Made by a program: the position numbers and the translations under genes. Below are positions 1-56,669 of a stretch of DNA of 56,669 nucleotides, one piece after another. This DNA comes from an uncultured Alphaproteobacteria bacterium (lineage in GTDB: Bacteria; Pseudomonadota; Alphaproteobacteria; UBA7985). Within the stretch, counting starts at the first letter, position 1. Every line of letters begins with the position of its first letter. The notes below the pieces were generated by a model, which saw only the letters and a program-made list of their open reading frames with translations, had not been told where the DNA came from and made no database searches. The stretch is taken from positions 1 through 56,669 of the forward strand of contig CAJQLX010000043.1 in NCBI GenBank assembly GCA_905479265.1. The letters run 5' to 3'.

Positions 1-2
1 AA

Positions 3-2099
3 CTCGAAAACGGCCAGCGCTTCATCGCGAACGAAGGCCAGTACATCATCGAAGGCAACCAGATTTCTGTTTCCCAGGAACTGGTCACCATCGTTGGTGG
101 CTCAGGGATCAACCCAACGGTCATCGCTGTCGGCGTCGCGGGCGCAGCCTTGCTGGTCGGCGCACTCATCCTGCTGAACAGCGATGACTCCTCCGACAGC
201 ACCGCCACCACCACCGGCACCACCACCACAACGACCACGCCTACGTTCACGGTCACAAGTGATGCTGCTACGACGGCGACGGGAACAACCGGGGACGATA
301 CCTTTACAGTCACCAATCAGACCTACTCGCCGGGCCTCACAGTAGACGGTGACGATGGGTCGGATGAAGTGACCCTCAGCGGGGCGGCGACGACGGCTGC
401 TGGTATCGATCTGAGTTCACAGAATATTCAGCTTACGGATGTTGAGTCTTTGGTCGTCAGCGCAAACGGTGGCGCGGCAACGACGGACACGACAACGGTA
501 AATATCGCGGGCGAAGTCTCGAGCCTGACAGTTGAAGTCACGGGCGATGGTCAAATCGACGTTGATAATCTTGGTACCGCTGCTGCAACCGAAGCATCGG
601 TTTATTTCAACAATCTGGACGCTGCTCAAGAAGGTGATGTTGAATTTTCTAACAGCGTGGTGAAAGGGACTGTCGGTTTGCAGTCTGCTGGAACCGCTGG
701 GTCTGGCTCAGCAAAATTGACAGTCGCTGGGGCGGCTATCACTGAGCTAACCATTGCTTCTAACACGTCTGCGAACAAGCTAGAGTTCGACTCACTAGCG
801 GCCGCCATAACAACTTTGAAAATTTCGGGTGATGCTGACTTCGATATCGCGACCGCCAACACGGTCGGCGTGGCACCGATGAATAACATTGATACGATCG
901 ACGCCTCTACCGCCTCTGGTGACTTAACCTTTAAGTTCAATCCTACTGTGACCACAGACATCACGCTGGGCAGTGGGAATGACACTGTCACGGCCACCAC
1001 AGATTTAGCCGGAGGCACTCTGGATGGAGGTCTAGGTGGTGATACGCTGATACTCAATGATGTTTCGGTTTCCGGAGGAACAATCACGGATATTGAGACG
1101 GTCAATCTGACTGCTACTGGCACCAAATCGATTGATTACGCGGCCTTTGATGGCGATTTGCTCGACCTAAATATCGATGCATCGACAACTTCATTTGCCG
1201 TTGAAATTAAGAATTTCGACTCTGGTGGAATTGATATCGCCTCTACAGTGGCAAGTCTGAGTTTCGCAGGTACCGCAGGCGCCAGCTCTGTCGATATCGA
1301 TGCGCCTTCTGCAACTACCCTCGCGCTCGCGGTTACGGGCGGTGCTCTCCAGACAAGTTTTGACGTTGATTTTGAGGGGGTCGGCGCTTCTGCTACGATT
1401 GATGTGGGCGCAGGTGTAGAATCGTTAACGCTGCGCGCGAACGCTTCAACGGAGGTCACTGTTGACGCTAGTACCGCTTCGGCTTTGACGTCTATTCGCT
1501 TAACCAGTGTTAATTCCAACCCAAATGTAACGGCGATCGCGTCTGACGTTGCAAACTACGATGGGTCATCCCAGATCGATACCGTGAACCTCAAGTTGGC
1601 TGCTGGTGCAGACATCGATCTTGGTGCCGGTGATGATCAGCTGACAGTAACGTTAGTGACTGGTGCTAGTGCTGTAATCTCTGGTGACGCTGGTATTGAT
1701 ACCATCGTGCTTTCTTCGGGCAGTGTGGTTGAGATTATCGAGATTTCCTCACTTTCCGACTTAGGCACGCTGCGAACTGTCGCCTTGGACGGAAGCTCTC
1801 TAACAAACGAAGTCATTACAAATTTTGACTCCGGTAGTGACCTAATCGACTTGGTGGGCGGGCTACCTTCGGACATTGAGGTACAAACAACCACCACGCC
1901 AAATTCCACTGACTTCGCCACTGCATACGCAATGCTGGATGCAACGGGAACGGACGTTGTAATTGTGGATGATACCGAAGACTCAGATACGGACTACATG
2001 CTGATTGGTAACAGTGATGGGTATTATATCCTCGAGTTCTCCGATGGCACCGACAGCACTGGTACGGCTAGCACAACAGTTGCCGATTACTTTATGTAA
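3..2099 (+). CDS. Large Thr/Asp-rich surface or secreted repeat protein, 3' part (partial)
   Basis: The reading frame is open from the first complete codon at 3, so the gene begins outside the window; 698 residues are visible. The visible start has a short polar stretch, a hydrophobic Gly/Ala/Val/Leu segment (about residues 37-60) and then an Asp/Ser/Thr linker with Thr runs. This layout is like the N-terminal prefix region of BapA-type adhesins. The remainder is acidic, nearly without Cys, with many G/D/T-rich beta-strand-like segments (DLGAGDDQLTV, LGSGNDTVTATT) that recall RTX or S-layer-like proteins without a strict nonapeptide array. The C-terminus is acidic and ends in an aromatic/hydrophobic cluster (ADYFM), which could serve type I secretion. 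A strong terminator follows. I infer a cell-surface or secreted structural protein or adhesin; the exact family is not recognised. Confidence 0.7.
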   Translation, partial: LENGQRFIANEGQYIIEGNQISVSQELVTIVGGSGINPTVIAVGVAGAALLVGALILLNSDDSSDSTATTTGTTTTTTTPTFTVTSDAATTATGTTGDDTFTVTNQTYSPGLTVDGDDGSDEVTLSGAATTAAGIDLSSQNIQLTDVESLVVSANGGAATTDTTTVNIAGEVSSLTVEVTGDGQIDVDNLGTAAATEASVYFNNLDAAQEGDVEFSNSVVKGTVGLQSAGTAGSGSAKLTVAGAAITELTIASNTSANKLEFDSLAAAITTLKISGDADFDIATANTVGVAPMNNIDTIDASTASGDLTFKFNPTVTTDITLGSGNDTVTATTDLAGGTLDGGLGGDTLILNDVSVSGGTITDIETVNLTATGTKSIDYAAFDGDLLDLNIDASTTSFAVEIKNFDSGGIDIASTVASLSFAGTAGASSVDIDAPSATTLALAVTGGALQTSFDVDFEGVGASATIDVGAGVESLTLRANASTEVTVDASTASALTSIRLTSVNSNPNVTAIASDVANYDGSSQIDTVNLKLAAGADIDLGAGDDQLTVTLVTGASAVISGDAGIDTIVLSSGSVVEIIEISSLSDLGTLRTVALDGSSLTNEVITNFDSGSDLIDLVGGLPSDIEVQTTTTPNSTDFATAYAMLDATGTDVVIVDDTEDSDTDYMLIGNSDGYYILEFSDGTDSTGTASTTVADYFM

Positions 2100-2121
2100 G
2101 TCGATAGCACTGCTTCTTTAT

Positions 2122-2158
2122 AAAACCGCCGCTGAGTTTTGGCTCAGCGGCGGTTTTT
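2122..2158 (+). terminator. Rho-independent terminator after the surface protein
   Basis: There is a perfect 12-bp GC-rich stem ACCGCCGCTGAG/CTCAGCGGCGGT (2125-2136 and 2143-2154) with a 6-base loop. It is extended by A:T pairs and followed by a run of five T. It sits 23 bases after the stop codon. Confidence 0.92.
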
Positions 2159-2318
2159 GCGTTTTTGGGGTGTAGCGCTGGCGTTGGTCTTCTTTGCCGG
2201 TTTTCCCCCATCGTTTTTCCCCATCCTCACGCCGCCCAAATCTCGCCGCGCTGGACCTTGGACCGGGGGAGGGATATGAACGCGGGACGAAGTGCGAGTC
2301 CTCAGATCGGAGAGCGAA

Positions 2319-3101
2319 ATGGACCTAGGGTTGAGCGGGAAAACCGCGATTGTGTGTGCGTCATCTAAAGGTTTGGGCCTGGGCTGTGCGCTGGCCTTGG
2401 CGGAGGAGGGGGCGCACGTTGTGCTCAATGGCCGAAACGCCGATAGCCTCGCCGCCGCCGAAACCGCCGTGCGCGCCTTGGGCGCGTCGGGGACCATCAC
2501 CACCGTCGCCGCCGATGTCACCACGCCAGAGGGGCGCGACGCCTTGCTCGCCGCCGCGCCTGCGCCGGATATCCTCGTCAACAACGCCGCCGGTCCCCCG
2601 CCGGGTGATTTCCGTGACTGGAGTCAGGACGATTGGATGAAGGCGCTGAACGCCAATCTCTACTCCCCCGTCGCGCTGATCGAAGCGACCATCGACGGCA
2701 TGATCGAGCGCAAGTTTGGCCGGATCATCAACATCACCTCCGCCGCGGTGAAGGCACCCATTCCGCATTTGGGCCTGTCCAACGCCGCGCGCACGGGCTT
2801 GACGGGCTTTGTCGCGGGCTTGGCGCGGCAGGTTGCAGCGCATAACGTGACGATAAACAATCTGCTCCCCGGTCAGCATGACACCGAGCGGTTGGTCCAA
2901 AACTATGCCCATATCGCGAAAAACAGCGGTCAACCCTTTGAAGAGGCGTGGAACGCTGGCGCGGCCCGGAACCCGGCGAAGCGGTTCGGCACGGCAGAGG
3001 AGTTCGGCCATGCGTGTGCGTTCTTTTGCTCTGCCCGTGCGGGCTATATAACCGGACAGAACCTTGTGCTGGATGGCGGCGGCTATCCCGGCACGCTTTG
3101 A
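2319..3101 (+). CDS. Short-chain dehydrogenase/reductase family protein with atypical active site
   Basis: 260 residues, the usual SDR length. It has a Rossmann start with CASSKGLG (13-20) in place of TGxxxGxG, the NNAAG motif (88-92), the catalytic-type Ser141, and a C-terminal GQNLVLDGG strand. Counting 13 residues from Ser141, the usual Tyr is Ser154 and the usual Lys (YxxxK) is Arg158, in the segment LGLSNAAR. This matches the beta-ketoacyl-reductase-like SDR subgroup that departs from the catalytic tetrad. NAD(P) binding is likely, but the reaction cannot be named. The ATG at 2319 is preferred over the upstream GTG at 2292 because GGAGAG lies just before it and SDR homology begins there. 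The sulfotransferase gene follows after 38 bases and may be co-transcribed. Confidence 0.85.
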   Translation: MDLGLSGKTAIVCASSKGLGLGCALALAEEGAHVVLNGRNADSLAAAETAVRALGASGTITTVAADVTTPEGRDALLAAAPAPDILVNNAAGPPPGDFRDWSQDDWMKALNANLYSPVALIEATIDGMIERKFGRIINITSAAVKAPIPHLGLSNAARTGLTGFVAGLARQVAAHNVTINNLLPGQHDTERLVQNYAHIAKNSGQPFEEAWNAGAARNPAKRFGTAEEFGHACAFFCSARAGYITGQNLVLDGGGYPGTL

Positions 3102-3139
3102 TGGCATTCACTGCGTAAAAAACGAGATGAGACAGGTTG

Positions 3140-4120
3140 ATGGCTGAAGAAAAGAAAACCCCGGTTGCTGGCGCGAAAAATCCCTTCGCCAAGCAGAAGC
3201 TGCCCACGAACCGTATTTCGTGGATTCAGTCCTACCCCCGGTCCGGCAACAGCTGGATTCGCGCGTTCCTGCACACCTACATGGCGCAGTTGGACGAAGT
3301 AAACCTGGCCAACATGAGCCGCGCTTTCGCGCACGACAGCAACGCCGGCATCTTTGAAGCGCTGATGCGCGAAGAGGTTTCCAAGCTCAAGCCCGCCGAC
3401 ATTGGTGAAAAGCGTCCTGAGTTCCTGATGCGCGCCTGTGCGCAGTCCAAGGGCGATTTGGTCATGCGCTCGCACCTGATGCAGACGGACTGGACCGGAA
3501 AAGCGACCTTCCACCCCAATTTCTCTCGTGCTGCTGTTGTCGTTATCCGTGACCCGCGCGACATCGCCATCTCGCTGGCCGCTGATATGGGCATGCCGGT
3601 TGATGCTGCGATTGCCAACATGAACCAGCCGCAGTTTGCCCTGCTGGCCAAGGGCACCACGCCGCAGCCCATCGGCTCATGGACCCGCAATGTTGTGTCC
3701 TGGGCGATGCGTCCGTCCATGCCGCGCCTGTTTGTCCGGTTTGAGGACTTGGTCGAGAACCCCCGCCGGGAAATGCTGCGTGTGGTGCAGTTCCTGAACC
3801 TGAACCTCGACTTTGCGCAGTTTGACAAGGCTTTGGCCGCGACCACCTTCGAAAAGCTCGCTGAGGCGGAAAAGAACGGCGGGGGCGCGAACCCTCGCCC
3901 TGACGATCGTCCGTTCTTCCGCAATGGCGGCGCGGGTCAGTGGCGCGAAGGCGGTTTGACGCTGAAGCAGATTGTGGAGATCGAGAAAGCCAATGCGCAA
4001 GCCATGCTGATTATGGGCTACGATTTGGAAACCGTTGAGGTCATCAGCCAAGACGAAGCGCAAGCCCGTCGCGATGCAGCAGCGGCTGAAGCCGCCGCCG
4101 GTGAAATCGTCATCGAATAA
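3140..4120 (+). CDS. Sulfotransferase domain protein
   Basis: 326 residues. The 5'-phosphosulfate-binding signature YPRSGNSW is at 32-39, close to the N-terminus as in PAPS-dependent sulfotransferases. A second conserved block, VVVIRDPRDIAISLA (133-147), matches the 3'-phosphate-binding region, and a later VRFEDLVENP element is also typical. No signal peptide or membrane segment is seen, so it should act in the cytoplasm, moving sulfate from PAPS to an unknown hydroxyl or amine acceptor. The C-terminus is an acidic Ala-rich tail. The ATG at 3140 with a GACAGG upstream is used; a TTG three bases earlier is less likely. It follows the SDR-like gene and ends at a terminator. Acceptor unknown; a glycan, lipid or small metabolite are all possible. 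Confidence 0.85.
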   Translation: MAEEKKTPVAGAKNPFAKQKLPTNRISWIQSYPRSGNSWIRAFLHTYMAQLDEVNLANMSRAFAHDSNAGIFEALMREEVSKLKPADIGEKRPEFLMRACAQSKGDLVMRSHLMQTDWTGKATFHPNFSRAAVVVIRDPRDIAISLAADMGMPVDAAIANMNQPQFALLAKGTTPQPIGSWTRNVVSWAMRPSMPRLFVRFEDLVENPRREMLRVVQFLNLNLDFAQFDKALAATTFEKLAEAEKNGGGANPRPDDRPFFRNGGAGQWREGGLTLKQIVEIEKANAQAMLIMGYDLETVEVISQDEAQARRDAAAAEAAAGEIVIE

Positions 4121-4166
4121 TCACAAGAAGGGTCGGCGTCAGCCGTCCGTTTGGTCGATTTATGAG

Positions 4167-4202
4167 TCCCGCCTTTGTTTGCATAAAGGCGGGATTTTTT
4201 TT
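4167..4202 (+). terminator. Rho-independent terminator after the sulfotransferase gene
   Basis: Perfect 10-bp stem TCCCGCCTTT/AAAGGCGGGA (4167-4176 and 4185-4194) with an 8-base loop, followed by eight T. Confidence 0.92.
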
Positions 4203-4211
4203 GGCGCGGGT

Positions 4212-4778
4212 TTAGCCGATTTCAACACCAAATTCCGCGCCAGCGTCCAGCAGCCATTGCGCCGCTGACGCCGCAAACGAGCGGCCAAAGTACAGATCAA
4301 AGCCATGTTCCGAGCGCCGATAGTAGGCGCAAGCGATGTGCAGGAAGTGGCTTGCCTGTGCGCCGCCAATCGGCCACGCCCTCAGGTCGAGCGGGCAGGC
4401 TTTGGCCAGCAAATCCGCGACCGCAGGCCCATCAATCGACACGCGCACCCGCCCCGACGATTGATCCACCGCCATCGCCAAATCGCCCACCGCCGCTTTC
4501 ACAGCCTGAACGTCATGACCGACGAGCAAATAGTGCCCCGGCCCGGTGCAGACCGCGTTTTCAGCCGAATGGGCCGGCTGTCCATCGCCCAATGTCATAC
4601 CAAAGCCAGCCTCAAGCGCCGCGCGCAGGGGTTGGGCTTGACCGGGCAGGGCAGCGACTTCGACAATTGTAAGACCGGCGGCGTGGGTCGCGCGGATACC
4701 CGCCTCGCCCTCAGCCTGTCCGTGCCGTCCGGCGGTCCAGTGCGCACCCAAAGGGTTGCTCAAGACGATGGTGCTCAT
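4212..4778 (-). CDS. soxG: Sarcosine oxidase gamma subunit
   Basis: 188 residues, the normal size of SoxG, last gene of the soxBDAG cluster. SoxG has a fold related to the aminomethyltransferase (GcvT) family and is part of the heterotetrameric sarcosine oxidase complex in the cytoplasm. The C-terminal region with ACAYYRRSEHGFDLYFGRS is typical of the family. The start codon overlaps the soxA stop by one base (TGATG), implying translational coupling and near-equimolar synthesis. Identification rests on sequence features plus gene order. Confidence 0.9.
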   Translation of the reverse strand: MSTIVLSNPLGAHWTAGRHGQAEGEAGIRATHAAGLTIVEVAALPGQAQPLRAALEAGFGMTLGDGQPAHSAENAVCTGPGHYLLVGHDVQAVKAAVGDLAMAVDQSSGRVRVSIDGPAVADLLAKACPLDLRAWPIGGAQASHFLHIACAYYRRSEHGFDLYFGRSFAASAAQWLLDAGAEFGVEIG

Positions 4779-7753
4779 CAGCTCATCACCTTTTCATTCT
4801 TGGGATCATAGAAATGCGGGCTTTCGGCGTGAACTTCCATGATCGATTTGCCGTGTACGTGGCTGACGACATAGAGCGTCTTGCCGTGCCAATCGCTGGC
4901 ATTCTTGATAAAGGCCAGCGCGATCGAGCGATCTTTCAGCGGGGAATACTGCGCCACCGACGTGACGTAGCCGAGCATGGTGGTGTGGTCGAAGGGGCCG
5001 TCTGCGCTGGCAAACAGGATGCCGCCGCCAATGATCTTGTCGTCCGGCTTTGCGGCGACCAGTCCGACCATTTTTGCCCGATCCGGATCGGCAAAAGCCG
5101 CGCGTTGGGACATGGCGCGCCCCACGAAGTCTTTCTTCGTCGAAACCATTTTGCCCAAGCCGACGTCATCCATCGACACGCGCCCATCCAGCTCGGCACC
5201 CGTCACGTGGCCTTTTTCAATGCGCATGATATTGAGCGCTTCCAGACCGTAGGGTGTGATGTCCCATTCAGCCCCGACGCGCAGGGCTTCGAGCCAGAAT
5301 GCTTCGAAAACATCGGCTGGAACCGCAACCTCGTAGGCCAATTCGCCAGAGAACGAGATGCGGAAAATGCGGGCGGTGAAGCCGTTCCATTGGGTTTCCA
5401 GCACGCCCATAAACGGTAAGCCGTCGTTGGTGACGTCCAAGTCCGGGAACAGCTTTGCCAAGCACGCCCGCGCCTGTGGTCCAGCCAGCGCCAAGCCCCC
5501 CCACTGGTCCGTCACCGAGCCAAAAGCGACCCGCAGATCCGGCCAAGCGGATTGGTGCATGAACTCCATATGCGCCATCACGCCGGCTGCGTGTGCGGTG
5601 GTGGTGGTCATGTAGAAATGGTTGTCGGCCAGTCGCGAGGTCGTGCCATCGTCAAACACCAGCCCGTCTTCGCGCAGCATCAGGCCGTAGCGCGCCTTAC
5701 CCACAGGCAGGGTTTTCCAGCCGTTGGTGTACAGGCGGTTGAGGAACTCGGCTGCATCCGGGCCTTGGATGTCGATTTTACCCAGTGTCGAAACATCGGT
5801 GATGCCCAAGGAGTCTCGCGTCGCCTTGGTTTCACGCACCGCGCTGTCGAGCCAGGTTTTGTCACCGGGCCGGGTGTAGTACGCCGGACGCATCCACAGA
5901 CCCGCTTCCATAAACGTCGCACCGTTCGCTTCGGCCCACGCATGGATCGGCGAGTACCGGAACGGCTCGTAGTCGCGCTGGCGATGGTGACCGGCCAGTG
6001 CGCCGACGGGAATGGGTGTGTAGGGCGGGCGGAACGTGGTCGTGCCGACTTGAGCGATATCGCGCCCGGTCGCCGCCGCCAACAGCGCAAGGCCCGTGAC
6101 GTTGGCTGTTTTGCCCTGATCAGTCGCCATACCGAGGGTGGTGTAGCGCTTCATATGTTCGACGGACTTGAAGCCTTCTTGGGCGGAAAGTTTGATGTCC
6201 TTGACCGTCGCATCGTTTTGCATGTCGAGGAAGGCGGCGTCGCCAGCGCCGGGAACGGCCCACATCTCCATGGGTTTGGAGACCGGTAGCGCGCTTGCAA
6301 CGGTGGGTAAGGCAACGGCCTTGCCGCCCAGTTTCTTGCCCGCAGCTTGCGCGGAGGTCAGGCAATCTGCGGTGCTCATGGCGCCGGTAACAGAACCCGC
6401 AGCCGCTTCGGTTTCGACCAATTCCGGCGGCAGGAAAGCCAGCATTTCTGGATCATAAACCGGCTTGGACTGACGCCGATCGGTGGTGTGCGAGGTTAAG
6501 TGCACCGCCGGGTTCCAACCCCCAGCCACCAGCAGTGAATCCGTATCCAGCGACCCGTTGGATGCGCCATCATAGTCCACACGACGCAGACCCATGCGGC
6601 CATGGGCTTGCTTGGCGTAGACGCCCTTGATGACCGTGACTCCGTCGATGACTACGTTCGCCTCAGCGCGGGCGTCGAGAACGGTGACAGCCGCACCAGC
6701 CTGCGCCAGCGCCGCTGCGGTGCCGTATCCGCCGTCGTGTGTGGTAAAGACGGTCGCTCGCTCGCCCACTCGCACGCCGTATTTGCCAAGGAACGTATGG
6801 CCGGCGCTGGCAAGCATCACGCCGGGGCGGTCATTGCCCTTGAAGCCGACGGAGCGTTCGATCGCGCCGGTGGCGTAGACGATGTTGCGGGCTTGGATGC
6901 GGTGGTATTTCATACGGGCCGTGTGGGGCCGACGATCGGCTTTGGCGAGGTGGTCATGACATCGCTCAACAGCGCCAAATGTGCCTGCATCGTAGACGCC
7001 AAACACCGTTGTGCGCGGCAGGACACGTCCGCCAGCAGCCTCGATCTCCGCGCATAAATGGTTCACGTAGTCTGCGCCGGATTGCCCGTCAAAGGTCTCA
7101 CCCTGCCACAGCGCAGATCCGCCCATGCGGTCGCGTTCTTCGCAGACCACCACCGACTGACCGGCCTTGGCCAGCGACAGCGCCGTCGTCAGGCCCGCGA
7201 TACCGCCGCCGACGATCAACGTATCAGCGTGGGTGTAAATCTTCTCGTAGTGATGGGGGTCAGCGGCCAGCGGTGGACGGCCCAAACCCGCAGCGCGACG
7301 AATGATCGGCTCATACAGCCGATACCACGCCTGTAACCCCCCGAAAAAGAACGTCTTGTAATAAAAACCAGCGGGCAGGAAGCGGCTGATCAGGTCGTTG
7401 ACCTCCATCACATCCATGCCCAGGGGGCCAAAATGGTTCTGGGAGAACGTCTCAAGCCCTTCGTAGATTTCCAGCATGGTTGCGCGGTGATTTGGGTCGC
7501 GCTCTGCCGGGCCATGATCGACCTCGACCAGCGCGTTTGGCTCTTCGGGGCCAGCGCCCAAGATGCCGCGTGGCCGATGATACTTGAACGAGCGGCCAAA
7601 CAGCTTCACGCCATTGGCGAGCAAGGCTGAGGCGAGGGAATCGCCCTCAAACCCCTGATACACGCGGCGGTCAAAGGTGAAGATAACGGGGCGGTCGCGG
7701 TTGATGATCCCGCCACTTTCCAGCCGGTTGGGTTGGGGGAGGCGTGCGCTCAT
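4778..7753 (-). CDS. soxA: Sarcosine oxidase alpha subunit
   Basis: 991 residues, the expected length. The N-terminal domain (about 15-110) resembles the ferredoxin-like Fer2_4 domain but has no Cys, as in known SoxA, so no iron-sulfur cluster is expected. It contains SFKYHRPRGILGAG (55-68). A dinucleotide-binding fold follows, with GGGIAG at 182-187, the NAD+-binding part of SoxA. The C-terminal about 380 residues form a GcvT-like folate-binding domain. The complex oxidatively demethylates sarcosine to glycine, H2O2 and, with tetrahydrofolate, 5,10-methylene-THF. The start overlaps the soxD stop by ATGA (7750-7753). Confidence 0.96.
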   Translation of the reverse strand: MSARLPQPNRLESGGIINRDRPVIFTFDRRVYQGFEGDSLASALLANGVKLFGRSFKYHRPRGILGAGPEEPNALVEVDHGPAERDPNHRATMLEIYEGLETFSQNHFGPLGMDVMEVNDLISRFLPAGFYYKTFFFGGLQAWYRLYEPIIRRAAGLGRPPLAADPHHYEKIYTHADTLIVGGGIAGLTTALSLAKAGQSVVVCEERDRMGGSALWQGETFDGQSGADYVNHLCAEIEAAGGRVLPRTTVFGVYDAGTFGAVERCHDHLAKADRRPHTARMKYHRIQARNIVYATGAIERSVGFKGNDRPGVMLASAGHTFLGKYGVRVGERATVFTTHDGGYGTAAALAQAGAAVTVLDARAEANVVIDGVTVIKGVYAKQAHGRMGLRRVDYDGASNGSLDTDSLLVAGGWNPAVHLTSHTTDRRQSKPVYDPEMLAFLPPELVETEAAAGSVTGAMSTADCLTSAQAAGKKLGGKAVALPTVASALPVSKPMEMWAVPGAGDAAFLDMQNDATVKDIKLSAQEGFKSVEHMKRYTTLGMATDQGKTANVTGLALLAAATGRDIAQVGTTTFRPPYTPIPVGALAGHHRQRDYEPFRYSPIHAWAEANGATFMEAGLWMRPAYYTRPGDKTWLDSAVRETKATRDSLGITDVSTLGKIDIQGPDAAEFLNRLYTNGWKTLPVGKARYGLMLREDGLVFDDGTTSRLADNHFYMTTTTAHAAGVMAHMEFMHQSAWPDLRVAFGSVTDQWGGLALAGPQARACLAKLFPDLDVTNDGLPFMGVLETQWNGFTARIFRISFSGELAYEVAVPADVFEAFWLEALRVGAEWDITPYGLEALNIMRIEKGHVTGAELDGRVSMDDVGLGKMVSTKKDFVGRAMSQRAAFADPDRAKMVGLVAAKPDDKIIGGGILFASADGPFDHTTMLGYVTSVAQYSPLKDRSIALAFIKNASDWHGKTLYVVSHVHGKSIMEVHAESPHFYDPKNEKVMS

Positions 7754-8058
7754 TGACCCGTCTCCTGCTCTGGCTGCTGGTTTTTCTGCGCCCAGAACTC
7801 AGATGCCATGGTCGCGCCGTAGACTTCGTGGGTCAGCGTGTTGCGATGAACCACCACCCACGACCGACAGCCCAATGCGTGATGAAAGTATTCGTCCGTA
7901 TCGCCAGCGCGGTTTGTGCGCGTATGCAGGTAGTCTTGCCACGTCGCGTCTTCCGGGAGGTCGGCACCACCGATCACGGGGCGGGGCGCTTCGGCGAGGC
8001 CTTTGGGGGTGAATTCTTCGGATGGGCGCAGGCCGCAGTGGGGGCAGGGGATCAGCAT
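7750..8058 (-). CDS. soxD: Sarcosine oxidase delta subunit
   Basis: 102 residues. The small SoxD subunit holds a structural zinc. The ligand set is visible as Cys5 and Cys8 in CPHC and His59/His60 plus Cys64 in HHALGC. It overlaps soxA by four bases and begins 14 bases after the soxB stop, so it is the second gene of the operon. No catalytic role is known for the family; it stabilises the complex. Confidence 0.94.
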   Translation of the reverse strand: MLIPCPHCGLRPSEEFTPKGLAEAPRPVIGGADLPEDATWQDYLHTRTNRAGDTDEYFHHALGCRSWVVVHRNTLTHEVYGATMASEFWAQKNQQPEQETGQ

Positions 8059-8072
8059 GATGTGTCTTTCCC

Positions 8073-9326
8073 TTAATGCAAGTTGTGCTGCGCACCAGCG
8101 CCAAGCTCGTCAATGACATAACCGGTCTTGAACCGATCAAGCCGCAGTTGTTCGATGTGGTGGGTGGGCTTGTCCGCGATCAAATGGCTAAAGCACCAGC
8201 CCGAGCCCGGTGTCGCCTTGAACCCGCCGTAGCACCAACCCGCGTTGAGATACAGGCCGTCGATCGGGGTTTTGTCGATGATGGGGGAGCCATCGGGGCT
8301 CATGTCCATCACGCCGCCCCACGACCGCAACAGCCGAACTTTCGACATGGCCGGGACAAAGGAAACGCCAGCTTCCATCACGTGCTCGATCAGGGGCAGG
8401 TTTCCGCGCTGGGCGTAGGTGTTGTAACCGTCCAGACTCGCGCCAAAGACCAACCCACCCTTGTCCGATTGCGAGATATAGAAATGCCCCGCGCCAAAGG
8501 TGATGACGTTGTGCAGCATGGGCTTGATGCCCTCGGTGACAAAGGCTTGCAGCACGTGGCTCTCGATGGGCAAGCGCAGGCCCGCCAGCGCACCAACGCG
8601 CGACGTGCTGCCGGCAACGGCCATCCCAACCTTTTTGGCGCGGATCGGCCCGCGTGAGGTCTGGACGCCCGTCACGCGACCGTCTTCGATGTCGATTCCG
8701 GTGACTTCGCAGTTTTGGATCAGGTCCACGCCGCGCTGGTCCGCGCCCCGAGCAAAGCCCCACGCGACCGCATCGTGCCGCGCTGTTCCCGCGCGCCGTT
8801 GCATCAGGCCGCCATAGATGGGGAAGCGCGGATTATCCACGTCGATCAGCGGCGCTTCGCGGCGCACGCCTTCCTTGTCCAACAGAACAGCATCCGCACC
8901 GTGCAGAATCATCTGATTGCCGCGCCGTGCCTCCGCATCACGCTGCCCGTCGGTGTGGAAACAGTTGATGATCGAGCGCGGGGAAAACATGACGTTGTAG
9001 TCGAGATCAGCCGACAGGCCTTCCCACAACTGTAACGATTTCTCGTAGAAGAGCTCGTTGCCCGTATGCAGGTAGTTCGAGCGAACGATCGTCGTATTCC
9101 GCCCAACATTGCCCCCGCCGAGATAGCCCTTTTCCAACACAGCAACATTGGTAATGCCGTGGACTTTGGCGAGATAGTACGCCGTCGCAAGGCCATGCCC
9201 CCCGCCACCGATGATGATGACATCGTATTCAGCCTTGGGCGCTGGATCGCGCCAGGCGGGCCCCCATCCGGTGTGCCCACGCAATCCTTCGCGCAGCAGT
9301 CGCCAAAAGCCATAACGGTCGGCCAT
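8073..9326 (-). CDS. soxB: Sarcosine oxidase beta subunit
   Basis: 417 residues. This is the DAO-type flavoprotein subunit. The FAD-binding motif IIIGGGGHGLATAYYLA begins at about residue 37, with an ELF...SLQLWEGL region after it. TARHDAVAWG (181-190) contains His184, equivalent to the histidine that carries covalent FMN in characterised SoxB. It is first in the soxB-D-A-G order that is common in proteobacteria. Sarcosine is oxidised at the non-covalent FAD and electrons pass to FMN, where O2 is reduced. No dedicated regulator gene is adjacent; an EamA transporter gene lies 116 bases upstream on the same strand. Confidence 0.96.
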   Translation of the reverse strand: MADRYGFWRLLREGLRGHTGWGPAWRDPAPKAEYDVIIIGGGGHGLATAYYLAKVHGITNVAVLEKGYLGGGNVGRNTTIVRSNYLHTGNELFYEKSLQLWEGLSADLDYNVMFSPRSIINCFHTDGQRDAEARRGNQMILHGADAVLLDKEGVRREAPLIDVDNPRFPIYGGLMQRRAGTARHDAVAWGFARGADQRGVDLIQNCEVTGIDIEDGRVTGVQTSRGPIRAKKVGMAVAGSTSRVGALAGLRLPIESHVLQAFVTEGIKPMLHNVITFGAGHFYISQSDKGGLVFGASLDGYNTYAQRGNLPLIEHVMEAGVSFVPAMSKVRLLRSWGGVMDMSPDGSPIIDKTPIDGLYLNAGWCYGGFKATPGSGWCFSHLIADKPTHHIEQLRLDRFKTGYVIDELGAGAQHNLH

Positions 9327-9442
9327 GTTCGAGCCTCTTCTTCAGACAAAGTCGCATTTGCTTGTTCGATAGATCACACGCGATGAAAGCTCAGGTCAAC
9401 CAGCGACAGCGACGCGACCCCTCATGACAGCGGCGCGACGAA

Positions 9443-10387
9443 TCAGCGGCGTTGACCGGGCAGCGGGATCCATTTGTTCAGGACCGCGAGTCCAAGGGCG
9501 ATCAACGCCATGCCAGCCCATTGAGCCAGCGTGATTGTTTCCCAAAACGCCAGCGTTCCTTGCCGGATCGTGGCGTTGAACAGAATCGCCCAAACGGGGA
9601 TCAGCAGCGTGACCAGTGAAACATTGGTCGCGCCGGCGGTGCGCAAGATGCGGAAGAACAGGACATAAGCCAGCGCGGTCGCGAAAATGCCCAAGCCAGC
9701 GATCGCCAGCCACGATGAAAGCGGCACGGACGCGCTGTATGTCCATGGCTTATCGAGCAGGAATACAGGCAGGACCAGCCACGCCGTTGCCGAAATCTGC
9801 TGTCCCGCCGCGATCTGCATCGGCGGAACGCCGCCAAACCGCCGCGCCCAGACGCCAGCGACGCCGTATGAAAACGCCGCCATTAAAACAAAGGAACCGC
9901 CAATCAAAAGGCTGCCTTGACCGGTAAATGCGTCGCGCGCCAGCATCACCGTAACGCCCAACATACCCAACAGAATGCCAGCGATTTTCGGTATCGTGAT
10001 CTTTTCGTCGGCCAGGAAGAACTGTGCGATGATGACCGTAAACAGCGGGACGGTGGAATTGAAAATGGACGACATGCCACCGTGAAAACCCGGCTGGGAC
10101 TGTCCGTTGACGATCAGGAAGAACGGCAGTGCGTTATTGAGCAATCCCATGACGGCCAACGCCATCCACAGCTTTGGATCACGCGGCAGCCGAACGCCCG
10201 TTGCGCGCAACATGACCAAAAGGAACAGGGCCGCGACACCGCACCGGCCAAAGACGACAGCCAGCGGTGAAAGACCATCCAGCGCCATATCATAAAACAG
10301 GAATGACAAGCCCCACAGGAACGATAAAACACCCAAGTCCAGCCAGGAACGAGGGGTCATGCCCAAAGGGGCAGCGGTTGATGTCAT
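9443..10387 (-). CDS. EamA/DMT family transporter
   Basis: 314 residues with about ten hydrophobic helices and two related halves, as in the drug/metabolite transporter superfamily (for example RhaT, RarD and YdcZ relatives). Typical pieces are the N-terminal SFLWGLSFLF, the junction GLLNNALPFFLIVNG and the C-terminal half beginning VLMAAFSYGVAG. I start at the ATG at 10387 (MTSTAAPLG); an extension to 10486 adds a polar stretch with no family resemblance. It is co-oriented with soxBDAG, 116 bases upstream of soxB with no clear terminator between, so co-expression is possible but unproven. Substrate unknown. Confidence 0.88.
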   Translation of the reverse strand: MTSTAAPLGMTPRSWLDLGVLSFLWGLSFLFYDMALDGLSPLAVVFGRCGVAALFLLVMLRATGVRLPRDPKLWMALAVMGLLNNALPFFLIVNGQSQPGFHGGMSSIFNSTVPLFTVIIAQFFLADEKITIPKIAGILLGMLGVTVMLARDAFTGQGSLLIGGSFVLMAAFSYGVAGVWARRFGGVPPMQIAAGQQISATAWLVLPVFLLDKPWTYSASVPLSSWLAIAGLGIFATALAYVLFFRILRTAGATNVSLVTLLIPVWAILFNATIRQGTLAFWETITLAQWAGMALIALGLAVLNKWIPLPGQRR

Positions 10388-10546
10388 GAAAATTCCAACT
10401 GTTTTGCAAGGCGTCGAGGGCATTAGCCACAGGACATGGGAACCGTCTATCTGTTTCTTGCAGCTTAATGGGTCGCAGAACATCACGATTAGGCTCGTAT
10501 TGCTTCTCCCTTTTTGGCGATTTGATTATAACCTTTTCAAACCTAC

Positions 10547-10558
10547 GCAGAATTCTGC
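10547..10558. promoter_or_regulatory. 12-bp palindrome in the divergent promoter region
   Basis: GCAGAATTCTGC is a perfect palindrome lying 10 bases upstream of the AAGGAG ribosome site of the Sel1/SPOR gene, in the 192-base gap between it and the divergent EamA gene. It may be an operator. No regulator can be assigned. Confidence 0.3.
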
Positions 10559-10579
10559 TGATCAAATAAGGAGCCGCCC

Positions 10580-12202
10580 TTGTTATATTTGGGCATCACC
10601 GGCGCCGTGCGCTGTGTCCGCACCACCGCCACCGCCTTGCTGTTTCTGACGTGCACCGTTCCCGCCGCTTGGGGGCAGAACTATCAGGCCGGCATCGCAG
10701 CGGTGGATGCGGGCGACATGGCGCGTGCGGTTGAGATTTGGCAGGATGTGATCGACAGCAATGCGTCGGACCGTCCGCGCGCTGAATACGCGCTGGCACT
10801 GCTTTATGAGACCGGGCGCGCCGTACCGTGGGATGAAGCGCGGGCTGCTGAGCTTTACGCAGCATCTGGCCTGCCCGAAGCCCTGACCAATCTTGGATTG
10901 ATGCACGCCGAAGGGCGGGGCGTTCCTTTTGATCCCGCTAAAGCGGCTGAGCTATGGCAGCAGGCGTCGGACCAAGGCCACTCTTTCGCCAGCTTCAATC
11001 TCGGACTGGCCTATTACGGCGGTGATGGCGTGCCAAAGAATGCCGTCCGTGCGCTTGAGTTGATATACGAAGCGGGCGAGGGCGGTTTGGCGGAGGCGCA
11101 ATGGGCGGTCTGTCAGTTCTATGAACGCGGCGTTGGGGTTCCGGCGGATGTTGATAAGGCCATCGAATGGTGCGCCCTTGCCGCCGAACAAGGCCAACTG
11201 CAAGCCGTGGACGCTGTTCAACGCCTGTCCACGCTCAAGCGTGAGGGCGATGTGCCCGCCGCTGCTGCGCCTTCGGACGGCGCACGCAGCGCGTCTGCAA
11301 ACGAAAACTCGGACAATGTTGATCTGACGCCGCAACCGCAACCGCAACCAGAGCCGCAACCGGAACCACCGATCAGCAGCACCGATCCCGCCAATGAATT
11401 TGTCACTGAAATGCCAACGGAGCAGGCCAGTGCGACCGACGCGGACTCTCCTGCCGCACCACTTATTGCGGAGACCCCAACTCAAACAAATGAGGACCGC
11501 CAAGCCATCGATCCGCTGCTTTTGTTCGGTTCTGAATTCGAAGAATTTGCCGACTTGCTGGCTCCGGTGGAGGAGGGCGCAGATCCGTCTGCGACCGTTC
11601 AATCTGCTTTGGAACAATCCGACTTGAGCCTACTGTCCAAGGACGCTGACGAGATTGCCGCGCTGATTGATTCGGCAAGCGTGCCGAGCGCAGAGTTGCC
11701 AGAGCTCACGATCATCGAGCAGCCAGAGTTGGCTGATCCTCAGCCCGGACCCGAGCAGCCCGAAAATGCCGTTGTGCCGCTGAACCTGCAAGAACTGGTC
11801 GACGGGACGGCGGCTGTCGCTGCTGCTGCTGCTGCTGCTGGGCCGCCAGTGCTGGACGTGCCGCCACTGCCCAATAACCGCCCCAAGCTCATCTATGCCA
11901 TTCCGCCCATTCTCGACGGTCCAGTGTACGCCGTTTGGCTGGGTACGGGTGAAAATGCGGACGAGGCGCGGGCGCTCTATGACCGCGTGCTCACGATTGC
12001 GCCAGATGTGCTTGGGATCATGCAAGCCGCCTATCAGAACGATGTTCTAACGCGGGAAGATACAGGCTCAGGTAAGGATCAGGCGGTTGTCCGACTTCTT
12101 TTCGGGCCTTTGCCCGGTCAGGACTATGCTTGGCAAATCTGTAATCTTTTGAAGCTCAAGCAGCCTTCGACCTTCTGTTATCCGGTCGAGGTGGAGGGCT
12201 GA
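10580..12202 (+). CDS. Exported Sel1-repeat protein with C-terminal SPOR-like domain
   Basis: 540 residues. The start is TTG at 10580, six bases after a perfect AAGGAG; no ATG fits better. A signal peptide is visible (hydrophobic core ATALLFLTCTVPAAWG, cleavage near residue 32). Residues about 35-210 hold four to five Sel1/TPR-like repeats with AxLYExGxGVPxDxxKA patterns. A long acidic Pro/Gln/Glu-rich linker follows, with PQPQPQPEPQPEPP and a run of seven Ala. The last about 100 residues (VYAVWLGTGENADEARALYD to the end) resemble a SPOR domain, which binds denuded peptidoglycan glycans. I infer a periplasmic scaffold with a cell-wall or septum role. A 192-base spacer with a palindrome separates it from the divergent EamA gene. 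Confidence 0.75.
   Translation: MLYLGITGAVRCVRTTATALLFLTCTVPAAWGQNYQAGIAAVDAGDMARAVEIWQDVIDSNASDRPRAEYALALLYETGRAVPWDEARAAELYAASGLPEALTNLGLMHAEGRGVPFDPAKAAELWQQASDQGHSFASFNLGLAYYGGDGVPKNAVRALELIYEAGEGGLAEAQWAVCQFYERGVGVPADVDKAIEWCALAAEQGQLQAVDAVQRLSTLKREGDVPAAAAPSDGARSASANENSDNVDLTPQPQPQPEPQPEPPISSTDPANEFVTEMPTEQASATDADSPAAPLIAETPTQTNEDRQAIDPLLLFGSEFEEFADLLAPVEEGADPSATVQSALEQSDLSLLSKDADEIAALIDSASVPSAELPELTIIEQPELADPQPGPEQPENAVVPLNLQELVDGTAAVAAAAAAAGPPVLDVPPLPNNRPKLIYAIPPILDGPVYAVWLGTGENADEARALYDRVLTIAPDVLGIMQAAYQNDVLTREDTGSGKDQAVVRLLFGPLPGQDYAWQICNLLKLKQPSTFCYPVEVEG
11819..11839 (+). repeat. GCT trinucleotide microsatellite, seven units
   Basis: Seven perfect GCT codons encode Ala7 in the flexible linker of the Sel1/SPOR protein. 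Slippage would change the linker length without shifting frame. Confidence 0.85.
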
Positions 12203-12215
12203 TCACCAGCCCTCC
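12193..12215. terminator. Hairpin at the convergent junction of the Sel1/SPOR gene and tig
   Basis: A 9-bp perfect stem GGAGGGCTG/CAGCCCTCC with a 5-base loop spans the stop codon of the Sel1/SPOR gene. There is no T run on either strand, so termination is only possible, not clear. Confidence 0.4.
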
Positions 12216-12245
12216 CGTCAATTTAGCAGTGCGACGACCGCTGCT

Positions 12246-13586
12246 TTAGATTTCGGTCGGCTGGTCGATCAATTCTTCGATCTTGTCGGGGTCGGTATCA
12301 ATTTCGGTAACGTCCGCAAGTTCGAGGATGTAGTCGATGGCCTTGTCTTCCATCATTGGAGCAATCAGCGCCTGACGTGCATTCGGGTCGGTGGTGTAGC
12401 GGGTGTAAATTTCCGCTTCCTGACCCGGGTTCATCGCCATTTCACGCTGGATCGCAGCGTTGAACTCTTCGGGGCTAACGTCCAGCTTGTTGGTGGTCGC
12501 AACTTCGGAAAGCACGAGGCCCAAGCGCACGCGACGCTCAGCGATGGAACGGTACTCTTCGCGCAGCTCATCTTCCTTCTTACCGCGATCTTCCGCGTCA
12601 ACACGGCCCGCCTTGGCTTCGGCCATGATCTGTTCCCAGATGGCGTTGAATTCGTTTTCAACCAAACCTGCTGGCAGTGGGAAGTCGTGGGTATCCATCA
12701 ACTTGTCCATGACTTCACGCTTCATCAAAAAGCGAGCAGAGCGGCGGTGGATGTTATCCAGCTCCTGCTTGACCTGCAGCTTGAGGTCGTTCAGGTCGTC
12801 GCGGCCAAACCGCTTGGCGAACTCTTCGTCAACTTCAGGGGCATTGAGCTTTTTGATCGATTTGATGGCCACTTTGAAGTTTGCTTCGATCCCGCGCAGC
12901 TCTTCGCTGTTGTAGTCCTCAGGGAAGGTGATGTCGAAATCGAACGCATCGCCGACTTTCTTACCAACCAAGTGCTCTTCAAAGCCCGGGATGAACATTT
13001 TGGAGCCGACCTGAACCATCACGTCGTCGCCCTTCATGCCGTCCTTTTCTTCGCCATCGACGGAGCCTTGGAAGTCGATCACGGCAATCTCGTCTGTCGC
13101 AATCTTGTGCTTCTTGTCGTCGATGTCGACCGGCTGTGCGCCACGGCGGGAGAGAACCTTCAGTGCCTCATCAAGGTGGCGGTCTTCGATGACGGGGTTC
13201 ATGCGGTCGAACGTCAACTTCGAGAAATCCGTCAGCTCAATGCTGGGCATGATGTCGATCGAGAAGCTGAACTGGATGTCTTCGCCTTCGTCGAAAGGCT
13301 TGATTTCCGTAACATTGGCCGGCGCAGCAGCGCTCAGCTCGTGCTCGTTCAGTGCGCTGCGGACAGCTTCTTGCACGGTTTCATTCATCACCTCTTCCAT
13401 AATGGAAGCGCGGTAACGATGGCGGATCACAGCCTGTGGCACCTTACCCGGACGGAAGCCCGGAAGTTTCAGGTCCTTGGCGAAACCAGCAAGGTTGGTA
13501 TCGACCCGCGTTTCGAAATCCGTAGCGGGGACAGTGACGTCAAACCCTCGGTTCAAACCTTCTTCGGAGACGAGTTGAATCTGCAT
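12246..13586 (-). CDS. tig: Trigger factor
   Basis: 446 residues, normal for the ribosome-bound chaperone and peptidyl-prolyl isomerase. The ribosome-docking signature GFRPGKVP is at 43-50. A central FKBP-like domain follows (IDFQGSVDGE...GFEEHLVGKKVGD), then the helical C-terminal chaperone arms. The ATG at 13586 is chosen because AGGA lies six bases upstream, whereas the ATG at 13592 abuts it. Any longer reading would run through the tRNA-Leu gene. It lies downstream of tRNA-Leu on the same strand. clpP and clpX, which follow tig in many bacteria, are not next to it here. Confidence 0.97.
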   Translation of the reverse strand: MQIQLVSEEGLNRGFDVTVPATDFETRVDTNLAGFAKDLKLPGFRPGKVPQAVIRHRYRASIMEEVMNETVQEAVRSALNEHELSAAAPANVTEIKPFDEGEDIQFSFSIDIMPSIELTDFSKLTFDRMNPVIEDRHLDEALKVLSRRGAQPVDIDDKKHKIATDEIAVIDFQGSVDGEEKDGMKGDDVMVQVGSKMFIPGFEEHLVGKKVGDAFDFDITFPEDYNSEELRGIEANFKVAIKSIKKLNAPEVDEEFAKRFGRDDLNDLKLQVKQELDNIHRRSARFLMKREVMDKLMDTHDFPLPAGLVENEFNAIWEQIMAEAKAGRVDAEDRGKKEDELREEYRSIAERRVRLGLVLSEVATTNKLDVSPEEFNAAIQREMAMNPGQEAEIYTRYTTDPNARQALIAPMMEDKAIDYILELADVTEIDTDPDKIEELIDQPTEI

Positions 13587-13664
13587 GGTCATTCCTGTTC
13601 TTTTATCTCTTTGGTGCCGTGCGTTGAACAACGCGACCGTCCTGTCTGGCCGCGCGAGGCGGCG

Positions 13665-13749
<85 letters not shown>

Positions 13750-14149
13750 ACGGCCAACAGGGCGACGCAAAGCCTACGCCACCGTATTTCAGACGGTCGC
13801 TATACGATTGCGACACCCACTGTGCAAGCAGCAACAAGGACAGTTCAGGGCGCATCAGCTAATGCCCTGCTGCAAAGCGACACTTTGGCCTATGCATTGA
13901 AACCTGCGTAAACACCCCCAAATAGAGCTTAGAACTTACCCCCAGCACAGATGCCGGGCCGCTATTGAGCATGCGGCTTGGAACCGTTAAGGGGTGAGAT
14001 ATATGCAGTCAGTTGAACGATTCCATCGGCAAGATGGTTGCTTGAGATAAAAAGGCGGGAGGCCGCTTTGTTCAGGCATTTTAATTGCAATGGATCGCTG
14101 ATCCACCACCAGCACCCAGCTGACGCGAGGTGAAAGGACGCTAAAAAAA
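13750..14149. other. Intergenic region between tRNA-Leu and lon
   Basis: About 400 bases without a convincing gene. It should hold the divergent promoters for tRNA-Leu/tig and for lon. I looked for a sigma-32-type promoter before lon; a CTTGAG is present at 14041 but no matching -10 element at proper spacing is clear, so none is called. Confidence 0.5.
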
Positions 14150-16555
14150 ATGAGTACTAGCCGCTCTTCAAACTATCCGGTTCTGCCCCTCAAGGACGTC
14201 GTTGTCTTTCCGCACATGGTCATTCCGCTGTTTGTCGGACGTGATAAGTCGGTCGCCGCGCTTGAGACAGTGATGCAGGGTGACAAGCAAATCCTGCTTG
14301 TTACGCAAAAAGACGCACAAGAAGACAGCCCGTCCCCTGATGATCTTTACGGCCTTGGTACCATCGCAACGGTGCTGCAGCTGCTGAAACTGCCCGACGG
14401 TACGGTAAAGGTGCTGGTCGAAGGCCAGTCGCGCGCCACGTTGATGGACGTTGAGGACAATGGCAATTTCTTCGAAGCCAGCGCTGCGCCCGTGCAGGAG
14501 CGCGATATGGTGGGTGAGGACGTCGAAGCGTTGATGCGCACGGTCGTTTCGCAGTTTGAGCAGTACATCAAACTGAACCAGCGCGTCCCGCCGGAGGCTT
14601 TGGTCACCGTTTCTCGGATCGAAGAGCCTGCGAAGCTCGCCGATAGCATTTCAAGTCACTTGAACCTTAAGATTTCCGAAAAGCAGGATCTGCTGGAAAC
14701 CTTCAACGTCGCCGATCGCCTGGAAAAGGTCTACGGCTACATGGAAGGCGAAATCGGCGTCATGAAGGTCGAGAAGCGCATCCGGAGTCGCGTTAAGCGT
14801 CAGATGGAAAAAACGCAACGCGAATATTACCTGAATGAGCAGATGAAGGCGATCCAGAAGGAGCTGGGCGAGTCCGAAGACGGACACAACGAGCTGACTG
14901 AGATTGAAGAACGCGCCGCTAACGTCAAGATGACCAAAGAGGCGAAGGAAAAGTTCGACGCGGAACTGAAAAAGCTCAAAATGATGAGCCCAATGTCTGC
15001 GGAAGCGACGGTGATTCGCAATTACCTCGATGTGATGCTGTCGCTGCCATGGCGGAAGTACTCCAAGGTCAAAAAAGACCTCAAGCGCGCTGAGACGATC
15101 TTGAACGAAGACCACTACGGTCTGGAAAAGGTTAAAGAGCGTATTCTCGAATACTTAGCGGTCCAGAACCGGGTTCGCGACCTGAAGGGTCCGATTCTGT
15201 GTCTTGTGGGCCCACCGGGTGTTGGCAAAACGTCGCTGGGTAAGTCCATCGCACGCGCCACAAACCGTAATTTCGTTCGCGTTTCGCTGGGCGGTGTCCG
15301 GGATGAAAGTGAAATTCGGGGCCACCGACGGACCTATATCGGCTCTATGCCGGGCAAGGTCGTGCAGTCGCTGAAAAAGGCGAAGACGTCGAACCCGCTG
15401 TTCCTGCTCGATGAGATTGACAAGATTGGTATGGACTGGCGCGGCGACCCGGCTTCGGCTTTGCTCGAAGTGCTGGATCCAGCGCAGAACTCCACGTTCT
15501 CCGACCACTATCTTGAACTCGACTACGATTTGTCGAAAACGATGTTCCTGTGTACCGCAAACTCGACGCGGATGCCGGGCCCATTGTTGGACCGGATGGA
15601 GCTGATCCGCATCTCTGGTTACACCGAAGATGAGAAAGTCGAGATTGCCAAGCAGCACCTGATCCCACGCCAGTTGAAAGACAACGGCCTGAAAGAAGGC
15701 GAGCTTGAGATCACGCCGGACGCCCTGCGCGACCTGTGCCGCTACTACACCCGCGAAGCCGGTGTGCGGTCCTTGGAGCGTGAAATCGCAAACCTGTGTC
15801 GGAAGTCTGTCAAGGCGATCGATATGAAGGAGCGCGACGGTGCTTTTGCGATCGATGCAGACAATCTGGGCGAGTTTGCTGGCGTGCGGAAATTCCGCTA
15901 CGGGCTGGCCGAAGAAGACAACCAAGTGGGCGCGGTAACCGGGCTGGCTTGGACGGAAGTTGGTGGTGATCTGCTGCAGATTGAATCTGTGACGGTCAAC
16001 GGCAAGGGCCGGGCCGTGTTTACGGGCCAGCTTGGCGACGTGATGAAAGAGTCGATTCAGACCGCAGAAAGCTTCGTGAAGTCTCGCGCGGCCGACTTTG
16101 GTATCAAGCCTGATTTATTCTCCAAGCGCGATATCCACGTGCACGTCCCCGAAGGCGCAACGCCGAAAGACGGGCCGTCCGCCGGTATTGCGATGGTAAC
16201 CTCAATCGTGTCGGTCCTAACCGGTGTTTCAGTGCGAAATACGGTTGCGATGACCGGTGAAGTGACCCTGCGCGGCAAAGTCTTGCCGATTGGTGGCCTG
16301 AAAGAAAAACTGCTCGCAGCCTTGCGCGGCGGTATCAAGAAGGTGCTGATCCCTGCGGATAATGAAAAAGACCTCGCAGAGATCCCTGACAATGTGAAGG
16401 AAGCGCTGGAAATCGTGCCAGTGACCGACGTGGATCAGGTTCTCGAACATGCTTTGGCGGAAAAATTGAGCCCGCTGTCAGCCGAACAAATCGCTGAGTT
16501 CGAGGCCAGATTGGCCAAAGTCGAAGGCAGTGCGAACGCGGTCGTCACGCACTAA
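14150..16555 (+). CDS. lon: ATP-dependent Lon protease
   Basis: 801 residues, close to E. coli Lon (784). The order is the N-terminal substrate-recognition LAN domain (about 10-205), a coiled-coil region, the AAA+ module with Walker A GPPGVGKT (354-361) and Walker B FLLDEIDK (418-425), then the proteolytic domain with the Ser-Lys dyad Ser677 ([10 protein letters not shown]) and Lys720 (GGLKEK). These match E. coli Ser679/Lys722. It degrades misfolded and regulatory proteins in the cytoplasm. The ATG at 14150 follows AAAGGA with a slightly long 11-base spacer rich in A. It is monocistronic, closed by a UUCG terminator. Confidence 0.98.
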
Positions 16556-16564
16556 GCCAACCAT

Positions 16565-16594
16565 AAAAAGCCCCTCTTCGGAGGGGCTTTTTTT
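16565..16594 (+). terminator. Rho-independent terminator after lon
   Basis: AAAAAGCCCCTC-TTCG-GAGGGGCTTTTT is a perfect stem capped by a stable UUCG tetraloop and followed by further T. It ends lon transcription and insulates the purine operon. Confidence 0.95.
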
Positions 16595-16675
16595 ATGCTT
16601 GGGTCAGGTCTGCATCGACGGGCGTTGCACGGATAGCGCGCACTGTTTAGTGAAGGCGCAGATGACATAATTGTT

Positions 16676-16691
16676 ACGCGAACATTCGCGT
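16676..16691. promoter_or_regulatory. PurR-like 16-bp palindromic operator candidate upstream of purM
   Basis: ACGCGAA-CA-TTCGCGT is a perfect inverted repeat with 7-base arms and a 2-base centre, 57 bases before the purM start. Its form resembles the enterobacterial PurR box (ACGCAAACGTTTGCGT type), which is bound by a LacI-family repressor. A -10-like CATAAT lies just upstream (16666-16671), so the palindrome would cover the start site. No regulator gene is in the window, so the binding protein is inferred only. Confidence 0.5.
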
Positions 16692-16695
16692 GAAA

Positions 16696-16708
16696 TTGTG
16701 CCGCACAA
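16696..16708. promoter_or_regulatory. Second small palindrome upstream of purM
   Basis: TTGTG-CCG-CACAA is a 5-base-arm inverted repeat four bases after the PurR-like palindrome. It could be part of the same operator or a short leader hairpin; it may also be chance. Confidence 0.25.
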
Positions 16709-16748
16709 CTCGTCCAGTAGCTTACCTTCCAGCAAGGCCAAGGCACTT

Positions 16749-17858
16749 ATGACCCGTGATGCTCGCGACTCCGCTTCCCCCACTGACCGTTCTTCGGGCG
16801 GCAAGCTGAGCTACGCCGACGCTGGCGTTGATATCGACGCTGGTGAAGCCTTTGTTGAGGCGATTAAACCCAATATTGCAAAAACCAAACGACCGGGCGT
16901 CATGGGCGCTATTGGTGGTTTTGGGGCTTTGTTTGATCTGGCGGAAACGGGGTTGTCCGATCCGGTTTTGGTCAGTGGCACAGACGGGGTTGGCTCAAAG
17001 CTCTTGCTGGCTCGGGAGCCGGGCGATTACGCCGGTTTGGGCCAAGATCTTGTGGCCATGTGTACCAACGACATTCTGTGTCAGGGCGCGAAGCCGCTGT
17101 TCTTCCTCGACTACCTCGCCGCGGGTCGGTTGTCCGGTGCGCGTGATGCGGAATTGGTCGGCGGTATCGCTGCCGCGTGCGCAGCCGAAGGCGCGGCGTT
17201 GGTGGGGGGCGAGACAGCCGAACTGCCGGGCTTGTACGCCGAGGGGCATTTTGACCTCGCCGGGTTCGCTGTGGGCGCGGTGGAGCGGTCAGAGATCCTG
17301 CCGCGGTATGACGATTTAAAGCCCGGTGATGTGCTGATCGGCATGGCGTCCAGCGGCATCCACTCGAACGGCTTTTCGCTGGTTCGGCGGTTGATTGCTG
17401 ATTTGGATATCGACATCGATCAACCGGCACCGTTTGACGCTTCGCAAACCCTGCGCCAAGCGCTGCTGGCGCCCACCGTGCTGTATGGCGCGTCGGTGCA
17501 TCGGGCTTTGCAGCAGGTGCCGGGCGCGATCAAGGCGCTGTGTCATGTCACTGGCGGTGGCCTGCCGGGTAATCTGAACCGTGTCCTGCGCGAAGACCTC
17601 GCTGCACACGTGGATCCAGGCCGATGGCAAGCCGCGCCGATCTTTGGCTGGCTGGAAAGCCTCGATCGCGTCGAGGCGATGGAGCTTTACCGGACCTTCA
17701 ATATGGGTCTGGGGATGGTGCTGGCAGTTGATGCGGAGCAGGCAGGGTCGGTGATGGCCCAGTTGGCGGGCGATGCCCCCGTTTTTGAGATTGGCACGCT
17801 GACGGAGCGGGCCTCAGCCGAGGCAGTCCACGTTCAAATCGCGGGAGTCACCGCATGA
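16749..17858 (+). CDS. purM: Phosphoribosylformylglycinamidine cyclo-ligase (AIR synthetase)
   Basis: 369 residues. It closes FGAM to AIR using ATP (purine step 5). Family marks are LSYADAGVDIDAG near the N-terminus, MGAIGGFGALFDL, GTDGVGSKLLLA and MCTNDILCQGAKPLFFLDY. The ATG at 16749 gives MTRDARDSAS, a short variable tail before the conserved start; a longer frame from 16671 would include the palindrome region and has no better ribosome site. It is first in the operon and overlaps purN by ATGA. Confidence 0.96.
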   Translation: MTRDARDSASPTDRSSGGKLSYADAGVDIDAGEAFVEAIKPNIAKTKRPGVMGAIGGFGALFDLAETGLSDPVLVSGTDGVGSKLLLAREPGDYAGLGQDLVAMCTNDILCQGAKPLFFLDYLAAGRLSGARDAELVGGIAAACAAEGAALVGGETAELPGLYAEGHFDLAGFAVGAVERSEILPRYDDLKPGDVLIGMASSGIHSNGFSLVRRLIADLDIDIDQPAPFDASQTLRQALLAPTVLYGASVHRALQQVPGAIKALCHVTGGGLPGNLNRVLREDLAAHVDPGRWQAAPIFGWLESLDRVEAMELYRTFNMGLGMVLAVDAEQAGSVMAQLAGDAPVFEIGTLTERASAEAVHVQIAGVTA

Positions 17859-18463
17859 CTCTGAACCGCAAGCGGGGCGCTATTCTGATTTCGGGGCGGG
17901 GGTCCAACATGGTCTCCCTGCTGCGTGCGGCACAGCTCGACGATTTTCCGGTCGAGTTCACGATGGTCATCAGCGACAAAATCGAAGCGCCGGGCTTGGG
18001 CATTGCGACCAGTGCGGGGGTGAAGACGCACGCGTTGCGGCACTGCCGCGATGGGCGAGAAGCGTGGGAAGACGAACTTCACCAACTGCTCACCGACGGC
18101 GAGATTGATCTGATTTGTCTGGCTGGTTTCATGCGTCTGTTGAGTGCAGAATTCGTGGGGCGCTGGGCAGAGAAAATTCTGAATATTCACCCGTCCTTGC
18201 TGCCGGACTTTCCGGGGTTGGAGGCGCAGGCACAGGCGCTCGACGCCGGTGTGTCAGAGGCGGGGTGCACCGTCCACGTTGTAACCGCTGAAATGGACGC
18301 TGGGCCGATCCTTGGACAGGCCAAAGTGCCGGTCAATGCCGGGGACTCCGTCGATGCGCTGTCCAAACGTATTCTGGCCGAAGAACACCAACTTTACCCG
18401 GCCTTGGTCGCCAAATATGTCCAGGATCACTGGACCACAGAGGAACCCGTCCATGCCGGCTGA
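17855..18463 (+). CDS. purN: Phosphoribosylglycinamide formyltransferase
   Basis: 202 residues. It transfers the formyl group from 10-formyl-THF to GAR (step 3). The GAR-binding SGRGSNM is at 13-19. Catalytic Asn110, His112 (NIHPSLLP) and Asp148 (EMDAGPI) correspond to E. coli Asn106, His108 and Asp144. Start overlaps purM stop by four bases (17855-17858), and the end overlaps purF by 11 bases. Confidence 0.96.
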   Translation: MTLNRKRGAILISGRGSNMVSLLRAAQLDDFPVEFTMVISDKIEAPGLGIATSAGVKTHALRHCRDGREAWEDELHQLLTDGEIDLICLAGFMRLLSAEFVGRWAEKILNIHPSLLPDFPGLEAQAQALDAGVSEAGCTVHVVTAEMDAGPILGQAKVPVNAGDSVDALSKRILAEEHQLYPALVAKYVQDHWTTEEPVHAG

Positions 18464-19904
18464 GGGCTTAAAAGAAGAGTGCGGCTTGTTTGCCGTCTAT
18501 GGTTTGGATGATGCAGCGCTCCACACCGCGCTTGCGCTGCACGCCCAGCAACATCGGGGGCAGGAAGGGGCAGGGATCGTTTCCTTCTACGATGGTCAAT
18601 TTGAAACCCACAAGGCACCGGGTTTGGTGTCTGACCACTTTTCTGCCGATGCGGGCGGTATCAATCTGCCCGGTGACCGAGCGGTTGGCCATGTGCGCTA
18701 CTCCACCGCTGGAGGGCCGGGGACGGAAAACATTCAGCCCCTGACGCTTGATACGCGGTTTGGCCCCGTCGCCTTGGCGCACAACGGCACGCTGACCAAT
18801 GCGAACACGCTGCGCCGGGAATTGTTGGATCAGGGGCAGACCTTTACCACCAAGATCGACACGGAAGTCATCCTGCACCTGTTGGCGCGTTCCAAGGCGG
18901 AAAGCTTTCATGACGCGCTAAAGGAAGCGCTGGCGCGGGTGACGGGCGCCTTTTCGCTCATCCTGATGACCACAGACGCGATTTACGCCGTGCGCGATCC
19001 GAACGGGATGCGGCCTTTGGTTATGGGGCGGTTGGGTTCGGCGACGATGCTGGCCTCGGAAACCTGTGCGTTTGACACCTTGGGCGCGCGTTGGGTTCGG
19101 GATATTGAGCCCGGCGAGATCATCAAGATCGACAAGAACGGTCTGTCGCAGCAGGAGCTGGCGAAAAAAGGCCCAGAGCGGTTCTGCGTGTTTGAGTATC
19201 TTTACTTCATGCGGGCCTCGACCGTGTTCAACAGCCGCGCCGTTGCGGACGTTCGGGCGCGGGTTGGTAAGGAGCTGGCGGACGAAGCACCGTGCAAGGC
19301 GGACGTGGTACTTGGGGTTCCAGAGTCCGGAATCGCAGCCGCCGAAGGCTTTGCCATGGCGATGAATGTTCCCATGCGCGCCGGTTTGATGCGTTCGCCC
19401 TATGTGGGCCGTACCTTCATCGAGCCAAGCCAGAAAATCCGCTCGCTGGGCGTTCGGCTCAAGCTGTCGATCAACCGTATGATCGTCGATGGCCGCCGCG
19501 TGGTTTTGGTCGATGACTCGATTGTGCGTTCGACCACCATGTCAAAGCTGGTTGCTTTGGTGCGGGAAGCCGGTGCGACGGAAGTTCATGTGCGCATCGC
19601 CAGTCCGATGATCCGGTTTCCGTGTTTTTACGGCATCGATACGCCCAATCGCTCTGAGCTGGTGGCGGCCAATCATTCGGTGGAGGAGATCGGCAGTCTC
19701 ATTGGCGCGGATAGCCTCGCCTTTGTCTCGCTGGATGGTCTCGCCAAAGCCGTGAACCCGCCCCAAGGCGTCTCGCGCAATGGGGGCCGCGATTACTGCG
19801 ATGCCTGTTTCTCCGGCGTCTATGACGTGGCCTTGCCCGACGAAGAGTTGCAGCAGGAAATCGCGGGCGCGGGTGCGTTTCTGATGGGGAAGCCGGTCGC
19901 ATGA
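18453..19904 (+). CDS. purF: Amidophosphoribosyltransferase
   Basis: 483 residues. It makes phosphoribosylamine from PRPP and glutamine, the committed step. The N-terminal nucleophile is Cys10 (EECGLFAVYG), so a nine-residue propeptide must be removed. The PRPP motif VVLVDDSIVRSTT is at 350-362. Four Cys at 245, 391, 449 and 452 fall where the Bacillus subtilis enzyme holds its [4Fe-4S] cluster; after propeptide removal the first two are 236 and 382, as in B. subtilis. I therefore infer the oxygen-sensitive iron-sulfur type. The ATG at 18453 has AGAGGA upstream; it overlaps purN by 11 bases and purD by four. Confidence 0.96.
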   Translation: MPAEGLKEECGLFAVYGLDDAALHTALALHAQQHRGQEGAGIVSFYDGQFETHKAPGLVSDHFSADAGGINLPGDRAVGHVRYSTAGGPGTENIQPLTLDTRFGPVALAHNGTLTNANTLRRELLDQGQTFTTKIDTEVILHLLARSKAESFHDALKEALARVTGAFSLILMTTDAIYAVRDPNGMRPLVMGRLGSATMLASETCAFDTLGARWVRDIEPGEIIKIDKNGLSQQELAKKGPERFCVFEYLYFMRASTVFNSRAVADVRARVGKELADEAPCKADVVLGVPESGIAAAEGFAMAMNVPMRAGLMRSPYVGRTFIEPSQKIRSLGVRLKLSINRMIVDGRRVVLVDDSIVRSTTMSKLVALVREAGATEVHVRIASPMIRFPCFYGIDTPNRSELVAANHSVEEIGSLIGADSLAFVSLDGLAKAVNPPQGVSRNGGRDYCDACFSGVYDVALPDEELQQEIAGAGAFLMGKPVA

Positions 19905-21178
19905 GGGTTTTGATTATCGGCAGCGGTGGCCGAGAGCACGCCTTTGCCCACGCTATTCGCCAATCCGACAGGCTCAGCGCCCTGTTCGTTGCGCCGGGAA
20001 ATGCCGGCATTTTACAGCTCGCCGACAGCGCCCCGGTTGATGTCGCAGACCACAGCGCCGTTGGGCATTTTTGCGAAGCTGAGCGGATTGATCTGGTCAT
20101 TGTTGGCCCGGAAGCGCCCTTGGTTGATGGCTTGGCCGACAGCTTGCGGGCGAGAGGGGTCGCCGTTCTTGGCCCGTCACAGGCGGCAGCGGAGCTGGAA
20201 GGCTCGAAGGCATTTGTGAAGCAGCTGGCCTTCGCAAACGACGTTCCGACCGCAGACTCCCAGACCCATGATCAGGTTGATACGGCGCTGGCGGCGTTGG
20301 ATGATTTTGCTCTGCCGGTGGTGGTAAAAGCCGACGGCTTGGCGGCGGGGAAGGGTGTCATCATCGCGGAGACCAAAGCCCAAGCCGAAGACGCTGTTCG
20401 TGCTTGTTTTGACGGTGCGTTTGGCGCTGCGGGATCGCGGGTGGTGATTGAAGAATTCTTGAGCGGCGAGGAAATCAGCTGTTTCGCCCTGTGCGATGGC
20501 ACCGATTACCGCTGGCTGGGCAGTGCGCAAGACCATAAGCGCGTGGGCGAAGGCGACACGGGGCCGAACACAGGTGGCATGGGCGCCTATACCCCCGCGC
20601 CGTGCCTGACCCCCACGCTGGAAGCACAGGTGCGCCGGGATATCATTGAGCCAAGCCTACGCGCGATGGTGAATGCCGGCACACCGTTTCAGGGGATTTT
20701 GTTCGCAGGCATTATGTTGACGCAAAGCGGACCGAAATTGCTCGAATATAACGTGCGCTTTGGCGACCCAGAGGCGCAGGTGATTCTACCCCGGCTGGGC
20801 GCGCGCGCGCTGGATCTGTTCCATGCTGCGGCGACGGGCGGCTTGGGGGCGTTGGATGCTGACGTTGTCTTGGACGACCGTCACGCGCTGACGGTTGTGA
20901 TGGCGACCACGGGCTATCCCGGCAGCTACGCCAAGGGCTCAGAGATCACCTTGCCAGCGGAGACCGATCCACAGGTCATCATTTTCCATGCTGGCACGCA
21001 ACACAGCGACAATCGCTTGCTGGCCAATGGTGGCCGCGTGCTGACCGTTACCGGCCTTGGCACCAGCCTCATCGAAGCGCGAGATCGTGCTTATCAGGCT
21101 GTCGATTCAATTCAGTGGTCGGAAGGGTTCTTCCGCCGCGATATCGGTTGGCGCGCTTTGACGCCCAACACTGACTAA
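19901..21178 (+). CDS. purD: Phosphoribosylamine-glycine ligase
   Basis: 425 residues, normal length. It is an ATP-grasp enzyme that joins glycine to phosphoribosylamine (step 2). The start MRVLIIGSGGREHAF is the family signature. Further marks are PVVVKADGLAAGKGV (ATP-grasp), QDHKRVGEGDTGPNTGGMGAY and NVRFGDPEAQ. Start overlaps the purF stop by ATGA, placing it under the same translational coupling. Confidence 0.97.
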   Translation: MRVLIIGSGGREHAFAHAIRQSDRLSALFVAPGNAGILQLADSAPVDVADHSAVGHFCEAERIDLVIVGPEAPLVDGLADSLRARGVAVLGPSQAAAELEGSKAFVKQLAFANDVPTADSQTHDQVDTALAALDDFALPVVVKADGLAAGKGVIIAETKAQAEDAVRACFDGAFGAAGSRVVIEEFLSGEEISCFALCDGTDYRWLGSAQDHKRVGEGDTGPNTGGMGAYTPAPCLTPTLEAQVRRDIIEPSLRAMVNAGTPFQGILFAGIMLTQSGPKLLEYNVRFGDPEAQVILPRLGARALDLFHAAATGGLGALDADVVLDDRHALTVVMATTGYPGSYAKGSEITLPAETDPQVIIFHAGTQHSDNRLLANGGRVLTVTGLGTSLIEARDRAYQAVDSIQWSEGFFRRDIGWRALTPNTD

Positions 21179-21196
21179 AAGGAAAGAAGACCGCCC

Positions 21197-22093
21197 ATGA
21201 CGACCTTTGCGGAAGGCAAAACCAAACGCATCATCGAAGGCCCACAGCCCCACACTGTGCTGCTGCAAGCTGTGAACCGCCTGACGGGTGGAGATGCGGC
21301 GCGCGTTGCCGAAATCGATGAAATTGGCGTGTTCAAAACCGAGCAAGCCGCCAACTGCTTTGAGCTGTTAACCAAAGCAGGCATTCCGACGGCTTTTGTC
21401 GGTCGGCATTCTGATCACGAGCTGCTGTGCCGGAATTGCGACATGCTGCCGATCGAGTTTGTCGTGCGCCGCTACGCTTTTGGCTCGTACCTCAAGCGTG
21501 CGCCCCAGTTCAAAACAGACGGCACGCCGCACCGCTTTGACGCGCTGGTGCTGGAGCAGTTCCACAAGATGTCTGTCGTGGCTGCACCCGCGTCGGACAC
21601 GGCGATTCTGATGACCGAGAACGATGCGCGGGACAAGTACCTCGCGGATGGCGCTTGGGCAGAGGGTGTGTACACCGACCCGTTTATCGTAACCGGCGAC
21701 GACGCTTGGCAGCTCTATTCCGCCAAGGCACCGGTGGAGGGCGAGGCGTTGACCTCGATCAAGCCGGAGCTGTCGGGTGAAGACCTGCAGACCATCCTCG
21801 ACACCATCGTCCGCCCTACCTTTGACGTGTTGGAGCAGGCATGGGCGAAGATTGAGACGATCCACGGCCCCGTCACTCTGGTTGATGCCAAGTTCGAAAT
21901 CGGCGTGGACCGTGAAACCGGCGCCTACGTGCTGTCTGATGTTGTTGATAACGACAGCTGGCGCATCTGGCCCGGTGGCGACCCGTCCAAGCAACTGGAC
22001 AAGCAAGCCTTTCGCGATGGCCAAGCAGAGTCGCTTGTTACTGAAAACTACAAACTTGTAGCGGCACTCACCAGCCGCTTTCTGGAGGACTGA
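21197..22093 (+). CDS. purC: Phosphoribosylaminoimidazole-succinocarboxamide synthase
   Basis: 298 residues. It condenses CAIR with aspartate (step 8). The start FAEGKTKRI corresponds to the GKxK ATP-binding loop; VVRRYAFGSYLKRAP and LVDAKFEIGVD are also typical of SAICAR synthetase. It is longer and more divergent than the short bacterial PurC of about 240 residues. The ribosome site AAGGAAAG precedes the ATG at 21197, and there are 18 bases to purD. Confidence 0.94.
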   Translation: MTTFAEGKTKRIIEGPQPHTVLLQAVNRLTGGDAARVAEIDEIGVFKTEQAANCFELLTKAGIPTAFVGRHSDHELLCRNCDMLPIEFVVRRYAFGSYLKRAPQFKTDGTPHRFDALVLEQFHKMSVVAAPASDTAILMTENDARDKYLADGAWAEGVYTDPFIVTGDDAWQLYSAKAPVEGEALTSIKPELSGEDLQTILDTIVRPTFDVLEQAWAKIETIHGPVTLVDAKFEIGVDRETGAYVLSDVVDNDSWRIWPGGDPSKQLDKQAFRDGQAESLVTENYKLVAALTSRFLED

Positions 22094-22098
22094 GAACC

Positions 22099-22590
22099 AT
22101 GTCAGCAACCGAACCTAAAGTCGCCGTCCTGATGGGCTCCAAGAACGACTGGAACATCATGCAAGCCGCTTGCGACCAGCTTACTGCGCTGGGTATTGCG
22201 AACGAAGCCCGCGTGATTTCCGCCCACCGTACCCCCCAGCGGCACCACGATTTTGTCACCGAGCAAGCACCGGCTGAGGGCGTGAAGGTCTTTATCTGTG
22301 GCGCAGGCATGGCGGCGCACCTCGCGGGTGTGACGGCGGCGCTGACCAGCGCGCCTGTGATCGGTGTTCCGCTGGAAAGCGGCGGCATGGGCGGCATGGA
22401 CTCCCTGCTCTCAACCGTTCAGATGCCGGGCGGTATGCCGGTTGCGACGGTGGCTGTTGGCAAGGCTGGCGCGAAGAACGCGGCCATTCTCGCAGCGCAA
22501 ATGCTGGGTCTGGCGCATCCGGAAATCGCGGATCGCGTCAAGGATATGCGGGCCAAGCAAACCGCAGGCGTTCCGGACTTCCCGGAATAA
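22099..22590 (+). CDS. purE: N5-carboxyaminoimidazole ribonucleotide mutase
   Basis: 163 residues. It interconverts N5-CAIR and CAIR. GSKNDW (13-18) and SAHRTP with His43 are class I PurE signatures, and GGMGGMDSLLSTVQMPGG is the conserved substrate loop. It begins five bases after purC with GGAGGA inside the purC end. PurK, the partner that makes N5-CAIR, is not in the window. Confidence 0.96.
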   Translation: MSATEPKVAVLMGSKNDWNIMQAACDQLTALGIANEARVISAHRTPQRHHDFVTEQAPAEGVKVFICGAGMAAHLAGVTAALTSAPVIGVPLESGGMGGMDSLLSTVQMPGGMPVATVAVGKAGAKNAAILAAQMLGLAHPEIADRVKDMRAKQTAGVPDFPE

Positions 22591-22646
22591 GCCACGCCCC
22601 AAGCACCAAAGCCCCACAAGCCTAAACAAAGCGCGGCGGAGATAAA

Positions 22647-25517
22647 ATGAGCCAAGCCTGGTCCGAAATCGTGATCCTTCCTTCCGAAGGGCAAGCTGGG
22701 CCGGGCTTACGGCTGACTGTCCCGGCCTTGGCTGACGAAGCTGCCGCGCTGAATGCTTTGGGGGCTTTTGTGGACCCGGTGACGGAAACCGGGGCTGTGT
22801 TTTCCGCGTGGGGAACCGTCGCGCGGGAGGAAACGCTCACCGCCCGCACCGTGCTCTCCGTTGGCCCTTTGCCGGGTGTAACGGATCCGATCGCCAAAAC
22901 AGCGCTGGAAGTTCTGGCCGATTTGGGCTTGGTCCCGACCGACGCCCAAGGCTACGCCGAACGGCTGCGGGTTGAGGACAGCGCCGTTGGTGCGCCGGCG
23001 AAGCTCGCGCGTTTGTTTAACCCGCTGATCGAACGCGGTTCGGTCACCACAACGACGGCGCTTTGGCGTTTTGTCGGTGCAGAACCGCCGAAAGTTCGCC
23101 TGACCGGTGAAGAAGTCGGCTTGGTGCTGGAGGTTGATCTTCCTGATAGCGACGAGGCCTTAATCGCCTTCTCCCGCCACGGTATTCCGGGTCCAGATGG
23201 CAAGGGTCGGGGACCGCTGGGGCTGCAACTCAGCGACTTGCGCGCCATTCGCGAGCACTACGCCGCCTTGGGCCGAAAACCAACGGACATCGAAATTGAA
23301 ACGCTCGCACAAACGTGGTCCGAGCACTGCAAACACCGCCTGTTCAATGCAGACCTTGAAGGCGCAGATGGCGGGTTGTTCAAGACCTTTATCGCTGGCG
23401 CGACGAAAACGGTGCGCGCCGCCCGCGGAAAGGATGACATCTGCTTGTCCGTGTTCTCCGACAACGCTGGCGGGATCGTCTTTGACGACGACTATTTGGT
23501 TTGTGACAAAGTCGAAACCCACAACTCACCCAGCGCGCTGGATCCATACGGCGGCGCGATGACAGGTGTGGTTGGTGTGAACCGCGACTGCTTGGGCTTT
23601 GGTCAGGGCGCGCAGCCGATCCTGAACCGCTATGGCTTTTGCTTGCCGCGCTATGACGATACGTCCGTGCTTTACCGCGACAAGGACGGAACGTCTGCCT
23701 TACCCAGCGCGCGTCGGCTGATCGATGGCGTCATCAAGGGCATTGAGGACGGCGGCAACCAATCCGGCATTCCAACGCCCCAAGGCTTTATCATGTTCGA
23801 TGAGCGCTATCGCGGGAAGCCGCTGGTGTTCGCGGGCACCGTTGGCCTGATGCCGCGCCGGCTGCCCGATGGCCGTGACGCCACCATAAAGGGCACTCAG
23901 CCCGGCGATGCGATTGTCATGGTCGGTGGCCGCGTGGGAAAGGACGGCATCCACGGCGCAACATTCTCATCGGTTGCACTGGACGAAAGCTCGCCCGCAA
24001 CGGCGGTGCAGATCGGGGATCCCATCACGCAAAAACGCCTATCCGACGCGCTGATCTTTGAATTGCGAGATCAAGGGCTGATCCGCGCCCTGACCGATAA
24101 TGGCGCAGGCGGCTTGTCGTCGTCTATTGGCGAAATGGCCGAAGAAACTGGCGGTGCGGAAATCTGGTTGGATCGCGTACCGTTGAAGTATCCGGGCCTC
24201 AGCCCTTGGGAAATTTGGATTTCCGAAGCGCAGGAACGCATGAGCCTCGCGGTCAAGCCCGAGAACGTGCAAGCCGTCATCGATCACTTTGCCACGCGCG
24301 GTGTCGAAGCCACTGAAATCGGCTGTTTCACAGATACAGGCACGCTGGTCGCCACCTATGAAGACCGGCAGGCAATGGCCTTGGACATGGAATTCCTGCA
24401 TGAAGCGCCGCGTCTGTCGCTGCCGGTGGCCGCAGCGCCTTTGGCTCAATCCCGCTCGAATGCGCCGGCATTGCCCGGTGTTGCCGAGTGCCTGACGACC
24501 TTGATGGCGCAGCCCAACATGCGGGGGCGCACACCACTGATCCGGCGCTATGATCATGAAGTGCAGGCCAACGCCGTGCTCAAGCCGTTGCAGGGTGTGA
24601 ATGCTTTGCACGCTGATGCAACCGCCGTTCGGCCCGTGCTGGATCGTCCCGGCGCGGTTGCTGTGACGCAATCGCTTTTCCCACGCATGACCGAGCGCGA
24701 CCCCTATGCGGCGGCGGTGAATGCCGTGGATCTGTCGCTGCGTCAGTTGGTGGCGATGGGTGCGACTTTGGACCGGGCGGCTTTGCTCGATAACTTCTGC
24801 TGGTGCTCCGCCGATCAGCCTGAGCGGCTTTACCAACTGCGCGAGGCCGCGCGCGGGTGCCACGATACGGCTGTTCAGCACCTTGTCCCCTTTGTTTCGG
24901 GCAAGGATTCCATGTTCAACGACTTCAAGGGCTTTGACGCCGACGGTACGCCGCTGGCCGTTTCTGCGCTGCCGACCTTGCTGATTTCCGCGCTGGCGGT
25001 TTTGCCGGACTGGAAGCGTGCTGTGTCCATGGATTTCAAAGCGGCAGGAGACGCGATTTTCTGGGTTGGGCCTGCGCCGGAAGACGCGCTGGGACGCTCT
25101 GAGCTTGCTTTGGGCCTTGGCCTCAACGACGACGACCTGAGGACGCCAAAGGCTCGGGTCGAAGCCGACTATGCCAGCTTTGAAGCCGCAACCGCGCAGG
25201 GGCTTGTTGCTTCTGCCATTGCCGCCGGTTGGGGCGGTGCAGCGGCGGCGCTGACGCGTTCGGCGCTCGCAGGCGGGCTTTCAGCCAACGTCAAAGCGGG
25301 CTGGACGACAGCACAATGGTTTTCTGAGAGCGCGGGCGGCATGCTCGTTACCACCGCAGACAGCGATGCTGATGCGTTTTCCAGCACGGTTGCGCAGGCC
25401 ACGCGCATTGGCACGGTGACCGATACCGAAACCATGATGCTTGATGGCGAAGCGGTCAGCACCACGGCTGTTCTAAACGCCTACCGAACCGACGAAAGCG
25501 GGGAGATCAGCCGATGA
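22647..25517 (+). CDS. purL: Phosphoribosylformylglycinamidine synthase, large-type synthetase subunit without glutaminase domain
   Basis: 956 residues, much longer than the small PurL (about 740) and shorter than the enterobacterial fused enzyme (about 1295). The first about 175 residues precede the catalytic core and correspond to the PurS-like and linker domains of large PurL. The core begins with TWSEHCKHRLFNAD (His227), which is closer to large-type PurL than to the Bacillus form. Two AIR-synthetase-like halves follow, with ETHNSPSALDPYGGAMTGVV in the first. The glutaminase domain that ends the fused enzyme is missing and is supplied by purQ, whose start overlaps the purL stop by ATGA. 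No separate purS is present, which fits the built-in PurS-like region. Confidence 0.95.
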   Translation: MSQAWSEIVILPSEGQAGPGLRLTVPALADEAAALNALGAFVDPVTETGAVFSAWGTVAREETLTARTVLSVGPLPGVTDPIAKTALEVLADLGLVPTDAQGYAERLRVEDSAVGAPAKLARLFNPLIERGSVTTTTALWRFVGAEPPKVRLTGEEVGLVLEVDLPDSDEALIAFSRHGIPGPDGKGRGPLGLQLSDLRAIREHYAALGRKPTDIEIETLAQTWSEHCKHRLFNADLEGADGGLFKTFIAGATKTVRAARGKDDICLSVFSDNAGGIVFDDDYLVCDKVETHNSPSALDPYGGAMTGVVGVNRDCLGFGQGAQPILNRYGFCLPRYDDTSVLYRDKDGTSALPSARRLIDGVIKGIEDGGNQSGIPTPQGFIMFDERYRGKPLVFAGTVGLMPRRLPDGRDATIKGTQPGDAIVMVGGRVGKDGIHGATFSSVALDESSPATAVQIGDPITQKRLSDALIFELRDQGLIRALTDNGAGGLSSSIGEMAEETGGAEIWLDRVPLKYPGLSPWEIWISEAQERMSLAVKPENVQAVIDHFATRGVEATEIGCFTDTGTLVATYEDRQAMALDMEFLHEAPRLSLPVAAAPLAQSRSNAPALPGVAECLTTLMAQPNMRGRTPLIRRYDHEVQANAVLKPLQGVNALHADATAVRPVLDRPGAVAVTQSLFPRMTERDPYAAAVNAVDLSLRQLVAMGATLDRAALLDNFCWCSADQPERLYQLREAARGCHDTAVQHLVPFVSGKDSMFNDFKGFDADGTPLAVSALPTLLISALAVLPDWKRAVSMDFKAAGDAIFWVGPAPEDALGRSELALGLGLNDDDLRTPKARVEADYASFEAATAQGLVASAIAAGWGGAAAALTRSALAGGLSANVKAGWTTAQWFSESAGGMLVTTADSDADAFSSTVAQATRIGTVTDTETMMLDGEAVSTTAVLNAYRTDESGEISR

Positions 25518-26263
25518 CTCAACCACGTGCGATTATCCTCGCCGGCCACGGTCTGAACTGCGAACGCGAAACCGCCTTTGCCCTGCAGCAAGCAGGCGCC
25601 CGGACGGAAATTCACCACATCAACGACTTGGCAAGCAACGCGGCGGCTTTGTCCGATGCGCAGATTCTTGCGGTGCCGGGGGGGTTCTCCTTTGGTGACC
25701 ATTTGGGTGCGGGCAAGGCTTTTGCCTCCGCCCTGAATGCGCGGCTGGATGATGGCATAAATGCGCTCGTTGACCGGGGCGGGATGGCCTTGGGCATCTG
25801 CAACGGCGCGCAAATTTTGCTGAAGACAACCTTGTTTGCCGGTGCTGGCGTGACCTTGGCCCCCAATGCCGGTGGCGCGTACTTGTGCCAGTGGGAGACC
25901 CTGCGCGTAACAGCGGCGTCGCCGTGGCTTGAGGGGCTGTCCAGCTTCGATTGTCCTATTGCCCATGGCGAGGGCCGTTTTGCCTTTGCGCCGCAGGCTC
26001 TGGACCGTCTGAAAGCCGCCGGTGGGGACGTGTTGCGGTATGAAGGCGACCGTGCGCCCAATGGGGCAGAAGACGCGCTGGCGGGGATTACAGCGCATCA
26101 GGGGCGGGTTCTGGCCATGATGCCCCATCCCGAACGCGCCCTGCTTTCGCACCACCATCCAGATTTTCACCGCCAGTCCGTTCTGGCCAAGCGCGACGGT
26201 CGCGACTTGCCCGAGTTTGGTCCGACGCTTAAGCTGTTTGAAAACGCAGTGGCGGCTTTATGA
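25514..26263 (+). CDS. purQ: Phosphoribosylformylglycinamidine synthase, glutaminase subunit
   Basis: 249 residues. A class I glutamine amidotransferase that feeds ammonia to PurL. The nucleophile is Cys96 in LGICNGAQ and the His-Glu pair is His205/Glu207 in MMPHPER. The C-terminal tail DLPEFGPTLKLFENA resembles the end of the fused PurL glutaminase domain (GPWMRIFRNA in E. coli). It overlaps purL and the next gene by four bases each. Confidence 0.95.
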   Translation: MTQPRAIILAGHGLNCERETAFALQQAGARTEIHHINDLASNAAALSDAQILAVPGGFSFGDHLGAGKAFASALNARLDDGINALVDRGGMALGICNGAQILLKTTLFAGAGVTLAPNAGGAYLCQWETLRVTAASPWLEGLSSFDCPIAHGEGRFAFAPQALDRLKAAGGDVLRYEGDRAPNGAEDALAGITAHQGRVLAMMPHPERALLSHHHPDFHRQSVLAKRDGRDLPEFGPTLKLFENAVAAL

Positions 26264-26754
26264 ACGATCAACAAGAGTTAGAGTTCTTCCCCCGCATGCG
26301 AATGGCGGGCTTGAGTGCCGGTGTGATGCTGGTGCTGTTTTGCGTCCTTGCGGCGTTAAACCTTGATAAAGGCATCATCCGCATGTTGGTGATTTTCACC
26401 ATCGGCGCGATCATCGCTGCTGGTTTCGCTGCGCCCTATCTGCTGCGACGGAAACCGTCCATGAGCATCGATGGCGCAGGGATCACACTGATCCCGACCT
26501 TTGCGCGGCGGGTGTATATCCCGTGGAAGTGCCTTGCCTCTGCGCGCACGGCCATTCGGGCCAAGCACCATTTACGGCTTGAAGTCGATTGGACCAAGCT
26601 ATCGGGTGAGGATACCGACCCGACCGGCGCCAGCCTTCCGCATCCGCGTTCCGCGCCGCTGGAGCTTCACGGACTGCGCCGCATCGATCTCGATGCAAAC
26701 GTGCATGAGGTTCTGCTGATCTTGCAGCAGTACAAAGACCGCGCTGCGGCTTAG
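26260..26754 (+). CDS. Small membrane protein coupled to purQ
   Basis: 164 residues, function not recognised. Two hydrophobic helices lie at about 14-34 and 39-62 (AGVMLVLFCVLAALNL and VIFTIGAIIAAGFAAPYLL), followed by a soluble region with SIDGAGITLIPTFARRVYIPW, a pattern like bacterial PH-domain (YdbS-type) membrane proteins in which two helices precede a beta-rich domain. The start overlaps purQ by ATGA, so it is translated with the purine operon. The stop lies in a hairpin shared with the convergent neighbour. The link to purine synthesis is positional only. Confidence 0.7.
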   Translation: MNDQQELEFFPRMRMAGLSAGVMLVLFCVLAALNLDKGIIRMLVIFTIGAIIAAGFAAPYLLRRKPSMSIDGAGITLIPTFARRVYIPWKCLASARTAIRAKHHLRLEVDWTKLSGEDTDPTGASLPHPRSAPLELHGLRRIDLDANVHEVLLILQQYKDRAAA

Positions 26755-26768
26755 GCCAACCTAAGCCG
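26747..26768. terminator. Hairpin spanning both stop codons of a convergent pair
   Basis: CGGCTTAGG-CCAA-CCTAAGCCG is a perfect 9-bp stem with a 4-base loop. It contains the TAG of the purQ-coupled gene and, on the other strand, the TAG of the Gfo/Idh/MocA gene. There is no T tract, so it may stall polymerase or stabilise 3' ends on both sides. Confidence 0.5.
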
Positions 26769-27849
26769 TCATTTCGCTGAGTTCGATCCACCGCCGCTCG
26801 ACCATCGATTTCTGTGCCGCCAGACCCATTTGAACAGACATCCGACCGTCGCGGGCATCTACCTTTGCCGGCGTGCCGTCCTGCATGGCTTTTTGGAAGT
26901 CCAAATGCTGGAAATACGATGATCCAAAGTGTGACCCAGCGGCCAAAACGGCGTCGTCAATCTCGACGGTTTCTTTGACCGGGTTTTTGGGACGGCGCGG
27001 CATAAAGGTTATGACGCCATCGGGGATTTTGACTTCCAGCTTTGCCGTATCGCCAATCAGAGTGATTTCTTCTTGGTTTTCTGAACCCTCGGCAAACATG
27101 CACAGGTCCAGCTGGGCCTTGGCCCCACTCTCAAACTCAACCGCCACATAGCCGTGGTCAAAAATGTCAGGCTTCTCGCCGTTGTAGGCTTCGTTTTGGT
27201 GGTTCACGGCCTGACCGCCCATCCCCATGACGGCAACGGGGTCTTCTTGCAGGATGAACCGCATCAGATCAAAGAAATGGCAGCACTTTTCGACAAAGGT
27301 TCCGCCAGAGTTTTTGTTGAATCGGTTCCAGTTGCCAACTTTGGGCAGGAAGGGGAAGCGGTGCTCGCGGATCGACAGCATTTTCATGGCGCCAACATCC
27401 CCGGCGTGCGCGCGCTCGATCATGCGCGCAACGGGCGGCATGTAGCGGTATTCCAGTCCAACCCAGAACACCGGATCAAAGCTCTTCACCCGCTCTTCAA
27501 TCTCCAGCGCGTCTTCCATCGTCGTACACATCGGCTTTTCAACCAAATGGGCGAGGTCGGTTTGCATGGTATCGCGCAGAATATCGATGTGGGTGAAGTT
27601 GGGGGAAGCGATGATGATGGCGTCGAGGTCGGCTTTGGCCAGCATGTCGCGGTGATCGGTGAAATACTGCACCGCATCAGCGTTCGCGCCATCAATGGAC
27701 CGCATGGTCGATTCCGCCCACGTCAGGGAGCTGCGCACTGGGTCACAAACGGCTGTAACGGCGGCATCATCCAACAGGTAGATGTTCTGGATGTGCTCCT
27801 GCGCCATCATTCCGGCACCAATGATGCCATAGCGTGTGGTGTTAGACAT
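26761..27849 (-). CDS. Gfo/Idh/MocA family NAD(P)-dependent oxidoreductase
   Basis: 362 residues. The N-terminal Rossmann fold starts with YGIIGAGMMAQEHIQN. ADLDAIIIASPNFTH and the family EKP motif LVEKPMCTTMEDA follow, and the C-terminal alpha/beta substrate domain includes FWVGLEYRYMPP. Members oxidise sugars, inositols or related polyols. The ATG at 27849 has AGGAG upstream; the longer frame to 27918 has no support. An imperfect repeat CGGTATC/GATATCG (27867-27885) lies just upstream and may be an operator. Exact substrate unknown. Confidence 0.9.
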   Translation of the reverse strand: MSNTTRYGIIGAGMMAQEHIQNIYLLDDAAVTAVCDPVRSSLTWAESTMRSIDGANADAVQYFTDHRDMLAKADLDAIIIASPNFTHIDILRDTMQTDLAHLVEKPMCTTMEDALEIEERVKSFDPVFWVGLEYRYMPPVARMIERAHAGDVGAMKMLSIREHRFPFLPKVGNWNRFNKNSGGTFVEKCCHFFDLMRFILQEDPVAVMGMGGQAVNHQNEAYNGEKPDIFDHGYVAVEFESGAKAQLDLCMFAEGSENQEEITLIGDTAKLEVKIPDGVITFMPRRPKNPVKETVEIDDAVLAAGSHFGSSYFQHLDFQKAMQDGTPAKVDARDGRMSVQMGLAAQKSMVERRWIELSEMTA

Positions 27850-27957
27850 GAAATGCTCCTCCCCATCGGTATCAATCCGATATCGCACAGCGATGCCCCA
27901 CGGACACGGGCCATGCAAGCGCTATTGCTTGAGTTCTGTATTTTGCCCAAGGGCCGT

Positions 27958-29652
27958 CTAGGGGCGTGCCGAGAGCCGGCGGGCGAGAATAATCACGGGG
28001 AGCACGCCTAAAACCACGATGATCAAGCAGGCGACACCGGTTTCCTCCACCCGTGCACGGCTGGCGTAATCATAAATATAGGTGGATAGGGTGCGCATCC
28101 CAAAAGGGCGAAGGAAGATGGTCGCAGACAGTTCTTTCAGCGCGTCGATGAACACCAGCAAAGCGGCTGCTGACAAGGCTGGCCACAGGGTAGGGATATG
28201 AACGCGCGCCAAGGTCATCCACGCCCCTTGACCCATGGTCCGGCTCGCGTCATCGCGGGCAAGGGGGATGTTGCGGAAACCGCTATCGAGGTTGCCTTCT
28301 GCGATGGCGAGGAAGCGGATTAAATAGGCGATCAGGATCAGCGCGCCCGATCCGGTGATGGCCAAGCCAAAGGACCATCCGAACCAACCGTTTGCCCGGT
28401 CGATCATCCAGTTGTCAAAACTCGCCATAGGGACGAACAGACCCAGCGCCAGAATGGTTCCCGGTATGGCGTAACCAACACTCGAAATTCGCACCAAGAA
28501 CCGCAACCAGCCCGCGCCGCTGCGCAGCCGCAGGGTGTAAACCATAATGAGCCCCGCCAGCACCGTCAGCGCAGAAGCGGAAAAGGCGATTTTCAGGCTG
28601 GTGACGAGGGCTTGGTGCAGCCGTGCATCGCCAAGCGTGTCCAAGCGTTCGACCGCATAGCCACCCAAGATCAGCAGCGGCACACCAAAGCCCAGCACGA
28701 TGGGCAAAGCGCACCAGATCGTGGCCAGCGCGCTCCACACGCCGGTCAATTCCTGCTGCGTTGGGACCGTCGGGCGCTTACCGGCCAGTGCATCGTTCTG
28801 TCGATTGCGCGCCCACCGTTCTGCCAGAACCAGCGCAAACACCAGCAACAGCAAGGCCAGCGTCATTTGTGCCGCGCCTTGGGCGTCTCGGCGGGTCAAC
28901 CACGTGTCGAAAATGGTGAACGTGATGGTCTCCACGCCCAGAAACTCAACCGCGCCAATATCGTTCAGCGTCTCCATAAGCGCCAGAACCACCCCCGCCG
29001 CAATGGCCGGGCGCAGCAACGGCAGCAAAACGCCCCACAACGTCCCCAGCGGCCCCTTGCCCAACGCGCGAGAGGCTTCGACCAGCCGGTTTCCTTGCAG
29101 TTTCAGCAGCGCCACACAGGCGAGGTAGACATAAGGGTAAAACACCAGCGACAGGATCAGCGCCGCGCCGCCCGTATTTCGAACGCTAGGGAACCAGTAA
29201 TCCCGCGCGCTTTCAAAACCCATGATGCCGCGCAACAGCGTTTGCGGTGGTCCGGTAAACGACAGAAATTCGACAAAGGCGTAAGCCCCCAAATAGCTCG
29301 GGATGGCCAGCGGCAGAACCAGCGCCCAGAGAAAAAAGCGCCGGCCAGGAAACCGGAACGTCATCACCAACCAAGCGCTGATGGTGCCAATCACGCCCGT
29401 TCCAACCACCACGCCCATCATCAAAACCGCCGTTGTCGAGAGGGTGCGCGGCAGCACATAGCGGATCACGTGCGTCAGGCTTTCCGCGCCACCACCCAGC
29501 GCCATGAGCACCAAAGTCGCCAGCGGAAACAGAACCACCACGGCAATCACCAACGTCAGCGCCACAAAGCCCAGCCCACGCCGGTTGCCAAAGAAGGCAA
29601 CAGGGAAAGGTTTTTTTGAATTGGGGCTTAAGGTTTGCGTCATGAGGCTCAT
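27958..29652 (-). CDS. Iron(III)-type ABC transporter permease (FbpB/SfuB-like)
   Basis: 564 residues with about twelve membrane helices and two binding-protein-dependent permease modules, one in each half (SRALGKGPLGTLWGVLLPLLRPAI and ASRTMGQGAWMTLARVHIPT regions are the EAA loops). This duplicated form is typical of ferric iron permeases. No ATPase or binding-protein gene is adjacent, so it must pair with components encoded elsewhere or be an orphan. The start is uncertain between ATG at 29652 and ATG at 29643; neither has a strong ribosome site. It is divergent from the MFS gene with about 120 bases between. Confidence 0.88.
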   Translation of the reverse strand: MSLMTQTLSPNSKKPFPVAFFGNRRGLGFVALTLVIAVVVLFPLATLVLMALGGGAESLTHVIRYVLPRTLSTTAVLMMGVVVGTGVIGTISAWLVMTFRFPGRRFFLWALVLPLAIPSYLGAYAFVEFLSFTGPPQTLLRGIMGFESARDYWFPSVRNTGGAALILSLVFYPYVYLACVALLKLQGNRLVEASRALGKGPLGTLWGVLLPLLRPAIAAGVVLALMETLNDIGAVEFLGVETITFTIFDTWLTRRDAQGAAQMTLALLLLVFALVLAERWARNRQNDALAGKRPTVPTQQELTGVWSALATIWCALPIVLGFGVPLLILGGYAVERLDTLGDARLHQALVTSLKIAFSASALTVLAGLIMVYTLRLRSGAGWLRFLVRISSVGYAIPGTILALGLFVPMASFDNWMIDRANGWFGWSFGLAITGSGALILIAYLIRFLAIAEGNLDSGFRNIPLARDDASRTMGQGAWMTLARVHIPTLWPALSAAALLVFIDALKELSATIFLRPFGMRTLSTYIYDYASRARVEETGVACLIIVVLGVLPVIILARRLSARP

Positions 29653-29772
29653 ATACGGTTACAGCAACAGCGTGTCGTGACTTTATTCGCTTTCGGTCAC
29701 GCCGATAAGTCGCCGAAAACGCACACCACTTACACCCGCCACAGAACTCTGGCTCAACCAAGGACTCCCCGC

Positions 29773-31062
29773 ATGCGCTCTAGGATGATTTGGTTCGCTT
29801 TCTTTGTCGTCGTCATCGACGCCATGGGGATCGGGCTGCTGATGCCCGTGTTGCCGGACATCCTTGAGGAGCTGACAGGCGGCGATATTTCCCAAACGGC
29901 GCAGGTCGCAATGGCGTTGACCGTCGTTTATGCGGGCATGCAGTTCCTGTTCGGACCGCTGATCGGCAGTCTGTCGGACCGGTTTGGCCGTCGGCCTGTG
30001 CTGTTGCTGTCGATTGGCGCGCTGGGGCTGGATTACATTCTGCTCGCTATTGCACCAACGGTTTTCTTGCTGTTCATCGGCCGAATTATCGCGGGAATTG
30101 CGGGCGCGACGCAGTCCACTGCTGTCGCGGTTGCCGCCGATTTAAGTGATGGGGAAAACCGCGCCAAGACCATGGGATTGGTGTTCGCAGGCTTTGGTTT
30201 GGGCTTCATCATTGGGCCCGCTTTGGGCGGTTTGCTCGGGTGGCTTGGGACCGAACAGCCGGCATTCTTGGGGCCGCAGTTGCAGGCGTTCTTTGGTCAG
30301 TTGGGCAACCGCGCGCCCATGTACATGGCGGCCTTGCTGTCTTTGGCCAACTTCGCCTTTGGCTTCTTCGTGTTCAAAGAAAGCCTACCGCTGAAGAACC
30401 GCCGTCCGTTCAGCCTGCTGCGGGCAAACCCGCTGGGTGCAATCTTGTCGATCCGGCACTTGCGCGGGATTTTCCTGCTGCTCGCCGTGATCTTTTTGTT
30501 TGGTGTCGCACAGGTGGTTTACCCGGCGGTATGGAGCTTTTTTGCCCGCGCCGCGGTTGGATGGAACGTTGGCCAAGTTGGGCTGTCGCTGACCATCGTC
30601 GGGATCGGCTTTTTCGTCGTTCAAGCCGTTTTGGTGGGGCCATTGACCAAGCGCTTTGGTGAAGGCGGTGTGCTCATGATCGGCTTAGGCTTCAACCTTA
30701 TTGCCTTTACGGTGCTGACATTTGCCCGGCAAGATTGGCTGATTTGGGCCGGAATCCCGATTTCCGCTTTGGGCATTCTGGTGGGTCCAGCGGCGTCGGC
30801 TCTGCTGTCAAAATCTGTGGATGAGACGCGGCAGGGCGAGGTGCAGGGGATATCTGCGTCGCTCAATGCCATCGCCATTCTGATTGGCCCGATTATCCTG
30901 ACCAACACCTTTTCGTTTTACACAGGCAGCGACGCGCCCGTGTTTTGGCCCGGCGCGCCGTTTGGCATTGCGGCCTTGATCGTGGTCGTCTGCATTCCGC
31001 TGATGATCCTGTTCCTTCGCGGTCGGCAAGCCTCATCAGCGGTGGAAGAGCACGCGGCCTAG
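29773..31062 (+). CDS. MFS transporter, TetA/TCR-like
   Basis: 429 residues with twelve hydrophobic helices. Motif A GSLSDRFGRRPVLL is between helices 2 and 3, and the first helix IDAMGIGLLMPVLPDIL is characteristic of the TCR/Tet group of drug:H+ antiporters. The ATG at 29773 (MRSRMIWF) is preceded by AAGGAC. The stop overlaps the stop of the convergent oxidoreductase by four bases (CTAG). It could export a drug or a metabolite; tetracycline specificity cannot be claimed. Confidence 0.88.
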   Translation: MRSRMIWFAFFVVVIDAMGIGLLMPVLPDILEELTGGDISQTAQVAMALTVVYAGMQFLFGPLIGSLSDRFGRRPVLLLSIGALGLDYILLAIAPTVFLLFIGRIIAGIAGATQSTAVAVAADLSDGENRAKTMGLVFAGFGLGFIIGPALGGLLGWLGTEQPAFLGPQLQAFFGQLGNRAPMYMAALLSLANFAFGFFVFKESLPLKNRRPFSLLRANPLGAILSIRHLRGIFLLLAVIFLFGVAQVVYPAVWSFFARAAVGWNVGQVGLSLTIVGIGFFVVQAVLVGPLTKRFGEGGVLMIGLGFNLIAFTVLTFARQDWLIWAGIPISALGILVGPAASALLSKSVDETRQGEVQGISASLNAIAILIGPIILTNTFSFYTGSDAPVFWPGAPFGIAALIVVVCIPLMILFLRGRQASSAVEEHAA

Positions 31063-31994
31063 ATTTTCCCGTCGAAGACCATTGCGATGGCTCTGGCCTG
31101 CGCCATGATCTCAGTGCGCGGCACCGACCATTCTTCCAGCCCGAGGATTGCCCGGTTCATGGCTTCGACCTCCAGCTCGTATTGATCCACGTTTTCGATC
31201 TCAATGCGCTGTCCGTGCCCATCGCCCAAGCCCGTGCCCTCAAAAAGGTAAAGCTCGGGTTCGGCCAAGCCGGGGTAGGGGTTAAAGGGCACTTTAACTT
31301 CAATCCGCCCCGTGGTGCCCTGAACAACCACGCGCTGATGCAAGGCCAACTGGGTTGAACACATGAAGCTCAGATGCCGATTGTCGGGGAACTCCATGAT
31401 CCCCGTGCATTGAACGTCCGTACCAAAGTCAGCCTGCTCCATGATCACGCTCGCCGCTTTGATGGGTTCTGTGCCCCAAACATAGCGGGCGGAGAATATC
31501 GGATAGCACCCGATGTCCAGGATACCGCCGCCGCCCATATTGGGCTGGTTCCGCACATTCTGGGGATCGACGTTGTAAAAGCTGAATTGACCATTGATCG
31601 CCCGAGCCTCACCAATCGCCCCGCTCTGCACCAATTCCCGGACTTTGACCCACTGCGGATGAAACCGCACCATGAAAGCCTCGCTGAGGATCAAATCAGG
31701 CCGCACATCCAACAGCGGTTCCAACGCCTCTGGCGTCAGCGTGATCGATTTTTCGCACAGCACATGCTTGCCCGCCTCTAGCGCCTTGCGGGACCATTCT
31801 ACGTGCAGATGATTGGGCAGGGGGATGTAGACGGCATCGATGTCATCGCGCGCCAACAAAGCCTCATAGCTCAAGTCGCCCGATCGGCTGGCCACGGCCA
31901 CCAATTCGCCATGCGCGCTGCCTTCGATGGCGGGTTGCAGCCGCTCGCGGCCAATCTTTGCGTTTCCAATGACGCCCCATCGAACTGTGCTCAT
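31059..31994 (-). CDS. Gfo/Idh/MocA family oxidoreductase
   Basis: 311 residues. It starts VRWGVIGNAKIGRERLQPAI, a Rossmann-type beginning, with IDAVYIPLPNHLHVEW and the EKS variant of the EKP motif (HVLCEKSITLTPEA). The C-terminal domain contains GGGILDIGCYPIFSARYVWG. It resembles the trans-dihydrodiol/xylose-dehydrogenase-like branch rather than the gene at 26761. The ATG at 31994 begins at family homology; its ribosome site is weak. Substrate unknown. Confidence 0.9.
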   Translation of the reverse strand: MSTVRWGVIGNAKIGRERLQPAIEGSAHGELVAVASRSGDLSYEALLARDDIDAVYIPLPNHLHVEWSRKALEAGKHVLCEKSITLTPEALEPLLDVRPDLILSEAFMVRFHPQWVKVRELVQSGAIGEARAINGQFSFYNVDPQNVRNQPNMGGGGILDIGCYPIFSARYVWGTEPIKAASVIMEQADFGTDVQCTGIMEFPDNRHLSFMCSTQLALHQRVVVQGTTGRIEVKVPFNPYPGLAEPELYLFEGTGLGDGHGQRIEIENVDQYELEVEAMNRAILGLEEWSVPRTEIMAQARAIAMVFDGKI

Positions 31995-32139
31995 GCTGAT
32001 TTCTTTCGTGTTTGCTGTGTTGCGTGCCAGCCTAAAGCCGTCATCGCTGTCTGACCAGATGATCATCATCGGTGCTGGACAAAACTGGTGAAGTGCAGGA
32101 TTTCTAGGGTCCGTCATACACCTCGCCAAAAGGCTCGAC

Positions 32140-33138
32140 ATGTCAGAGACTCTCGATCTCAGTCACGACCAGATCAATGCTTTTCTCAAGCAATATGAAA
32201 TCTTTGAACCCGTCATCGCCGTGGACAGCGGCGCCTTTGGCAACGTCAACGCGAATTACGCCATTGAAACCCAGACGCGCCGATTGATGCTGCAACGGGT
32301 TGGGCGGAAAAAGAATTTGGATCAGCTGCGCCTGTCGAGCCACGTCTCCAACATGCTCTATGCCCGCGACTTTCTGACGCCAAACTTTCACCTGACGGTC
32401 GAGGGCGATCCGTTTATTGAGCTCGATGGGGAGCAATTCCGGCTCATGTCTTACGTGTCCGAACCCGTGATGGAAAGCCGCCCCAGCGTTTCAGACGCCT
32501 TGCGGATTGTGGCTTTGGCCGAAGACCTGCACGGGACGCTTAATCGCTATTTCCGCTTTGTTGACGAAGGCGACCGGCGCTACATGACGGCCTATCAGGA
32601 TCAGCCGGATTTGATCATCAAAGCGGCCTTTGAGCGGACAGATCTTTCCCCCGAAACGGTCAAGCGCAACGACAGCGTGCGCGGCTTTCTGACCCCTGAA
32701 TTCGATAAGCAAACCAGCGTCCGCCACTGCCACGGCGATATCAAATTCGGCAACGTCATCGTGACGCCGCGCCGGATTGGGCTGTTGGATTTTGAGAACT
32801 ACAACGTTCAGGAATGGGGCTGGGAAATCGGGGACGCACTGCGGTCTTGGTTCAGCGACCAACGGGACGACGTCACGTGGTCCATTCGTGCAGAGGCCCT
32901 TGAAGCCTTCCTCGAACAACAGACGTGGTTCACGAAGCGCGATGCGGTCCTGCATACGTTGCGCACAACGGCGAAGCTGCTGGTGCATCTCTATACGGAC
33001 CGCGAAGACGGGCGCTATTACTTTTCCAGCGAACCTGAAGCTGACCGCTTGGTCAAAGTCGATGTGCTGATCAGCCGGCACGAAACCTTCATGCCGGCTT
33101 TGCTCAGTTTCGCGCGCACGCGGGGCTATCTGGACTAG
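32140..33138 (+). CDS. Aminoglycoside-phosphotransferase-fold (APH) kinase
   Basis: 332 residues. The catalytic loop is HGDIKFGNV with Asp200, and the metal-binding DFEN begins at Asp217, both in APH/choline-kinase order. An N-terminal lobe (GAFGNVNANYAIE) acts as the nucleotide-binding part. These kinases act on small alcohols, amino sugars or homoserine; this protein resembles the MdsC/N-acetylhexosamine-kinase-like type, but the substrate cannot be fixed. AAAAGG precedes the ATG at 32140. It is convergent with the aldo/keto reductase, sharing a CTAG stop overlap. Confidence 0.82.
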   Translation: MSETLDLSHDQINAFLKQYEIFEPVIAVDSGAFGNVNANYAIETQTRRLMLQRVGRKKNLDQLRLSSHVSNMLYARDFLTPNFHLTVEGDPFIELDGEQFRLMSYVSEPVMESRPSVSDALRIVALAEDLHGTLNRYFRFVDEGDRRYMTAYQDQPDLIIKAAFERTDLSPETVKRNDSVRGFLTPEFDKQTSVRHCHGDIKFGNVIVTPRRIGLLDFENYNVQEWGWEIGDALRSWFSDQRDDVTWSIRAEALEAFLEQQTWFTKRDAVLHTLRTTAKLLVHLYTDREDGRYYFSSEPEADRLVKVDVLISRHETFMPALLSFARTRGYLD

Positions 33139-34037
33139 GGCAGGCCAACGCCGCGCCACGCAACCACAATCGCGTAGTACTCGTCACGCGTCATTTCGAC
33201 GTCCAGCGCTTGATTGGCTTCCGCAATGCGTTTCACGCGCTGGGTGCCAATGATCGGCACGATGTCGGGGTTTGAGATCATCGTGAAGGCCAAAGCCGCC
33301 GCTCCACGATCCACGCCATTGCGCGTGGCAACCGCATCCAGCGCTGCTGCAACCGCGCCTGCGGTGCTGTCTTCGCTGGCGTCTTGGGTCATCAGCTCAC
33401 CGCCACCCAAGGGCGACCACGCGACCAGTGTGCTGTCGTATTGCTGGCATTGATCCAACGTACCATCCCAAACAGGATCCTGACGCAGTGGGGAGAATTC
33501 GACTTGATTGGCGATCAGTGGACGGTCCAGTTTTGACTGCAGCGCCGCAAACATGCTTGGCGTGTAGTTGGAAACTGCAATCTCCCGCGCTTTTCCGCTT
33601 TCCACGACCCGCATCAGCCCTTCGGCCACATCGGCGTGGGGGGTCAGCATGTCGGGACGGTGGATGTAGAACACATCAATCACGTCCGTATTCATCCGCC
33701 GCAGCGAGTCTTCGCAGGTTTTGACGATCATGTCGGGGGTGCAATCATAGGGCGTCGGCGGGTAAATCCCGGCTTTGGTGGCCAGTACCATGCGATCCCG
33801 CAGCGAAGGTTCGGCCTTCAACGCCTCACCCAACAGCGCCTCAGCCTCGCCAAAGGCTGGATAGCCATAGATGGAGGCTGTATCGATCATCGACATGCCG
33901 GCATCCAGCGCAGCGCGGGTTTTGTCGCCGGCTTCTGCGGCTGTGCCCTCGGACAGTCGCCAATGGCCGTAAGAGATCGGCCCGACCATCAATTCGCTTT
34001 TTCCAAGACGCTTCTGGCTACGGTCTGGTTTCAACAC
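33135..34037 (-). CDS. Aldo/keto reductase (YdhF-like)
   Basis: 300 residues. The catalytic tetrad is Asp52, Tyr57, Lys88 and His126 (IDTASIYG, TKAG, IHRPD). The length and the SYGHWRL start match the YdhF group of NADPH-dependent reductases. The start is GTG at 34037, six to seven bases after GGGAGA. It overlaps the convergent kinase by four bases. It reduces an unknown carbonyl. Confidence 0.9.
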   Translation of the reverse strand: MLKPDRSQKRLGKSELMVGPISYGHWRLSEGTAAEAGDKTRAALDAGMSMIDTASIYGYPAFGEAEALLGEALKAEPSLRDRMVLATKAGIYPPTPYDCTPDMIVKTCEDSLRRMNTDVIDVFYIHRPDMLTPHADVAEGLMRVVESGKAREIAVSNYTPSMFAALQSKLDRPLIANQVEFSPLRQDPVWDGTLDQCQQYDSTLVAWSPLGGGELMTQDASEDSTAGAVAAALDAVATRNGVDRGAAALAFTMISNPDIVPIIGTQRVKRIAEANQALDVEMTRDEYYAIVVAWRGVGLP

Positions 34038-34120
34038 AGACGTTCTCCCTGTTTTTGAATGTGGCCAAACCCTACAATGTCTCGGCGAGGATTGAAGGGT
34101 TTAGTGCGTTTTATCCGAAA

Positions 34121-35434
34121 TTATGCGGGGCGTCCGAGGCTTCTGTAATCCCAACCGGCGTCTTTCATGGCTTTTGGGTCAAAGACATTCCGCAAATCCA
34201 CAAAGCGCGGGGCGGTGAGCGCGGCTTTGACCGTGCCAAGATCGATCGATGCAAACTCCGGCCAGTGCGTCACCAGACATAGGCCGTCCGCGCCCGTGAC
34301 GGCAGCCAGTGCAGAAGGTTGGAAATCGACGTTCTCGAAGAGCGCGGCTGCGTCTTCCATCCCTTGTGGGTCAAAGGCCCGAACCTTAATCCCGGCGTTC
34401 TGCAAGGCTGGGATAATCGCGATGCTTGGGCTGTCGCGTAAATCGTCGGTATTGGGTTTGAAGGTCAGCCCCCAAATCGCAACGGTTTTCCCGCGTGCGC
34501 GGTCTGGTCCGCCAAGGGACTCAATCACCTTGTCCGCCATTTCCTGCTTTCGCGCCTCATTGACGTCAATCACGGCTTCGAGGATGCGAACGGGGGAGCC
34601 TTCGACCTGTGCGGTATCAACCAAGGCCAGCGTATCCTTGGGGAAGCAAGATCCGCCATAGCCCGGACCTGTCGCCAAAAAGTCGGGACCAATGCGTTGG
34701 TCCAAGCCGATCCCGTGCGCAACGTCCTCGACATTGGCGCCAACGCGCTCACACAGGCTGGCGACTTCGTTGATAAAGGTGATCTTGGTGGCCAGAAAAG
34801 CGTTGGCCGCGTACTTGATCATTTCCGCGCTCGACGCCGAAACTTCGACGTAAGCCACGTCACGATCGATAAAGATGTGGTTTAACTGGCGCAGTGCGCT
34901 GGCCGCAACGTCGTCTCGGGGGCCGACAACGATCCGATCGGGGTTCATGAAATCCTTGATCGCGGCGCCTTCGCGCAAGAATTCTGGGTTCGACGCCAAA
35001 TGGATCGATGCGCCCGCGGGGTGCTGTTCTTGCAAGGCGTGCAGCCGGTCATTGGTCCCAATGGGGACCGTGGACTTCACCACAACCGTCAGCGTGCTGC
35101 TGTGGTGGTCTAAAATCGACGTGAACGCGGCTTCGACAAAGGATGTGTTGGCTTTGCTGCCGCCAGCTTCTGTTGGCGTGCCCACCGCAATAATGGCGAT
35201 CTGAGCGTCTTTCAGGGCGCTGCTGTAGTCGGTGGTAAAGTGCAGTTTTCCCGCGTCCACCGCTTGGGCCATGCGCTCCTCAAGGCCCGGCTCAAAGATG
35301 GGGCTTTGACCCGCGTTTAACCGCGCGATTTTGTCTGCATCAATGTCTAAGCAAACGACATCGTGACCCAGGCTGGCGTAACAAACGCCCGTGACCAGTC
35401 CAACGTAGCCGGTTCCAATCGCAACGACCTTCAT
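34121..35434 (-). CDS. ugd: UDP-glucose 6-dehydrogenase
   Basis: 437 residues. It oxidises UDP-glucose to UDP-glucuronate with two NAD+. The start MKVVAIGTGYVGLVTG is diagnostic. SNPEFLREG, Lys207 in EMIKYAANAFLATKI and the nucleophile Cys263 in GYGGSCFPKD are all present. The ATG at 35434 has GGGA upstream; a longer frame to 35455 adds seven unsupported residues. No glycosyltransferase cluster is adjacent, so the product may feed polysaccharide genes elsewhere. Confidence 0.96.
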   Translation of the reverse strand: MKVVAIGTGYVGLVTGVCYASLGHDVVCLDIDADKIARLNAGQSPIFEPGLEERMAQAVDAGKLHFTTDYSSALKDAQIAIIAVGTPTEAGGSKANTSFVEAAFTSILDHHSSTLTVVVKSTVPIGTNDRLHALQEQHPAGASIHLASNPEFLREGAAIKDFMNPDRIVVGPRDDVAASALRQLNHIFIDRDVAYVEVSASSAEMIKYAANAFLATKITFINEVASLCERVGANVEDVAHGIGLDQRIGPDFLATGPGYGGSCFPKDTLALVDTAQVEGSPVRILEAVIDVNEARKQEMADKVIESLGGPDRARGKTVAIWGLTFKPNTDDLRDSPSIAIIPALQNAGIKVRAFDPQGMEDAAALFENVDFQPSALAAVTGADGLCLVTHWPEFASIDLGTVKAALTAPRFVDLRNVFDPKAMKDAGWDYRSLGRPA

Positions 35435-35689
35435 ACTTGTCCCAGTGCTGAGCAAATTGTTCCTGCTTGCTAGATGAGTAGGTTCGAGGAATCATTCAAC
35501 CCGCCTTTGCGCTCAGCAGCCGCGTTTTTTGCGTCCAAACGGGGCAAAGCGCGGGGTGCTTTCGGCGCTCAACGCGTGTTGGTTAGGGACGAAACGCAAG
35601 GGCATGTTTGATAAGGGACGCATTAGTTGTTAAATCCACAAGATACCGTGCGTCCCTACATTCAATATTGAACCAGCAGACCGATCAAT

Positions 35690-36310
35690 TTGACCATCGA
35701 AAAACGCCCCTATCATGCCGTTTACTTCGGCCCGTACCCCGGGCTGGACTACCGCGCAGCGCGTCCATTCGAGCGGTGGCAAGCCCCCCATCTCATCCGC
35801 TCGATGAAGGAGTGGTTGACGCAAAACCCGCCTCGGTTGGAACTGGCGACCTTGGCGCTCGAAGAATTGCGACTGCGGGACTCAAAGGTCTTGAACGCGG
35901 AAATGGTGTTCGCTGATTGCGATTTGACCCCGATCGAATGGCTTGAGCCTGCGCGTCGCGCTGTCGTCCAAGCCTTTCCCAAGTCGTGGGACGGGTGGGC
36001 GCAGGTTAAGCGGTCTGGCGGCTCGGTTTACGTCATCCTTCGCGATGGCTATTCGACGGAGAACGGCACCTATGGCGCCTATGTCGGTTCAACCAAGCTG
36101 ACGCTGGAAAAGCGCTTTATGGAGCATCGGCAATCGTCGCGGGCAGGGCGCGGTCTGCAAGCCCACGGCATCGAACCGCTGTTTTCCCTGTGCATGCCGT
36201 TTTTGCGCAAGGCACCCTTGGCGCGTGCCTCGCTGCTCGACTGGGAAACCCGCTTGCACCACGCCCTTGCCGAGGTCATCCCAAAGGTTGGCGGCGACGT
36301 GGTGAGCTAG
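35690..36310 (+). CDS. GIY-YIG-like domain protein with unknown N-terminal region
   Basis: 206 residues. The C-terminal half carries a GIY-YIG nuclease pattern: VYVI (113-116), YGAYVG (128-133), then STKLTLEKRFMEH with Arg142 and His146, and Glu186 in LLDWETRLHHAL as the candidate metal ligand. The N-terminal 110 residues (HAVYFGPYPGLDYRAARPFERW) are not recognised. The assigned start is a TTG at 35690 without a clear ribosome site, so it is uncertain; the next in-frame Met is residue 39. It stands alone, divergent from ugd. It could be a structure-specific nuclease or a GIY-YIG-fold protein of another role. Confidence 0.65.
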   Translation: MTIEKRPYHAVYFGPYPGLDYRAARPFERWQAPHLIRSMKEWLTQNPPRLELATLALEELRLRDSKVLNAEMVFADCDLTPIEWLEPARRAVVQAFPKSWDGWAQVKRSGGSVYVILRDGYSTENGTYGAYVGSTKLTLEKRFMEHRQSSRAGRGLQAHGIEPLFSLCMPFLRKAPLARASLLDWETRLHHALAEVIPKVGGDVVS

Positions 36311-36332
36311 GGCAGGTCCAAGGCGCGGAGGA

Positions 36333-36776
36333 TTAACCCCGCGCGCGGCCAAATGGCATGTCGGTTGAGATCAGCTCGATGTCGGAAAAAGTCTCAACCG
36401 CGCTGTCACCCCGATCGACGTAAGCATGCTCTGCGGAGAAATCGATGGTGACTTTCTTGTCGCCTTCGACCTGACGCAAAATCAGCAAATCGCGCTGACG
36501 AAACGCTGTGACAAAAGTCCCGCCTGAGATTTCGCCCTGCTCATCGGCAAACTGGAGATCCCACAGATCGGCAATCGTGCCGAACATTGAAGGGTCGCTG
36601 CTGCGCTGGGTCAGAACCATGGTGGTGTCTGCGTCCATGTTGATGATGACCTGATCCGTCATCGCGCGTTCGTCGGACCATCGTGCTTCGCCAAAGGCAA
36701 GCTGTCCGGCAAACAGCGCGCCGGCGATCATGGGAATGAAGACGGGCTTGCTTAGAATTTTGCGTTTGGTCGTCAT
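36333..36776 (-). CDS. Small exported protein of unknown function
   Basis: 147 residues. An N-terminal signal segment is visible (KPVFIPMIAGALFAGQLAFGEA, cleavage near GEA). The mature part is mainly beta-like, with one or two acidic stretches (MDADTTMVL, FADEQGEISGG) and no Cys. No family recognised. The ATG at 36776 has GGAG eleven bases before it. It may be periplasmic. The upstream 260 bases up to glnE hold its promoter and that of glnE. Confidence 0.65.
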   Translation of the reverse strand: MTTKRKILSKPVFIPMIAGALFAGQLAFGEARWSDERAMTDQVIINMDADTTMVLTQRSSDPSMFGTIADLWDLQFADEQGEISGGTFVTAFRQRDLLILRQVEGDKKVTIDFSAEHAYVDRGDSAVETFSDIELISTDMPFGRARG

Positions 36777-37037
36777 TGTTGGATTTCTCCTTACACCATT
36801 GTGATGTTTGCTTGGCCTCTGGGGGTCCGCTGAAAAAGCGCTCTGCCCATCGGCTCCACGGCTCAAGCTGCCAAGCGTGGGCCAAGGTGCCGCTCTGGGC
36901 GTATAATCGCCTCAGAATCATGCTTGAGTACGTCATAACCTATGGAAAAGCCGGGCAAATTCGCCATTATACGCTGTCTCGCCACGGTTGAGGCAACCTC
37001 ACCATGAGCCCGGTGATCCTGAGACCAAGGAGCCTTA

Positions 37038-39623
37038 ATGCGCGAAACTGCAAACTGGATACTCGCAGAGCGGTTGTCCCAATCTGAGACGCAAGGTGTT
37101 TCCGAGGAAACAACCAGAAATCGCCTTTTGGCGGGTAAAAGGCAGCAGCAGCGAGATTATATCGCTCAGGACGGCACCAAAGAGCGTTCGGTCGAGGAGC
37201 TGGGGGCGCAGTGGACGCACCATGCGGATACCAGCTTGGATCAGGCTTTGGCCGCCAGTTGGCGTGAAACCAAGCAAGCAGCCCGCTTTGTTCCTGCTGA
37301 CTTGGACGACACAGCGTCCGTGCCGGGTTTGTTTGTGTTGGGCTTGGGTAAGCTCGGCGGGGGTGATTTGAACTTTTCCAGCGACGTTGACCTTGTCGCC
37401 TACTACGACGCGGGGCTTGTGCCCGTGCCGGAGTTTGTGGGCCGCGCTGACATTACCGCCCGCGTGCTGCGCACCTTTACCCAGATGATCGATGGCCACA
37501 AAGCCGGGGCATTTGTCTGGCGTACGGATTGGCGCTTGCGGCCCGATCCGTCGGTGACAGATTTGTCGATGTCCACCGAGGCGGGCGAGGATTACCATTT
37601 TTACCGCGCTGCGCCGTGGCGCCGGCTCGCGATGATTAAGGCGCGTGTGGTTGCCGGCGACATGCAGGCCGGACAGCGCTTTCTGCGCAGTTTGCACCCC
37701 TATCTGTGGCGGCGGCATTTGGATTTCTCGATGATTCAGGAAATCGCGCATCTGAAATCGCGGATCCGGCGGGAGCACCCTGACCTGGCGCAAGAGCGAA
37801 AGAACGAGACCCCTTTGGAGCAAACGGCGGGGTTCCATCTGAAACTCGGCAGCGGCGGCATTCGCGATATTGAGTTTTTCGTCAACGCGCAGCAGTTGCT
37901 GTGGGGCGGTCGCCATCCGCACCTGCAAACCCCGTCAACCATGACAGCGCTGAGAGGCTTGGCCCAAGAAGGCATCGTCGAGCCTGATACAGCGGCAGAA
38001 ATGGAACGGTGTTACTGGTTGCTGCGCGGGCTTGAAAACCGGGTGCAGTATTGGTCTGACGGACATACGCACTTTGTCCCGGACGACTCAGAACAGCAAG
38101 AATGGCTGGCCGCGCGAAGCGGGTTTGGTTCGTGGGCTGAGCTGGGGCGGGAAATCGCGGGCGTTCGGCAGTTCGTCGATCAAACCGTTGCGCCCTTGTT
38201 TGCCGATGTCGAGCGGCCTGCGCGTGCGACGGTACCAGACAGCGTGGATGCTGAAGACGATGAATTCGTCAAAGATCGCTTGCAAACATGGGAACTGGAA
38301 GCGGGTTCGGGTCAAGCGCCGGGATGGATTTGGCAGCATGCGAGCCAGACCTCCGACCCGTTGACCAGTATGAAAGCAGCCGACGGCCTGTTCCGGCGAT
38401 TGGGCAATCGGGGCCAGTATCTGAAGTTACTGAGCAACGATCCCAAGCTGTTTGAAGCCGTTGTCCCCCCCTTGTTCCAAGCCCCGGCGATGGCGTCCTT
38501 GCTCGAACAATCCGCCCACGTTGTTGACGGCCTGCTAGGACGGGCGAGCGCTTTGCCCCTTGGCCCGGAATTGGACCAAGGCCGCGCGATGATTGCCGCG
38601 GCCGGTAGCTATGAGGGCAAACTAGAGGCTGCGCGCGCATGGGTGAATGAGCAGCTCTATTTGACCTATTTGTCCGTTTTTAGCGGCAGCGCGACCATCC
38701 AAAGTGCTGAGTTGCACCTGACTCAACTGGCCGAAGCCGCTTTGACGCTGGTTGCGGAGATGGTGATGGAAGATTTGGGGTTGGAAACCTTTCCGCTGTG
38801 TATTTTGGGCATGGGAAAAATGGGGATGCGGGCCATGGCGCCGCATTCTGATCTGGATCTGATTTTTGTGGTGGAAGAAGGTTGGGAGCTTGAAGAAGCG
38901 AACATCGTCGCAGCGCGCTTCAACACAGCCTTTAACGCCCAAATGCGCGAAGGGCGGGTGTGGGAAGTGGATACCCGCTTGCGGCCCTCTGGCCGCTCTG
39001 GACCGCCGACAATCAGCCTTGCTTCGTTCGAAACCCACCATCTGGAACGCGCGAAGACATGGGAGCATATCGCTCAAGTCCCAATGCGGCCTTTGTCCGG
39101 TTCTGACGCCCTGCGCCAGCGTGTTACGGCGGTTAAGCAGCGTGTGCTTCGGCGGCCTCGCGACCTGCAGCAACTGACCGCTGACGCGTATCGCATGTTG
39201 CTGCGACTGCGGGATCAGCGGATCTTTGACCGCCCCGATGACCCCGGTGAAGTCAAGCTGCGGCCCGGCGGCCTGATGGAGCTGGAATACTTGCTGGCCG
39301 TGGAAACGCTGCGCGGCGGTGCGGCGCGTCCGGAAGCGGCTGGGGTGGATCACGACGACCTTGCTGGGCTGTGGGGCAAGGTGCATCCGGCATTGGCAAC
39401 GGCAGACACGGACTTGCGCCGATTGCGGGATTGGTTCTTTGCGGGGCGGCTGTTTGGACCAAAGTGGATGCAGCGCCTTGGCGTCGAGGTTGATGAGATT
39501 GAGTCCGTCGCGCACCGAGTATCAAACGCCGTCAACCAGCATCTGGACAGCCAAGCCCAAGCGCTGGATCTCGAATGGGTCGAATATCAGGAGCAGGCGG
39601 TCCGCTGGACGGGCGAGGGTTAG
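37038..39623 (+). CDS. glnE: Glutamine synthetase adenylyltransferase / deadenylyltransferase
   Basis: 861 residues. It adds AMP to, and removes it from, glutamine synthetase in response to PII and glutamine. Two nucleotidyltransferase domains are visible: the first with LGLGKLGGGDLNFSSDVDLV (101-120, Asp116/Asp118), the second with GMGKMGMRAMAPHSDLDL near residues 590-606. The first motif is about 55-60 residues closer to the N-terminus than in E. coli, so the protein is somewhat short. The ATG at 37038 follows AAGGAG. The stop overlaps the convergent von Willebrand A gene by TTAG. Confidence 0.95.
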   Translation: MRETANWILAERLSQSETQGVSEETTRNRLLAGKRQQQRDYIAQDGTKERSVEELGAQWTHHADTSLDQALAASWRETKQAARFVPADLDDTASVPGLFVLGLGKLGGGDLNFSSDVDLVAYYDAGLVPVPEFVGRADITARVLRTFTQMIDGHKAGAFVWRTDWRLRPDPSVTDLSMSTEAGEDYHFYRAAPWRRLAMIKARVVAGDMQAGQRFLRSLHPYLWRRHLDFSMIQEIAHLKSRIRREHPDLAQERKNETPLEQTAGFHLKLGSGGIRDIEFFVNAQQLLWGGRHPHLQTPSTMTALRGLAQEGIVEPDTAAEMERCYWLLRGLENRVQYWSDGHTHFVPDDSEQQEWLAARSGFGSWAELGREIAGVRQFVDQTVAPLFADVERPARATVPDSVDAEDDEFVKDRLQTWELEAGSGQAPGWIWQHASQTSDPLTSMKAADGLFRRLGNRGQYLKLLSNDPKLFEAVVPPLFQAPAMASLLEQSAHVVDGLLGRASALPLGPELDQGRAMIAAAGSYEGKLEAARAWVNEQLYLTYLSVFSGSATIQSAELHLTQLAEAALTLVAEMVMEDLGLETFPLCILGMGKMGMRAMAPHSDLDLIFVVEEGWELEEANIVAARFNTAFNAQMREGRVWEVDTRLRPSGRSGPPTISLASFETHHLERAKTWEHIAQVPMRPLSGSDALRQRVTAVKQRVLRRPRDLQQLTADAYRMLLRLRDQRIFDRPDDPGEVKLRPGGLMELEYLLAVETLRGGAARPEAAGVDHDDLAGLWGKVHPALATADTDLRRLRDWFFAGRLFGPKWMQRLGVEVDEIESVAHRVSNAVNQHLDSQAQALDLEWVEYQEQAVRWTGEG

Positions 39624-41014
39624 CGGACCAGAATCCCGGCTTTCGTGGTTTGGCCCGGTTCGATGATCAGAGGGCCAACCGTTGAGCGGCGGTCTTTCAT
39701 CCGGCCCTGAACAATATAGGTGCCCGGTGGCAGCAACAGGGTTTGCGACCACGGACCCCGAACGCGCAGGTCGAGGCTGGGGTTTTCCGGTCCTCGTTCG
39801 AAGCGGAAGGCATAGACGTCCATGACCTCATCATTGGCAACGGTGATGTCCAAAGCCCCAAGATTCAGGGTGATGACATGCTGTTTGGGCAGGGTATCAG
39901 TGACGGAAAAACCGAAGTTATAGCGGACGTTTTCGGCGCTCAGCACCACGGAATAATCGCCAATAGGCAGTTCAAAGACCGGTTGCTGTGCTGTGCTGAT
40001 CACCACCTGCCGACCCCGAGACTGCCCACGGCGTTCGTAAACCGTCCATGTGGGTTGGTCGAAGGTAAATGTGGGCTCCAACCCCTCTGCCAAGCTAATG
40101 GCAAAGCTGGTGCGTGCGCCACCAAAGGCAAAAACGGTCGTATTGGGGTTCGTGCCAAGCCCGCTGGGCTGCTCATTTATGGACTGGGCGATCGTCTCAC
40201 GGACGCGTTCTGTCAGAATGCGAGCGGGGTCTGTCATACTGACGTCATCGCCTGGTGGGACCGCGGCTTGTATCGCGCGGGAGGGCGGGTTGACCGGTTC
40301 GCGGGGGCGTTCACGCTCATTAAGAAACTTGCGCAGGCGACGGGAGGGCTGCGCTGCGGGGCGTCTGGATGATGCCGCCGCAACATCCTGCGCAACCAGT
40401 GTCGCAACCTCGCTCATTGAGCGCACCAGTTCCTGTTGCGTGTCAGCCGCAAAGAAAGTGCCGCCGGTTTGGTCGCTCAAGCACGTCAGGCTGTCGCGTG
40501 CGGTTGGCTCAACCTTGAAGCCAACCACATGCACGCGGAAATCTGTGCGGTAGGACTTGAGCGTAGAGGCCACTTCACAGGGGTCACGCTGACAGGTTTC
40601 AGCCCCGTCGGTTAGCAGGATCAGGGTTGGATTCTGCACATTTTCCATCATCAGCGCCCGACTGGCCGTCAGCAGGGAGTCCGTAAGGGGCGTTCGGCCT
40701 TGGGGTGTTACTTGCTGAACGGCGCGGCGGATTTGCCCAAAGGTTGCGCCGGGCTCAGCGAGTATTTCGATATCCTGACAGGAACGCGCATCGCGGTGGC
40801 CATAGGCCAGCAGGCCGAGGGGCTCGACTGGATTCCAGTCGTCGAGCAGGGTATTTACAGCGTCCTTGGCAATATCGATCTTAGCCACACGATCAATTTC
40901 GCCCCACATGGAGTTCGAGCCGTCAAAGACCAGCATGGTCTCGGCCTGAACCGTTGCGCTGCAAAACAAAGCGCAAAAAAGGGCGGCGAAGCGCTGCAAT
41001 TCGTGTGTTCCCAT
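39620..41014 (-). CDS. Secreted von Willebrand factor A domain protein
   Basis: 464 residues. A signal peptide is seen (FAALFCALFCSATVQA). The vWA domain starts at about residue 26 with the MIDAS motif DGSNSMW (Asp31, Ser33, Ser35) and includes LILLTDGAETC. The middle is a Pro/Arg-rich linker and the C-terminal part looks beta-rich. Such proteins bind divalent metal and partner proteins in the periplasm. The annotated ATG abuts AAGGA with no spacing, so a TTG six codons later is an alternative start. Function not known. Confidence 0.82.
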   Translation of the reverse strand: MGTHELQRFAALFCALFCSATVQAETMLVFDGSNSMWGEIDRVAKIDIAKDAVNTLLDDWNPVEPLGLLAYGHRDARSCQDIEILAEPGATFGQIRRAVQQVTPQGRTPLTDSLLTASRALMMENVQNPTLILLTDGAETCQRDPCEVASTLKSYRTDFRVHVVGFKVEPTARDSLTCLSDQTGGTFFAADTQQELVRSMSEVATLVAQDVAAASSRRPAAQPSRRLRKFLNERERPREPVNPPSRAIQAAVPPGDDVSMTDPARILTERVRETIAQSINEQPSGLGTNPNTTVFAFGGARTSFAISLAEGLEPTFTFDQPTWTVYERRGQSRGRQVVISTAQQPVFELPIGDYSVVLSAENVRYNFGFSVTDTLPKQHVITLNLGALDITVANDEVMDVYAFRFERGPENPSLDLRVRGPWSQTLLLPPGTYIVQGRMKDRRSTVGPLIIEPGQTTKAGILVR

Positions 41015-41108
41015 TCCTTCGACGACGCTTTTGCGAGAAAAAGGTTCTTATGTTTGAACCCTTAGTCGTCGTGCTATCAATTGGGAAAGCAAATTCTATG
41101 CAACACTC

Positions 41109-41127
41109 AACAGTTTTAAGAACTGTT
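41109..41127. promoter_or_regulatory. Inverted repeat upstream of the vWA gene
   Basis: AACAGTT-TTAAG-AACTGTT is a perfect 7-base-arm inverted repeat in the 190-base gap between the vWA gene start and the ald end. It may be an operator for the vWA gene; a terminator role is not supported by a T run on the minus strand. Confidence 0.3.
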
Positions 41128-41157
41128 CAGATTTTCTTATCGTAACGATGGGAGGAG

Positions 41158-41187
41158 GGCGAGGGCGGCACAGCACCGGCCCTCGCC
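41158..41187 (-). terminator. Hairpin downstream of ald
   Basis: GGCGAGGGC/GCCCTCGCC is a perfect 9-bp stem with a 12-base loop, 17 bases after the ald stop. No T tract follows on the minus strand, so it is a possible but not clear terminator. Confidence 0.4.
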
Positions 41188-41204
41188 ATCAATGGCCGGG
41201 GAGG

Positions 41205-42320
41205 TTAGGCCAGAGCCGTACTTAGTGGCGTGAAATCAAGCCCTTGGGCCTGTGCAACGGGCTCGTTGGTGATCTTGCCGTCCCAAACGTTCAGACCGTT
41301 CGCAAGGTGCGCGTCGTCGCGAAGGGCTTGTTTCCAGCCTTTGTCAGCGAGCGCTAAACCGAATGGCAAAGTCGCATTGTTTAGCGCATAAGCCGACGTG
41401 CGCGCGTAAGCGCCGGGCATGTTGGCGACGCAGTAGTGAACGACGCCGTTGACGTCGTAGACCGGATCGTCGTGCGTCGTCGCCTTGGAGGTCTCGAAAC
41501 AGCCGCCTTGGTCGATCGCCACGTCAACAACAACGCTGCCGGGCTTCATGCTGTTGATCATATCCCGCGTCACCAGCTTTGGTGCATTTGCGCCGGGGAT
41601 GAGAACGGCGCCAATGACCAAATCGGCTTGTTCAACCGCAGACGCTACTGCTGCGGTGGTAGAGTAGATCGCGCGAGCCTGGGCACCAAAGTGGTGATTG
41701 ATCCGCTCAAGCGTCAGCAGGTTACGGTCGAGGATGGTCACGTTCGCCTGTAAGCCAACGGCCATTTCTGCAGCGTTAAAACCCACAACACCGCCGCCAA
41801 TAACAACCACGTTAGCCGGGGCAACACCGGGTACGCCGCTGACCAGAACGCCGGCGCCATTGGTCGCCTTTTGCAAGTAATGCGCGCCCGCAAGAACCGA
41901 CATGCGGCCTGCGACTTCGGACATGGGCTTGAGCAGCGGCAGACCGCCACCGTTGGCCGTCACGGTTTCGTACGCGATGCAGGTCGCGCCAGACTTGATG
42001 AGGTCTTGGGTCTGCGGCGCATCCGGGGCCAAGTGGAGGTAGGTGTAGAGCAGGTGATGCGGCTTGAGCATGGCGCGTTCAACGGCTTGCGGCTCTTTCA
42101 CCTTCACGATCATTTCAGCGGTTTCGAAGACTTCTGCTGCGGTCGTGAGGATGGTGGCGCCTGCGGCTGTGTATTCCGCGTCCGTTGCACCAACACCCAT
42201 GCCAGCGGCTGTCTCAACAACGACTTTATGGCCGTGGGCCACGAACTCGCTGACGCTGTCCGGGGTCAGGCCAACGCGGTATTCACGGTTTTTGATTTCT
42301 TTTGGAACGCCAACGATCAT
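41205..42320 (-). CDS. ald: Alanine dehydrogenase
   Basis: 371 residues, the exact usual length. It interconverts L-alanine with pyruvate and ammonia using NAD+. The start MIVGVPKEIKNREYRVGLTP carries Arg15, and Lys75 (VKVKEP) and His96 (YLHLAPD) are the substrate residues. The nucleotide motif GGGVVG is at 175-180. The ATG at 42320 has AAGGA eight bases before; an in-frame ATG at 42329 abuts it. The upstream gap holds an ATATT-CAA-AATAT repeat (42396-42408) that could bind an Lrp-type regulator; this is only a guess. Confidence 0.97.
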   Translation of the reverse strand: MIVGVPKEIKNREYRVGLTPDSVSEFVAHGHKVVVETAAGMGVGATDAEYTAAGATILTTAAEVFETAEMIVKVKEPQAVERAMLKPHHLLYTYLHLAPDAPQTQDLIKSGATCIAYETVTANGGGLPLLKPMSEVAGRMSVLAGAHYLQKATNGAGVLVSGVPGVAPANVVVIGGGVVGFNAAEMAVGLQANVTILDRNLLTLERINHHFGAQARAIYSTTAAVASAVEQADLVIGAVLIPGANAPKLVTRDMINSMKPGSVVVDVAIDQGGCFETSKATTHDDPVYDVNGVVHYCVANMPGAYARTSAYALNNATLPFGLALADKGWKQALRDDAHLANGLNVWDGKITNEPVAQAQGLDFTPLSTALA

Positions 42321-42477
42321 GGGTCTCATCCTTTTTGTAACGTGAAAGAATGATAGCGGGTCTTCGCAGGCAAAACTTACGAAGTTTTATGGGAAATATT
42401 CAAAATATCGGGATGGAATTTCAATTACAGTCCGAATTGGGGGACTATTATCCTCAGAAACGGCCTGTGGACTGTTT

Positions 42478-43701
42478 TTATCCCGTGATCTGCCGTCTGG
42501 TATGGATCCAAAGCGCAGCACTGCCGCATGCGCCGATGAGGCCGAATAGGCTCAAGGTCCAGGGTAAGCCGATTATCGAAGCGATAATCCCGCTTGCGAC
42601 ACCGCCAAACCCCATGCCGCCAAAGGCGACCGCGCCCCAAAGGGCCATGATGCGTGTTTGGAACGCCTTTGGTGCTGTTTGCAGGATGGTTGACTGACTG
42701 CCAACGAGCGTCAGACTGCCCGCTGCGCCAGAAATCAGCGAAAGCGGCAACAGCACCCAGACAGAGTGAGCGAAAGCCATGCCGCAGACGGCGAGGCCGC
42801 CGATGATGCCGCCGCCGAACAAGTACCCCAGCATTTGCTGTGTGTTGCTGCGTCGGGTGGCAAGCCACAAGCCCATCAAAATCGCGCCGGCGCCTGCGGC
42901 GGATGTCAGGTAACCCAGCGTTTGAGCGCTGCCGTTGGTAATCAGTGCTCCGTTGATCGCAGGCATCAACTCAACCACCGAGCGGCCAAAGAAGCCGGAG
43001 AACATGGTTGCGGCCATGGCGAGCGCCACAATTGGGATGGCGCGGGCTTGCCGGATGCCACCGAGTAAACGATCGAGAAACGAACCGCGCGGACGGTCCT
43101 TTTTAACGTGTTGCGTGCGCAGAAACAGCACGGCGAAAAAGAAGAAGGCATACAGCAGAAAGCCGGCGAAGAACGCCAGCACTACGCCGCCAAACGCAAT
43201 CGCCCAAGCCGCCAGAGCTGGCCCAATGATGCGCGCGGTGTTGAACAGCGTCGAATTGATCGCGACGGCAGAGCCCAGAGCGTGATCTGACACCAACAAG
43301 GTTGGCAACACCAAGCGCGCCGGTTGCCAGATGGCGATGACCATACCCGTTGCGCCCGAGGCGATCAGGTACGGAACGGCCGATTCTGTGCCGACGTAGG
43401 CAATGATCGCGAGCGCCAAATAGACGCCAAGATTGAGGAATTGGACCCAGACGATGACGCGCTTTGGATCCAGATTCTCGATCCAAACACCAAAGAACGG
43501 CCCGAGTATTCCGGGCATGGCAAGGATCAGGAACGCCGTTAAGCCCGTCAGCGCAGGCGACTGCGTGAGTTCCCACACCACATAGCCGAGCGTGAGGCGT
43601 GTCATCCACAGTCCAACGGCCCCAATGACAAAGCCAATGGTCCAGTGAACGTACAACGGATGCCGGAGGGCGTTGGATGATGTTGGGTCAAAACGAACCA
43701 T
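42478..43701 (-). CDS. MFS transporter, EntS-like
   Basis: 407 residues with about twelve helices. The pattern (LRHPLYVHWTIGFVIGAVGLWMTRLTLGYVVWELT, large central loop with RPRGSFLDRLLGGIRQAR) fits the MFS_3/enterobactin-exporter group. The ATG at 43701 (MVRFDPTSSN) has AGGG upstream. It lies upstream of ald on the same strand with a 157-base gap. Substrate unknown. Confidence 0.87.
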   Translation of the reverse strand: MVRFDPTSSNALRHPLYVHWTIGFVIGAVGLWMTRLTLGYVVWELTQSPALTGLTAFLILAMPGILGPFFGVWIENLDPKRVIVWVQFLNLGVYLALAIIAYVGTESAVPYLIASGATGMVIAIWQPARLVLPTLLVSDHALGSAVAINSTLFNTARIIGPALAAWAIAFGGVVLAFFAGFLLYAFFFFAVLFLRTQHVKKDRPRGSFLDRLLGGIRQARAIPIVALAMAATMFSGFFGRSVVELMPAINGALITNGSAQTLGYLTSAAGAGAILMGLWLATRRSNTQQMLGYLFGGGIIGGLAVCGMAFAHSVWVLLPLSLISGAAGSLTLVGSQSTILQTAPKAFQTRIMALWGAVAFGGMGFGGVASGIIASIIGLPWTLSLFGLIGACGSAALWIHTRRQITG

Positions 43702-43799
43702 AGACCTACCCTTGCGCACTATCGGCGGAGCGCGCCATGAAAGTTTGCGCAGACCCGCCATACCTCGACAGCGCAAAGTGTCGGTGTTTGGGTGAGGTC

Positions 43800-44663
43800 A
43801 TGAATGACACGCTACCCCGTTCCGCCCTGTTCATGCCGGGCAGCAATACCCGCGCGATCGAGAAGGCCCGCACGTTGGACTGCGACGCTGTGATTCTCGA
43901 TCTAGAGGACTCCGTAGCCCCAGATGCGAAAGCGAGCGCGCGCGCTCATGTTCAGCAAGCCTTGGACGAGGGCGGCTTTGGCAGGCGGCTGGTGGCCGTT
44001 CGAACCAACGGCCTCGATACGTCCGAAATTGCCCAAGATTGGCCGATCGCGCAGCAAGCTGACGTGGTCGTGGTGCCCAAGGTATCGACACTGGACGAGC
44101 TTGCGGGCTGTCAGGCGGGCTTAGGGGAATCACAAGCGGACCTTTGGGTGATGATTGAAACCCCCCAAGCTATTCTGAACATTCGCGACCTTGCGCGCCA
44201 AGCCCACGCAATCGCCCCTTCGCTGACAGCCTTTGTGATTGGCGCCAATGATCTCGCCAAGGACAGTGGCGTTCGGCAAGTGGAAGGTCGCTGGAACATG
44301 GTGCCTTGGTTCAGCGAAGTTGTGCTTGCCGCCAGCGCAGCCGGACTGGGTGTGCTGGATAGCGTATCCAACAATTTCCGAGCGCTGGACGGGTTTTCAG
44401 CGGAATGCGCGCAAGGGGCAGATTTGGGGATGGGGGGCAAAACCCTGATCCATCCCGCGCAAATTGAGCCCTGTAATCGTGCCTTCGGCCCGACCGCCGC
44501 AGACATCGAACGGGCGCAAGCGATCATTTCCACCTTTGCGGAACCCGCCAATACCGATAAGGGTGCCATTCAAATCAATGGCGAAATGGTTGAGCGGCTG
44601 CACATTGCCGGCGCGCAAGAAATCCTTCGCCGGGCCACAGCGCTCAACCTGCTTCAGGGATAG
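43800..44663 (+). CDS. HpcH/HpaI (CitE-like) CoA-ester lyase
   Basis: 287 residues. PRSALFMPGSN, DAVILDLEDSVAP and VMIETPQAILN are typical of the CitE/malyl-CoA-lyase group (Mg2+-dependent C-C lyases acting on beta-hydroxyacyl-CoA). GGKTLIHPAQIEP is the C-terminal signature. The reaction could be cleavage of malyl- or citramalyl-CoA, releasing glyoxylate or pyruvate, but this is inferred from family. The ATG at 43800 fits family starts; an ATG at 43737 is an alternative. It is the first gene of a run including an MFS gene eight bases later. Confidence 0.88.
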   Translation: MNDTLPRSALFMPGSNTRAIEKARTLDCDAVILDLEDSVAPDAKASARAHVQQALDEGGFGRRLVAVRTNGLDTSEIAQDWPIAQQADVVVVPKVSTLDELAGCQAGLGESQADLWVMIETPQAILNIRDLARQAHAIAPSLTAFVIGANDLAKDSGVRQVEGRWNMVPWFSEVVLAASAAGLGVLDSVSNNFRALDGFSAECAQGADLGMGGKTLIHPAQIEPCNRAFGPTAADIERAQAIISTFAEPANTDKGAIQINGEMVERLHIAGAQEILRRATALNLLQG

Positions 44664-44671
44664 GTAAAGTC

Positions 44672-45919
44672 ATGTTTCGCGATATTCTTCGACTGCCCAT
44701 CGGCGTTTTAGTGCTTTCCCTGTGCATGGGGTTGGGGACCAGTGCGGCGACCGTTGCCGTGGCCGTTACGTCGCTGGCCGGTGAACAACTTGCGCCGGAC
44801 CGGTCGCTGGCGACGGTGCCCTATGGCTTGCAGTTTGTGGCGCTTATGGGATCGGCTGTACCGCTGACGATGCTCATGGCGCGCGTTGGCCGGAAGCCAG
44901 TGAACATTTTGGCCAGTTTCTTTGGCGTGGGGGCAGGGCTGGTTTCTGCTTTGGCGGTCGCGATGGAGAGCTTTGTGCTGCTGTGTGCGGGTCACATGAT
45001 GCTGGGTATTTTCCTCGCTGGGTTGGCGTCGCTCCGCTTCGCGGCGATTGACCGTTCACCCTCTGACCTGCGGGAGATGGCGGTTTCGCTGGCGCTGTTT
45101 GGTGGTGTTTTGGCTGGTTTTCTGGGGCCAACGCTGGCGCGGTCTGCGGGCGTGGTCTTCCCGTTCGAAGGCTTTATCGCGCCCTACCTGATGCTTGGGT
45201 TCGTGTGCGGTATCGTTGCGGTGATTCTGGTCTTTCTACCCTTTCCCAATGACGCAGAAACCGTTCGCGAAGCGCAGGCAGCGAAACAGCAGGCGCGGGA
45301 TGAGGGGCGGAACGTCAAAACGGAGGTGCTCTCCAACCCCCTCTATTGGTTTGCCGTCTTTGGCGGCGCTGTCGGCTATGGGGTGATGACGTTGCTCATG
45401 GTTGCCTCTTCGCTGGAAATGCGGTCGGCGGGCTATGCTTTTGAGATCAACACCTACGTGATTCAAGTCCACGTCCTGGCCATGTTCGCACCATCGCTGT
45501 TCAGTGGCGTGTTGGTGCGTTGGCTGCGTCGCGACCGCTTCATCGCGGTTGGGATGGCATTTATGGTCGGCGCGGCGATTGTTGCGATGTTGGCGCCGGC
45601 GCTGTGGGCGTTTTTGATCGCGCTAATGTTGCTGGGTTTTGGCTGGAATTTCCTCTACGTCGGCGGCGCTATTATGGTGGCATCCTTGGCGACCTCGTCG
45701 GAAAAGCTCAGGGCTCAGGGCGTGAACGACATGATTGTTTCCAGCTTTTCCGCCGTTGCGGCGCTAACCTCCGGAGCGTGTTTGGTGCTGTTTGGTTGGT
45801 TGGGGCTGCAGATTTTTGCGCTGATCGTTCTGGTGCCGCTGATCGTTTTCGGCGTGATTGTTCGCTTTGGCGGTATTCCAACACCAACCCCTGCGCCAGC
45901 ACCAGCAGCAGCCGGGTGA
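44672..45919 (+). CDS. MFS transporter
   Basis: 415 residues with about twelve helices. The N-terminal half has ARVGRKPVNI (motif A variant), the central loop is charged (ETVREAQAAKQQARDEGRNVKTE), and a Pro/Ala tail (PTPTPAPAPAAAG) ends the protein. It begins eight bases after the lyase stop and precedes the regulator by 28 bases, so the three are likely co-transcribed. It may move the substrate of the lyase or of glycolate oxidase; that is inference from context. Confidence 0.85.
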   Translation: MFRDILRLPIGVLVLSLCMGLGTSAATVAVAVTSLAGEQLAPDRSLATVPYGLQFVALMGSAVPLTMLMARVGRKPVNILASFFGVGAGLVSALAVAMESFVLLCAGHMMLGIFLAGLASLRFAAIDRSPSDLREMAVSLALFGGVLAGFLGPTLARSAGVVFPFEGFIAPYLMLGFVCGIVAVILVFLPFPNDAETVREAQAAKQQARDEGRNVKTEVLSNPLYWFAVFGGAVGYGVMTLLMVASSLEMRSAGYAFEINTYVIQVHVLAMFAPSLFSGVLVRWLRRDRFIAVGMAFMVGAAIVAMLAPALWAFLIALMLLGFGWNFLYVGGAIMVASLATSSEKLRAQGVNDMIVSSFSAVAALTSGACLVLFGWLGLQIFALIVLVPLIVFGVIVRFGGIPTPTPAPAPAAAG

Positions 45920-45947
45920 GTCCATGTGCAGCGATAAAGGTTAGAGC

Positions 45948-46730
45948 GTGACTGGAAAGAAATTTCGCAAGATCGAGCACACCCGTGTGGCGCAGGCTGT
46001 CGTGGATCAGTTTGAGCAAATGATCCTGCACGGCACGTTGCGGGATGGTGAAAAGTTGCCCAGTGAGCGGGAATTGTCCGAGCAGCTCGAAGTCTCCCGC
46101 CAAACGCTGCGCGAGGCGTTCAAGACGCTGGAAATGCACGGCTTGATCGAAGCCAAACAGGGCGGGGGAACCTATGTTGCTGACATTGTTGGCTCCGCTG
46201 TATCAAAGCCGCTCATCGGTCTGTTTGCCCGGCATGAAGAAGCATACATCGATTACATGGAATTTCGCGTGCTGCTGGAATCCAAGGCTGCAGGTTTGGC
46301 CGCAGAGCGAGCAACGGAGTACGATCGGCAGATCATTCGATCCAAGTTCGACGCCATGGCAGCCAGCCATGACGAAGATGACCCAAACGTCGAAGCTGAA
46401 CTGGACGCCGATTTCCATCACTCGATCGCCGAAGCCACCCACAACCCCATGATGATCTTTTCCTTGCGCTCTATTTTCGAGCTGATCCGGCAGGGCGTTT
46501 TCTATAATCGCTACGTGGTCTATCTGGAATCAGGCGGCAAAGATCGGCTGTTGGAACAGCATCGCACCATCTGTGACGCCATTGTCGCCGGAGACGTCAG
46601 CGCAGCAGAGAAAGCGATGAGCGATCATCTTAAATTTATCATCGACTTTTTCAGTGATGCCATGCGCCTTCGCCAACGCTTTGAAACAGCACGATTAAGA
46701 GCCGAAAATTACGGCTTTGATGCTGGCTGA
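45948..46730 (+). CDS. GntR-family (FadR/FCD subgroup) transcriptional regulator
   Basis: 260 residues. A winged helix-turn-helix is at about 14-80 (KLPSERELSEQLEVSRQTLREAFKTLE is interrupted here for brevity: SERELSEQLEVSRQTLREA). The C-terminal FCD domain shows DADFHHSIAEATHN, EQHRTICDAI and SDHLKFI, giving the usual His/Asp metal-site pattern. The start is GTG at 45948 with AAAGG upstream. It sits directly before glcDEF and resembles GlcC/LldR/PdhR regulators, which respond to glycolate, lactate or pyruvate. An inverted repeat in the following gap is the likely operator. Confidence 0.9.
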   Translation: MTGKKFRKIEHTRVAQAVVDQFEQMILHGTLRDGEKLPSERELSEQLEVSRQTLREAFKTLEMHGLIEAKQGGGTYVADIVGSAVSKPLIGLFARHEEAYIDYMEFRVLLESKAAGLAAERATEYDRQIIRSKFDAMAASHDEDDPNVEAELDADFHHSIAEATHNPMMIFSLRSIFELIRQGVFYNRYVVYLESGGKDRLLEQHRTICDAIVAGDVSAAEKAMSDHLKFIIDFFSDAMRLRQRFETARLRAENYGFDAG

Positions 46731-46738
46731 GTGCAAAG

Positions 46739-46757
46739 TGGTCTTGTTTACAGACCA
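46739..46757. promoter_or_regulatory. GntR/FadR-type operator candidate upstream of glcD
   Basis: TGGTCT-TGTTTAC-AGACCA is a perfect inverted repeat with 6-base arms, nine bases after the regulator stop. TGGT/ACCA half-sites are common for FadR-subfamily regulators such as PdhR and LldR. Confidence 0.55.
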
Positions 46758-46810
46758 ATTTTAAGGTTAGATTTCAGCAGATAAACACTGAGACTTGTTG
46801 AATTGGTCTG
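46751..46810. repeat. 10-bp inverted repeat bracketing the glcD promoter region
   Basis: CAGACCAATT (46751-46760) and AATTGGTCTG (46801-46810) are exact reverse complements, 40 bases apart, immediately before the glcD start. The first overlaps the operator candidate at 46739-46757. They could be a pair of regulator sites allowing looping, or a long-loop hairpin. Confidence 0.5.
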
Positions 46811-46815
46811 TTTCT

Positions 46816-48285
46816 ATGCTGAATATGCCAAGCCCTTCCGCCGACGTTCTGGCGCGACGTGACACCATCGCGCGCGACTTGCGTGAACTGTTGGGGGATG
46901 AAGAGCTGCTCATCACCTCCTCAAACGAACTCAAGGGCTATGAGACCGACGGGCTTGCGTGCTACCGCACCGTCCCCATGCTGGTGGCTTTGGCGGAAAC
47001 GACGGAGCAGGTTGCTGCGGTCCTCAAATACTGCAACGACAATGGTGTTCCCGTGATGGCGCGGGGCGCAGGAACGTCCTTGGCGGGCGGAGCGTTGCCG
47101 CAGTTGGATACGGTCGTTCTCGGGCTGTCCAAGATGAACGAAATCTTAGACGTGAATACGGAGAACCAAACAGCTCGGGTCCAAGCGGGGGTGACGAATA
47201 AGAACATTTCCGTTGCCGTAGACGACCTTGGCCTGTTCTACGCGCCAGACCCAAGCAGCCAGATTGCCTGTACCATCGGCGGTAACGTCGCGATGAATTC
47301 TGGCGGGGCGCATTGTTTGAAATATGGGGTCACGACCAACCATATCCTTGGTGTGAAATTTGTGACCATGCAGGGTGAGATCATCGATATCGGCGGCGAA
47401 GCCTTTGACCTGCCCAGCTATGATTTGCTCGGCATGATTGTGGGGGCCGAAGGGCAGTTGGGTGTGGTGACAGAAGTCACCGTTCGGCTGATGGAGAAAC
47501 CAGAAGACGCACGGCCTCTGCTGGCTGGTTTTGATTCAGCCCTCGACGCGGGGGCTTGTGTCGCTGCGATTATGGCCACGGGCCGAACCCCGGTCGCCAT
47601 CGAGTTCATGGACCGCCCCGCGATTATCGCCTGTGAGAGGTTTACCGGCGCAGGCTATCCGGTCGAGGCGCAGGCGTTGCTGATCATCGAGGTCGAAGGC
47701 AACGAAGAAGAAATCCGCGAAGAGCTTGAGTTTGTCGAGGGCATGGCGCGAGCGCACGGCGCGGTGTCGATCCGCGTCGCTGAAGACTTCGCTTCGGCTG
47801 AAAACATCTGGAAGGGGCGCAAGAGTGCCTTTGGCGCCGTCGGGCAGATTTCGCCCGATTACCTGTGCATGGACGGCACCATTCCCGTCACGAAACTGCC
47901 TGAAGTGCTGGAGCAGGTCTACGCCATCGGCGAGCGCTACGGCTTTGAGATTGCGAACATTTTCCACGCTGGCGATGGCAACATGCACCCGCTGATTATG
48001 TACGATAGCCACCAGCCCGGTGTGTTGGATGAGGTTGAGGCCTGTGGCGCTGAAATCCTCAAGGCCTGTGTCGATGCCGGTGGCTGTATCACCGGTGAAC
48101 ACGGTGTGGGCATTGAAAAGCGCGATCACATGCCGCTGATGTTCACCCCGGCTGAGCTGGACCAAATGAAAGCGGTAAAGCGCCAGTTTGACCCGCAATG
48201 GCTGCTGAACGGCGGTAAGGTCTTCCCCTTGGACGAAGTGGGCATCCCCGCTGGGCAAATCGCACCCCGGGCGGTCGCAGCGTAA
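46816..48285 (+). CDS. glcD: Glycolate oxidase subunit GlcD (FAD-linked oxidase)
   Basis: 489 residues. The PCMH-type FAD domain has PVMARGAGTSLAGGALPQ and GGNVAMNSGGAHCLKYGVT. The C-terminal FAD-oxidase domain ends with CITGEHGVGIEKRDHMPLMF. It oxidises glycolate to glyoxylate (D-lactate is possible) at the membrane together with GlcE and GlcF. The start is uncertain: ATG at 46816 is used, ATG at 46825 and TTG at 46795 are alternatives, and none has a strong ribosome site. The stop overlaps glcE by TAATG. Confidence 0.95.
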   Translation: MLNMPSPSADVLARRDTIARDLRELLGDEELLITSSNELKGYETDGLACYRTVPMLVALAETTEQVAAVLKYCNDNGVPVMARGAGTSLAGGALPQLDTVVLGLSKMNEILDVNTENQTARVQAGVTNKNISVAVDDLGLFYAPDPSSQIACTIGGNVAMNSGGAHCLKYGVTTNHILGVKFVTMQGEIIDIGGEAFDLPSYDLLGMIVGAEGQLGVVTEVTVRLMEKPEDARPLLAGFDSALDAGACVAAIMATGRTPVAIEFMDRPAIIACERFTGAGYPVEAQALLIIEVEGNEEEIREELEFVEGMARAHGAVSIRVAEDFASAENIWKGRKSAFGAVGQISPDYLCMDGTIPVTKLPEVLEQVYAIGERYGFEIANIFHAGDGNMHPLIMYDSHQPGVLDEVEACGAEILKACVDAGGCITGEHGVGIEKRDHMPLMFTPAELDQMKAVKRQFDPQWLLNGGKVFPLDEVGIPAGQIAPRAVAA

Positions 48286-49169
48286 TGACGCAGACCGACG
48301 CGCTGACTTTCGACACGCCCGAGGCTATGGCTGCCTTTATCCGCGATCTCGACCATCCTATCGCCGTAGAAGGCGCGGGGACCAAAGCTGGCATTGGTTT
48401 TCCCGTGGATGCGCCGCGCCTGAGCACCACCGGGCTTACCGGGATCACCTATTTCGAACCCAAGGAGTTTGTTTTGGGGGCCATGGCCGGGACGCGGCTT
48501 TCTGTATTGGAAGCGGCCCTTGCGGAGCATGACTTGATTCTGCCGTTTGACCCGCCTCGCTTTGGCGCAGATCCGACGCTGGGCGGTGTCATGGCAACGA
48601 ACATAGGCGGGGCAGAGCGCGAAAGCATGGGCGCGCCTCGCGATAACCTGCTGGGCGCACAGTATATCAACGGCAAGGGCGAGCTGCTCAAAGCCGGGGG
48701 GCGCGTGGTCAAGAACGTCTCGGGCTATGACATCCCGCGTGGGCTCAGTGGTTCATGGGGGACGTTGGCCGTTTTCACGGAGCTGACCGTCAAAGTCCTG
48801 CCTAAAGCCCGCGCGGTCGATCAACACGCGGATGGTTTGGAGCCCGTGTGGGCGCAAGACTTTGTGTGGCGGGTGAGTCTTCCCCGCGACCAAGCCAAAG
48901 CCCTGACGCAAGCATGGACAGGCTTAGCCGCGCAGCAATGGGACGGCGCTTTGCTGTGGCTTGGGGCTGACGCGCCGCAGGATGTTCACGCGATGGCCGC
49001 GCGCGCCGGGGGGCATGCTTTGCTGGTCCAAAGTCCGGCGAGCCATCGCGCGACGGACGGCTGCTTTCAGCCCTTGGACGCGGGAAATATCACGCTGCAC
49101 CGGCTGCTCAAGAACGCCTTCGATCCCGACCGCCGCTTTAATCCAGAACGCCTGTATAGGGGGCTATGA
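48285..49169 (+). CDS. glcE: Glycolate oxidase subunit GlcE (FAD-binding)
   Basis: 294 residues, typical shorter PCMH-FAD subunit. LGGVMATNIGGAERESMGAPRDNLLG and KNVSGYDIPRGLSGSWGTL are the FAD-binding pieces in split form (RVVKNVSGYD is very conserved in GlcE). It begins within the glcD stop (TAATG), and glcF follows after three bases, so the three subunits are coupled. Confidence 0.95.
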   Translation: MTQTDALTFDTPEAMAAFIRDLDHPIAVEGAGTKAGIGFPVDAPRLSTTGLTGITYFEPKEFVLGAMAGTRLSVLEAALAEHDLILPFDPPRFGADPTLGGVMATNIGGAERESMGAPRDNLLGAQYINGKGELLKAGGRVVKNVSGYDIPRGLSGSWGTLAVFTELTVKVLPKARAVDQHADGLEPVWAQDFVWRVSLPRDQAKALTQAWTGLAAQQWDGALLWLGADAPQDVHAMAARAGGHALLVQSPASHRATDGCFQPLDAGNITLHRLLKNAFDPDRRFNPERLYRGL

Positions 49170-49172
49170 TCC

Positions 49173-50462
49173 ATGCAGACATTCTTCAAAGAAGGGATGG
49201 TCAAAGACGCTGAAACCCAGCGGTCTGAGGCTATTTTCCGCAACTGTGTTCACTGTGGCCTGTGCACCGGAACCTGTCCGACCTATCAACTGCTGGGCGA
49301 TGAATTGGACAGCCCGCGCGGGCGGATTTATCTGCTCAAAGACATGCTGGAAAATGGCCGCAAGCCGACAAAGGACGTGGTTGACCATCTGGATCGCTGT
49401 TTGAGCTGTTTGGCCTGCACAACCACCTGTCCTTCTGGCGTCGATTACATGCATCTGATCGATCACGGGCGAAAGGTCATTGAGCGGGACTATCAGCGAC
49501 CGCTGTTCGAGCGCGCTTATCGCTGGTTCTTGGCGCAAGTGCTGCCGCGTCCGGCGTTGTTCCGGTGGTTGCTGCGGCTTGCGCCTTTGGGCGGGGTTTT
49601 GCAGCCTGTGATGCCTAAGCCGCTCAAGGCTGCACTGGCCCTGACGCCCGATCACCTGCCTGCGCCAGCCGCGACAGACCGGCCCCACGTGCATCCGGCA
49701 GCCACCGATCAGCGGCGCGGGCGAGTGGCACTGTTTCCCGGTTGTGCGCAGCAGGTTTTGGAGCCGGAAATCAACGCGGCAACGATCCGCTTGCTGACGC
49801 GCCTTGGCTATGAGGTCGAGGTGGTCTCGGCCCCGTGTTGTGGTGCGCTGACCCATCACATGGGAAAAACGTCCCAAGCCGACGCAACCGCAATGCGGAT
49901 GATTGATGCGGTCTTGGCGGCTGATGACCGCGACGGCCTCGATGCGCTGGTGATTACGGCGTCCGGCTGCGGGACGACGGTGAAGGACTACGGTGCCATG
50001 TTTCAGGACGACCCAGAAGCAGCGACCCGCGCGGGCAAGGTTGCGGCACTGGCGCGCGACATCACCGAATTCGTCACCGTCGAAGACCTTGCCGCGGGCA
50101 AAGATGCGCTGTCTGAGGTCAAAATCACCTATCACAGCGCCTGTTCCATGCAACATGGTCAGAAGATCACCACCAAGCCCAAAACGCTGCTGAAGGCGCT
50201 GGGCGCGGCGGTGCGAGAGCCGGCAGAAGGGCATCTGTGCTGCGGCTCGGCGGGGACATACAACCTGTTACAGCCGGAAATCTCGGGGCAACTCAAGGAC
50301 CGCAAGCTGCGCAACATCGCCAAAACCCAGCCACAGCTTGTGGCGACGGGCAACATTGGCTGTATGAAGCAGTTGGAGAAGGGCGTGGGTGTCCCATTGG
50401 TCCACACCGCGCAGTTGCTGGATTGGGCAACCGGTGGGCCAAAGCCGCATCAGCTGGACTAG
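49173..50462 (+). CDS. glcF: Glycolate oxidase iron-sulfur subunit GlcF
   Basis: 429 residues. Two [4Fe-4S] motifs of CxxCxxCxxxCP type are at Cys25/28/31/35 and Cys76/79/82/86. Two CCG domains follow, with PCCGALTHHMG and LCCGSAGTYN, as in heterodisulfide-reductase-like subunits. It passes electrons from GlcDE to the membrane quinone pool. It is the last gene, followed by a bidirectional hairpin. Confidence 0.96.
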   Translation: MQTFFKEGMVKDAETQRSEAIFRNCVHCGLCTGTCPTYQLLGDELDSPRGRIYLLKDMLENGRKPTKDVVDHLDRCLSCLACTTTCPSGVDYMHLIDHGRKVIERDYQRPLFERAYRWFLAQVLPRPALFRWLLRLAPLGGVLQPVMPKPLKAALALTPDHLPAPAATDRPHVHPAATDQRRGRVALFPGCAQQVLEPEINAATIRLLTRLGYEVEVVSAPCCGALTHHMGKTSQADATAMRMIDAVLAADDRDGLDALVITASGCGTTVKDYGAMFQDDPEAATRAGKVAALARDITEFVTVEDLAAGKDALSEVKITYHSACSMQHGQKITTKPKTLLKALGAAVREPAEGHLCCGSAGTYNLLQPEISGQLKDRKLRNIAKTQPQLVATGNIGCMKQLEKGVGVPLVHTAQLLDWATGGPKPHQLD

Positions 50463-50474
50463 GCTGCAAAAGAC

Positions 50475-50505
50475 AAAAAGCCCGGCGAAACAACCGCCGG
50501 GCTTT
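50475..50505 (-). terminator. Bidirectional terminator between glcF and the beta-barrel gene
   Basis: AAAGCCCGGCG/CGCCGGGCTTT (50477-50487 and 50495-50505) is a perfect 11-bp stem with a 7-base loop. On the minus strand it is followed by five T, so it best serves the beta-barrel gene; on the plus strand only three T follow before GGG. Confidence 0.85.
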
Positions 50506-50539
50506 GGGATGCAAAACCGCAGGAAAGGGCGGTGTGCGT

Positions 50540-51649
50540 TTAGAATGAAAGCCGAATGTCGGCCTTGCCTTCGTGCGTGTGAACCGCCTCTGGCAGTGCC
50601 TCATCTTCCAACCGGGAGAACTCATAGCCGACCTCTAAGTCAACACCGGTGGAGATCCCGATGACCATGTCGGTGGTGATGGAGGACGTGCTGACGTTTT
50701 CATCGTGGGACCGTCTGTGCTGTCCAGCCACGCCATAGGTGTAGCGGCCCGATTTGTTCGATACGCCGATGTCATAGATCGACTGAGTTTCGATCCGTGT
50801 TGTGCCGTCGTAGAACGCTTCGAGCCCGGCGCTGGCGCCAAAGGTCAGGCGTCCATATTCCATCATCGCGCCAGCCCGGCCACCGTACAGCTGACCTTCA
50901 CCGGTCGCCAGCCCACCGGTCAGCGGCGTGCCTGCGAAATCGAAACTACCGTCACGGATGACTTCGATGCCATAGGCCGGGGTTACGGTCCGCACGGGGC
51001 GTCGCCACAAAACGCCGCCATATTGGCGATTGTCTTGGTCGGCTGCGGCGACAAGCTCCCACGGCCCTTGCCGGGTGCCAACGGAACCCGCAAAATTGCC
51101 CCCGACGCCGCTTGAGAATGCTGCTGTTGTTGGCTCTATCACGCCATTCAACGCGCCAGCGCCAGTGGTAACGATGGTGCCCGGGGTAAATCGGCCAGCC
51201 ATAACGTCCAGGGTTGGCGAGTCGATAAAGGCGTAGGCCTCGATACCGTCTGCTGAGATGTTTGCGGTAAACGGATCCGTGGCGTCATAGACGTAGGTGG
51301 CATCGCCCGTCGCGGAAAGCGTCGCGCCAAATGTCCAGCCTTGCGGCGAGGTTTGGCGGATTGTACCCGCGACCGAGCCTTCGACGAACCCGCCGTACTG
51401 GTCCAATTCATCGGCCCGAACATAGGTTCCACCGACGGCGAAATCACCGTTGAGCTGGAACGAGCTATGAGCGCCAAGATTAAAGATCTTGGGCTTAACG
51501 AACAGGTGGGGGGCGAAACCTTGGTATTGGCCGTAGTTGCCGCCGTTCCCAATCAATTCGGCGTTGCGAATGACTTGAGCGCTGACCGGGGCGGCGCACA
51601 TGGACGCGCCCAGTGCCGCTCCCCCGAGGAGAGTAAGGAGTTTTTTCAT
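50540..51649 (-). CDS. Outer-membrane beta-barrel protein
   Basis: 369 residues. A signal peptide is clear (MKKLLTLLGGAALGASMCAAPVSA, cleavage before Q). The mature part has repeated amphipathic strands rich in Gly and aromatic residues (GRLTFGASAGLEAFYDG, GRYTYGVAGQHRR) and ends in Phe after ADIRLS, which is the usual signature for BAM-dependent insertion. No specific porin family recognised. The ATG has AGGA upstream and lies 11 bases after the haloperoxidase-like gene, so both are one transcription unit. Confidence 0.8.
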   Translation of the reverse strand: MKKLLTLLGGAALGASMCAAPVSAQVIRNAELIGNGGNYGQYQGFAPHLFVKPKIFNLGAHSSFQLNGDFAVGGTYVRADELDQYGGFVEGSVAGTIRQTSPQGWTFGATLSATGDATYVYDATDPFTANISADGIEAYAFIDSPTLDVMAGRFTPGTIVTTGAGALNGVIEPTTAAFSSGVGGNFAGSVGTRQGPWELVAAADQDNRQYGGVLWRRPVRTVTPAYGIEVIRDGSFDFAGTPLTGGLATGEGQLYGGRAGAMMEYGRLTFGASAGLEAFYDGTTRIETQSIYDIGVSNKSGRYTYGVAGQHRRSHDENVSTSSITTDMVIGISTGVDLEVGYEFSRLEDEALPEAVHTHEGKADIRLSF

Positions 51650-51660
51650 TTTTTATGTCC

Positions 51661-53061
51661 TTAGCGTGCGACAGGAAGGAAGTGGTTTTCGAAGATTTCA
51701 TCCGCGATCCGCCCACCTGCGCTCATGGCTTGGTCGTGGTCAAAGGTCCAATGCACACCGCCCCAAATGCGGCTCAGACCATTTTCAACGGCTGTTTCCC
51801 AAACAGAAGTATAGTGTCGTTCAGTCCCAATCAGCTGATCCGGCCACCAGGCCAGATCCACCGGACGAAGCTTGAACTTAACCCGGTCTGTGCCCATCAG
51901 ATGCTGAATCATCCGAGCGCCCGCAGCGCCAAACGTGGAGTGACCGGACGTGTAAGCAGGGAAGGGAGGCGTGAGGATCAGTGATGACCAACTCGCGTCC
52001 ATATCCATGCCGGATTCCTTGTAGCCCGGGATGGTGTAAGCCCGGCGGCGAATAACGGTTTCGGGCCTTACGATGTCGTAGGTGTATTTGCTGTCCCACG
52101 CTGAGATTCCAGCATCGCCACTGGCCATACCCATCAGCGCCATGGCGCGGGCCATGTCATAGGTATCAACACGACCTTGCAGCAGTTGCGCACCAATGAT
52201 GATGAAGTGACCACCCGGGGTCGCGCCCCGTGGCCCGTCTTCCCAGAAAAAGGCGATGTGAGCTTCATCATCGGTGCGGTTTTGCGATTTGGTTCCGCCA
52301 AGCTCCTGAATCAGCTTCACGTCGTCCCAAAACACATTCGACCGTGGGTCCGGGAACCGCTCTGCGCGGAACTTTTTGATGTCCTGAACGCCAATTGGAT
52401 CCACCATGCCCCAGCTCGGCAGCAGAGGGCGGATGAACGGGTCAATTCGGGGGCCAATGCCGGACTCGTAAACCGGCAATGTTGGCTCCCAGGCCAGCAC
52501 GTGGTTCCGCTTCTGCATTACGTCGCGGTAGTAGGGGGCTTTGGTGGATTCTGAACCATCACGCGCCCGGCGCGCCGCAATCTTCTGCCCGACATGCTTG
52601 CCCCAACGCATACCCAGCGTTTTGGCTTCACCGTTTGGAATCTTGTTCAGCATACGGTTTCGGAAGCCACGGAACGAGCGTTGCATGGCCGTTGTAAGCG
52701 CGATCTCTGTCGCGACATGATAGGCGGCAAGCATATCGCCGTTTTCCGGACCTCGGCCAAACCCCATGGAGTCATTGTAACGACCACCAATCCCGTTCAT
52801 GGCAACAAAACCCGCCATCATACCAATGCCGAAAACACGGCTGGCTTCGGGGGGCGCCAAGCCATGGTCTCGCACGGCGAGCAGCATGGTATCGGTCCAC
52901 CGGAGCACGTCATCCATATTCTCTGGCGCGACGGTTTCTTCGATGTAAGATTTGCCGAAGTACTGAGCATGAGCGTGGGGGGCCAATGCTGCTGTCGCAA
53001 TGCTACCGCCAACCGCAGCGGCACTTCCTTGCAAAACTGAACGGCGATCAATTGCCTTCAT
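51661..53061 (-). CDS. Tat-exported vanadium-haloperoxidase-like (PAP2 superfamily) protein
   Basis: 466 residues. A Tat-type signal is seen at the N-terminus (DRRSVLQGSAAAVGG, cleavage near AHA-Q at about 32). Vanadate/phosphate-binding residues are in the order and spacing of vanadium chloroperoxidase: Lys326 and Arg333 (SKYTYDIVRP), Ser-Gly-His 373-375 (YTSGHSTF), and Arg432 and His438 (SRIWGGVHW), with the same K-to-R gap of 7 and R-to-H gap of 6. It may oxidise halides with H2O2 in the periplasm or act as an acid phosphatase; sequence cannot decide. The ATG at 53061 has AGAGGA upstream. Confidence 0.88.
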   Translation of the reverse strand: MKAIDRRSVLQGSAAAVGGSIATAALAPHAHAQYFGKSYIEETVAPENMDDVLRWTDTMLLAVRDHGLAPPEASRVFGIGMMAGFVAMNGIGGRYNDSMGFGRGPENGDMLAAYHVATEIALTTAMQRSFRGFRNRMLNKIPNGEAKTLGMRWGKHVGQKIAARRARDGSESTKAPYYRDVMQKRNHVLAWEPTLPVYESGIGPRIDPFIRPLLPSWGMVDPIGVQDIKKFRAERFPDPRSNVFWDDVKLIQELGGTKSQNRTDDEAHIAFFWEDGPRGATPGGHFIIIGAQLLQGRVDTYDMARAMALMGMASGDAGISAWDSKYTYDIVRPETVIRRRAYTIPGYKESGMDMDASWSSLILTPPFPAYTSGHSTFGAAGARMIQHLMGTDRVKFKLRPVDLAWWPDQLIGTERHYTSVWETAVENGLSRIWGGVHWTFDHDQAMSAGGRIADEIFENHFLPVAR

Positions 53062-53680
53062 GGTTGTCCTCTTTATCAACAAGCACACCGGTACGTGGCC
53101 TGTAAATTCCATTACCCAATAATAAGTCTGACCGGATTTTAAAAATTGAAATGCGATCGAGAAAAACTATTCAGGGGAGACCAATAGCAGGAACTGGGCC
53201 GACTCTCCCGGTGGCAATAAGAATTCGAAAAAACTTCAATTTTTAGGAAGATAACCCCAGTTTTCGGGAGGGATTTGGAGTAGAAAATGGCGCATGAACG
53301 CATAATTATTGTTTGGGTTTGACGAACTGAAAAAATGAGACGGCTTGCGTCGCTATATTGCTGATTTTAGGCGCATAAGGGCTGCTGACATGCCGTATTG
53401 ATAAAGCGCGCATAATCTTTCAGGTCAGAAATCAGAAATGCTTTCATGGCTTTGGGTTCGGCAAAATGCCGCAAAACAGGGAGATTTTGTCGAATGAGTT
53501 GCATTCCAAACAATAGCGGTGGTTTCGAACGCTATAATTTGTTGTTTTGCCCCCTTTGTTGATCAGTTGCCAAAATCCTTTTTGACGTCGATCGGTCTGG
53601 CTTACGCTTTGCTCTGACAGGGGGGAACACACCGAGGCCTTTTGTTATTTCGCAGAAAGCCTGAGCCGTAAGTAGATTTG
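53062..53680. other. AT-rich intergenic region
   Basis: About 620 bases without a supported gene, unusually long for this compact window. It should hold divergent promoters for the haloperoxidase-like gene and the next outer-membrane protein. It contains an inverted pair of AAAAATTGAA. Confidence 0.6.
53141..53244. repeat. Inverted pair of AAAAATTGAA (first intergenic)
   Basis: AAAAATTGAA at 53141-53150 and its reverse complement at 53235-53244; the match extends to 11 bases (TAAAAATTGAA). The same pair recurs at 55299-55356. Confidence 0.6.
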
Positions 53681-55045
53681 ATGTCCTCGAAACACGCTAA
53701 ATTCACACGCGAACAAGCGCCCTTGGTGGGCAGCAGCCTAAGGGCTTGGCTGTGCTGTTGTTCTGCGTTCGTGATACTGGGTGTTTCCCCGGAAGCGCAG
53801 GGGCAACTTTCGCAGTCTTTGAGCTATAATTTCAGCGCATCGACCTTCGACAGTTCATTGAACGTCGATCACGGCTTGCGGGGGATCGAGCTGGGCGTGC
53901 TGGATTTTAGCCTCAGCCAATCGACCTCTTACAGTTTGGATACGGGCTTGCTGGGTGACTACCAAGTCGGTGTCGATGTGAACGACGAGGAAAATTTCTT
54001 CGGTAACTTCAGTGGAACCTTGGGCTCGGACCTAAGGTCAATCGGCGGTTTTGCCGACAACCGCTTTGCGCGCGACAATTTTTCTGTTGGCGTATCGGCA
54101 AGCGGCAGTCTGGAATACACCAAGAGTACCGTGTTTGATGAAGGGTTGCTCGATCCTGATTTCGACTTCTTCGATTTTACCGATGAGGAGCTGGAAGCCA
54201 TCGTATGGGTTCCTTCGCACTTCGCCGAAGGCGCGGCTGCGCTAGAGGTGAATCGATTTTCGATTGGTCGGCTTAAAGTAAGGCCGAAGGCCGATGGCAC
54301 CATAGGCCATTCTGATTTCGGTGGCTTGACCTACAGCCTTGCCGCAGCGACGGGCTTTTCGATCGGCAGCAAAGATGGCGACGACGAATTCGACTTCTTC
54401 TTCGAAGAAAGTAACCTGAGCGCAAACGTGCCTGGTGGTGGTTACGGCGCCGGTGATGGCGAATTGGTTTTGGCGGCGGGCTATGATTCTGATGGCGTGG
54501 CCAAGCTGGCCGCGATTATCTTTAAAGGCTGGTCCCCGACCGACAAATTTGACCTTTCATTCGATGCCGAGGGCGGCGTGCAGTACCTGAGCGAAGAGGG
54601 CGTGGCCTTTGATGAAGGTTCGGTCCGGTTGGGCGCTGGTTTTCGGCCGGCGGAGAATTGGAACATCGATACCTCGCTAACAGTCGGCGCGTCAGAGGAG
54701 CTGATCCCCAGTTATTCCTTTGACGCCTCTTTGGATTATTCGAAGTTCCTGAGCTTCAGCCCTTTTGTGCGGTTCTCGGCTTTCTACTCGGAAGGGCAGG
54801 GTGACTATTCCCTGCCTGTCGGAGTCAACGCCACGGTTTATGACAAACTGCTGCTTTCTGCTGAAGTCACGCCGAGCTATGCGACGTTTGATGAGTCCTT
54901 TGAAGTCCGTGCATCAGGCAACGTGACCCTGCTGGGCCCACCCTTGTTAAAAGACGGAGCAAGCAGCGAATTTTCGCTCTCTGCCAGTGCTGCCCTGTAC
55001 AGCCAAGAGCGCAGTGTTTCGGTCAATGGCCGTTTCAGCTTCTAA
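53681..55045 (+). CDS. Exported beta-rich outer-membrane-like protein
   Basis: 454 residues. A signal region is seen after a polar start (RAWLCCCSAFVILGVSPEAQG, cleavage before QLSQS). The mature part is acidic, alternates hydrophobic and polar residues as in beta-barrels, has several DF/FF pairs (DPDFDFFDF, DEFDFFFEE) and ends RFSF, a terminal-Phe signature. No family recognised. The ATG at 53681 is used (a TTG three bases before is possible); the ribosome site is weak. It is not obviously related in sequence to the barrel at 50540. Confidence 0.7.
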   Translation: MSSKHAKFTREQAPLVGSSLRAWLCCCSAFVILGVSPEAQGQLSQSLSYNFSASTFDSSLNVDHGLRGIELGVLDFSLSQSTSYSLDTGLLGDYQVGVDVNDEENFFGNFSGTLGSDLRSIGGFADNRFARDNFSVGVSASGSLEYTKSTVFDEGLLDPDFDFFDFTDEELEAIVWVPSHFAEGAAALEVNRFSIGRLKVRPKADGTIGHSDFGGLTYSLAAATGFSIGSKDGDDEFDFFFEESNLSANVPGGGYGAGDGELVLAAGYDSDGVAKLAAIIFKGWSPTDKFDLSFDAEGGVQYLSEEGVAFDEGSVRLGAGFRPAENWNIDTSLTVGASEELIPSYSFDASLDYSKFLSFSPFVRFSAFYSEGQGDYSLPVGVNATVYDKLLLSAEVTPSYATFDESFEVRASGNVTLLGPPLLKDGASSEFSLSASAALYSQERSVSVNGRFSF

Positions 55046-55087
55046 GCGCTAGAAATTCAATTGAACTTTTTCTGTGCCTGTTGACTG

Positions 55088-55113
55088 GCCCCCTATACGG
55101 GTCAGCAGGGGGC
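55088..55113 (+). terminator. Possible terminator after the outer-membrane-like gene
   Basis: GCCCCCT/AGGGGGC forms a 7-bp stem with a 12-base loop, 42 bases after the stop, followed by TTCTC. The T run is poor. Confidence 0.4.
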
Positions 55114-55296
55114 TTCTCGTGGGCTTTGCTAGCACCTTCGGAGAGGACGAATCGCGAGCAGAAATCGGACTGAAAAACAGCACTTAGTCGCATAAAGTCG
55201 GAGTCTTACGAATTTTACAAGGTCGTTGAAAATCTAATATTTTCATTTAGTTAGCGGTTTAGATAGCAAATTTGAAAAGGGTTTTTGCAAACTAGA

Positions 55297-55358
55297 TCAA
55301 AAATTGAAAGGCGCAGGGTGAAATTTCTCAAAATGCGTACGTAATGTTCAATTTTTGA
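55297..55358. repeat. Inverted pair of AAAAATTGAA (second intergenic)
   Basis: TCAAAAATTGAA (55297-55308) and its exact reverse complement TTCAATTTTTGA (55347-55358), 38 bases apart. The 10-base core is the same as in the pair at 53141-53244. Confidence 0.65.
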
Positions 55359-55578
55359 GTTCATGCCAGAGTTTATAAAGGAAAGTTTAGTTCTTCGGTA
55401 TGTAACTAACATTCCTTCGCATTGTTACCCATCGCCAAGGCCGATAGGACGCAGCACAACGCAAAATGTTGAAAAATTAGGTTTATTCGTTGAATCCAAC
55501 ACCGTCAGAGAGCGGTGACGTTGAAATGAACCAAGCTGACTTTTGCTCGTGAATTCGTAGATATTGGAAAGATGAGTA

Positions 55579-56669
55579 ATGCGATATTTTCTCATGATTT
55601 TGGCCATTATGGTGGCCAGTTTGGGGATAAACCAAACAGCTTCTGCGCAGGCGTGTACGGGCTTTGCACTCTTGCAGGATGGCGATCAGTATACAGATTT
55701 AGGCGGCGGCCGAGCATTGCTCGACAACCGATGTTATCAACGCGCCCTGTGTATTGGTGGGACAATTTCAAACCTTGGCAGCAACCTCTATGGCTGTTTC
55801 GTTGAGCCAGGCTGTGAGGGCACCAAGAGTTTGCCGTTGAACGGTGTCGCGGCGAAAAATGCGGACGAAAGCTGGTCCGTTGGTGGCACCACAAGGGTCT
55901 ACTGTAACGTCATTTGTCCCGTTGGAGCGACTTTGACCAAGCAGGCCGGTAACACGTATTACTGTAAGGCTGAAGCGCCAGCGTGTAACGGGGTCGGCCA
56001 GCTGGAACTGGGCGACAAAATCTGGAAGCGCGCGGCGAACATGTGGAAGACCGAAGACGGTCGGAACACCTACTGTTCGGTTCAGTGCCCGGCGGGCTCG
56101 ACGTTGACGCACCAATCTGGCGATACGCACTACTGTAAGCCGAATGCGCCGGTGTGTAATGGCGTTGGGCAGTTGAAGTCCGGTGATGAGATCTGGAAGC
56201 GTGCTTCGAACATGTGGAAGACCAAAGACGGATCGAAAACGTACTGTTCGGTGAAGTGTGAGAACGGCACGACGCTGACCAAAACGAATGGTGACACGCA
56301 CGTTTGTAAGCCTAACGCGCCAGTGTGTAATGGCGTTGGTCAGTTGAAGTCCGGCGACAAAATCTGGAAGCGCGCAGCGAACATGTGGAAGACCAGAGAC
56401 GGTCAGAACACCTATTGTTCGGTAAAGTGTGAAAGCGGCACGACGCTGACCCACGTCAAAGGCGACACGCACATCTGTAAGCCGAACCCCCTGACCTGTC
56501 AGCAGATGTCTGACCGGTATGGCGTGAGCCATTTCAGCACTTGGGGCACCGCAACAGCGGCAATCAAGGCCGATTGGCAGGCGCAGAAATGCGCGACCTG
56601 TAAGCCCGGCCACGTTAAGGACGCCGAAGGCAAGTGTGGAAACCCTGCACCTGTTTGTAATGGCGTTGG
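55579..56669 (+). CDS. Secreted cysteine-rich 57-residue-repeat protein (partial, runs off the window)
   Basis: The frame is open from ATG 55579 to the window edge, 363 codons seen. A signal peptide is clear (MRYFLMILAIMVASLG..., cleavage ASA-Q at residue 23/24). The start is preceded by GGAAAGATGAG. A Cys-containing head (about 26-80) is followed by a degenerate repeat, three near-identical 57-residue repeats, a 52-residue linker with CATCKPG, and the start of a further repeat (PAPVCNGVG). Each full repeat has CNGVGQL, GDKIWKRA-NMWKT, TYCSVxC and THxCKPN, giving Cys at repeat positions 4, 34, 38 and 54, an even number fitting disulfides. No family is recognised. I infer an extracellular or periplasmic disulfide-rich protein; function unknown. 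Confidence 0.85.
   Translation, partial: MRYFLMILAIMVASLGINQTASAQACTGFALLQDGDQYTDLGGGRALLDNRCYQRALCIGGTISNLGSNLYGCFVEPGCEGTKSLPLNGVAAKNADESWSVGGTTRVYCNVICPVGATLTKQAGNTYYCKAEAPACNGVGQLELGDKIWKRAANMWKTEDGRNTYCSVQCPAGSTLTHQSGDTHYCKPNAPVCNGVGQLKSGDEIWKRASNMWKTKDGSKTYCSVKCENGTTLTKTNGDTHVCKPNAPVCNGVGQLKSGDKIWKRAANMWKTRDGQNTYCSVKCESGTTLTHVKGDTHICKPNPLTCQQMSDRYGVSHFSTWGTATAAIKADWQAQKCATCKPGHVKDAEGKCGNPAPVCNGV
55975..56487 (+). repeat. Tandem 171-bp repeat, three copies
   Basis: Copies start at 55975, 56146 and 56317, each exactly 171 bases (57 codons). They are highly similar at DNA as well as protein level, for example GCGAACATGTGGAAGACC in copies 1 and 3. A fourth copy begins at 56647 after an unrelated 159-base linker. 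Confidence 0.92.

Follow-up and report, generated by a model that had tools for sequence, protein, structure and literature searches.

EGF-like and CCP/sushi arrays consist of tandem extracellular modules of about 40-60 residues, rich in disulfides, with four or six cysteines and mostly beta structure. Cysteine-rich Helicobacter proteins with Sel1-like repeats are likewise exported, tandem and disulfide-stabilised, and are helical. The stretch of DNA analysed here (the window, 56,669 nucleotides from an uncultured alphaproteobacterium) ends within a gene for a protein of this same general kind, with a signal peptide, an even number of cysteines per repeat, a tandem array and the oxidising machinery all present. 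Like the EGF-like and CCP/sushi proteins, it has the marks of export and is built of modules, apparently mostly beta, set head to tail and variable in number; it differs from them in the spacing of its repeat unit, C-x29-C-x3-C-x15-C, and in the tryptophan between Cys 1 and Cys 2. With the Helicobacter proteins it shares the character of an exported bacterial tandem repeat with disulfides (predicted in this case), but the window unit is modelled as all-beta rather than helical. A literature search found nothing relevant on similar repeat proteins. The general kind is familiar, but the repeat itself forms an orphan domain family with no previous description, and in the genomes searched it is confined to a single genus.

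The reading frame for this exported protein, at 55579-56667 (+), runs without a stop up to the end of the contig, which interrupts the repeat array inside the gene. Its parts are the following.

55579..55647, + strand: signal peptide MRYFLMILAIMVASLGINQTASA, residues 1-23, Sec type, with the hydrophobic core and AxA-type site read from the translation
55654..55812, + strand: unit 1, degenerate, 53 aa, four Cys, without the Trp; assigned by Cys order and array position
55813..55983, + strand: unit 2, 57 aa, 32-42% identical to units 3-5; assigned by profile and Cys positions
55984..56154, + strand: unit 3, 57 aa; assigned by profile, TRF and Cys positions
56155..56325, + strand: unit 4, 57 aa; assigned by profile, TRF and Cys positions; modelled jointly with unit 5
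56326..56496, + strand: unit 5, 57 aa; assigned by profile, TRF and Cys positions; modelled jointly with unit 4
56497..56655, + strand: spacer module, 53 aa, four Cys (CQQMSDRYGV...GKCGNPAPV), not of the unit type
56656..56669, + strand: first 14 bases of the next unit, truncated by the contig end

Cleavage of the signal peptide is placed after ASA, before Gln24, as read from the translation. A bacterial lipoprotein was considered and rejected by eye, there being no lipobox: AQAC has Gln at -2, and the ASA site precedes Gln24. No membrane anchor is present in the parts of the repeat protein that can be seen, and a promoter scan of the gene gave no site above chance. An antisense frame, 55768-56667 (-), is open over most of the array; it encodes no plausible protein, and it is repetitive because the sense strand repeats.

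An earlier, sequence-only reading of the window had described a secreted, cysteine-rich protein of 57-residue repeats. This is borne out by the signal peptide, by the four cysteines of each unit and by the self-identity of the protein, which at a lag of 57 reaches 117 of 306 positions, whereas in 2000 shuffles no lag between 30 and 120 gave more than 41, a margin that puts the repeat well outside chance. Each 57-aa unit corresponds to 171 bases, and TRF reports a period of 171 with 3.1 copies and 78% matches. The cysteines lie at positions 1/31/35/51 of the 57-aa units and 1/27/33/48 of unit 1, and every complete module of the window reading frame has four. The earlier picture of one repeat type holds for the four 57-aa units, but unit 1 is 53 aa long and the segment at 56497-56655 is a different four-Cys module. 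Similarly, the IWKRAxNMWKT core taken to be conserved is found in units 3-5, to which, in the window species, it is specific; in the family as a whole the only largely conserved residues are one Trp (position 21), Y30, all four Cys and some Gly/Leu. The profile match of unit 1 is circular, as this unit is itself a row of the profile alignment (A1). The charge of the unit 5 type is about +5.

The genome to which the window belongs (G000) has 61 contigs and 2.89 Mb and is 96% complete; the window is its contig C43. Elsewhere in this genome the repeat occurs only at the start of contig C50 (G000:C50 1-679, locus L004). These 679 bases encode the last part of a second spacer module, then two 57-aa units and a four-Cys C-terminal domain of 78 aa, closed by an intact stop and then by a terminator hairpin and T run that a simple pattern scan had missed. 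The spacer copies on C43 and C50 are only 85% identical at the DNA level, so the two contigs share no overlap; the gap between them holds, at a minimum, the greater part of one unit and the beginning of a spacer. With glcDEF on one side and an ABC exporter on the other, the flanking gene order matches that of relatives, and C43 and C50 almost certainly carry the two ends of a single gene. A stop or frameshift just past the edge had been named as the sign of a decaying gene. As far as the assembly allows, the C50 end is open and leads into a family-specific C-terminal domain.

Comparison of units 3, 4 and 5 and the C50 pair gives dN/dS values of 0.03-0.30; between units 3-5, dS is 0.8-1.8, all of these being rough Nei-Gojobori values on 57 codons. 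Since the units differ mainly at synonymous sites, these codon comparisons indicate that purifying selection maintains them and that the gene is not decaying. The copies had also been called close at the DNA level, which is true of the two C50 units (93% identity, dS 0.26), but units 3-5 share a moderate 71-80%, and their dS speaks against the recent duplication proposed for the window copies. Most copies are old, with only the last pair, on C50, fairly recent.

A search with the single protein found relatives only in G003 and G001, both of the same genus (best E 1e-29 to 4e-5 for one genome), and among 11 genomes of the order a 19-unit profile matched only G000, G001 and G003; matches to units that are themselves rows of the profile are built in, and the initial finds came from the single protein. 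The unit family is present in 3/6 genomes of the genus. In samples of 385 genomes from the class and 398 from the phylum, the unit profile matched its own genome only, as did a profile of unit plus C-terminal domain over 289 genomes of the class. Among the genomes of 84,980 species the single protein found no relative, and a four-row alignment searched against the same type of set returned only a contig of the same genus, PAFB01000112.1 (MAG Rhodospirillaceae bacterium MED834); both scans need short conserved peptides, and distant relatives could escape them. Phage records, plasmid records and viral contigs held no relative. In the genomes searched, the domain is restricted to part of one genus.

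Three architectures are found. The first is a long array at the glcF site, seen in G000, G001 and G003; the second, a signal peptide with three units, lies beside a LysE-like gene in G001 and G003; the third, also in G001 and G003, combines a signal peptide, one unit and the C-terminal domain. G000 shows only the long array, which in both G000 and G001 is broken by a contig end. The comparison of copy number in related genomes that had been suggested gives different counts between species, from 0 to at least 7 units, and array expansion appears to have been independent in each. Nearly every unit of every relative has four Cys, and the three-unit paralog of G003 has exactly 12, all within units. 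In a tree of the units the two three-unit proteins pair unit for unit, and most other forks are unresolved, so that this pairing is the one feature of the tree relied on here.

Some details of the G003 genes may be recorded here. Its array (L055 923-1735) seems to be repeated in three-unit blocks (units 0~3, 1~4), unlike the window array. At about 900-970 of L055 (G003:C125) the antisense end of a porin-like gene abuts the array with no signal peptide between them; this junction probably comes from chimeric assembly where a short stretch is shared, or else from a real deletion, and GTGCTGACGGTTACTGGCGCTT at the junction recurs at ~1432. In the one-unit paralog (G003c, L060 3440-3898 (-)) one of the C-terminal domain cysteines has been lost, the sequence reading VRDMPIW vs VRCMPNW in G001.

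The interval between glcF and the ABC exporter differs in content among the genomes and is therefore regarded as a variable island. In G005 and G002, glcF is directly followed by the exporter with no array gene at the site, and in G004 only a barrel-like gene separates them. The repeat gene occupies the interval in G003, and in G000 porin-like, PAP2/haloperoxidase-like, barrel-like and repeat genes all lie there, with the counterpart of the ABC exporter beginning at C50 position 856.

The proposal that the repeat belongs to no named domain stands: Pfam, NCBIfam and PHROG gave no convincing model match to the repeat protein, no Pfam model reached its cut-off on the window protein, the spacer module had no Pfam match, and a sequence search of the PDB gave nothing significant for the array protein or the unit profile. 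EGF-like modules (cEGF, PF12662) were rejected, the best score being 22.7 bits, in one relative, vs a cut-off of 26.6, with a C-x3-C spacing here; a WW-domain LPxGW-like match of the C-terminal domain to the PDB was spread over low-scoring repeats and judged to be chance.

An AlphaFold2 model of units 4-5, built with 13 related sequences, has a mean pLDDT of 88.8 and six short beta strands per unit, at a pTM of 0.53 and with the angle between the two units not fixed. A second model repeats the same strands; its C-terminal domain is unreliable (pLDDT ~45). Foldseek against the PDB and viral models gave no match at E < 0.001. VIA-align placed the unit closest to a circular permutant of the alpha-spectrin SH3 domain (1tuc; Z 3.8, rmsd 2.6, 47 residues; Z 3.1 in a second search), followed by Argos, colipase and MIT1 at Z 2-3 (2.1-3.0), all weak values of a size that can come from a common arrangement alone. 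As these values are in the chance range the unit is given no fold, and with a best Z of 3.8 function is not readable from the fold. The unit differs from SH3-like small beta barrels in having four Cys, and no sequence relation to them was found. Colipase, Argos and MIT1 do have small disulfide-rich beta hairpin modules, but they are eukaryotic and their scores not significant.

DsbB is encoded in 5/6 genomes of the genus, with two copies in G000. Given export, four Cys per module and the presence of DsbB, disulfide-locked modules are likely, as the sequence-only reading had supposed. A secretin is also present in G000, and nothing ties it to the repeat protein; the repeat gene has no link to any ligand, partner, anchor or secretion system. 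We put at roughly 50% the probability that the gene encodes a Sec-exported, beads-on-a-string, disulfide-locked binding protein of the periplasm or cell surface, remodelled in each species at the variable island. The modular protein would be exported by Sec, and each unit of 53-57 residues would adopt a small all-beta fold, held together most likely by two disulfides. Units set head to tail, with the second module type interposed, would form a rod ending in the separate four-Cys C-terminal domain. Such a multivalent array of stable basic modules, each with the conserved Trp, could bind with higher avidity, in an adhesin-like manner or to an envelope ligand, and duplication would alter the length of the array in each species. 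We infer the disulfides, the rod shape, the surface or periplasmic location and the binding function, the last because a basic multivalent array with a conserved Trp fits it. A wider proposal is more tentative and falls short of an even chance: that a new disulfide-pinned all-beta domain family, with no confident fold relative, arose in one marine alphaproteobacterial genus and was remodelled at the variable island, in unit number, interposed modules and three architectures, and that it acts as a binding array at the surface or in the envelope, specific to the species.

The best surviving alternative is a structural rod or spacer of the envelope, whose modules would provide length and stiffness while the C-terminal domain alone did the work, e.g. 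anchoring or binding. The C-terminal domain is indeed common to the long array and the one-unit paralog while the number of units varies, and the units, though under purifying selection, have no obvious active site. The three-unit paralog, however, has no C-terminal domain, so units are useful without it, and a purely structural role is on balance unlikely.

Still less probable is a secreted inhibitor or effector-like Cys-rich protein, such as a multi-headed protease inhibitor directed against neighbours or grazers. Inhibitors typically have tandem small disulfide-rich modules, and the weak resemblance to Argos and colipase modules would be in keeping with one, though these fold scores are within the range of chance. 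The protein of one relative, G003a, narrowly passes the Antistasin (PF02822) cut-off for whole proteins, which is not the strong known-domain match that might have overturned the sequence-only reading. That match spans 14 residues; the six-Cys antistasin motif, CxPxxCxxxCxxGxxxDxxGCxxC, is absent in 7/7 proteins, and the window protein falls below the cut-off. The unit has a short CxxxCxxG stretch like that of Antistasin but is about twice as long.

A metal-binding protein, with zinc or some other metal held by the four Cys of every unit, is very improbable. The YCxxxC stretch can be aligned with L24e, a ribosomal protein that binds zinc, but at a profile E of 0.05 the match is not significant, only the CxxxC half of the L24e-type treble clef is present with the CxxC knuckle missing, and in a protein exported from a DsbB-carrying genome the cysteines would usually be oxidised. 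Least probable of all is that the orphan gene is decaying, or that C43 and C50 carry two gene fragments unrelated to each other. Contig ends do break the gene in two genomes, and the contig of G003 has a chimeric look, but short-read assemblies commonly break at arrays, both halves are open with their units under purifying selection, and the C50 half runs through a conserved domain to its stop and terminator, among flanking genes in the order of the relatives.

Whether or not the binding array is the right reading, this is a small and well-delimited domain family whose expansion can be traced within one genus, from none through one unit and three units to long arrays. Without a ligand it settles no long-standing question, but it offers a handy case for the origin and spread of orphan disulfide-rich domains in bacteria. 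Because short-read assemblies break at arrays of this sort, the copy numbers seen in public MAGs are to be read as minimum values.

Several other proteins encoded in the window also have no Pfam match. A barrel-like exported protein is encoded beside the repeat gene (53678-55045), and a 25% identical protein stands alone at the island of G004 (L054). In the same island, after glcF, 50540-53112 encodes a porin-like protein with no Pfam match together with a PAP2/vanadium-haloperoxidase-like exported protein. At the left end of the window, 150-2099 encodes a Thr/Asp-rich protein of 649 aa, again matching no Pfam model.
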